From: an uncultured Acetobacteraceae bacterium
GTDB lineage: Bacteria > Pseudomonadota > Alphaproteobacteria > Acetobacterales > Acetobacteraceae
Direction of reading: 5' to 3'
NCBI GenBank assembly: GCA_937873225.1
Contig: CALMVN010000239.1
Span: 1-34,759, forward strand
Length of the DNA stretch: 34,759 nucleotides
A program made the position numbers and the translations under genes. Of this stretch, positions 1 through 34,759 are shown piece by piece. Numbering within the stretch: the stretch's first letter is position 1; each line of letters opens with the position of its first letter. The notes under the pieces were generated by a model. That model did not search any database, was not told the DNA's origin, and saw only the letters and a program-made list of their open reading frames with translations.

Positions 1-41
1 AAGGGCGACCGCCCTTTGGCGGGTCCAGGGCAGAGCCCTGG
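1..41. repeat. Tandem double-hairpin intergenic element (REP-like), truncated by the window edge
   Basis: AAGGGC(1-6)-GACC-GCCCTT(11-16) followed by CCAGGGC(25-31)-AGA-GCCCTGG(35-41); two perfect short inverted repeats in non-coding DNA. Confidence 0.45.
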
Positions 42-73
42 CCTGTGCAGGTCGAACCCCGCCGCCGTTGGTA

Positions 74-1003
74 TCAGTCCCGGCCGGGCGGTTCCGTGTC
101 GGCGTCGTAGAGCACCTGCAGCACCACGCACCAGGCATAGCGGCTGTCGAGCGAGCTGCCGTCCGGCGCCGACAGCATCCCGTTCGGGCCGACCGGCACG
201 TGGGTGAGCGTCACCGCGTCGTCGACGTTGCCGCCGATCATGCTGAGCTGGTGCGCGTCCCGCGCCACCACCAGCCCGCAATGCGCCGGAAAGCCGTTGC
301 GCGTGGGCAGGTTCTCGTAGCGGACCCCGCGTCCGGTGCTCCGTCCGGCGCAGATCAGGTCGCCGAGCTGCGGCGCGTAGCTGGCCGGATCCTGCGCGCG
401 CAGGCCCGTCGCGGTGCCGGACGCGGCCGCGTTGATATAGGTGGAATGGTTCGGTGCGTACGGGAAACGGTCGCCGGCGCCGCTGATCCGCATTACGTAG
501 GAGATGAAGGCGGCCGACCAGGCGTAGCGGGCGTCGTGCTGGAAGTCGAACGGTGTGCCGGCGCCGTCGTGCTTGCCGGTCCAGCTGACCTCGGTCTCGT
601 ACGGATCCTGGCCGATCCACCAGTACTCGCCGACCCGCTCCCACAGCCCGGGCAACCGCTCCGGCTTGACGGCCGTGCCGGACGCGTCGGGCCGCTGCTC
701 GGGATCGTCGTCGTCCACCGGCTCGCCGAACAGGCGCCATTCGCGCAGGGCAATCGCCACCGCGTCCTGCCGGTTGAACGGCGCGAACGAGCGGGTGGCG
801 AAGTCCGGCACGTGCTCGTCGGGCGCTGCGGGACCCTGCGAGGTGCGGTACTGCGCGACCGGCGTCGGTGCCGGCACCGGCTGCGGCGGATGGGCCGGCG
901 GCGTGTCGGCGCATCCGGCGAGCAGCAGGGCGCACAAGGCAGACGGCGCAACGGAACGGGGCTGCCGCCTGCGGGGCAGGATGGGGGCTCGGTGCGTGGT
1001 CAT
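74..1003 (-). CDS. DUF2272-like domain-containing lipoprotein
   Basis: ORF with lipobox-like 'ALCALLLAGCADTPP' after MTTHRAP start (ORF track extends to 1087, but the internal ATG at 1003 lies just after the mtnA stop); body 'WSAAFISYVMRISGAG..FPYAPNHSTYINAA..LGDLICAGR..HCGLVVA' resembles DUF2272. Confidence 0.75.
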   Translation of the reverse strand: MTTHRAPILPRRRQPRSVAPSALCALLLAGCADTPPAHPPQPVPAPTPVAQYRTSQGPAAPDEHVPDFATRSFAPFNRQDAVAIALREWRLFGEPVDDDDPEQRPDASGTAVKPERLPGLWERVGEYWWIGQDPYETEVSWTGKHDGAGTPFDFQHDARYAWSAAFISYVMRISGAGDRFPYAPNHSTYINAAASGTATGLRAQDPASYAPQLGDLICAGRSTGRGVRYENLPTRNGFPAHCGLVVARDAHQLSMIGGNVDDAVTLTHVPVGPNGMLSAPDGSSLDSRYAWCVVLQVLYDADTEPPGRD

Positions 1004-1010
1004 CGTGGTC

Positions 1011-2117
<1,107 letters not shown>

Positions 2118-2684
2118 GTCGAGGAACGCTCCGGCGAGAACCGAACCGCCGCTGGGGAAGGCGCAGCGGCCGCGGTGTCCTAGCATCGCGTCGCCGCCGG
2201 CGCACCCGTTCCCGGATGCCGCCACGATCGCATCGGCGTGTGACCGGCACCGTCGGTCACGGCCTTCCGTACGCCTGGAAGGGAGCGGCCGAACCGGATC
2301 GCGAGATGCCAGCGCGCAACTGCATCCTCGCGATCCGCACGCAGGGGTGTGGCAGCGCCGACTCACCGGCGGGCGGAAGATCCCGATACCGGCGGTCTCA
2401 CGGAACTTTAGTGTAACGGTTGCTTTTCGTTGACAGAACTGTGCGGTTCAAGGATGAGCGTGTTTGATCGTGTGTCATCGAGCGGCGATTCGCACTGTCG
2501 GCTTCGTGCCGATCGACCCGCTCCGGGGTGACCGCGCGGCCGGAACAGGACAAGCCCGCATGCTGCATGTCGATTGCGTGGGCCAAGCGAGGCGCTCGCC
2601 TTCCGCCCGGTCCCGCTCGCGGCGCGAGTCGACCCGCATTCTTCCCACCCAGCCATCATCTCCATCAAGCAGAGGGTTTCGATC

Positions 2685-3740
2685 ATGACCAGCGACACCA
2701 CCGACGGCAGGCGCACCCGCGCCATGGCCGTGCGGGCAGGCGGCCGGCGTACTGCCGGCTCCGGCGCGCGCAGCGGCACCGCCCGGACCATGCGCACCGG
2801 CGCCACCGCGTCCACGCGGTCGGCGGCGGCCAAGAAGCTTGGCTCCAAGTCGGCAAAGCCTGCCAGGACGGCCAAGCCGGCAGCGAAAGGCACGCGCACG
2901 GCAAAGGCGCCGACGCGGACGACCAAGGCCCGGGCGACCACGGCGCGGGCAACCCAGGCGCGGGCAACCAAGACACCGGCGACCAAGGCACCGGCGACGC
3001 GCGCTAAGACCGCCCGGACCCCCGCCCGGACCCCCGCGCGCACCGCCAAGGCCGCAGCGTCCGCCAGGGCCGCCGCGCCGAAGCGGACGACGCGCGCGAA
3101 GGCCGCGCCGGCGACCAAGCGCACTGCAGCCGCCCGCACGACGACGCGTGCCACGTCCGGCCGCACCACGACCACCCGCACCACGCGTGCCGGCACGGCC
3201 GCGACGCGGAAGACGCCTGCCCGCACCGCCCGCGCGAGCACGGCGCGAACCGGCACGGCTCGGACCACGAAGGCGGCCACAAGCGCACGCGGAACGAAGC
3301 GGACGGCGACGGGCACCACGCGCAAGACAACCGCCAAGGCCGACACCGCGCGCTCGATGCGCACCGCCAAGAGCCCGGCCACCCGTTCTGCGGCGGCGAA
3401 GTCCCTGGCATCCACGCGCAGGACCCGTGGCACGCCTTCGGACACGGCGGACAAGCCGGCTGCCCGGACGTCCACCCGGACCACACGAGCAAAGACGGCC
3501 GAAACCGCAACGCGCGCCGATACGCAGGCCCCATCCGACAAGCACGACGCCGCGGTGAAGATGCGCCGTTCTCCCAGCGCCGCGACGCGACGGAAGGCCT
3601 CGGAGGAGCTGCGCGAAGCGTCGCCGGTTGGGCATCGTCGTCGCAAGGCTGCGCCGGAGGCAGCAAGCGAGACGCCGCCGCCGGTCGACGACTCCGCACC
3701 GGTCGAGCCGCAGGCGGAAGAGCATCACGACGAGAAATAG
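2685..3740 (+). CDS. Histone H1-like, Arg/Thr/Ala-rich low-complexity basic protein
   Basis: MTSDTTDGRRTRAMAVRAGGRR.. long TAR/TTR/AKA repeats, acidic C-terminal tail 'PPPVDDSAPVEPQAEEHHDEK'; coding choice over long antisense ORFs based on start context and coherent composition. Confidence 0.65.
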   Translation: MTSDTTDGRRTRAMAVRAGGRRTAGSGARSGTARTMRTGATASTRSAAAKKLGSKSAKPARTAKPAAKGTRTAKAPTRTTKARATTARATQARATKTPATKAPATRAKTARTPARTPARTAKAAASARAAAPKRTTRAKAAPATKRTAAARTTTRATSGRTTTTRTTRAGTAATRKTPARTARASTARTGTARTTKAATSARGTKRTATGTTRKTTAKADTARSMRTAKSPATRSAAAKSLASTRRTRGTPSDTADKPAARTSTRTTRAKTAETATRADTQAPSDKHDAAVKMRRSPSAATRRKASEELREASPVGHRRRKAAPEAASETPPPVDDSAPVEPQAEEHHDEK

Positions 3741-3762
3741 CGCGTCCCGTCCGGAGCACGCA

Positions 3763-3799
3763 GGGAAGGGTCGGGTCGGATGTCGGCCCGGCCCTTCCC
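3763..3799. terminator. Hairpin between convergent genes (possible bidirectional terminator, no strong U-tract)
   Basis: GGGAAGGGTCGGG (3763-3775) pairs with CCCGGCCCTTCCC (3787-3799) with one G:U; loop 11 nt. Confidence 0.4.
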
Positions 3800-3863
3800 G
3801 TCACGACGCAACGGGCCGCGGCGACGTGCCTGCGGCGTCACCCGACTTCGGAACGATCCGCCC

Positions 3864-4253
3864 TCAGGCACGCACGATCAGCGCGACGGCGCTGGCGACG
3901 GACAGGCGCGGCCTGCTGCCCCGCGCACCGTAGCCGACCGGCGCCTGGGCCTGCCGTGCGGCGGTCGCGACCACCCCCATGATCCTGTTCTGCACCTTGA
4001 TGGCCCGCCTGAGCAGTTCCCTGTTCTCCTCGACAAGCTGCTTCAGCCGAACCGCCAGCGCGCGCCGCACCGGATCCTGGTCCGCCAGGGCCTGTTCGGA
4101 CGGAGCGGAGGCCGCATTCAGCGCGTCGAGCGCCGCCCGCTTCCTGTCGACGAAGTCGCCGACGCGGCGGTAGTCGAGCGCCGCGAGGGCCGCGTTCTCC
4201 TCGGCAAGAACCGCCACCAGCTGTGCGACCGCGTGCTCCTGGTCCCGCGTCAT
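3864..4253 (-). CDS. FlgN-like flagellar chaperone family protein
   Basis: 129-aa helical protein 'LAEENAALAALDYRRVGDFVDRKRAALDAL..LVEENRELLRRAIKVQNRIM' directly downstream of rod-binding protein and flgI. Confidence 0.6.
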   Translation of the reverse strand: MTRDQEHAVAQLVAVLAEENAALAALDYRRVGDFVDRKRAALDALNAASAPSEQALADQDPVRRALAVRLKQLVEENRELLRRAIKVQNRIMGVVATAARQAQAPVGYGARGSRPRLSVASAVALIVRA

Positions 4254-4546
4254 CGCTGCTTCTCCTGCATCTTCAACATCTGCTCATAGATCCCCTCGGC
4301 CAGCCCGAAGCCGCCGTGGCTTTCCACCTGCTTGGCCATCTCGGTGACAAGCATGGGCTTGAAGTTCGACTCGCCCGCTCCCCCTCCGAACAATCCCTGG
4401 GACTGGTCCACCGTGTCGAACATCGGCTGCAGCAGCTGTCCGATCGTCATCGCCTCGAAGTCCTGCGCCGCCTTCATCACCTTCGGATTCAACTCCGACC
4501 CCTGCGCCGTCGGGCCAGCCGTCGGCGGAACCGCATCTATCGTCAT
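4250..4546 (-). CDS. Rod-binding protein (FlgJ N-terminal domain only)
   Basis: MTIDAVPP..'KVMKAAQDFEAMTIGQLLQPMFDTV..GGAGESNFKPMLVTEMAKQVESHGGFGLAEGIYEQML'; 98 aa; start overlaps flgI stop. Confidence 0.85.
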   Translation of the reverse strand: MTIDAVPPTAGPTAQGSELNPKVMKAAQDFEAMTIGQLLQPMFDTVDQSQGLFGGGAGESNFKPMLVTEMAKQVESHGGFGLAEGIYEQMLKMQEKQR

Positions 4547-5661
4547 CGCACCACCAGGTCGGCCTGCAGCGCACCCGCAGCCTTGATCGTCTGCAGGATG
4601 CTGATCATGTCGCGCGGACCCACTCCCAGCGCGTTGAGCCCGCCCACCAGGTCGCGCAGGCTGGGACCTTCCGCCAGGATGCCAAGCTGCTTGCCGGCAC
4701 CGGTGTCGACCTTGATCGAGGTGCGCGGCAGGATCGCGGTCCTGCCGCCGGAGAACGCGGCGGGCTGCGAGGCGACCGGCGACTCGTTGACCTGCACCGT
4801 CAGGTTGCCCTGCGCGATGGCGACCGTGCTGATCCGGACGTTGTCTCCCATCACGATGGTGCCGCTCGCCTCGTCGACCACCACCGTCGCCGGGGTGTCC
4901 GGCTGGACCAGCAGGTCCTCGATCCGGCCCAGCGTCGACATGACGTCGCTGCCGGCCAGCGCCAGGGTGACGGTCCGCGGGTCGTCGACCCGTGCGATGG
5001 CGCCGACGCTGTTGTTGATGACGGCCGCCATGCGCTCGGCCGTGGTCAGGTCCGGGTTGCGCAGCGACAGGTGCAGCACGTTGCGCGCCCCGAGGTCCAC
5101 CAGCACCTCCTTCTCGACGATGGCGCCGTTGGCGATGTGCGCGCTGGTGGGAATGTTGCGCGTGATGGAGGCTCCCGCCCCCTTGGCTGAAAAGGCGCTG
5201 CTGACCAGCTGACCCTGCGCCACCGCATAGACGTCGCCGTCGGCTGCCATCAGCGGCGTGACCAGCAGCGTGCCGCCGGACAGGTCGGTGGCGTCTCCCG
5301 TGGCCGACACGGTCACGTCGATGTGGCTTCCGCCATGGGAGAAGGCAGGCAGCTCGGCGGTGACCATGACCGCGGCGATGTCCCGGGTCTGCAGCGTCGC
5401 CTCCTGGTCGCGTATGTTCACGCCGAGGCGCTCGAGCATGCTGATCAGCGATTCGCGCGTGAACACCGAGTTGTTCAGCCGGTCGCCGGTGCCGTTCAGG
5501 CCGACCACCAGCCCGTAGCCGATCAGCTGGTTGCTGCGCACGCCCTCCACGTCGGCGATGTCCTTGATCCGGACCGCCTCCGCGCCCGCGAGCCGAGGCC
5601 CGGCGAGCACGGAAAGAACGACCAGGATCAGGAAGCAGAGCGTGCGCATCGTATCCTTCAA
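4543..5661 (-). CDS. flgI: Flagellar P-ring protein FlgI
   Basis: 'VRIKDIADVEGVRSNQLIGYGLVVGLNGTGDRLNNSVFTRESLISMLERLGVN' and C-terminal 'SLRDLVGGLNALGVGPRDMISILQTIKAAGALQADLVVR'. Confidence 0.96.
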   Translation of the reverse strand: MKDTMRTLCFLILVVLSVLAGPRLAGAEAVRIKDIADVEGVRSNQLIGYGLVVGLNGTGDRLNNSVFTRESLISMLERLGVNIRDQEATLQTRDIAAVMVTAELPAFSHGGSHIDVTVSATGDATDLSGGTLLVTPLMAADGDVYAVAQGQLVSSAFSAKGAGASITRNIPTSAHIANGAIVEKEVLVDLGARNVLHLSLRNPDLTTAERMAAVINNSVGAIARVDDPRTVTLALAGSDVMSTLGRIEDLLVQPDTPATVVVDEASGTIVMGDNVRISTVAIAQGNLTVQVNESPVASQPAAFSGGRTAILPRTSIKVDTGAGKQLGILAEGPSLRDLVGGLNALGVGPRDMISILQTIKAAGALQADLVVR

Positions 5662-5767
5662 GGGTCATCAAGCTTTATGCTCTACAGTCTGGCGCGAAAG
5701 GACGAACAATGTCTGAACGTCGACGACGGTCCGATCGATTCCGCGGCAGGCAAGGGGTTCGGCGACC

Positions 5768-6202
5768 ATGAGCGTGTCATCGATCGGTCCGGTCGGCAGC
5801 CTGCGGCCGCCGGCACAGGCGCAACCGGCGGCCCAGGCGGGCTTTGTTGTTCCCGCCGGAGCCGGGCCCGCGTCCTTGAACGTGCACGGCGTGACACGGT
5901 CGGCTCCGGTCGAGGCGTCCGTCATGCTCGCCCTGCAGGAACGCGCGGGCACCGAGGCCGGCGACCAGGAAGCGCGCCGGCATGGACAGCGCCTGCTGGC
6001 TGCACTCGCCGAGCTGCAGCGCGCCCTGTTGTCCGGCAGCGAAGCCGATACGCTCCAGGAACTTTCCCGCCTGAGCGAGGAAGCTGGACAGGCGGCCGAT
6101 CCGGCCCTGGCTCAGGTGATCCGGTCCATCAGGCTGCGTGCCCGTCTCGAGCTGGCGAGGGCGGCGAGAACCGGGGATCGGGCGTCCGTTCCGGGTTCTT
6201 GA
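5768..6202 (+). CDS. fliX: Flagellar assembly regulator FliX family
   Basis: 144-aa protein divergent from flgI (same arrangement as in Caulobacter), C-terminal helical region 'LLAALAELQRALLSG..LSRLSEEAGQAADPALAQVIRSIRLRARLELAR'. Confidence 0.75.
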   Translation: MSVSSIGPVGSLRPPAQAQPAAQAGFVVPAGAGPASLNVHGVTRSAPVEASVMLALQERAGTEAGDQEARRHGQRLLAALAELQRALLSGSEADTLQELSRLSEEAGQAADPALAQVIRSIRLRARLELARAARTGDRASVPGS

Positions 6203-6229
6203 CCACTGGGTGACAGCCTCAGTTGGCGC

Positions 6230-6258
6230 TTGGCTCCATCCGCGCCCATGGGTATAAG
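6230..6258 (+). promoter_or_regulatory. Candidate sigma70-type promoter for the dksA-like gene
   Basis: TTGGCT (6230-6235)-N17-TATAAG (6253-6258), in the fliX/dksA intergenic gap. Confidence 0.4.
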
Positions 6259-6308
6259 CCGCCCATTCCTTCTCGGCGGCGCACGCCGCCGCTTCAGGAA
6301 AGGCGCTC

Positions 6309-6722
6309 ATGATCACCTTGCCCTCCGATTATCGCCCGGCCGACGACGAGGAGTTCATGAACCCGCTCCAGGCGGAATATTTCCGCCTGAAGCTGCTCCG
6401 CTGGCGCGCCGACCTCCTGAAGGAGGCGGACGGCACCCTGGCCAGCCTGTCGGAAGGCGGCATCCACGAGGCCGACATCACCGACCGGGCCAGCGTCGAG
6501 ACCGATCGCGCCCTCGAGCTGCGTACCCGCGACCGCGCACGGAAGCTGATCTCCAAGATCGGCCAGGCCTTGTTGCGGATCGAGAACGGAAGCTACGGCT
6601 TCTGCGAGGAAACCGGGGAGCCGATCGGCCTGAAGCGGCTGGAGGCCCGGCCGATCGCCACCTTGTCGATCGAGGCGCAGGAGCGCCACGAGCGGATGGA
6701 GAAGGTCCATCGCGACGACTGA
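6309..6722 (+). CDS. dksA: DksA/TraR-family RNA polymerase-binding transcription factor
   Basis: 'SYGFCEETGEPIGLKRLEARPIATLSIEAQERHERME' DksA signature; 137 aa; degenerate zinc finger with one Cys. Confidence 0.88.
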   Translation: MITLPSDYRPADDEEFMNPLQAEYFRLKLLRWRADLLKEADGTLASLSEGGIHEADITDRASVETDRALELRTRDRARKLISKIGQALLRIENGSYGFCEETGEPIGLKRLEARPIATLSIEAQERHERMEKVHRDD

Positions 6723-6743
6723 TCCCGATCGCATCCGCAGGGC

Positions 6744-7466
6744 TCAGAACGGCAGCACGATGTCCATCAGCTGCTGCCCGTAGCGGGGCGTCTGCAGGTC
6801 GGTCAGCTGTCCCTTGCCGCCGTAGGAGATCCGGGCCTCGGCCATGCGGTCATGGGTGATGGTGTTGTCCCCGGTGATGTCCTGCGGCCGGACGATGCCG
6901 CTGACCTGCAGGATCCTGAGCTCGCTGTTGACACGGACCTCCTGGCGCGCGCTGACCACGAAGTTGCCGTTCGGCAGCACCTGGGTGATGGTGCCGGCGA
7001 GCCGCAGGGTGACGGTCTCGGTCCGCTTGGTGCTCCCGGTCGACACGTTGCTGTTGGTGCTGTTGGTCGAGACCGAGGCGGCACTCAACAGTTTCTGCTT
7101 GAGCCCGAACAGGCTCGGCACCCCCATGCCTTCCGACCCGGTGCGGGTGGCGGTGCCGTTGTTCTCGAAGTCGGCGTTGTCGGTGATGTCGACCAGCACC
7201 GTCAGCAGGTCGCCCACCTGCGCGGCGCGCTGGTCCTTGAAGAAGGCACGGCTTCCGGGCCGCCAAAGGCTGGCGAGGTCGGGCGGTGTCTGCTGCAGCG
7301 GCGGCATCGGCATGGTCAGTGGCCTGTAGTCGCGGGCCGCGGTCGGATCGGTGATGGGCGTCATGCTGGGCGGACGTCCCAGATCGGACAGCCGCGATAA
7401 GGCGCCGCAGCCGGACAGAAGGGAGCAGAGCGCCAGCCCGGCGATGGTGGTCGACCTGTTGATCAT
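6744..7466 (-). CDS. flgH: Flagellar L-ring protein FlgH
   Basis: Lipobox 'LCSLLSGCGAL', 'SLWRPGSRAFFKDQRAAQVGDLLTVLVDITDNA', 'GNFVVSARQEVRVNSELRILQVSGIVRPQDI'. Confidence 0.95.
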   Translation of the reverse strand: MINRSTTIAGLALCSLLSGCGALSRLSDLGRPPSMTPITDPTAARDYRPLTMPMPPLQQTPPDLASLWRPGSRAFFKDQRAAQVGDLLTVLVDITDNADFENNGTATRTGSEGMGVPSLFGLKQKLLSAASVSTNSTNSNVSTGSTKRTETVTLRLAGTITQVLPNGNFVVSARQEVRVNSELRILQVSGIVRPQDITGDNTITHDRMAEARISYGGKGQLTDLQTPRYGQQLMDIVLPF

Positions 7467-8518
7467 GGATAGGGCGCCTCCTGCGCCAGCCTGCTCCAGT
7501 TCCCGCCGCCGCCTGCCGACGCTCCGGATGCCAGCTGCGGCAGCCCGCCTTGCGGAACGCCGGACTGCAGGATCACCGGTGCGGTTCCGGCGTCGATCCT
7601 GACGTCGGTCGTGCTCGTGACTTGGCCGATCAGCACCGCATGGGACACGCTGTTGATCACGTGGATGCGGTCGCCGGCGGCACCCGCCTCCAGGGCCACG
7701 CCTGCGGTCGTCAGCGTCAGGCCGGCGCCTTCGAGCCGCAGCACCACGGGACGGCCGCGGCTGACCAGCATCGGCCTGACCAGCATGTCCCGCGTCAGCG
7801 GGACGCCGCCCGATCCCTGCTGCCTCAGCGCAAGGCCGTCCACATCCGCGATCGTCGTCATCGGCGTCCCGTGCAGGCTGCTGCTGCGGACGCGGACGAC
7901 CTGCAGGTCGGACGCCGACAGCAGCGAACCGGCCGGAAGCGGCTGGTTCAGCGCAAGCACGTTCACCTGCTGCTCGGCCCGACCGGTCACGCGCAGGGTG
8001 ACGGGATCGGCATCCGGCTCCGGGAACGCGAGCAGCGCCGAGAAGCGCCCGCTCTGGGCATCGTAGTCGAGCGTCTGGATCTCGGGCGCCGTCGTCACCT
8101 CCGCCGGCAAGGGAGGCGAGGCGAAGGCACCCAGGGAGACGTCGCTTCCAGGCGGCGCACCGCTTGCGATCAGGGCAGGCTTGAGGACCGCCATGATCTC
8201 CTCCCGCCTGACCACACGGGCCGGCCGGTCAAGAACGGCGGAGGCGTAGCTTGCGCCTGGCTGCCAGTCGACGCCGAACTGGGACGCGATCGCGACCAGC
8301 TGGCTGAACGGAACGGTGATGTGTTGTCCAGGAGCAGGAGCCGGGCCGATGTCGCAATCCTGTCCGGGTTGCAGGTCGCTGAACAGGTCCGACAACCTGA
8401 CGGTGTCGCCGTGCAGGGCCACCTGCCTGCGCAGCGCAGCAGCCGAGGCCGGCACGTCGTGCGCGAGAACCGCCGCGGCAACCGCCAATCCGGCGATGAA
8501 GCGTGGAGCACGGCTCAT
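7463..8518 (-). CDS. flgA: Flagellar basal body P-ring formation chaperone FlgA
   Basis: SAF-like C-terminus 'VLALNQPLPAGSLLSASDLQVVRV', 'DRIHVINSVSHAVLIGQVTS'; flanked by flgH and flgG with start/stop overlaps. Confidence 0.9.
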   Translation of the reverse strand: MSRAPRFIAGLAVAAAVLAHDVPASAAALRRQVALHGDTVRLSDLFSDLQPGQDCDIGPAPAPGQHITVPFSQLVAIASQFGVDWQPGASYASAVLDRPARVVRREEIMAVLKPALIASGAPPGSDVSLGAFASPPLPAEVTTAPEIQTLDYDAQSGRFSALLAFPEPDADPVTLRVTGRAEQQVNVLALNQPLPAGSLLSASDLQVVRVRSSSLHGTPMTTIADVDGLALRQQGSGGVPLTRDMLVRPMLVSRGRPVVLRLEGAGLTLTTAGVALEAGAAGDRIHVINSVSHAVLIGQVTSTTDVRIDAGTAPVILQSGVPQGGLPQLASGASAGGGGNWSRLAQEAPYP

Positions 8519-9300
8519 TTGAGGTTGGTCAGCGTCTGCATCATGTCGTCCGACGTGGTGATCACCTTGCTGTTCATCTCGTAGGCGCGTTGCGCGCTGA
8601 TGAGGTTGGTGATCTCGCTGACGACGTTGACGTTCGAGCTTTCGACGAAACCCTGCATGACGCTGCCGAAGCCGGACGCGCCGGGGGTGCCGGTGGTGGG
8701 GGCACCGGATGCCGTCGTCTGCACCAGCATGTTGTCCCCCTCGGCCTCCAGGCCGGCCTCGTTGGGAAACACGGCCAGCTGGAGCTGGCCGACCGTCTGG
8801 GTGGCGGTCTGTCCGGCCAGGGTGACCTGCACCTGCCCCGACGAGTTGATGGTGATACTCTGGGCGTTGGTGGGCACCGTGATCCCCGGGGCCACCGCGT
8901 ACCCGTCGGACGTCACGATGGTGCCGTCCGAGGCCAGTGCCAGGGTGCCGTCGCGCGTGTAGGCGGTGTCGCCGGACGGCAGGGTGACCTGGAAGTAGCC
9001 GTTGCCCTGGATGGCGAGGTCGAGGCTGTTGCTGGTCTGGGTGAGGTTGCCCTGCTCGCTGATCCTGTAGATGGCAGCCGTCTTCACGCCGAGGCCGACC
9101 TGGGCGCCGGACGGCACGACGCTGCCACTGTCGGAACTGTTCGAGCCGACGCGACGGAGGTCCTGATAGATCAGGTCCTGGAACTCGGCACGCCTGCGCT
9201 TGAAGCCGGTCGTGGTCATGTTGGCGATGTTGTTCGAGATGACCTCGACGTTGGTCTGCTGGGCCTGCATCCCGGTGCCGGCGATATCAAGTGAGCGCAT
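8515..9300 (-). CDS. flgG: Flagellar basal-body rod protein FlgG
   Basis: 'MRSLDIAGTGMQAQQTNVEVISNNIANMTTTGFKRRRAEFQDLIYQ' and 'NVNVVSEITNLISAQRAYEMNSKVI'. Confidence 0.96.
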   Translation of the reverse strand: MRSLDIAGTGMQAQQTNVEVISNNIANMTTTGFKRRRAEFQDLIYQDLRRVGSNSSDSGSVVPSGAQVGLGVKTAAIYRISEQGNLTQTSNSLDLAIQGNGYFQVTLPSGDTAYTRDGTLALASDGTIVTSDGYAVAPGITVPTNAQSITINSSGQVQVTLAGQTATQTVGQLQLAVFPNEAGLEAEGDNMLVQTTASGAPTTGTPGASGFGSVMQGFVESSNVNVVSEITNLISAQRAYEMNSKVITTSDDMMQTLTNLK

Positions 9301-9331
9301 CTGGTCCTCGCATCATGCTGGTTCTCGTCGT

Positions 9332-10099
9332 TCAGCCCTGCTGCTGGACGATCTTGTCGATTGCCGACTGCTGCCGCTGGTTCTCGCTTTCGACGAACTG
9401 CGAAACGAACCCGAAATCGCGCTGGGTCTGGATCATCTGCGTCAGCTCGTTGATCGGCTGGACGTTGCTGGTCTCGACCATCCCCTGGGCGACCTTCGGC
9501 TGCGCTGCCGGAGTGGTTCCGGCGGTGGCGCGGTAGAGCGTGCCGCCCTCCGGCACCAGCTGGTTGGGATCGTCGACGGTCACCACGCCGACCTGGCCGA
9601 CGGTTCCGTTCTCGGTCGAGATCGTGCCGTTGCCGGAAATGCGGATGTTCGTGTCCGACGGCGACAGCTGGAGCGGGCTGCCGTTCCTGTCCAGCAGCAG
9701 GTTTCCCGACGAGTCGGCGATGTGGCCGTCCGGCATCAACCCGAACTTGCCGGAACGGGTGAGACGGGGACCCGCGGACGTCGAGACGGTGAAGAAGCCC
9801 GAGCCGCTCAGCGCCATGTCGAGCGGGTTGCCGGTCTGGGTCAGGCTGCCGTCCTTCCGGTCGAGATAGGTCGCCCTGTCCTGGGTGTAGTGCAGCACGG
9901 CACCGCCGGCCGGCGCGTCCACGCCATGCTGCTGCGACAGGTAGTCGCTGAACAGCACGCGCTGCGCCTTGAAGCCGTCCGTGTTGGCGTTCGCGATGTT
10001 GTTCGCGATCACGTCCATGGTCCGCTGCTGGGTGTCGAGACGCGACAGCGCGATGTAGGTGGTGTTTTCCATCTGGGAACCCCGAAGACGCCGCATCAT
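9332..10099 (-). CDS. flgF: Flagellar basal-body rod protein FlgF
   Basis: 'MENTTYIALSRLDTQQRTMDVIANNIANANTDGFKAQRVLFSDYL', 'NVQPINELTQMIQTQRDFGFVSQFVESENQRQQSAIDKI'; likely start at the internal MENTTY. Confidence 0.92.
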   Translation of the reverse strand: MMRRLRGSQMENTTYIALSRLDTQQRTMDVIANNIANANTDGFKAQRVLFSDYLSQQHGVDAPAGGAVLHYTQDRATYLDRKDGSLTQTGNPLDMALSGSGFFTVSTSAGPRLTRSGKFGLMPDGHIADSSGNLLLDRNGSPLQLSPSDTNIRISGNGTISTENGTVGQVGVVTVDDPNQLVPEGGTLYRATAGTTPAAQPKVAQGMVETSNVQPINELTQMIQTQRDFGFVSQFVESENQRQQSAIDKIVQQQG

Positions 10100-10112
10100 C
10101 GGGCATGACAGC

Positions 10113-10127
10113 TTAACGGGCGGTTAA
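10113..10127. promoter_or_regulatory. CtrA-type binding site TTAA-N7-TTAA (box 1)
   Basis: TTAACGGGCGGTTAA, embedded in the perfect inverted repeat GCTTAAC-GGGCG-GTTAAGC; flgF/fliL divergent intergenic region. Confidence 0.7.
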
Positions 10128-10165
10128 GCCCGCCGCCGCATCGAGGGCGACCTTGTCCATCCCGC

Positions 10166-10180
10166 TTAAGCGCCCGTTAA
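10166..10180. promoter_or_regulatory. CtrA-type binding site TTAA-N7-TTAA (box 2)
   Basis: TTAAGCGCCCGTTAA, upstream of fliL; reverse complement TTAACGGGCGCTTAA is almost identical to box 1; 53 bp from box 1. Confidence 0.7.
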
Positions 10181-10235
10181 CCAGCGCGGCCCCATCATGC
10201 TCCAGGGCCAGAACGGTCCGGACAGGAGCGGGCGA

Positions 10236-10709
10236 ATGAGCAGCAAGGATGCGGCGGCAGGTCCCTCGGGCGGAGGAAAGAAGCGGGTCCTCATGATCGG
10301 TGCGGCGATGGCAGTGATCGCCCTGGCGGCCGGTCTCTGGTTCAGCGGCATCCTGAAGCATGCCCGTCGACAGGCAGCGCCGAAGGCGGTGGCGGCAGTC
10401 GAGGCGCCTGTGCTGATCGACCTGCCCGACATCGTCTCGAACCTCGACACCGGCGGCCATCGCGCCACCTTCATCAAGCTGCACGCGAAGATCCAGGTCG
10501 GTCATGCTGCCGAGGCCGCCGCGCTGCAGGCCGGGATGCCGCAGATCCTCGACATCTTCCAGTCCTACCTCAGGAGCACTCGTCCGGAGGAGCTGCGTGG
10601 CGGCGAGGGCACCTACCGTCTGCGCGAGGCGCTCATGAATCGCATCGACATGACGCTGCCACCCGTCCAGGTGACGGATCTGCTCTTTACCGAGATCCTC
10701 GTGCAATGA
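10236..10709 (+). CDS. fliL: Flagellar basal body-associated protein FliL
   Basis: N-terminal TM 'VLMIGAAMAVIALAAGLWFSG', 'LPDIVSNLDTGGHRATFIKLHAKIQV..LQAGMPQILDIFQSYLRSTRPEELRGGEGTYRLREALMNRI'. Confidence 0.93.
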   Translation: MSSKDAAAGPSGGGKKRVLMIGAAMAVIALAAGLWFSGILKHARRQAAPKAVAAVEAPVLIDLPDIVSNLDTGGHRATFIKLHAKIQVGHAAEAAALQAGMPQILDIFQSYLRSTRPEELRGGEGTYRLREALMNRIDMTLPPVQVTDLLFTEILVQ

Positions 10710-11806
10710 GCGGCATGAGCGGCAACCCGTCCGACGAGGACCTGGCGTCGGCCTGGGCATCCTCCATCGAGGACGAAGGCGGCGGCGCCCTGGACACCGA
10801 GGTGACCCCGGACGCCACGCGCATCCTGAACCAGGCCGAGATCGACAGCCTGCTCGGCTTCGACCACGGCGGCGCGGAGGACGTCGACAGCAACGGCATG
10901 CAGCGCATCATCAGCTCCGGGCTGATCTCGTACGAGCGCCTGCCGATGCTCGAGATCGTGTTCGACCGGCTGGTCCGCATCATGTCGACGTCCTTGCGCA
11001 ACTTCACCAACGACAACGTCGAGGTGTCGATCGACAACGTCGTCTCGCTCCGCTTCGGCGACTACCTCGACTCCGTGCCCCTGCCGGCGATGTTCGCGGT
11101 GTTCAAGGCCGAGGAATGGGAGAACTACGGCCTGATGGTGATCGACTCGGCGATGATCTACTCGATCGTCGACGTGCTGCTGGGCGGCAGGCGGGGCACG
11201 GCGGCGATGCGCATCGAGGGCCGGCCCTACACCACCATCGAGCGCACCCTGGTCGAGCGCCTGATCAGGGTGGTGCTGGCTGACCTGTCGTCGAGCTTCG
11301 ACCCGCTTTGCGCGATCACCTTCCGGTTCGAACGCTTGGAGGTCAACCCCCGGTTCGCGGCGATCTCCCGCCTGTCGAACGCCGCCGTGCTGGCGCGCAT
11401 GCACATCGACATGGAGGACCGGGGCGGACGGATGGACCTGGTGCTTCCCTATGCCACGCTGGAGCCGGTGCGCGAGCTTCTGCTGCAGCAGTTCATGGGC
11501 GAGAAGTTCGGTCGCGATGCGATCTGGGAGACCCACCTCGCCGAGGAGCTGTGGAACACGGAAGTCGACCTGGACGTCGTGCTCGACGAGCAGCCGATGC
11601 GCCTGTCCGACATCATCGGGCTCAAGCCCGGAAGCCACTTCATCCTGCGACAGGGCCGGGAAGCGCCGGTCCAGCTTCGCTGCGGCCAGGTGGTGCTGTT
11701 CGAAGGGCGCATCGGGCGCCGCAAGAACCGCGTGGCGGTCCGGATCGATCAGGTCGTCGGCAGGCTGCCTGGTACGACCGACCCGCTTGGATCGAGGAGA
11801 AGCTGA
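10706..11806 (+). CDS. fliM: Flagellar motor switch protein FliM
   Basis: N-terminal CheY-binding motif 'ILNQAEIDSLLGFD' and FliM core 'LPMLEIVFDRLVRIMSTSLRNFTNDNVEVSIDNV..RFGDYLDSVPLPAMFAVFKAEEW'. Confidence 0.96.
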   Translation: MSGMSGNPSDEDLASAWASSIEDEGGGALDTEVTPDATRILNQAEIDSLLGFDHGGAEDVDSNGMQRIISSGLISYERLPMLEIVFDRLVRIMSTSLRNFTNDNVEVSIDNVVSLRFGDYLDSVPLPAMFAVFKAEEWENYGLMVIDSAMIYSIVDVLLGGRRGTAAMRIEGRPYTTIERTLVERLIRVVLADLSSSFDPLCAITFRFERLEVNPRFAAISRLSNAAVLARMHIDMEDRGGRMDLVLPYATLEPVRELLLQQFMGEKFGRDAIWETHLAEELWNTEVDLDVVLDEQPMRLSDIIGLKPGSHFILRQGREAPVQLRCGQVVLFEGRIGRRKNRVAVRIDQVVGRLPGTTDPLGSRRS

Positions 11807-12300
11807 TGGTCGGCAGCAGCATGAGCGGGCCCGAGTGGCTGCTCGAGGTCGTCCTCATGGTCATGCTCGCGGCGACGATGTTCCACGCCCTGCGGCTGGA
11901 ACGCGCACTCGGCATGCTGCGCCGCGACCGCGCGGCGCTGGAGGAACTCGTCAACGGCTTCAACGACAGCACGCGACAGGCCGAGGAGGGCATCGAGCGG
12001 CTTCGCGCCGCCGCGGACGGTGCCGGTCGCCAGATCGCCCGTCACGTCGACCAGGCGCGCGGCCTCAAGAGCGATCTCGAGTTCCTCACGGCTCGCGGCG
12101 AGAAGGTGTGCGACCAGCTCGAGGGGATCGTGCGCAACCCCAAGCTGCCGGAGGTGCCGACCGTCGACCCGATGGCTCGGCTGCTCGCACCTGCCCCGTC
12201 CCTGAGCCTCGCCAGTCGCGGCGTCGCCGCCGACCACGATGCTCGTCCGCGCAGCCAGGCGGAAAAGGACCTGCTGCGCGCCCTCCGGTCTGGAAGGTAG
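11806..12300 (+). CDS. DUF6468-like flagellar-operon protein (single TM, coiled coil)
   Basis: MVGSSMSGPEWLLEVVLMVMLAATMFHALRLERALGMLRRDRAALEELVNGFNDSTRQAEEGIERL..; start overlaps fliM stop (TGATG). Confidence 0.8.
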   Translation: MVGSSMSGPEWLLEVVLMVMLAATMFHALRLERALGMLRRDRAALEELVNGFNDSTRQAEEGIERLRAAADGAGRQIARHVDQARGLKSDLEFLTARGEKVCDQLEGIVRNPKLPEVPTVDPMARLLAPAPSLSLASRGVAADHDARPRSQAEKDLLRALRSGR

Positions 12301-12302
12301 TC

Positions 12303-12989
12303 ATGCGCTCGTTCTCCTGGCACAAGCGTCTCCTGCCATTGACCATGACGGTGATGGCGCTGCTCTTCACGGAAAAGGCCGCCAGCCTGGCGCGCGAGGC
12401 GACGGCGCGGAGCCCGGCGCAGGTCGCTGCCGACGCCGGGCCCGCACCTGCAGCCGCTGCGCAGACAGCGCCACCCAGGCCTTCGCTGCCGTCGGCATCG
12501 GCCCCGGTGCAGCCGCCTCCCGCATCGTCGGCAGAACTGCAGCTCCTGCAGGACCTCCGCAAGCGCAGGCAGGCGCTCGACGAACGGGAGCGCCAGATCG
12601 ACCAGAAGGCGGATCTGGTGCAGGCGGCCGAGCTGAAGCTCCAGGCCAGGCTCGATGAGCTGACCGCCCTGCAGGCCCGGCTCGAACAGGTCGAGGACGA
12701 CCGGCGGAAGCGGAATGCCGCCAACTGGAGCGGCCTGGTCAAGACCTACGAGGACATGAAGCCGCGCGATGCAGCCGGCATCTTCAACGTGCTCGACATG
12801 AACGTGCTGCTCGAGGTGCTGGACCGGATGGACGAGCGTAAGGCCGCCGCCGTGCTGGCGGCCATGCTGCCGGAGCGGGCCAGGCTGGCGACGCAGATGC
12901 TCGCACAGAAGCGGCTTCACGCGGACACGGTCGAACCGCGGCCGGCAGCGGCGGTGCCGGTGGCCGTCGCCGCCGACCAGCACGGCTGA
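12303..12989 (+). CDS. MotE-like / MgtE N-domain-like flagellar protein
   Basis: Signal/TM N-terminus, coiled coil 'LRKRRQALDERERQIDQKADLVQAAELKLQARLDEL', 'YEDMKPRDAAGIFNVLDMNVLLEVLDRMDERKAAAVLAAMLPERARLATQML'. Confidence 0.82.
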   Translation: MRSFSWHKRLLPLTMTVMALLFTEKAASLAREATARSPAQVAADAGPAPAAAAQTAPPRPSLPSASAPVQPPPASSAELQLLQDLRKRRQALDERERQIDQKADLVQAAELKLQARLDELTALQARLEQVEDDRRKRNAANWSGLVKTYEDMKPRDAAGIFNVLDMNVLLEVLDRMDERKAAAVLAAMLPERARLATQMLAQKRLHADTVEPRPAAAVPVAVAADQHG

Positions 12990-13005
12990 GGGAGCAAGCA
13001 GGACG

Positions 13006-13119
13006 ATGCCTGTCGACCCACCGACGAACGCCCCGATCGCCGCCAACGACCGCATCGTCGAGCCGATCGAGGCTGGAACCTTCAAGCACAAGATCAAGGA
13101 AGCATCGTGTCATGCATGA
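13006..13119 (+). CDS. Candidate 37-aa small protein between motE-like and cheZ-like genes
   Basis: ATG..TGA MPVDPPTNAPIAANDRIVEPIEAGTFKHKIKEASCHA, stop overlaps the next ATG (13112); purine-rich GGGAG/AGGA upstream. Confidence 0.3.
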   Translation: MPVDPPTNAPIAANDRIVEPIEAGTFKHKIKEASCHA

Positions 13120-13732
13120 TCCGGTCAGCCTGCAGCGCAGGGTGGGGGAGTTCGAGGTCCGGTATCCGGATGCGAAGTCCGACGTCATAGCGGAGATCGT
13201 CGTCTCGATCCTGTCCAGCATGAGCGGCGACATGAGCGCGCGCGAGGCCGCCCTGCTGCACGAGATCGGGACCCTTGGCCAGGCGGTCGCGGATGCGAGG
13301 CTGGAGATCGCAGCCCTCAGGGTGGACGACATCACCATGAGCTACATCCCGTGCGCCACCGACGAGCTGGACGCCATCGTGGCGCACACCGCTGCGGCCA
13401 CCGAGTCGATCCTGGAGGTTTGCGAGACGCTCGACACCCTGGGTGCCGCAATGGACGGTGCGGCCGCGGCCAGTCTGCAGGACGCGACGGTCAAGATCTA
13501 CGAGGCGTGCAGCTTCCAGGACATCACCGGCCAGCGCATCACCAAGGTGGTGGCGACGCTGAAGACGATCGAGAGCACCATCGCGCGGATCGTCGACACC
13601 TTCGGCATCGCGCCTGCGCCGGCGGAGCCGAGCGGGCGCGTGCGGAAGGAGGGCCTCCTCAACGGGCCGCAACTGCCTGCCGCGGCCATGGACCAGTCGG
13701 ACATCGACAAGCTGCTGGCAAGCTTCGACTGA
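13112..13732 (+). CDS. cheZ: Protein phosphatase CheZ family (chemotaxis)
   Basis: 'YEACSFQDITGQRITKVVATLKTIE' CheZ-type active-site helix (F-QD-TGQ), C-terminal 'MDQSDIDKLLASFD' CheY-docking-like helix. Confidence 0.85.
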   Translation: MHDPVSLQRRVGEFEVRYPDAKSDVIAEIVVSILSSMSGDMSAREAALLHEIGTLGQAVADARLEIAALRVDDITMSYIPCATDELDAIVAHTAAATESILEVCETLDTLGAAMDGAAAASLQDATVKIYEACSFQDITGQRITKVVATLKTIESTIARIVDTFGIAPAPAEPSGRVRKEGLLNGPQLPAAAMDQSDIDKLLASFD

Positions 13733-16659
13733 TGCGCGTCACCTGCATCCTTTCGGTCGTCGCCGTCCTGGCGATCGCGTCGTCGGCTCGTGCCGCGGAC
13801 AAGGCCGTCGTCTCGGTCCGCTTCGGCACGCATGACCGCTTCGACCGGATCGTGGTGTCGGTTCCGGAGGACGTCCATTGTTCGGCCTCGCGACGCGACG
13901 ACGAGGAGGTGGTGCAGTTCGGCCAGGCCGTACAGGTCGACAGTTCCCCGATCGGCGTCAGGCCCGGCATCCTGTCGATCCGTCCGTCCACGGACGGGCT
14001 GACGATCCGGCTCAAGCCGGGCAGCGTCGTCCACACGATGCGGCTCGGCAGCCATCTCGTGCTCGACGTGCTGGCATCGGCGCAGCAGCATGCGCCCCAG
14101 CCCGTCGCCGACGCGGCAGCGGCCAGCGTCGCCAAGGCTCCCACCGGCAGCGTGCTGCCCGGTCTTCCCTCACCCATGGTCGCGGTTGTCGACCGGCCGG
14201 TCGGGCAGGCGGCCGGCATGATCGGCGGCGGCGGCCGTCTGGTCCCGCAGCCGCCGGCGACGCAGGCCGTCCCGGCGCCGCCACCGCCGCAGACGGTCCG
14301 GGAGCAGCCGTCCGGGCAACCGGATGCTAGCCCGGTGTCCATTGCCGCTGCGGTCGTGCCGGCGTCGAACGGCCAGGATGGCGGGTTGATGCTGCCGTTC
14401 GATCGCAAGGTGGGCGTTGCCGCCTTCCGGCGCGGCAACCGGGTTGTTGTCGTGTTCGACAGCAGCAGGCCGGTCGATCTGGCGCCGGTGGCAGGCGACC
14501 CGGTGTTCGGACGCGCGGCCTTCTCCCTGCTCGACAACGGCGCGATGCTCACCGTGCCGGTCGCGGCTGCGCAGCAGGTCACGCTGGCCCGAAAGCCGGA
14601 TGGCTGGCTCGTCGCGCTGGTCGCTGCGCATCGTGCCGACACCGAGATCCCCCTCGTGGCGTCCGGCAGAAGCGTCGAGCTTCCGGTGCCGGGAGCAGGC
14701 CACGTCGTGGTGGTGTCGGATCCGGATCGCGGAACGGATCTCCTGGTCGGCACCACGACGCAGGACGGACAGGCGATGACCATGGCCCGGCACGGGAGCG
14801 GCTACGTGCTGGGGCCGACCCTGCTCGGGGTGACGGTGGAACGCTTGTCGGACCAGCTCGACCTGCGCCCCGACGCGGCCGGCTTCCTGCTGACCGATCC
14901 GGACGGCGCGGACCTGCCGGGACGTGGATCGGGCGACTCGGCCGCCGGCTTCTCCCGCAGCCTCGACCTGGCCGACGCCGCGGTGCCCGAGCTGCAGCGC
15001 CGCTACCGGGCCGCCCTGGCCGATGCGGCCGCCGCACCGGTCGCCACCAGGCGCACGCCTCGTCTTGATGCCGCGGAAGCGGCGCTGGGCCTCGGCCTGG
15101 CCCGCGAGGCCGGTGTGCTGGCCCGCGTCGCGAGCCAGGACGCGCCCGGTCGGGAGAACGAGGCGCGCGCGGTGTTCCTCAAGGGCGCTGCGGCGGTTCT
15201 GACCGCTGATCCGGCCGCCAAGGACCTTCTTGCCGACCCGCGCATCGAGAACTCCGACGAGGTCGAGCTGTGGCGTGCCCTGGATCTCGCCCGTCGCGAG
15301 CCGGACAGTTCCGAAGCGGCCAGGACCATCGCGGCGCGCTTGAGGCTGCTGTGCTCGTATCCGCAGCCGCTGCGTCGGCAGATCCTCGGGAACGCGGCGC
15401 TCGCCCTCGTTTCGGCAGGTGGCCCGGCGGCAAGAAAGCTGGTCGCCGGGCTGAAGGGCGATGCCGAGGTCGGGCTGGCCCAGGCGATCGGAGCCGAGGA
15501 GCAGCTGGACGATGCCGGGTCGAACAAGTCGACCGCGAGCCGGCGTGCGCAGCTGCAGGCAGCCCTCGATCGTTTCGACAGGCTGGCAGCGGATCCCGAC
15601 CCGGCGGAGGCGGTGCGGGCGGTGGAGGAGGCGGTGCGGATCCGCCTCGACCGGCATCTGCTGACCCCGAAGGAGGCAGCGGATCGGCTCGATGTGGAAA
15701 CCCTGGACGCGCGCATGGCAGGACGGGAGCTGTCGCTCCGGCTGCAGGTGGCGAAGCTGCGCGCCCAACAATCCGACTGGCCGGCAGCCTTGTCGACCAT
15801 GCGCGACCTCATCCAGACGTTCCCGGACGAGGCCGACCGCCTGCGCGGCATCGCCGGCACCATGCTGGAGCAGATGGCGGCGCCGACGACCGGCAGCGCG
15901 CCTGCCTCGGCGGTCGACACGATGACGCAGCTGACCCTGCTGGAAGGCAACCAGGACCTCATCCCGGGCGGCGCGGCGGGTGCCAGGATCGCCATCGACC
16001 TGGCGACGCGGCTGGCCAGGCTGGATCTGCCTGACCGTGCCGCCGGTTTCCTGAACAAGGCGATCTCGCAGGCGGGTGCCGCCGACGACCGGGCGCGGCT
16101 CGGCCTGCAGCTGGCACAGCTCCAGCTCGACCAGAACGACGGGTCCGCCGCCCGGGCTGCGCTCGACGCCACCGAGGCTGCCGGTCTTCCGCCGGATCTC
16201 GGCACGTCGCGCGCCGTGCTGCGCGCGAAGATGCTCGCTTCGAAAGGCGATGCCGATGGCGCGCTGCGGGTTCTGGCGCCGTTGAACGGCGCGGACGCGG
16301 ATGACCTGCGCATCCAGGAGCTGGCGGCAAGGCATGACTGGACGGGCGAGGCGGATGCGCTGTCCCGGAAGCTTGCCTCGACGGTGTCGGTTTCGGGTCC
16401 GCTTGACGGTGCGGGCGAGGATCTGGTGCTTCGCCTGGCCGGTGCGGTCGCTCGTGGTGGTCAGCAGGAGGCACTGCAACGGCTGGAGACGCTGTGGTCG
16501 CCACGTTTTCCTGATCCAGCGCGACGCGACATGCTTCGCCTCCTCACCGCCTCGAAGGTCACTGCGGTCGGCGACCTGGCGCGCTCGGCCGACGACCTTG
16601 CCGCGACACGCCAGGCCTTGTCCGTCCTCCAGCCCGTGCACACCGGGAGCGGCAGCTAG
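13732..16659 (+). CDS. Large secreted protein with AMIN-like N-terminal segments and helical (TPR-like) repeats, in flagellar operon
   Basis: Signal peptide MRVTCILSVVAVLAIASSARA; 'VSVRFGTHDRFDRIVVSVPEDV..LTIRLKPGSVVHTMRLGSHLVLDVL' AMIN-like; C-terminal Ala/Leu helical repeats ('LDLPDRAAGFLNKAISQAGAADDRARLGLQLAQLQLDQNDGSAARAALDATEAAGL'); ATG overlaps cheZ TGA. Confidence 0.85.
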   Translation: MRVTCILSVVAVLAIASSARAADKAVVSVRFGTHDRFDRIVVSVPEDVHCSASRRDDEEVVQFGQAVQVDSSPIGVRPGILSIRPSTDGLTIRLKPGSVVHTMRLGSHLVLDVLASAQQHAPQPVADAAAASVAKAPTGSVLPGLPSPMVAVVDRPVGQAAGMIGGGGRLVPQPPATQAVPAPPPPQTVREQPSGQPDASPVSIAAAVVPASNGQDGGLMLPFDRKVGVAAFRRGNRVVVVFDSSRPVDLAPVAGDPVFGRAAFSLLDNGAMLTVPVAAAQQVTLARKPDGWLVALVAAHRADTEIPLVASGRSVELPVPGAGHVVVVSDPDRGTDLLVGTTTQDGQAMTMARHGSGYVLGPTLLGVTVERLSDQLDLRPDAAGFLLTDPDGADLPGRGSGDSAAGFSRSLDLADAAVPELQRRYRAALADAAAAPVATRRTPRLDAAEAALGLGLAREAGVLARVASQDAPGRENEARAVFLKGAAAVLTADPAAKDLLADPRIENSDEVELWRALDLARREPDSSEAARTIAARLRLLCSYPQPLRRQILGNAALALVSAGGPAARKLVAGLKGDAEVGLAQAIGAEEQLDDAGSNKSTASRRAQLQAALDRFDRLAADPDPAEAVRAVEEAVRIRLDRHLLTPKEAADRLDVETLDARMAGRELSLRLQVAKLRAQQSDWPAALSTMRDLIQTFPDEADRLRGIAGTMLEQMAAPTTGSAPASAVDTMTQLTLLEGNQDLIPGGAAGARIAIDLATRLARLDLPDRAAGFLNKAISQAGAADDRARLGLQLAQLQLDQNDGSAARAALDATEAAGLPPDLGTSRAVLRAKMLASKGDADGALRVLAPLNGADADDLRIQELAARHDWTGEADALSRKLASTVSVSGPLDGAGEDLVLRLAGAVARGGQQEALQRLETLWSPRFPDPARRDMLRLLTASKVTAVGDLARSADDLAATRQALSVLQPVHTGSGS

Positions 16660-16674
16660 ACGAAGGGAGGTTTT

Positions 16675-16791
16675 TTGGGCGGCCGCGGCATATTGGGCTT
16701 GCGCTGGGGGGCAGCAGGACCTATTTCCCGCCACCTTGGCCCAAGGGGGCGGTCCCGCCCAACAGGCTGTCTACTGGTTTGGGGGTACGTG
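16675..16791 (+). promoter_or_regulatory. Candidate structured 5' leader RNA of speD
   Basis: Nested stems TTGGGCGG(16675-16682)/CCGCCCAA(16755-16762), TTGGGC(16693-16698)/GCCCAA(16739-16744), GCTG(16703-16706)/CAGC(16712-16715); competing hairpin GGGCG(16747-16751)/CGCCC(16756-16760) and possible CCCAA/TTGGG pairing near the start codon. Confidence 0.45.
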
Positions 16792-17256
16792 ATGAACGCA
16801 CTTGCTCAACTGGGGATGGTCTCGGATCTTCCGAGCAATATCCAGATGTTCCATGTTCCTTCCGCTGGTTCCGCGGAAGAGGCCAAGGATTATTTCGTCG
16901 AGAAGGACGGCATGAGGTTTGCCGGAACGCATCTTCTCGTCGACCTGTGGGATGCCACCAACCTGGGCGATCCCGAGATGATCGACCGCGCTCTGTGCGA
17001 CGCGGCGGTTGCGGCCGGTGCGACGATCCTGCACAGCCATTTCCATCACTTCTCACCCAACGGCGGCGTGTCCGGCGTGGTGGTGCTGGCGGAAAGCCAC
17101 ATCTCGATCCACACCTGGCCGGAACGGGATTTCGCTGCGGTCGACATCTTCATGTGCGGCTCGTGCGATCCGCATCTGGCGATTCCGGTGATGCAGCGCA
17201 CGTTCCAGGCTGCACGCGTCGAGCTGGACGAGCAGCGACGCGGCCGGATCGGCTGA
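16792..17256 (+). CDS. speD: S-adenosylmethionine decarboxylase proenzyme
   Basis: 'GTHLLVDLWDATNLGDPEMIDRALCDAA..ILHSHFHHFSPNGGVSGVVVLAESHISIHTWPERDFAAVDIFMCG' with ESH pyruvoyl processing site. Confidence 0.96.
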   Translation: MNALAQLGMVSDLPSNIQMFHVPSAGSAEEAKDYFVEKDGMRFAGTHLLVDLWDATNLGDPEMIDRALCDAAVAAGATILHSHFHHFSPNGGVSGVVVLAESHISIHTWPERDFAAVDIFMCGSCDPHLAIPVMQRTFQAARVELDEQRRGRIG

Positions 17257-17282
17257 CCGGTTTCCTGCCCGGAAGTCGAGGA

Positions 17283-17306
17283 GGCCGGGTCGATCCCGGC
17301 CTTTTT
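17283..17306 (+). terminator. Intrinsic terminator after speD
   Basis: GGCCGGG(17283-17289)-TCGAT-CCCGGCC(17295-17301)-TTTTT(17302-17306). Confidence 0.88.
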
Positions 17307-17364
17307 CTTGAGCGTCACGCGACCGGATCGTTCCTCACGTGAGGCAGAACGGCGGATACCGGCC

Positions 17365-18234
17365 ATGACCGAAACGTGGATCAACGAGACCCTGTATCCG
17401 GGCTGGGGACAACGCTTCCGGATCCGGCGGGAACTGGCGCGCGTGCGCAGCGACTTCCAGGAGATCCTGGTGTTCGACAGCGAAACGCACGGTCGCGTGC
17501 TGTTGCTGGACGGCGTCATCCAGATCACCGAGCGCGACGAGTTCGTCTACCAGGAGATGCTGGCGCACGTCCCGCTGCTGATCCATCCCGAGCCGCGGAG
17601 CGTTCTCGTCATTGGCGGCGGCGATGGCGGCGTGCTGCGCCGCGTGCTCGAGCATTCCGGCGTCGCGCGTGCGGTGATGGTGGAGATAGACGGGGAGGTG
17701 ATCCGGCTGTCGCAGGAGTTCCTGCCGAAGATCGCAGGAGACGCCTGGAAGGATCCAAGGGCCGAGATCATCGTCGGCGACGGCATAGCCCATGTCCGTG
17801 AGGCGCCGGACGCGAGCGTCGACGTGATCATCGTCGACAGCACCGACCCTGTCGGCGTGGGCGAGGTTCTGTTCACCGACGACTTCTACGAGAACTGCGC
17901 CCGTGTGCTGACGCCCGACGGGCTGATCGTGAACCAGTGCGGCGTCCCGTTCATGCAGGCCGACGAGCTGCGGGACACAAGCGCACGGCGCGCCAGGGTC
18001 TTCCCGACGGTGTCCGCCTATGTCGTTGCGGTTCCGACCTATGTCGGCGGCTTCATGACCCTGGGCATCGCCGGCAAGGGGAGCGCCCTGGCGAACCGAC
18101 CCGACGCCGCAACCACGCGGTCACGCGCCGCCCGTGCCGGCATCCTCGGCACCACGCGCTACTGGACGCCGGCGATCCAGACCGGCGCCTTCGACCTGCC
18201 GCCCTGCATCGCCGAGCACCTGCCGTCGCGGTAG
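17365..18234 (+). CDS. speE: Polyamine aminopropyltransferase (spermidine synthase)
   Basis: 'LLLDGVIQITERDEFVYQEMLAHVPLLIHPEPRSVLVIGGGDGGVLRRVLEH', 'VDVIIVDSTDPVGVGEVLFTDDFY'. Confidence 0.96.
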   Translation: MTETWINETLYPGWGQRFRIRRELARVRSDFQEILVFDSETHGRVLLLDGVIQITERDEFVYQEMLAHVPLLIHPEPRSVLVIGGGDGGVLRRVLEHSGVARAVMVEIDGEVIRLSQEFLPKIAGDAWKDPRAEIIVGDGIAHVREAPDASVDVIIVDSTDPVGVGEVLFTDDFYENCARVLTPDGLIVNQCGVPFMQADELRDTSARRARVFPTVSAYVVAVPTYVGGFMTLGIAGKGSALANRPDAATTRSRAARAGILGTTRYWTPAIQTGAFDLPPCIAEHLPSR

Positions 18235-18264
18235 GCTCGACCGGCACGCCGGCGTCTGCGCGGC

Positions 18265-18498
18265 CTACAACCGTCCGCGCTCGTCGCGCTCCGCCGCGCG
18301 CTCCGCATGTTCCCCGTGCTGGTTGGTGAGGTCCGGCGCCGGCGACCGGTCGAGCGGCTCCGCCTTCTCGACGTCAGGCCCGGACTGCACGCTGGTCTTG
18401 CCGGCCGGCTCCACGTTCTCCGCCCCGGCGCGGGTGCCGCCGAGAACGTCGGTTCCCGTGGGCTGGTCCGGGTGCGCTTTCGGCTGGTCCTGTGGCAT
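18265..18498 (-). CDS. Hypothetical 77-aa hydrophilic, probably disordered protein
   Basis: MPQDQPKAHPDQPTGTDVLGGTRAGAENVEPAGKTSVQSGPDVEKAEPLDRSPAPDLTNQHGEHAERAAERDERGRL; strong RBS AAGGAGA upstream of ATG; internal start within the longer ORF 18265..19131. Confidence 0.6.
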   Translation of the reverse strand: MPQDQPKAHPDQPTGTDVLGGTRAGAENVEPAGKTSVQSGPDVEKAEPLDRSPAPDLTNQHGEHAERAAERDERGRL

Positions 18499-18651
18499 CG
18501 CGGTTCTCCTTGAGCCGGCAACGCCGACCGGGTGGCAAGGTTCGTCCGCCCCCACCGGTCGAGGCGTCGCGGCGTTTGCGGAAAGCCGCCGCCGATGCGA
18601 CGTCATGCCCGACGCGCCGCAGCTCCGGCTGCGGGTTGACGGGGGATCACC

Positions 18652-19071
18652 ATGCATCGCTTGATCCGGATCGGCCTCTGGCTGCCGTTGCTGGCCTCGG
18701 CCTGCGCGACGCCGCAGGAACGGGTCGCGGACAGGGAGGACAGGCTGGCGGCAGCCGGCTTCCACGCACGGCCGGCGGACACGCCGCAGCGCGAGGCCCT
18801 GCTGCAGCGGCTGCCGCCGCAGCGCTTCGTGGTGCGGCCGGTCCACGGGCGCTACCTTTACCTCTACGCCGACCCGCTGGTCTGCGGCTGCCTGTATATC
18901 GGCTCGGAAGCGTCCTATGACCTCTACAGGCAGCAGGTGTTCCAGCATCGCCTGGCGGACGAGCCGCGTCTCGCCGCCCCGGTCGACGTCGATCCGGGCT
19001 GGAGCCTCGACGACTGGGACGGTTCGCGGGATACCGGCCTCGACGGCAGGCCCGGCGCCGCCTTCCGTTGA
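18652..19071 (+). CDS. Hypothetical small lipoprotein
   Basis: MHRLIRIGLWLPLLASACATPQERV: signal peptide with lipobox (LASAC); 'RYLYLYADPLVCGCLYIGSEASYDLYRQQVFQHRL'. Confidence 0.7.
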   Translation: MHRLIRIGLWLPLLASACATPQERVADREDRLAAAGFHARPADTPQREALLQRLPPQRFVVRPVHGRYLYLYADPLVCGCLYIGSEASYDLYRQQVFQHRLADEPRLAAPVDVDPGWSLDDWDGSRDTGLDGRPGAAFR

Positions 19072-19123
19072 GACCACACCGCACCGGACGGCATCGTCCG
19101 CCGTCAACCACGAGGAGCCTCGC

Positions 19124-19711
19124 ATGGCCATCGCCCCCGGGATCCCGCTGCTTCGAGCCGACGGAACCAGCGCCAGCCTGGCCGACTACGCAGGCCAGGT
19201 CGTCCTGGTCGTGAACGTCGCCTCCAGGTGCGGGCTGACGCCGCAGTACGAGTCCCTGCAGCGGCTCCACGCCGCGCGCCAAGCCGACGGCCTGACGGTG
19301 CTGGGCTTCCCGTGCAACCAGTTCCGCGGCCAGGAGCCGGGCACCGACGAGGAGATCCAGGCGTTCTGCCGGTCGACCTACGGGGTCGAGTTCCCGGTGT
19401 TCTCCAGGATCGCGGTCAACGGCCCCGAGCGCCATCCGCTCTATGCCGCCCTGGTGTCCGCGATGCCGGACGCGGTCGAGCGGCCGGACGGCGGGATGCG
19501 GGCCAGGCTGGCACGTCATGGCGTCGACGGCGGGCAGGCCGGCGACGTGCTGTGGAACTTCGAGAAGTTCCTGATCGCGCGCGACGGCAGCGTGGCCGGG
19601 CGGTTCGCGCCGGACATCACGGTGGAGGAACCGCCGCTGCGCGACGCGATCGATCGCGAGCTTGCGCGGCCGGCCCCGGCGGACGGCCTGAGCGGGAGGA
19701 CGGGTCCATGA
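19124..19711 (+). CDS. Glutathione peroxidase family protein (Cys-type)
   Basis: 'YAGQVVLVVNVASRCGLTPQYESLQRLHAARQADGLTVLGFPCNQFRGQEPGTDEEIQAFC', 'WNFEKFLIARDGSVAGRFAPDI'. Confidence 0.95.
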   Translation: MAIAPGIPLLRADGTSASLADYAGQVVLVVNVASRCGLTPQYESLQRLHAARQADGLTVLGFPCNQFRGQEPGTDEEIQAFCRSTYGVEFPVFSRIAVNGPERHPLYAALVSAMPDAVERPDGGMRARLARHGVDGGQAGDVLWNFEKFLIARDGSVAGRFAPDITVEEPPLRDAIDRELARPAPADGLSGRTGP

Positions 19712-20310
19712 GCGTGCTCGACACCCTGCTGACACGCGTCTCGGTATCGGCGCTGCAGGAGCCGGCGCCGACCGGACCGGTGCTCGACCGGATCCTGGAG
19801 GCCGGCCTCCGGGCACCGGACCACGGCCGTCTGGCACCGTGGCGCTTCGTGCTGATCCGCGGCGAGGCCCGTATCGCCCTGGCCGAGGTGGTGGCGCAGG
19901 CGCTGCGCCTGCGTGACCCCGCGGCACCGGCGGAAGCGGTCGCGAAGCAGGAAGCCAAGTTCCTGCGCGCGCCGCTGGTGATCGCGCTGGGCGCCCGCAT
20001 CCGGCCGGACCACAAGATCCCGGAACAGGAACAGCTGATGTCGGTGGCGGCCGCCACCATGAACCTCCTGAACGCCGTTCACGCGGAAGGCTTCGGCGCG
20101 ATCTGGGTCACCGGCGCCAACGCGTCCGACCGCAACGTGCAGGCGGCACTCGGCATCCACCCGCCGGACGCGCTGGCCGGATTCCTGTTCGTGGGCACGC
20201 CCATCGCCCCGCCGACGCCGGTGCGACGGGCCGCGCTGGCCGATCACGTGGTGGAGTGGACCGGAAGCCAGGCGCCCTTCAGGGCTGCACCAGGGTCCAG
20301 CCCCCGTTGA
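19708..20310 (+). CDS. Nitroreductase family protein
   Basis: 'RVSVSALQEPAPTGPVLDRILEAGLRAPDHGRLAPWRFVLIRGEARIALAEVV', 'AAATMNLLNAVHAEGFGAIWVTG'; start overlaps the GPx stop. Confidence 0.9.
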   Translation: MSVLDTLLTRVSVSALQEPAPTGPVLDRILEAGLRAPDHGRLAPWRFVLIRGEARIALAEVVAQALRLRDPAAPAEAVAKQEAKFLRAPLVIALGARIRPDHKIPEQEQLMSVAAATMNLLNAVHAEGFGAIWVTGANASDRNVQAALGIHPPDALAGFLFVGTPIAPPTPVRRAALADHVVEWTGSQAPFRAAPGSSPR

Positions 20311-20719
20311 CCTTCTTGAACTGCAGCTGCGCGGTGTTGGTGCCCTTCTTTGTCACCGCGGTGACGGCGCAGCTGTAGACGCCGTTGTCCTTGGCCGTGC
20401 AGTCGGCGTTGGTCACGCTGAAGTCGTTCACGTCGTAGGGGCCGCTGAACAGCCCGAGCGTGTTGGCGGAGGTTTGCTGGTTGGCGGCCTGCATCCGGGC
20501 CTGGATGACCTGCTGGATGTCCGCCTTGGTCGGCGCGCCGGCCTGGCCGCAGGCGGCGGCGAGCAGAGGCAGCGCCAGCAGGAGCCGGCTCGGGCGGATG
20601 AACGATCGACGGACGTAAGCGGGCAAGGGTTCGGCCTCCGGATGGAACGGGACCACGAGCCCGCACCGGATCGCAACGCGGAACGATCGGTCCGGTTCGC
20701 GACCGGTCACGCCCGCCAC
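20279..20719 (-). CDS. Hypothetical lipoprotein (start uncertain)
   Basis: Lipobox 'LLLALPLLAAACGQAG', then a ~90-aa domain ending 'VKKGTNTAQLQFKKVNGGWTLVQP'-like; the N-terminal part of the ORF is probably not translated. Confidence 0.6.
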   Translation of the reverse strand: MAGVTGREPDRSFRVAIRCGLVVPFHPEAEPLPAYVRRSFIRPSRLLLALPLLAAACGQAGAPTKADIQQVIQARMQAANQQTSANTLGLFSGPYDVNDFSVTNADCTAKDNGVYSCAVTAVTKKGTNTAQLQFKKVNGGWTLVQP

Positions 20720-23301
20720 GCCGCCTCGACCGCCCGCATCAGCGCCTGCTCGTCATAGGGCTTGCGCAGAAGCACGGCGTGGCCGAGCGCCTTCCCGGCC
20801 TCGTCGCAGGCGTCCTCGCCGGTGGCGAACACCAGGCCGATCCCGGGCTGCCGCTCCAACGCAAGCCGGGCCAGCGCGACCCCGTCCAGGCCGGGCAGGC
20901 CGAGATCGGTCACCAGCACGTCGAAGCCGTGCCGGTCCAGCAGCTCCAGCGCCGCTTCCGCGCTGCTCGCCTGGGCGACCACGTGCGCCTGGCCCGCGAG
21001 CAGCTCGGCGCTGTTGTCGCGGATCAGCGCGTCGTCCTCCACCAGCAGAAGCTGCAGCGGACGCCGCCGGACGCGCATCGCCCGGACATCCCGCTCAACG
21101 GCAACGCCGCGCGCGGCCAGCACCTGGCGCAGCTTCCGTGCCAGCGCCTCCGACGTGTACGGCTTGGACAGCAGCTCGACGCCCGGATCGAGCCGGCCGC
21201 CCTGCATGATCGCGTTCTCGGTGTAGCCGGAGGTGAACAGCACCGCGAGGCCGGGGATGCGCTCCCGGGCAAGGCGCGCCAGCTCCGGGCCGCGCATCGG
21301 TCCCGGCATCACCACGTCGGTGAACAGCAGGTCGATCCGCACCCCGCTGTCCAGCAGGTTCAGCGCCGCCGCGGCGTCGCGCGCCTTGAGCACGCGGTAG
21401 CCGAGCTCGGCCAGCATCGCCACCACGGTGTCGCGCACGCCCTCGTTGTCCTCGGCGACCAGGACCGTTTCCGTGCCGCCCCGGACCGGCCCCGGCTCGA
21501 CCGCGGGCGCCACCTCCTCGACCTCGACCGTGCGCGGCAGCAACAGCCGGACCGTGGTGCCGCGGCCGGGCGCGCTGGTGATCCGGACATGGCCGCCGGA
21601 CTGCTTGACGAAGCCGTACACCATGGACAGCCCGAGGCCGGTGCCCTTGCCTTCCGGCTTGGTCGAGAAGAACGGCTCGAACGCCTGCTCCATCACCTCC
21701 GGCGTCATGCCGGCGCCGGTATCGGTCACAGCCACGGACACGTACTGGCCGGGCGCCGCCTCGCCGTGCCGGCCCGCCTGGTCCTCGTCCAGGGTGGCGT
21801 TGCCGGCCTCGATGAACAGGCGCCCCTGCGCGTCCATCGCGTCGCGGGCGTTGATCGCCAGGTTGAGCAGCGCGTTCTCCAGCTGCGCCGGGTCGACCAG
21901 CGTGTCCCACAGCCCGCCGGCGGTCGCGACCTCGATCTCGATCCCCTCGCCGAGCGAGCGGCGCAGCATGTCGTCGAGGCCGGCGATCAGCCGGTCGACC
22001 CGCACCACCCGGGGCTCCAGCGGCTGCCTGCGGCTGAAGGCGAGCAGCTGCGCCGACAGCCTGGCGCCGCGCGCGACCCCTTCCAGGGCGTTGGCGATGC
22101 GGCGCTCCGCGCGCGCGTTGCCGGCCACGTCTCGGCCCAGCAGCTGCAGGTTGCCGCTGACCACCTGCAGCAGGTTGTTGAAGTCGTGCGCCACGCCGCC
22201 GGTGAGCTTGCCGATCGCCTCCATCTTCTGCGACTGCCGCAGCCGCGCCTCGGCGGCCTCGCGCTCCGCCAGCGCCGCCGCCACCTGCTGTTCCAGCACC
22301 CGGGCGCGATGGCGCTCCTCCGCCAGCACCCGGACGCCGGACAGCGCCGCGGACAGCTGCGAGGCCAGCAGCTCGAAGAAGCGGTGGTAGTCCGGCGTCT
22401 GCGGCAGGCGGCGGTTGGCCGCCAGCACCAGCACCCCGGCCACGTCCCGCCCGGCATGAAGCGGCAGCAGCACCAGCCGGTCGGAGGCGGAGCCGGGCGG
22501 GTTGCGCATGAAGCGGCTTGCCTGCAGGACCTCGGCCGCACCGCCCGCCGCCACGCGCGCCACCGCCGCCAGCCTCGGATCGCCGCACCCCTCGGGCGAA
22601 GCGGGCGCCTCGGCCAGCTCCGGATCGGGAATGCCGCCATGCGCCGCGGCAAGGCCCAGCCTGTCCCGGTCGCGCAGGTAGACCAGCGCGCAGGGCACGT
22701 CGGCACCATCCGTCCCGGCCAGCGAGGCGACGAAGCGTCGCGCCGCCTCGGTCGCGGTCTCGCTGCGCGCCATCACCGACAGCGCCCCCAGCGTCCGCAG
22801 CCGGCGCTCGTCGGTGACCCGTCCGGTCTGGTCCGACACGATGCAGAACACGCCCGGGATGCCCTCCCCGTCGCGGACCGGGCTGTAGGACACGTCGAAA
22901 TACGTGTCCTCCTCGAAGCCGGAGCGTTGCTGGCGGAACAGGTGGCTGCGGCTGTCGAACGGGATGCCGGTGCGCTGCACGCCGCGCAGCAGCGGTTCCA
23001 GCATGTCCCACAGCGCCGCCCAGCCGAAGCGGGCGGGACGGCCGAGGGCGGCCGGGTGGTTGTTGCCGATCGCCGGCGCGAACGCGTCGTTGTAGAGCGC
23101 CACCAGCTCCGGGCCCCAGAACAGGCAGATCTGCGCGCTCGACGACAGCACCAGGCCGAGTGCCGCCTTCAGGCTGTCCGGCCACGCGTCCGGGATCCCG
23201 AGCGGCGAGCCCGACCAGTCGGCGGTCCGCAGCCGCGCGCCGCAATCGCCGCCGTGCAGGAAGAGCGGCGAGCGCCGGACATCGTGGAGGAAAGCGTTCA
23301 C
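20707..23301 (-). CDS. Hybrid sensor histidine kinase (PAS-GAF-HisKA-HATPase) with two C-terminal receiver domains
   Basis: 'GGVAHDFNNLLQVVSGNLQLLGRDV', 'NALLNLAINARDAM', 'PFFSTKPEGKGTGLGLSMVYGFVKQSGGHVRI', receivers 'VLVAEDNEGVRDTVVAMLAEL..DLLFTDVVMPG..SKPY' and 'LLLVEDDALIRDNSAELL..DVLVTDLGLPG..RKPYDE'; probable GTG start (V-NAFLHDVRRSPLF) at 23301, ORF track extends to 23538. Confidence 0.92.
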   Translation of the reverse strand: MNAFLHDVRRSPLFLHGGDCGARLRTADWSGSPLGIPDAWPDSLKAALGLVLSSSAQICLFWGPELVALYNDAFAPAIGNNHPAALGRPARFGWAALWDMLEPLLRGVQRTGIPFDSRSHLFRQQRSGFEEDTYFDVSYSPVRDGEGIPGVFCIVSDQTGRVTDERRLRTLGALSVMARSETATEAARRFVASLAGTDGADVPCALVYLRDRDRLGLAAAHGGIPDPELAEAPASPEGCGDPRLAAVARVAAGGAAEVLQASRFMRNPPGSASDRLVLLPLHAGRDVAGVLVLAANRRLPQTPDYHRFFELLASQLSAALSGVRVLAEERHRARVLEQQVAAALAEREAAEARLRQSQKMEAIGKLTGGVAHDFNNLLQVVSGNLQLLGRDVAGNARAERRIANALEGVARGARLSAQLLAFSRRQPLEPRVVRVDRLIAGLDDMLRRSLGEGIEIEVATAGGLWDTLVDPAQLENALLNLAINARDAMDAQGRLFIEAGNATLDEDQAGRHGEAAPGQYVSVAVTDTGAGMTPEVMEQAFEPFFSTKPEGKGTGLGLSMVYGFVKQSGGHVRITSAPGRGTTVRLLLPRTVEVEEVAPAVEPGPVRGGTETVLVAEDNEGVRDTVVAMLAELGYRVLKARDAAAALNLLDSGVRIDLLFTDVVMPGPMRGPELARLARERIPGLAVLFTSGYTENAIMQGGRLDPGVELLSKPYTSEALARKLRQVLAARGVAVERDVRAMRVRRRPLQLLLVEDDALIRDNSAELLAGQAHVVAQASSAEAALELLDRHGFDVLVTDLGLPGLDGVALARLALERQPGIGLVFATGEDACDEAGKALGHAVLLRKPYDEQALMRAVEAAWRA

Positions 23302-23564
23302 AGCGGTCCTGTCAGGCCGTGGCGGGGGCCGCACGCCGGATCGTGACCGGTCCTGCGTGTGGCCGGACGGATTAGGCACGCTTTTCCGTTGCCAGACCAT
23401 TACGTTTCCGCTCGAACCGTCCCGGATGTCGGCTTGTCCGGCATTTCGCGGCCGGGACGGTCGTTCCGCCGCACCGGCAGGCGTACCGCCGCCGATCGGC
23501 GCATGGCATCCGCCGGGCGCGGCCGCCATCCTGTGCACCGGACAAAAGGGGAGGGCAGCAGCCC

Positions 23565-24689
23565 ATGCGCAGGATCGCCATCGTGGGTGCCGGCAAGATC
23601 GGCTCGATGATCGCCGAGATGCTGGCTTCCTGCGGCAGCTACGCGGTGAGCGTGCTCGACCGCGACCCGGCGCAGCTGGCCCGGCTTCAGGTTTCGGGCC
23701 CGATCACCCGCACGCCCGTCGACATCGCCGACGCGTCGGCGCTGACCGGGGCGCTGTCGGGCAGCTTCGCGGTGCTGAACGCGGGCCCGTTCCAGCTGAC
23801 CACGCGCATCGCCACGGCGGCGTGCGAGGCCGGCGCGCACTACCTCGACCTGACCGAGGACGTCGCCAGCACACGCACCGTCCGGGCGCTGGCGGACGGC
23901 GCCGACAGCGCCTTCATCCCGCAATGCGGCCTGGCGCCCGGCTTCGTCACCATCGTCGCCAACGACCTGATCAACCGCTTCGACAGCCTCCATGACGTGC
24001 GCATGCGTGTCGGCGCCCTGCCGCAGTTCCCGGTGGGCCCGCTCGGCTACAACCTCACCTGGAGCACCGACGGCGTCATCAACGAGTACTGCGAGCCCTG
24101 CGAGGCGATCGTCGACGGCCAGCTCCGCCACACCCTGCCGCTGGAGGAGGTGGAGCCCTTCGCCCTCGACGGCGTGCAGTACGAGGCGTTCAACACCTCC
24201 GGCGGCCTCGGCTCCCTGTGCGACACCCTGCTCGGCCGGGTGCGCAACCTGAACTACCGCACCATCCGTTATCCGGGCCACGCCGCGATCATGCGCGTGC
24301 TGCTCAACGACCTCGGCCTGCGCGACCGCCGCCCGCTGCTCAAGGACATCCTGGACACCGCGGTCCCGGCCACCACCCAGGACGTGGTGATCGTGTTCGT
24401 GTCCGTAACCGGCCAGTCCGGCGGCCGGCTGACGCAGCACTCCTATGCCCGGCACATCCGCGCCGCCGAGATCGGCGGGGTGACGCGCAGCGCGATCCAG
24501 ATCACCACCGCGTCCGGCATCTGCGCCGTGCTCGACCTGCTGGCCGAGGGCCGCCTGCCGCAGCGCGGCTTCGTGCGGCAGGAGCAGGTGGCGCTGCCGG
24601 ACTTCCTGGCCAACCGGTTCGGCCGCAACTATGCCGATCCCCAGGCGGGCGACCTGGCGCCGCCCGCCGCCGCCCAGCACGCCGCCTGA
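23565..24689 (+). CDS. Saccharopine dehydrogenase family protein
   Basis: 'MRRIAIVGAGKIGSMIAEMLASCG..VLDRDPAQLARL', 'AVLNAGPFQLTTRIATAACEAGAHYLDLTEDV', 'FIPQCGLAPGFVTIVANDL'. Confidence 0.92.
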   Translation: MRRIAIVGAGKIGSMIAEMLASCGSYAVSVLDRDPAQLARLQVSGPITRTPVDIADASALTGALSGSFAVLNAGPFQLTTRIATAACEAGAHYLDLTEDVASTRTVRALADGADSAFIPQCGLAPGFVTIVANDLINRFDSLHDVRMRVGALPQFPVGPLGYNLTWSTDGVINEYCEPCEAIVDGQLRHTLPLEEVEPFALDGVQYEAFNTSGGLGSLCDTLLGRVRNLNYRTIRYPGHAAIMRVLLNDLGLRDRRPLLKDILDTAVPATTQDVVIVFVSVTGQSGGRLTQHSYARHIRAAEIGGVTRSAIQITTASGICAVLDLLAEGRLPQRGFVRQEQVALPDFLANRFGRNYADPQAGDLAPPAAAQHAA

Positions 24690-24709
24690 TCAACGGGAGC
24701 CACGACAGC

Positions 24710-26251
24710 ATGAACCAGATGAGCATCCCGCCCGTGGCCGCGGAAGCGGCCGAGATCCTGGCGCGTCTTGGAGTCGACGGCGCCCTGCTGTCCGGCGGCA
24801 CCCTCCAGGCGCGCTCGCCCCTGACCGGCGAGGAAACCGCACGGCTCCACGAGGACGATGCCGGCGCGGTGGCGGACAGGATCGGGCGCGCGCACGCCGC
24901 CTTTCTCGCCTGGCGCGCCGTGCCGGCCCCCAGGCGCGGCGAGCTCGTGCGCCTGCTCGGCGAGGAGCTGCGCCAGTGGAGGCCGGAGCTGGGACGGCTG
25001 GTGACGCTGGAAGCCGGCAAGATCGGCTCCGAGGGCCTGGGCGAGGTGCAGGAGATGATCGACATCTGCGACTTCGCGGTCGGCCTGTCGCGCCAGCTCC
25101 ACGGCCTGACCATCGCCACCGAGCGTCCCCACCACCGCATGATGGAAACCTGGCACCCGCTCGGCGTGGTCGGCGTGATCTCCGCCTTCAACTTTCCCGT
25201 GGCGGTGTGGGCCTGGAACGCGGCGCTGGCGCTGGTGTGCGGCAACAGCGTGGTGTGGAAGCCGTCGGAGAAGACGCCGCTGACCGCGCTGGCGGTGCAC
25301 GCCCTGGTCGGCCGGGCGATCGCCCGCTTCGGCGCTGACGCCCCGGACGGGCTGTGCGCCCTGCTGATCGGCGGCCGCGCCGTCGGCGAGGCGCTGGTCG
25401 CCGACCGCCGCGTGGCGCTGGTGTCCGCTACCGGCTCGACCGCCATGGGACGCGCGGTGGCGCCGGTGCTGGCGGCGCGGTTCGCGCGGCAGATCCTGGA
25501 GCTCGGCGGCAACAACGCCGCCATCGTGGCTCCCAGCGCCGACCTGGACCTCGCCCTGCGCGGGGTCGCGTTCGCCGCCATGGGCACCGCCGGGCAGCGC
25601 TGCACCACCTTGCGCCGCCTGTTCGTGCACGAGGCCGTCTATGACCGGTTCGTGTCCCGGCTCAAGGCGGCCTACGGCTCGGTGCGCGTGGGCGACCCGC
25701 GCGAGCCGGGCGTGCTGGTCGGCCCGCTGATCGACCGCGCCGCCCATGACGGGATGCGCGCGGCGCTGGCGGAAGCGGAAGCGGCCGGCGGACGCGTCAC
25801 TGGCGGCGAGCGGATCGCGGTCGGCGGCGAGGACGCGTTCTACGTGCGGCCGGCCCTGGTGGAGTTGCCGCAGGGACCCGCCGGACAGCCGGCGGTGATG
25901 AAGCGGGAAACCTTCGCGCCGATCCTGTACGTCCTGCGCTACACCGCGCTCGACGACGCGATCGCGGCGCAGAACGACGTCGGCGCCGGCCTGTCCTCCG
26001 CGATCTTCACCCTGGACCTGCGCGAGGCGGAGCGTTTCGTGTCGGTCGAGGGCTCCGATTGCGGCATCGCCAACGTCAACATCGGCCCGTCCGGCGCCGA
26101 GATCGGCGGGGCGTTCGGTGGCGAGAAGGAAACCGGCGGCGGCCGCGAGTCCGGCTCCGACAGCTGGCGCGCCTACATGCGCCGCGCCACCAATACCATC
26201 AACCACGGCACCACGCTGCCGCTGGCGCAGGGGGTGGTGTTCGACGTCTGA
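24710..26251 (+). CDS. Aldehyde dehydrogenase, ALDH7 / L-aminoadipate-semialdehyde dehydrogenase-like
   Basis: 'GEVQEMIDICDFAVGLSRQLHGLTIATERPHHRMMETWHPLGVVGVISAFNFPVAVWAWNAALALVCGNSVVWKPSEKTPLTAL', 'LELGGNNAAIVAPSADLDLALRGVAFAAMGTAGQRCTTLRRL'. Confidence 0.94.
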   Translation: MNQMSIPPVAAEAAEILARLGVDGALLSGGTLQARSPLTGEETARLHEDDAGAVADRIGRAHAAFLAWRAVPAPRRGELVRLLGEELRQWRPELGRLVTLEAGKIGSEGLGEVQEMIDICDFAVGLSRQLHGLTIATERPHHRMMETWHPLGVVGVISAFNFPVAVWAWNAALALVCGNSVVWKPSEKTPLTALAVHALVGRAIARFGADAPDGLCALLIGGRAVGEALVADRRVALVSATGSTAMGRAVAPVLAARFARQILELGGNNAAIVAPSADLDLALRGVAFAAMGTAGQRCTTLRRLFVHEAVYDRFVSRLKAAYGSVRVGDPREPGVLVGPLIDRAAHDGMRAALAEAEAAGGRVTGGERIAVGGEDAFYVRPALVELPQGPAGQPAVMKRETFAPILYVLRYTALDDAIAAQNDVGAGLSSAIFTLDLREAERFVSVEGSDCGIANVNIGPSGAEIGGAFGGEKETGGGRESGSDSWRAYMRRATNTINHGTTLPLAQGVVFDV

Positions 26252-26315
26252 CGACTGCCCGGCGCAACCCGGGAACCCCGCGACGCGCTGCATCCCCTGC
26301 AGCGGGAGCGTGTCG

Positions 26316-27410
26316 ATGCCGGGCCTGTCCAAGCGGCCATCGAAGCCGGAGCTGATCGTCCATTCGGCCAGCCCGTTCAACGCCGAGCCGCGGCCGGACC
26401 GGCTGGCCGCGTCGTTCCTGACCGCCACTCCGGACTTCTACGTCCGCAGCCACGGCGACATTCCCGAACCGGACGGCCCTGCCCACCGCCTCGCCGTCGA
26501 CGGGCAGGTGGCAACCAGGCTGTCCGTGTCGGTCGCGGAGCTGGCGGCACGGTTCGCCGCGCACGAGGTCGAGGCGGCGCTGCAATGCGCCGGCAACCGG
26601 CGCGCCGACATGCAGGCGGTGCGTCCGACCACCGGCGACCCCTGGGGCGTGGGCGCGATCGGCAACGCCCGCTGGAGCGGGGTTCGCCTGGCCGACGTGC
26701 TGCGGGCGGCCGGCGTGGACGCGGGCGCCGACCTGCACGTCGCGTTCTCCTGCCTCGATCGGTGCGAGGTGGGCGGGGAGCGGTTCCGCTACGGCGCCTC
26801 GATCCCGCTCGCCAAGGCCCTGGCGCCCGAGGTTCTGCTCGCCACCGGCATGAACGGCGCCCCGCTGACGCCGGAGCACGGCTATCCGCTTCGCGCCGTG
26901 GTGCCGGGCTATGCCGGGGTGCGCAGCCCGAAATGGCTGTGCGCGATCACCGTGCGGCGCGAGCCCTCCGACAACCACATCCAGCAGCGCGACTACAGGC
27001 TGCTGCCGCCCGACGAGACGGGGGATGCGCCCGACTGGTCGCGCGGCGTCACCATCGACGAGATGCCGGTCAACGCCGCCATCTGCGTCCCGGCCCGCTG
27101 TGCCGAGCTGCCGGCCGGCCGGACCGAGGTGTCGGGCTGGGCGATGGCCTCGTCGCGCCGGGTCGCCCGTGTGGACGTGTCGTGCGACGGCGGCCGGCAC
27201 TGGCACCAGGCCAGCCTCCGGCACGGCGCGTCCCCCTGGAGCTGGACCCTGTGGCGGATCGCGCTCGACCTGCCCCGGGGCGGGCAAGAGCTGACGGTGC
27301 GCGCCTGGGACGCCGCCGGGCAGACCCAGCCCTCGACGCCGGAGGAGGTGTGGAACGTGAAGGGCTACCTCAGCACCGCCTGGCACCGCATCCGCGTCAC
27401 CGCGATCTGA
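26316..27410 (+). CDS. Sulfite oxidase-family molybdopterin oxidoreductase
   Basis: 'EAALQCAGNRRADMQ' Moco-ligand Cys motif, 'WGVGAIGNARWSGVRLADVLRAAGV', 'GYPLRAVVPGYAGVRSPKWLCAITV', C-terminal dimerisation domain 'AWDAAGQTQPSTPEEVWNVKGYLSTAWHRI'. Confidence 0.92.
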   Translation: MPGLSKRPSKPELIVHSASPFNAEPRPDRLAASFLTATPDFYVRSHGDIPEPDGPAHRLAVDGQVATRLSVSVAELAARFAAHEVEAALQCAGNRRADMQAVRPTTGDPWGVGAIGNARWSGVRLADVLRAAGVDAGADLHVAFSCLDRCEVGGERFRYGASIPLAKALAPEVLLATGMNGAPLTPEHGYPLRAVVPGYAGVRSPKWLCAITVRREPSDNHIQQRDYRLLPPDETGDAPDWSRGVTIDEMPVNAAICVPARCAELPAGRTEVSGWAMASSRRVARVDVSCDGGRHWHQASLRHGASPWSWTLWRIALDLPRGGQELTVRAWDAAGQTQPSTPEEVWNVKGYLSTAWHRIRVTAI

Positions 27411-27513
27411 ACGCCGTTCAGGATTCGCGCCGTCCTGCGGATGCAGCGCGACCCTTCCCGCGGCGTTGTCCGGGGCGCAGGCCGCTTCCGCGGCACGCCA
27501 GGGGGATCCTTCC

Positions 27514-28971
27514 ATGTCGGACCACGCGGACACGCCGACGCTGCACGACCTGCCGATCGGCCTGGACGCGACGGGGACGCGCCGGGAAACCGACTCCATG
27601 GGCGAGATCGCGGTGCCGGCGGACCGCTACTGGGGCGCCCAGGCGCAGCGCTCGCTGGAGCACTTCTCCATCGGCCAGGACCGCATGCCGATCGCCGTGT
27701 CGCGCGCCTACGGCATCGTCAAGAAGGCGGCGATGCTGGTGAACGCGGAGGAGGGCCGGCTGCCGCCGTGGAAGGCCGCCGCCATGCTCCGCGCCGCCGA
27801 CGAGGTGATCGACGGCCGGCTCGACGCGCACTTCCCGTTGTTCGTGTACCAGACCGGGTCGGGCACGCAGTCCAACATGAACTGCAACGAGGTGATCTCC
27901 AACCGGGCGATCCAGCTGCTCGGCGGCACGGTCGGCTCCAAGGTGCCGGTGCACCCGAACGACGACGTCAACATGGGCCAGTCCAGCAACGACACCTTTC
28001 CCGCCGCCATGCACGTGGCGACGCTCCAGGCGCTGGAGCACCGTCTGCTGCCCGAGCTCGACGCGCTCGCCGCCGCGATCGAGCGCAAGGCGGCCGAATG
28101 GCACGACGTGGTCAAGATCGGCCGCACCCACCTGCAGGACGCGGTGCCGCTCACCGTGGGCCAGGAATGGTCCGGCTACGCCCACCAGCTGCGCGACGCG
28201 ACCGCCGCCCTGCGTGGCACAGGGCGCGGCCTGCTGGAACTGGCCGTCGGCGGCACCGCGGTCGGCACCGGCATCGCGGCCCCTCCGGGCTTCGGCGTCC
28301 GCGTCGCCGCGCGCATCGCCGAGCTGACCGGGCAGCCGTTCGTGACCGCGCCGAACAAGTTCGCCGCCCAGGGCTCGCTGGACGCCATGGTGCGCGTGTC
28401 CGCCGCCCTGCGCGGCGTGGCGGTGGCGCTGATCAAGATCGCCAACGACATGCGCTGGCTGGCGTCGGGCCCGCGCTGCGGCCTGGGCGAGCTGCACCTG
28501 CCGGAGAACGAGCCCGGCTCCTCCATCATGCCGGGCAAGGTCAACCCGACCCAGTGCGAGGCGATCGTGATGATCGGCATCCAGGTGATCGGCGACGACA
28601 CCGCGGTCGCCTTCGCCGGCTCCCAGGGCAACTTCGAGCTGAACGCGATGCGCCCGGTGATCATCAACGACGTGCTGCGCTCGATCAACAACCTCCACGA
28701 CGGCGTGCGCAACTTCCGCCGCTACTCGGTGGAGGGCACCCGGCTCGACCGCGAGCGCATCGCCGAGCACCTCCGGAACTCGGTGATGCTGGTCACGGCG
28801 TTGTCGCCGGTGATCGGCTACGACGCCGCCGCCCGCATCGCGCACGAGGCGATGCAGCACGGCCTGACCCTGAAGCAGGCGGCACTGCGCTCCGGGCTGC
28901 TGTCGGAAGACGCGTTCGACCGGGCGGTGGATCCGCGCCAGCTGGTCGGGACCGGGCTCGCCGGCGCTTGA
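27514..28971 (+). CDS. fumC: Class II fumarate hydratase
   Basis: 'YQTGSGTQSNMNCNEVISNRA', 'VHPNDDVNMGQSSNDTFPAAMHVA', 'GSSIMPGKVNPTQCEA' signature. Confidence 0.96.
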   Translation: MSDHADTPTLHDLPIGLDATGTRRETDSMGEIAVPADRYWGAQAQRSLEHFSIGQDRMPIAVSRAYGIVKKAAMLVNAEEGRLPPWKAAAMLRAADEVIDGRLDAHFPLFVYQTGSGTQSNMNCNEVISNRAIQLLGGTVGSKVPVHPNDDVNMGQSSNDTFPAAMHVATLQALEHRLLPELDALAAAIERKAAEWHDVVKIGRTHLQDAVPLTVGQEWSGYAHQLRDATAALRGTGRGLLELAVGGTAVGTGIAAPPGFGVRVAARIAELTGQPFVTAPNKFAAQGSLDAMVRVSAALRGVAVALIKIANDMRWLASGPRCGLGELHLPENEPGSSIMPGKVNPTQCEAIVMIGIQVIGDDTAVAFAGSQGNFELNAMRPVIINDVLRSINNLHDGVRNFRRYSVEGTRLDRERIAEHLRNSVMLVTALSPVIGYDAAARIAHEAMQHGLTLKQAALRSGLLSEDAFDRAVDPRQLVGTGLAGA

Positions 28972-29064
28972 GGGTCCAGGCCGGATCGGGCGAAACGCTG
29001 CGCGAACGGGCGCAGGCGTGCCGGCCGATCTCCTCGACTGCTGGCGGCGCCTGCGTGATCGTGT

Positions 29065-29817
29065 TCAGAGCAGGCCGTTGCCGTTCCTTGACGCCTCCCG
29101 TGTCGGGATCGCTTGCGGGAAGCCCCAGTGCTCGACGAGCCTGCCGGCCTCGACGCGATACAGGTCGAGATATACGCAGGGTTCGCCGTCGTGCGTTCCC
29201 CTGGCGGCGATGAAGACGAGATCGCCCTGGCCTGCGAACAGCACGATCTCGTCGATCGTCCTCGACCGGGTCAGCACGGCGAGGTCGCGCTCGAAGGCAG
29301 CGACCCCGTCCCGGACGCCGGGCTCGTGGCGGATCTGAAGGTCGCCGGACATGTAGTCCTTGATCCGGTCGTGCCGTCCGCCGATGTGCACGGTCTCGTA
29401 GTAGTCCCGCACGACGGCCTTGTTCCTGTCCGCGTCCTGCCCACCCATGAACCCATTCGGCCCGTCGGTCTGGGTGTGCCCGTCCTCGTTCGGGGGAGCG
29501 GCGGGCGCCGCGAAACGCCAGTGCTCGACCAGGAGACCGTTCTCGAACCGGAACACGGCGAAGAACACCTCGCCCTCGTCGCCGACACCGCTCCGGCCAT
29601 GGGCCACGACGAACGGGCCGTCCTCGATCAGCCTTGCGATCTCCAGGCCGCCCGCCGGCCGGGCCGCCTGCTCGCGCAGCCCCTCCACGCCGTCCGCGAC
29701 AGCTGGATCGTGCTGGACGAACCCGTCCGGGCTCACGTCCCTGGTCGCCAAGTCCGCATCGCCGGACGAGACGCCCCGAAGCAGCGCCGCCGCCTTTTCC
29801 GCATTGTTCAACGCCAT
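29065..29817 (-). CDS. Tandem SnoaL-like / NTF2-fold protein
   Basis: Two repeats: 'FVQHDPAVADGVEGLREQ..FRFENGLLVEHWRF' and 'QIRHEPGVRDGVAAFERD..YRVEAGRLVEHWGF'. Confidence 0.85.
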   Translation of the reverse strand: MALNNAEKAAALLRGVSSGDADLATRDVSPDGFVQHDPAVADGVEGLREQAARPAGGLEIARLIEDGPFVVAHGRSGVGDEGEVFFAVFRFENGLLVEHWRFAAPAAPPNEDGHTQTDGPNGFMGGQDADRNKAVVRDYYETVHIGGRHDRIKDYMSGDLQIRHEPGVRDGVAAFERDLAVLTRSRTIDEIVLFAGQGDLVFIAARGTHDGEPCVYLDLYRVEAGRLVEHWGFPQAIPTREASRNGNGLL

Positions 29818-29840
29818 CTTCTACTTTCCGTCACGAGCCG

Positions 29841-30653
29841 CTACGCCACGAACCGGACCACGCCGCCATCGACGCGCAGCGCCGCCCCGCTGGTCGCGGA
29901 GGCCTGCTCCGAGCAGACGTAGACGATCATGCTGGCCACCTCGTCCGTGGTTGCGAACCGGCCGATGAGGCTGGTCGGCCGCGCCGCCTTCAGGAACGCC
30001 TGCTCCGCCTCGTCCTGCGTGATGCCCTGCGCCTGGGCCTGCTGCGCCATGAGGTTGCCCAGGATCTCGGACCGCGTCGGGCCGGGCAGGACGGCGTTGA
30101 CCGTCACGCCCGTGCCCGCGACCGCCTCGGCCAGGCCGCGCGAGACGGCGAGCTGCGCCGTCTTGGTCATGCCGTAGTCGAGCATCTCCCTCGGGACGTT
30201 GACCGCCGACTCGCTGCTGACGAACACGACGCGGCCCCAGCCCCGCCGCACCATACGCGGCAGGTAGTGGCGGGTCGCGCGCACGCCGCTCATCACGTTC
30301 AGCTGGAACAGGGCGAGCCAGTCCTCGTCGGGGATCTTCGCGATGTCCGCGACGCCGCCGTACTCCCGGATGAAGGCGGTGCCCACGTTGTTGACGAGGA
30401 TGTCGGCGTCCGGCGCCTGCGCGACCAGCGCCGCCACGCCCTCCACCGTCGACAGGTCCGCGGCGACGCCGGACACGTCGCTACCCGGAACGGACTGCCG
30501 GATCTGCCGCACCGCCTCGTCGACGCGCCCGTTGCCGCGCCCGTTGACGACCACCGCGGCGCCGGCCCGCGCCAGCCCTTCGGCGGTGGCGCGGCCGATG
30601 CCGGCGGTCGATCCGGTGACGATCGCCTTGCGGCCAGCCAGGTCGATGATCAT
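29841..30653 (-). CDS. SDR family oxidoreductase
   Basis: 'AIVTGSTAGIGRATAEGLARAGAAVVVNGR', 'NNVGTAFIREYG', 'DYGMTKTAQLAVSRGLAEAVAGTGVTVNAVLPGPTRSE'. Confidence 0.95.
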   Translation of the reverse strand: MIIDLAGRKAIVTGSTAGIGRATAEGLARAGAAVVVNGRGNGRVDEAVRQIRQSVPGSDVSGVAADLSTVEGVAALVAQAPDADILVNNVGTAFIREYGGVADIAKIPDEDWLALFQLNVMSGVRATRHYLPRMVRRGWGRVVFVSSESAVNVPREMLDYGMTKTAQLAVSRGLAEAVAGTGVTVNAVLPGPTRSEILGNLMAQQAQAQGITQDEAEQAFLKAARPTSLIGRFATTDEVASMIVYVCSEQASATSGAALRVDGGVVRFVA

Positions 30654-30707
30654 GGGGCAGCCCCTTGGATGACTGGATGAGGAAAGGAAGGCTCGTGCAG
30701 CACCCGT

Positions 30708-31325
30708 TCAGGCGGACCGGCTGCCGGCGAGCTTGACGAGATCCTGGAAGATCAAGGGCGCCCAGCTGTTGCCGCGCGCCTGGACCAGGGCTCCGCCCTC
30801 GGCCAGCCTGCCCAGCCTGACCGGGGCGAAGCCAAGGCGTTCGGCCAGCGCCTCGACCGGAACGGTTGCGTCCTCGTCGTCGCTCGACACGAAGACCACC
30901 CGCCGGCCGCCGCCGCCCGTGTCCGGATCGGCGGCCAGCGTCGCCGCGGGCAGATGGTTGAACGCCTTGACCAGCCTGGCGCCGGGAAAGGCGCGGGCGA
31001 CAACGGCGGAAGACGGCAGGCCGTCCAGCTCCTCGACCGGAACGCCGAACGCGTTCGTCACGTCGACAACCGTCCTGCCCTCCCAGCTGGCCGCAGCCTT
31101 CGCCACCTCCCGATGCTCCCGGAAGGGAACGGCCAGGAGGATGGTGTCGGCCGCCAGCGCCTCCTGCAGCGGCCTGGGCGTGACCGTCGGCCCGATTGCC
31201 GCGGCGTGCTGCGCCAGCGCCTCGGGCGGACGCCGGCTCGCCACCACCACGTCGAGGCGCTTGCGGGCGAACGCCGTGGCGAGCGCCTGGCCGACTGCGC
31301 CGAATCCGATGATCGCATAGGTCAT
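30708..31325 (-). CDS. NADPH-dependent F420 reductase-like NAD(P)-binding protein
   Basis: 'MTYAIIGFGAVGQALATAFARKRLDVVVASRRP', 'LAADTILLAVPFREHREVAKAAASWEGRTVVDVTNAFG', 'ARLVKAFNHLPAATLA'. Confidence 0.88.
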   Translation of the reverse strand: MTYAIIGFGAVGQALATAFARKRLDVVVASRRPPEALAQHAAAIGPTVTPRPLQEALAADTILLAVPFREHREVAKAAASWEGRTVVDVTNAFGVPVEELDGLPSSAVVARAFPGARLVKAFNHLPAATLAADPDTGGGGRRVVFVSSDDEDATVPVEALAERLGFAPVRLGRLAEGGALVQARGNSWAPLIFQDLVKLAGSRSA

Positions 31326-31390
31326 GGAGGTCTCCTGTTCGATGGAACTCAACCGCGGGATCCGGGCGCGACCCGCCCGGTGGCGCCGCG

Positions 31391-31879
31391 TCAGGCGCGT
31401 TCGCGTGCGACGGCGGCCCTGGCGAGGTCCTGGAGCAGCGTCTCGTGCGTGCGCCAGAAGATGTCGGGTGCCGGCTTCGCCAGCTCGACCCAGAGCGGCC
31501 CTCGCATCGTCTCCTCCGTCCAGAGGTGGGTGCCGCTCGCCGTGGGCGTGATGATCCAGGCATGGTAGGCGCGGGACGCTGTCGACGCCTTCGGGCCGCC
31601 ACCCCAGGCGATGCGCGTCGTCGGCTCGAACTCCTGGACCGAGGCGAGGACGTCCTGGCCGGCCAGGCTGGTCTCGAACCGCGTGCCGGGGCGGAACGTG
31701 TCGTGCCCGTCGAGCAGCCGGACGTGTTCGACCCCAGGGTAGAAGCCTGGCCAGGCCCGCGGATCGGTGAGCAGCGACCAGATCGTCCCGGGCGACGCCT
31801 CGACCTCGAGTTCGTTCGTGAAGTGGATGGGGCAGCGGCTGGGGGTCATGTCCTCCGGCCAGTTGATCGCTTCGAACAT
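31391..31879 (-). CDS. SRPBCC (START/Bet v1-like) domain protein
   Basis: 'NELEVEASPGTIWSLLTDPRAWPGFYPGVEHVRLLDGHDTFRPGTRFETSLAG..FEPTTRIAWGG..AYHAWIITPTASGTHLWTEETMRGP'. Confidence 0.85.
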   Translation of the reverse strand: MFEAINWPEDMTPSRCPIHFTNELEVEASPGTIWSLLTDPRAWPGFYPGVEHVRLLDGHDTFRPGTRFETSLAGQDVLASVQEFEPTTRIAWGGGPKASTASRAYHAWIITPTASGTHLWTEETMRGPLWVELAKPAPDIFWRTHETLLQDLARAAVARERA

Positions 31880-32060
31880 GTCGGTCTCCGAGCGTGCCGG
31901 AGGGTCGCCAGGCGGCCGGCGGCGCCGGTGGATCGCGGCCCTCGCCGTCGCGGTCCGCCGAACCTGGAGGCGACAGGAGCCGGACGGGAGACCGAACTTT
32001 CCAACATCGGTTGTGCGTTCGCGCACCGCTGCCCTGTCCCGGCGAATAGCGGCCGACGCC

Positions 32061-32954
32061 TCAGCCGGAGGGGGTCTGTCCCGCGAGCAGCGGCGCGTAG
32101 GTCGCCAGCCGTTCGGACGCGAACTCCGTGAAGGAGCGCACGCGCCTGGTCTTGCGGGTCTCGCCCTGCGTGAGCAGCCAGAGCGTGCCGTGCATGTGCA
32201 GGCTCGTGCCCGGCGCCCTGGCCAGCATCGGGTCAGGATCGCCGACGAAGCAGGGGAGCGTGGTCATCCCCAGTCCCTGGCGGACCGCGACGATCTGCGC
32301 GTCGGCGTTCGTGGTCCTGAACGGCACGCCTGCGGCCGTTATCTCGCCCTGGTGCGCCCAGTCGGCCAAGCCGATGTTGTCCTTCACGATCCAGCGGACC
32401 CGGTCGGTCCTGCCCGTCCGCCAGGCGGCGAGGAGGTCGCGGGACAGGTACACGCCGCCGAACAGATCTGGCCCCTTCAGGCCATAAAGGTTGGGCGGCA
32501 GGGTCTTGCGGTCATAGACCACGCGTACCGCGACGTCCGCCTCGCGGTTGGTGAGGTTCACCGGCTCGTCCAGCGACAGGACGCTCATCTCCACCTCCGG
32601 GTGCAGCCGCGCGAACTCGCCAAGGTCGGGCATGAGGAGATGGGTGGCGATCGTCGGCGCCATGGTCACCCGCAGCAGCCCCCGGACCCCCTGGTCGCGG
32701 CCGAGGACGCGCGCCTCCAGCTGGTTGGAGGACGCCTCCATCTCCCCGGCGAGCCCGACCACCTCCTCGCCTGCCCCAGTCATGCGGTATCCCGAGGGAA
32801 GCCTGTCGAACAGCCGCGCGCCCAGCCGTTCCTCCAGCTGGGCGACGCGCCTGAGCACGGTCGCATGGTTCACGCCCAGACGTTCCGCTGCCGCGCGCAC
32901 CGAACCGCCACGGGCGATGGCAAGGAAGTAGCGGACGTCGTCCCAGTCGATCAT
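32061..32954 (-). CDS. LysR family transcriptional regulator
   Basis: HTH 'MIDWDDVRYFLAIARGGSVRAAAERLGVNHATVLRRVAQLEERLGARLFDRLPSGYRMTGAGEEV'; LysR effector-domain body. Confidence 0.94.
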   Translation of the reverse strand: MIDWDDVRYFLAIARGGSVRAAAERLGVNHATVLRRVAQLEERLGARLFDRLPSGYRMTGAGEEVVGLAGEMEASSNQLEARVLGRDQGVRGLLRVTMAPTIATHLLMPDLGEFARLHPEVEMSVLSLDEPVNLTNREADVAVRVVYDRKTLPPNLYGLKGPDLFGGVYLSRDLLAAWRTGRTDRVRWIVKDNIGLADWAHQGEITAAGVPFRTTNADAQIVAVRQGLGMTTLPCFVGDPDPMLARAPGTSLHMHGTLWLLTQGETRKTRRVRSFTEFASERLATYAPLLAGQTPSG

Positions 32955-33130
32955 GCCTCGCTCCCGCGGCGCGCCCAGGTCTGCTTCCCGTGGGCGGGCA
33001 TCCGCCGCAGCCGGATCGTTTTCGCACAACCATCATGCGCTGTTCCGCACTGGGTGCCGAGCGAGGCCAGTCCCAACTCGCAGGCCGTGGGTTACGCCGC
33101 GACCAATGCACGGGAGCAGGAGAACGGACC

Positions 33131-33631
33131 ATGCTCGACCACGTGATCTACCCGCCGCAATACGATCCGCGGGTTTCGCCGATCTACGCGCTGAACGAGA
33201 TCGACGTGAAGGCGCCTGCGGCGGCAGTCTGGACGCTGCTGGTCGACGCCGAGAACTGGTCACGCTATTTCCCGCCCGAAGACCGGGTGAGGATCCTGAG
33301 CGGCGAGCCCGAGCTGAGGCTCGGAACCAGGTACAGCCGGGTGACGATCGGCTTTCCGATGCACCTGGTCGTGACGGAATGCGTGCCCGCCCGCAGGCTC
33401 TCGTGGTCGACAACCGTTGATGGCGACGACACCGGGTCGAGTGCCTTCCACGGCTGGGTCATCACGTCCACCGACGATGGCTGTCACGTGCTGAGCGAGG
33501 AAACGCAGCAGGGGCCCTGGTTTCTCGATCAGCTCGGGCACAAGCATCCCGGAGGCCTCTACAGCTACCACCAGGACTGGATCGAGGCGCTCGCGCGCGC
33601 GGCGGAAGCGCAGGCCGCCAGAACAGCCTGA
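33131..33631 (+). CDS. SRPBCC domain protein, paralogue of the 31391-31879 gene
   Basis: 'NEIDVKAPAAAVWTLLVDAENWSRYFPPEDRVRILSGEPELRLGTRYSRV..SAFHGWVITSTDDGCHVLSEETQQGPWFL'. Confidence 0.87.
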   Translation: MLDHVIYPPQYDPRVSPIYALNEIDVKAPAAAVWTLLVDAENWSRYFPPEDRVRILSGEPELRLGTRYSRVTIGFPMHLVVTECVPARRLSWSTTVDGDDTGSSAFHGWVITSTDDGCHVLSEETQQGPWFLDQLGHKHPGGLYSYHQDWIEALARAAEAQAARTA

Positions 33632-33663
33632 CGCACCCTGGACATCCACTCCGGATCGGATGC

Positions 33664-33685
33664 AGGCCCCGGTCGACCCGGGCCT
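33664..33685. terminator. Inverted repeat at a convergent gene junction (possible terminator)
   Basis: AGGCCC(33664-33669)..GGGCCT(33680-33685); no U-tract; overlaps the stop of the membrane protein gene. Confidence 0.3.
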
Positions 33686-34163
33686 AGCGGCTGCGGGGCA
33701 GCCCGAGCAGAGCCCGCACCAGACGCTGCGGCACCAGCAGGGCCGCGAGCGCCGAGGCGGCCAGCGGTGCGATGGTGTCGAGCGCCCACAGCGCCCGGTG
33801 GTCCATCACCAGCATCAGGCCGCGCTCCAGCAGGCGCGGCAGCAGCGCCATGCGCAGCAGCAGCAGGTCCACCAGCGGCAGCAGGAAGGCGACCAGCAGC
33901 TTCGGCCACACCCGGTCCGGCCTGCGGGCGGCCACGGCACCGATCAGCAGCCCGGCCGGCACCACTCCCTTCAGCAGGCCGAGCAGCCCGAGCCCGAACA
34001 GCACCGGCACCAGCACCACGGTGAACAGCAGCCAGCGCAGCAGCTCCCACGCGAACAGCGCGGTGATCGCGAACAGCGCCGCCGGCACCAGCAGCGTGTA
34101 CAGGGCCGCGAACACCAGCGTGGCCAGCAGGAGCCGGCCGATCGGCGGCGCGGGCGGAGGCAT
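33684..34163 (-). CDS. Hypothetical integral membrane protein
   Basis: MPPPAPPIGRLLLATLVFAALYTLLVPAALFAITALFAWELLRWLLFTVVLVPVLFGLGLL.. several hydrophobic segments; internal start chosen downstream of the terminator at 34177-34206. Confidence 0.65.
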   Translation of the reverse strand: MPPPAPPIGRLLLATLVFAALYTLLVPAALFAITALFAWELLRWLLFTVVLVPVLFGLGLLGLLKGVVPAGLLIGAVAARRPDRVWPKLLVAFLLPLVDLLLLRMALLPRLLERGLMLVMDHRALWALDTIAPLAASALAALLVPQRLVRALLGLPRSR

Positions 34164-34176
34164 ACTGCCGGACAGC

Positions 34177-34206
34177 AAAAAGCCGCCCGGCGGGAGGCCG
34201 GGCGGC
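34177..34206 (-). terminator. Intrinsic terminator downstream of ferredoxin
   Basis: Minus strand GCCGCCCGGC-CTCCC-GCCGGGCGGC-TTTTT, perfect 10-bp stem (34182-34191/34197-34206), U-tract 34177-34181. Confidence 0.9.
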
Positions 34207-34234
34207 TCGTCGCGGTCCGGAACCGGCGGGAGCG

Positions 34235-34570
34235 TCAGCTGTGCGGCTGGGCCGAGAACAGCTCGGCCTTGCCGGGCTTGTCCTTCCACTCGTCCGCGTC
34301 CGCCGGCGGCGTGCCCTTGCGGGTGATGTTGGGCCAGCTCTTGGAATAGTTCGCGTTGGCTTCCGCCCAGGCGCCGGCGCGGTCGTCGCTGTCGGGCAGG
34401 ATCGCCTCGGCCGGGCATTCCGGCTCGCACACGCCGCAATCGATGCATTCGTCGGGGTTGATGACGAGCATGTTCTCGCCCGCATAGAAGCAGTCCACCG
34501 GACACACCTCGACGCAGTCCATGTACTTGCAGCGGATGCAGTTCTCGGTGACCACGTAGGTCATCGCCAT
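34235..34570 (-). CDS. fdxA: Seven-iron (3Fe-4S/4Fe-4S) ferredoxin
   Basis: [55 protein letters not shown]; likely start MTYVV at 34564. Confidence 0.95.
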
Positions 34571-34712
34571 CTCCGATCATGCGGCAGAAACATCCGCCGG
34601 CCACGCGTGAATGCAGCAGCCGCCTGGCCCGAGGCGGGCCGGCGGCGGGCGCGACATATGGGAGGGTTTCCCGGACAGCGCAAGACGAGCGCGCCAGTCG
34701 GCCGGAACCTCC

Positions 34713-34759
34713 TCAGCCGGGAACCTCCTCGTACAGCAGGCGCGCCTCCGCCGCCGGCC
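34713..34759 (-). CDS. C-terminal end of an unidentified protein (truncated by the window edge)
   Basis: Minus-strand reading ..PAAEARLLYEEVPG*; only ~14 codons visible. Confidence 0.3.
   Translation of the reverse strand, partial: PAAEARLLYEEVPG

Follow-up and report, generated by a model that had tools for sequence, protein, structure and literature searches.

The closest described systems are the class II flagellar promoters of Caulobacter, in which early flagellar genes carry a TTAA-N7-TTAA full site at the -35 position, and the fla2 flagellar genes of R. sphaeroides. The rod and ring genes of Caulobacter depend on RpoN and FlbD and belong to class III (PMC6180460, PMC3096577), so that one would predict the same class for flgF-flgG-flgA-flgH. 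In fla2, flgB2p-fliI2p and fliL2p-fliF2p are divergent CtrA flagellar promoters, among them a design in which each promoter has a single site; 23-24 nt separate the end of the CtrA site from the mapped start, A-11 is invariant, and periplasmic parts are thought to be directly under CtrA (PMC6180460). CckA, ChpT and CtrA are intact in that system, FlbD is absent and RpoN is uninvolved (PMC6180460). The flgF/fliL intergenic region analyzed here resembles the Caulobacter class II promoters in its full sites, their -35 position and the early flagellar genes involved, and it resembles fla2 in its divergent design, in the distance from box to (here predicted) start, in A-11 and in the apparent placing of periplasmic parts under CtrA. 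Unlike Caulobacter, it has a CtrA box at flgF-flgG-flgA-flgH, and unlike fla2, its genome retains rpoN and an FlbD-type gene and is missing ChpT. Judging from sequence comparison, we consider it likely that flgF and fliL have divergent CtrA-activated promoters, that the flgF promoter replaced a sigma-54 promoter, and that CtrA acts on them without the CckA-ChpT relay.

Both boxes lie in the flgF/fliL intergenic region at the coordinates given in an earlier note on this DNA, and both match TTAA-N7-TTAA exactly (Table 1). When the window (the whole stretch of 34,759 bases that was analyzed) was shuffled 100 times with its dinucleotides preserved, the motif never appeared, and the window's only four TTAA tetramers are those within the two boxes. 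A genome-wide count, which the earlier note had called for, gave 10 sites in 4.06 Mb vs. none for the reversed motif used as a control, and none of the 10 sites falls within a likely gene. A search for the paired-box pattern across 300 genomes of the family was uninformative: it was mostly AT-rich genomes that responded, and they responded to the control too. The flgF/fliL paired arrangement was repeated in only one congener (G002).

Table 1. Predicted promoter elements and genes at the flgF/fliL locus (window coordinates).
Feature	Position	Strand	Basis
CtrA-type full box, flgF promoter	10113..10127	(-)	exact match; TTAACCGCCCGTTAA read in flgF direction, forward-strand letters TTAACGGGCGGTTAA
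CtrA-type full box, fliL promoter	10166..10180	(+)	exact match; TTAAGCGCCCGTTAA
predicted -10, flgF promoter, GATGAT	10095..10100	(-)	12 nt after box; anchored comparison
predicted -10, fliL promoter, CATCAT	10193..10198	(+)	12 nt after box
flgF (rod protein)	9332..10072	(-)	TIGR02490 199.5 bits, over cut-off; Pfam; first gene of flgF-flgG-flgA-flgH
flgG	8515..9300	(-)	Pfam flagellar rod domains; name by gene order
flgA	7463..8518	(-)	ChapFlgA
flgH (L-ring)	6744..7466	(-)	FlgH
fliL	10236..10709	(+)	FliL
fliM	10706..11806	(+)	FliM

The two putative promoters share one geometry, with a CAnnnT-like -10 hexamer 11-12 nt downstream of the box. In the congeners, the flgF hexamers are GATCAT, GATAAT, GACAAT, and CATAGT, each 11 nt after the box. 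The predicted -11 position is an A in 18 of 21 fliL promoters of other genera (background 15%), in four of five flgF promoters and in all six flgK promoters. Transcription is predicted to start near 10088 (-) for flgF and near 10205 (+) for fliL, and the conserved predicted distance between box and -10 would place each box in the -35 region. Since this geometry agrees with that of R. sphaeroides fla2, the boxes are each expected to act on a promoter of their own. The flgF start codon (ATG at 10072, minus strand) was fixed by means of homologues, and the fliL ATG is most likely the one in Table 1; a longer alternative beginning at 10197 would share bases with the predicted -10. In the mechanism that we propose, two sigma-70-type promoters within 10072-10236 would point in opposite directions, each activated by CtrA seated on its own box at about -38 to -24; flgF-flgG-flgA-flgH would be transcribed from one and fliL-fliM from the other.

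The orthologous intergenic regions, whose comparison had been proposed earlier, were examined in five genomes of the genus (G000 to G004, i.e., the source genome and four congeners). The TTAA halves persist in all five. The flgF-side box always lies exactly 40 bp before the flgF ATG and has 0, 0, 0, 1, and 1 mismatches; no member has a mismatch in the fliL-side box. Outside the genus the fliL box is mostly degenerate, reading nnAA-N7-TTAA in most other genera. The N7 spacers vary among the congeners. The earlier note had also remarked on the 53-bp distance between the boxes, equated with about five helical turns, and on their near-identity in inverted orientation. Both features are true of the source genome but unconserved in the genus: in the four congeners the boxes are 71, 142, 35, and 34 bp apart, a range of 34-142 bp that leaves helical phasing unsupported, and the pairing between inverted, near-identical spacers is not kept. 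Because spacers and distance both vary, the spacing and the inverted near-identity are incidental. An AT-rich spacer or hairpin devoid of any regulatory role would account for inverted near-repeats, which occur in the source genome alone, but the congeners keep only the TTAA halves and the distance to the -10, not the pairing between boxes, and we regard this explanation as scarcely credible.

The region upstream of flgF was compared in 30 Acetobacteraceae genomes, nine of which (the five of this genus plus G005, G013, G026, and G029) form one clade in a FlgF+FliM tree with a support of 0.92. A sigma-54 element, TGGCAC-N5-TTGC with 0-1 mismatch, precedes flgF in 21 of 21 genomes outside the clade, and no CtrA-type promoter was found upstream of flgF in those genomes, most of which share the divergent flgF/fliL gene order. 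In contrast, in all nine clade genomes the flgF ATG is preceded at 40-48 bp by a CtrA-type promoter, and none has a sigma-54 site there, the best candidates having at least four mismatches to TGGCAC-N5-TTGC. A clear full box at flgF is confined within the clade to this genus; the halves are degenerate in G005, G013, G026, and G029 (the four shuffle p values being 0.007, 0.017, 0.083, and 0.087). By this comparison, the clade exchanged a sigma-54 promoter at flgF for the CtrA-type promoter that contains the flgF box; the fliL box dates far back in the family, and the flgF box was acquired. The flgF operon is thus, on the same comparison, not an ancestral CtrA target, a point that the earlier note missed. 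The switch probably took place in the ancestor that this genus shares with the acetic acid bacteria.

Loss of sigma-54 or FlbD was considered as a cause of the switch and rejected, as rpoN is present in the source genome and an FlbD-type activator gene sits within a flhF-flhA-flbD-fliN-fliG cluster. In addition, flgE retains a sigma-54-like site with one mismatch. With these three elements persisting, the hierarchy is only partly rewired. Genome-wide counts of sigma-54 sites did not differ clearly between clades. In other genera (L028-L052, upstream of flgF), inverted CCGGCA...TGCCGG sequences were noticed by eye close to the sigma-54 promoter of flgF, and they resemble the ftr (FlbD) sites of Caulobacter. 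A literature search, with most subscription journals outside it, returned no report of flgF promoter replacement or of CtrA receiver changes.

The search for ctrA that the earlier note had called for found an orthologue beside fliI, C325:7198 (L134:7198-7929), with 54% identity to Caulobacter CtrA. Its best match is CtrA and its winged-helix domain is conserved; the neighborhood with fliI is common to most of the family, which supports orthology. The top NCBIfam match is NF045991, at 326.5 bits vs. a cut-off of 350 that was set for Rhodobacterales. The DNA-binding domain is 64% identical to that of Caulobacter CtrA in G000, and the 26-residue recognition region is nearly identical. Both boxes are, as judged from these sequences, very probably CtrA docking sites. 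The genome does encode several OmpR-type paralogues, one of which could bind the boxes instead of CtrA, but with the orthologue's DNA-binding domain so highly conserved and each box an exact Caulobacter full site, we find this very unlikely. Two further ideas were dropped: relocation of ctrA into the flagellar cluster, because ctrA adjoins fliI in most family members, and autoregulation, because only a one-mismatch, unconserved site was found upstream of ctrA.

The receiver domain of this CtrA is altered. In an alignment to solved OmpR-family regulators, D8 matches the second member of the conserved acidic pair, and it is replaced by G, S, S, G, and G in G000 to G004, respectively, while D51 is kept. 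The source genome's CtrA thus lacks the full combination of acidic pair (E7/D8) and phospho-acceptor (D51), having D8 changed to G; in G000 the conserved lysine is kept along with D51, and in G005 D51 and the lysine are both lost. Elsewhere in the family a natural D51E is found (G012, G013, G026, and G029), as it is in the named Acetobacter musti, Gluconacetobacter, Novacetimonas, and Acidomonas, while about 70 CtrAs of other alphaproteobacteria from the same retrieval as the named cases are intact. The altered receivers, including those of named acetic acid bacteria, are at loci L134:7198-7929, L155-L184, and L185-L204. In Caulobacter, CtrA D51E is a phosphomimetic mutant. The natural D51E of Acetobacter, Gluconacetobacter, Novacetimonas, and Acidomonas is the same substitution, whereas this genus keeps D51 and loses D8. 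Second CtrA-like paralogues stand beside a canonical CtrA in G011, G019, G020, and G024 (L269-L272), and some of their receivers are strongly decayed.

ChpT, another component whose search had been called for, was not found in the source genome with Pfam PF10090; the genus gave at most marginal matches inside long reading frames, and matches were clear in about two dozen other genera. A second profile, built from 16 homologues (15 of them from Acetobacteraceae), scored 183-252 bits in true holders of ChpT and at most 25 bits in G000-G005, inside long or short unrelated reading frames. ChpT was undetectable by profile search in the nine-genome clade. The Caulobacter relay assumed in the earlier note is therefore at odds with a genome in which two profile searches find no ChpT and the CtrA receiver is altered; what stands of the CtrA control proposed there are the CtrA-type boxes at two divergent promoters, the orthologue and the conservation in the genus, and what lacks support is the ChpT part of the relay and the phasing. 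Within the window, a 943-aa hybrid histidine kinase with a GAF and two receiver domains is encoded at 20707-23538 (minus strand). Its kinase core resembles that of CckA, and at 362 bits to NF046020, for which the cut-off is 1000, it is a candidate only.

Previous studies reported that Rhodospirillales lack chpT and suspected that it had diverged or been substituted (PMC2877005, PMC8116508). It is conceivable that the boxes are ordinary CtrA boxes served by a CckA-ChpT-CtrA relay as intact as that of Caulobacter, with a ChpT too diverged to be seen and neutral changes in the receiver. ChpT is known to be hard to recognize (PMC8116508, PMC2877005), and D51 is kept in the genus. However, the 16-homologue profile recovered the ChpT of G031 at E 7.7e-54, where PF10090 gave E 4.7e-4, and found nothing comparable in the clade. 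Moreover, changes in the receiver pocket track the absence of ChpT: among all genomes in which both could be scored, the acidic pair or D51 is altered in 12 of 14 that lack ChpT vs. 0 of 19 that have it (Fisher p 3e-7, uncorrected for phylogeny), the exceptions being G017 and G034, which lack ChpT and have an intact pocket. Altered receivers are spread over at least three distinct lineages. We therefore consider an intact relay improbable. With ChpT undetectable and the receiver changed in this lineage, CtrA probably acts independently of the CckA-ChpT relay, being either constitutively active or controlled by a different input; since D51 is kept in the genus, phosphorylation by another donor is possible.

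Taken alone, the boxes would be a routine CtrA find. It is the comparison that exposes a sigma-54 to CtrA-type replacement at a flagellar operon, places it on one branch of the tree, and shows it to go along with repeated losses of ChpT and a decaying CtrA phospho-site. Besides divergence or substitution of ChpT, the receiver changes point to another possibility that can be tested, namely that CtrA stopped needing phosphate, and the natural D51E of culturable acetic acid bacteria makes this idea directly testable. More tentatively, and with doubts that slightly outweigh our confidence, we suggest that in the Acetobacteraceae branch that unites this genus with the acetic acid bacteria, a ChpT-free CtrA that would act independently of phosphorylation (as a natural phosphomimetic D51E in some genera) took the rod and ring promoters, and in this genus that of flgK, from sigma-54/FlbD, thereby freeing these late flagellar genes from both the assembly checkpoint and the cell-cycle relay.

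The flgK promoter corresponds to an exact CtrA box between flgE and flgK (L021:5148-5162), with CATCAT 11 nt downstream. This box has 0-2 mismatches in the genus and G005 and is absent in most other genera, where the flgE-flgK gap mostly leaves no room for a promoter. Some of the remaining TTAA-N7-TTAA sites of the genome precede several other genes. An exact box lies 40 bp before a GAF-GGDEF-EAL gene (L015:3995-4009), with CATAGC 11 nt downstream, making this gene a possible c-di-GMP target of CtrA. Finally, two exact CtrA boxes, at 1073 and 6357, lie on contig L017, which also carries GT87 glycosyltransferases and genes for a Tad/Flp pilus (prepilin peptidase, CpaB).

Follow-up and report, generated by a model that had tools for sequence, protein, structure and literature searches.

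As judged by sequence comparison, a cis-acting RNA lies at the start of speD, the S-adenosylmethionine decarboxylase gene, within the 34,759-nt stretch of DNA analysed here (the window). It covers roughly positions 16735-16845, that is, a short leader and the first ~18 codons of the gene. Its helices undergo compensatory change across species, and it is consistently linked to this one gene. The element probably controls initiation of speD translation by alternating between two helices, P4 (off) and P5 (on); in this way the cell can probably adjust how much polyamine it makes. The original prediction of a cis-regulatory RNA at speD holds in that such an RNA is present, but its 5′ side is shorter than was drawn and 18 codons of speD belong to it. 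S-adenosylmethionine decarboxylase commits SAM to spermidine, and few descriptions of its regulation exist for Alphaproteobacteria; many families of this class, acetic acid bacteria included, carry the element at speD. The exact bases are now given for mutation tests of polyamine or SAM feedback on translation, and the element bears on the disputed prevalence of natural polyamine-sensing RNAs. The features of the locus are as follows.

16699-16727, + strand: sigma70-type speD promoter (TTGCGC 16699-16704, 17 nt, TATTTC 16722-16727), in columns conserved in relatives
16737-16769, + strand: P1 helix UGGCC/GGCUG, 16737-16741 with 16765-16769; found by RNAalifold unaided, 99.6% of cells paired
16747-16760, + strand: P2 hairpin GGGCG/CGCCC, 16747-16751 with 16756-16760; strong covariation
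16769-16779, + strand: 5′ strand of P4 in the leader, GUCU-A-CUGGUU with bulged A16773; found by RNAalifold on alignment A1 unaided, and by pair counts
16781-16785, + strand: Shine-Dalgarno GGGGG of speD, from the sequence; kept in homologs and enclosed by P4
16792-17256, + strand: speD, S-adenosylmethionine decarboxylase (PF02675, E=1.8e-35, residues 47-151)
16808-16817, + strand: 3′ strand of P4, AACUGGGGAU, speD codons 6-9; found by RNAalifold on A1 and pair counts, with an invariant GGG codon
16810-16845, + strand: P5, alternative helix CUGG 16810-16813 / CCAG 16842-16845, codons 7-8 with 17-18; from pair counts, competes with P4
16821-16835, + strand: P3 hairpin CUCGGA/UCCGAG, speD codons 10-15; from pair exchanges
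17365-18234, + strand: speE, spermidine synthase (PF01564, E=3.6e-57)

The gene that follows speD, speE, is likely co-transcribed with it. The first 46 codons of SpeD fall outside the Pfam domain, which begins at residue 47 (PF02675).

Support for the helices comes from a comparison of about 200 loci, with leaders taken from 80 named loci chosen by SpeD similarity and then from 40 more divergent ones. The core of the element is the long-range helix P4, which contains a single bulged purine and encloses both the Shine-Dalgarno sequence and the AUG. In SpeD homologs from other alphaproteobacterial families, a common leader tail, CAUCURCUGGUU, is followed by the Shine-Dalgarno sequence and, within the gene, by CCAAUUGGGGAUGGACUUGG; the corresponding Acetobacteraceae codons are CUG GGG AUG GUC UCG GAN NNN CCG AG. 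When 36 mixed sequences were folded with RNAalifold, a single long helix resulted, in which leader NYRUCU-R-CUGGU pairs with ORF ACUGGGGAUGG, and this helix is P4. In alignment A2 (94 matches), which like A4 was fitted to a model, while A1 and A3 are plain MAFFT alignments, P4 and P3 together are 92.5% paired, compared with 28-51% for slid partners, and contain 58 doubly changed cells against 22 after shuffling. The enlarged set gave 89.9% paired and 70 doubly changed cells against 23. The key leader-to-ORF pair of P4 is UA in most loci, AU in L281 and L291, and GC in L284/L285. In P3, the third pair exchanges C-G for U-A in a ratio of 46:37 (39:39 in the enlarged set, where the second pair is UA in 64 and CG in 11), so that CUCGG/CCGAG is replaced by CUUGG/CCAAG, with CCUG/CAGG found in L340 and L365. 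By parsimony, at least seven state changes have occurred in the third P3 pair and at least five in the key P4 pair; in the stricter, tree-based independent-pairs test, supported branches were too few for a decision. In P4, UCU-R-CUGG / YUGGGGA is invariant and the bulged purine conserved, and 4 of its 12 pairs never vary in A1. Two-sided changes in the leader-to-ORF pairs are confined to few lineages, and one P4 pair is broken in a single group of speD leaders (L369-L375). The folding energy of the element is not below that of shuffled sequences (z 0.0) and is uninformative. Half of the element lies inside the gene, and searches limited to intergenic regions may have missed it for that reason.

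Upstream of P4, P1 and P2 of Acetobacteraceae form a 5′ hairpin interrupted by an internal loop (16737-16769). Unguided RNAalifold on 45 diverse leaders of the family places P1 (UGGCC with GGCYR) around P2 (GGRC...GYCC). Together these helices are 93.3% paired, compared with 27-47% with slid partners, and show 44 doubly changed cells where shuffling gives 15. Both sides have changed in five of the six pairs of P2, and in two deep members P1 is retained although both of its strands differ (UGACC/GGUCA in L089, an Elioraea, and GAACC/GGUUC in L105). P2 is the local GGGCGG...CCGCCC hairpin (16747-16760) that the original prediction had offered as an alternative fold, and it is real. Because P1/P2 abuts P4 and has 1-3 nt in common with it, this domain could bias the choice between P4 and P5 in Acetobacteraceae. 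Outside this family the domain has no support (mean z -0.36), and the 5′ hairpin was rejected as a universal part of the element since only Acetobacteraceae show it. A local hairpin, CCUUG/CAAGG, at the RNA's 5′ end was also discarded, because covariation is absent and slid registers are equally good. The P1-P2 internal loop (16742-16746 / 16761-16764 in the window) is strongly conserved as CMAGG / AACA in Acetobacteraceae; it looks like a binding pocket and was not seen in other families.

The 146-bp leader had significant matches in most sampled genera when compared with 200 genomes of the family, and nearly all of these matches end at the speD start and cover the 3′ part (about 16720-16800). 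With covariance model R1, the element is usually found once per genome. All strong matches from scans of the class and the phylum that were checked, by SpeD comparison or tblastn, lie at speD. Two other orders have the element in 49 of 63 and 20 of 36 genomes, respectively, and in a phylum-wide sample it occurs in Alphaproteobacteria only. In the window's own genome, the speD site is the only high score; the next match of the model there, examined as a second site, is weak (E 0.003) and has no leader-like features. As had been expected, the RNA does not belong to a recognised riboswitch family: Rfam 15 gave no match in the window at either gathering or permissive thresholds, and none at the gathering threshold for nine loci, eight of which carry the element. 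Sub-threshold matches consisted of miRNA-type noise and one weak L2-Alphaproteobacteria leader in a relative, whose 12.5 bits, with the cut-off at 37.8, are at chance level. No earlier report of the speD element was found among the open-licence papers searched.

P4 competes with a second helix, P5, for the same bases of the ORF, and the two cannot coexist. P5 is 86.5% paired, compared with 23-68% when slid, and its first pair is CG in 44 loci and UA in 26; its covariation partly tracks the split between family and class. For the window, the P4-forced ensemble has an energy of -39.5 and the P5-forced ensemble -40.2 kcal/mol, a difference of 0.7, while the free ensemble is dominated by P1, P2, the P4 core, and P3. 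The original prediction of pairings close to the AUG that exclude each other is borne out by P4 and P5, with partners that differ from those first claimed. In particular, pairing of CCCAA segments with the TTGGG close to the speD ATG is not supported; the CUGGUU of the leader pairs with codons 6-8 instead. A direct pairing between codons 17-20 and the leader tail (CUGGUU/AACCAG or UUGGG/CCCAA) is tempting by eye, but its compensatory changes show no excess, and it was set aside.

We propose that P4 and P5 would constitute a switch that acts on translation and gives feedback on spermidine synthesis, P4 most likely being the off state and P5 the on state. In the off state, the leader tail UCU-R-CUGGU would pair with codons 6-9 (ACUGGGGA) to form P4, with the Shine-Dalgarno sequence and the AUG closed into the loop. 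P4 brackets the ribosome footprint (about -23 to +26, counted from the A of the AUG); once closed, P4 should therefore bar the 30S subunit from binding, whereas P5 and P3 lie downstream of the footprint and should not. In the on state, codons 7-8 would pair with codons 17-20 to form P5, stacked on P3, which would leave the leader free and allow translation to begin. Control is presumed to act at the translational level; no intrinsic terminator was found in the speD leader. An upstream reading frame in the leader was also considered and rejected, as some relatives have an in-frame TAG and, by eye, a codon-like pattern is absent.

The pairing of speD with speE suggests end-product feedback, and a substrate or product of the pathway may act as the signal, with spermidine and then SAM as the ranked possible candidates, a protein also being possible. 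Direct metabolite sensing, in which the RNA binds spermidine (or SAM, dcSAM, or MTA), is a tentative reading that we consider somewhat improbable on balance. The candidate site would be the part of P4 rich in wobbles around the bulged purine or, in Acetobacteraceae, the P1/P2 internal loop. The gene context and the invariant UCU-R-CUGG / YUGGGGA speak for this reading; furthermore, spermidine is reported to stabilise bulged double-stranded RNA at the initiation sites of the E. coli polyamine modulon (PMC7177335), and Gram-positives have a spermidine riboswitch (PMC10853860). However, a universal core of one long-range helix and a hairpin is atypical for an aptamer, the aptamer-like internal loop occurs in one family only, and dual pairing of the same bases in P4 and P5 could also explain the conservation of the wobbles. 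If this reading were true, the speD ORF would itself be part of the switch, and the element might, again tentatively, stand for an alphaproteobacterial polyamine/SAM riboswitch class, unrelated to SAM-I and split between a short leader and the speD ORF. Slightly less probable still is a translational operator bound by a protein, either SpeD itself acting autogenously or a GGA-binding candidate of the CsrA type, at two conserved GGGGA boxes. In the ORF, GGGGA hardly varies, and it is frequent in the Shine-Dalgarno sequence of the leader; invariant sequence inside helices suggests recognition.

The P4/P5 element has both likenesses to and differences from known leaders. The spermidine riboswitch is a four-stem variant of SAM-I that acts by transcription termination in Gram-positives (Salvail et al. 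2023, PMC10853860). Like it, the speD element precedes genes for polyamine synthesis, speD among them, and would be expected to give spermidine feedback; unlike it, the speD element matches no SAM-I model, has no terminator-like site, and pairs into the ORF. SAM-II (RF00521) occurs in Gluconobacter (PMC5756330), and the speD element resembles it in being short and alphaproteobacterial, but matches none of the SAM families in Rfam and differs in conserved sequence, helices, and gene. The speF motif (RF00518), an alphaproteobacterial leader of a polyamine gene that is listed as predicted (PMC3766115), is comparable in host class and gene type, whereas the speD element has no match to its covariance model and differs in gene and structure. 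For the mRNAs of the E. coli polyamine modulon (oppA, rmf, and others), polyamines are proposed to alter initiation through a bulged-out region (PMC7177335). The speD element likewise has a bulged structure at the translation start; in contrast to those mRNAs, which share no conserved element, it covaries, belongs to one gene, and is found class-wide.

Ribosomal protein leaders are translational operators that entrap the start region. The speD element may be similar, with a predicted structure around the Shine-Dalgarno sequence and the AUG that reaches into the ORF to control initiation, whereas its gene is metabolic, its sequence is unrelated, and it has no known protein ligand.

Selection could in principle act on an N-terminal peptide (QLGMDLD-like, serving stability or nascent-chain arrest) with the RNA pairing incidental, and the residues ahead of the catalytic domain are likewise conserved. 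We regard this as unlikely, however, because a peptide cannot explain the covariation of leader bases with codon bases (L281, L291, L284/L285), and because pairing is kept while amino acids change, as with codons CGC-TCG in L284/L285 or with V-S-D versus D-L-D, encoded with CUCGG/CCGAG versus CUUGG/CCAAG. Codon choice is also fixed against G+C content. The glycine codon of the motif is GGG in 85 of 85 loci, compared with 147 of 926 glycine codons (16%) in the rest of speD; UUG and CAA codons are retained in genomes of 66-70% G+C, while CUG, GGG, and CAG are retained in Commensalibacter-type loci of 35-39% G+C. Compensatory changes, rare codons retained in spite of genome G+C, and the strict association with speD support RNA-level selection.

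The 5′ limit of the RNA would be set by the promoter. Across 84 Acetobacteraceae loci left after thinning, the CTTGC and CTAT/CATG columns keep a constant distance from P1, with CTTG at the same distance in nearly all 84, and they fit the Gluconobacter oxydans promoter motifs ttGnnn / Tatnnn (PMC5756330). A strict scan with the E. coli consensus made no call at this promoter. From the position of TTGCGC/TATTTC, the speD transcript should begin at about 16731-16738, downstream of 16682, and with this predicted start the nested leader structure of the original prediction fails the refutation criterion that was given with it. The complementary segments from which it was drawn are present (TTGGGCGG 16675-16682, CCGCCCAA 16755-16762, TTGGGC 16693-16698, GCCCAA 16739-16744, and TTGGG 16779-16783), but the conserved promoter takes in both the outer and the middle 5′ arm as well as the GCTG/CAGC stem, and these should thus not be transcribed. 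Nor are the arms kept: in 97 relatives from the Acetobacteraceae, the sites of the outer arms can form a longest stem of 4.41 bp on average, compared with 4.43 bp once shuffled. The stability of the 160-nt region does not exceed chance (z = +0.99 against dinucleotide shuffles, 166 of the 200 shuffles matching or exceeding its stability). It is therefore very hard to credit the nested structure (16675-16762) as a functional switch.

Several other speD leaders came to light in these comparisons. Three genomes of one genus in another family (L241, L243, L252) have a different, near-identical conserved speD leader, GACGCGUCCGGAAGUCCGUAAGGCCAAGGCGCAGGUGUCAACUC, which is possibly a second, unrelated speD RNA. 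L208, L217, L247, and L249, from genomes that do not have the element described here, have in common the leader pattern CCCUUCGGUAUCA...CCUUGGUUUGGAGGGGG. In L366-L375, from the order of G783, a conserved block, GGGGGGGCGCUAAGG, stands just upstream of the leader strand of P4. Finally, the annotated speD start on the Azospirillum thermophilum plasmid NZ_CP029357.1 (L336) lies in-frame, with a likely earlier start upstream of it; annotation may often be wrong at the N-terminal extensions of SpeD, which would hide elements embedded in the ORF.
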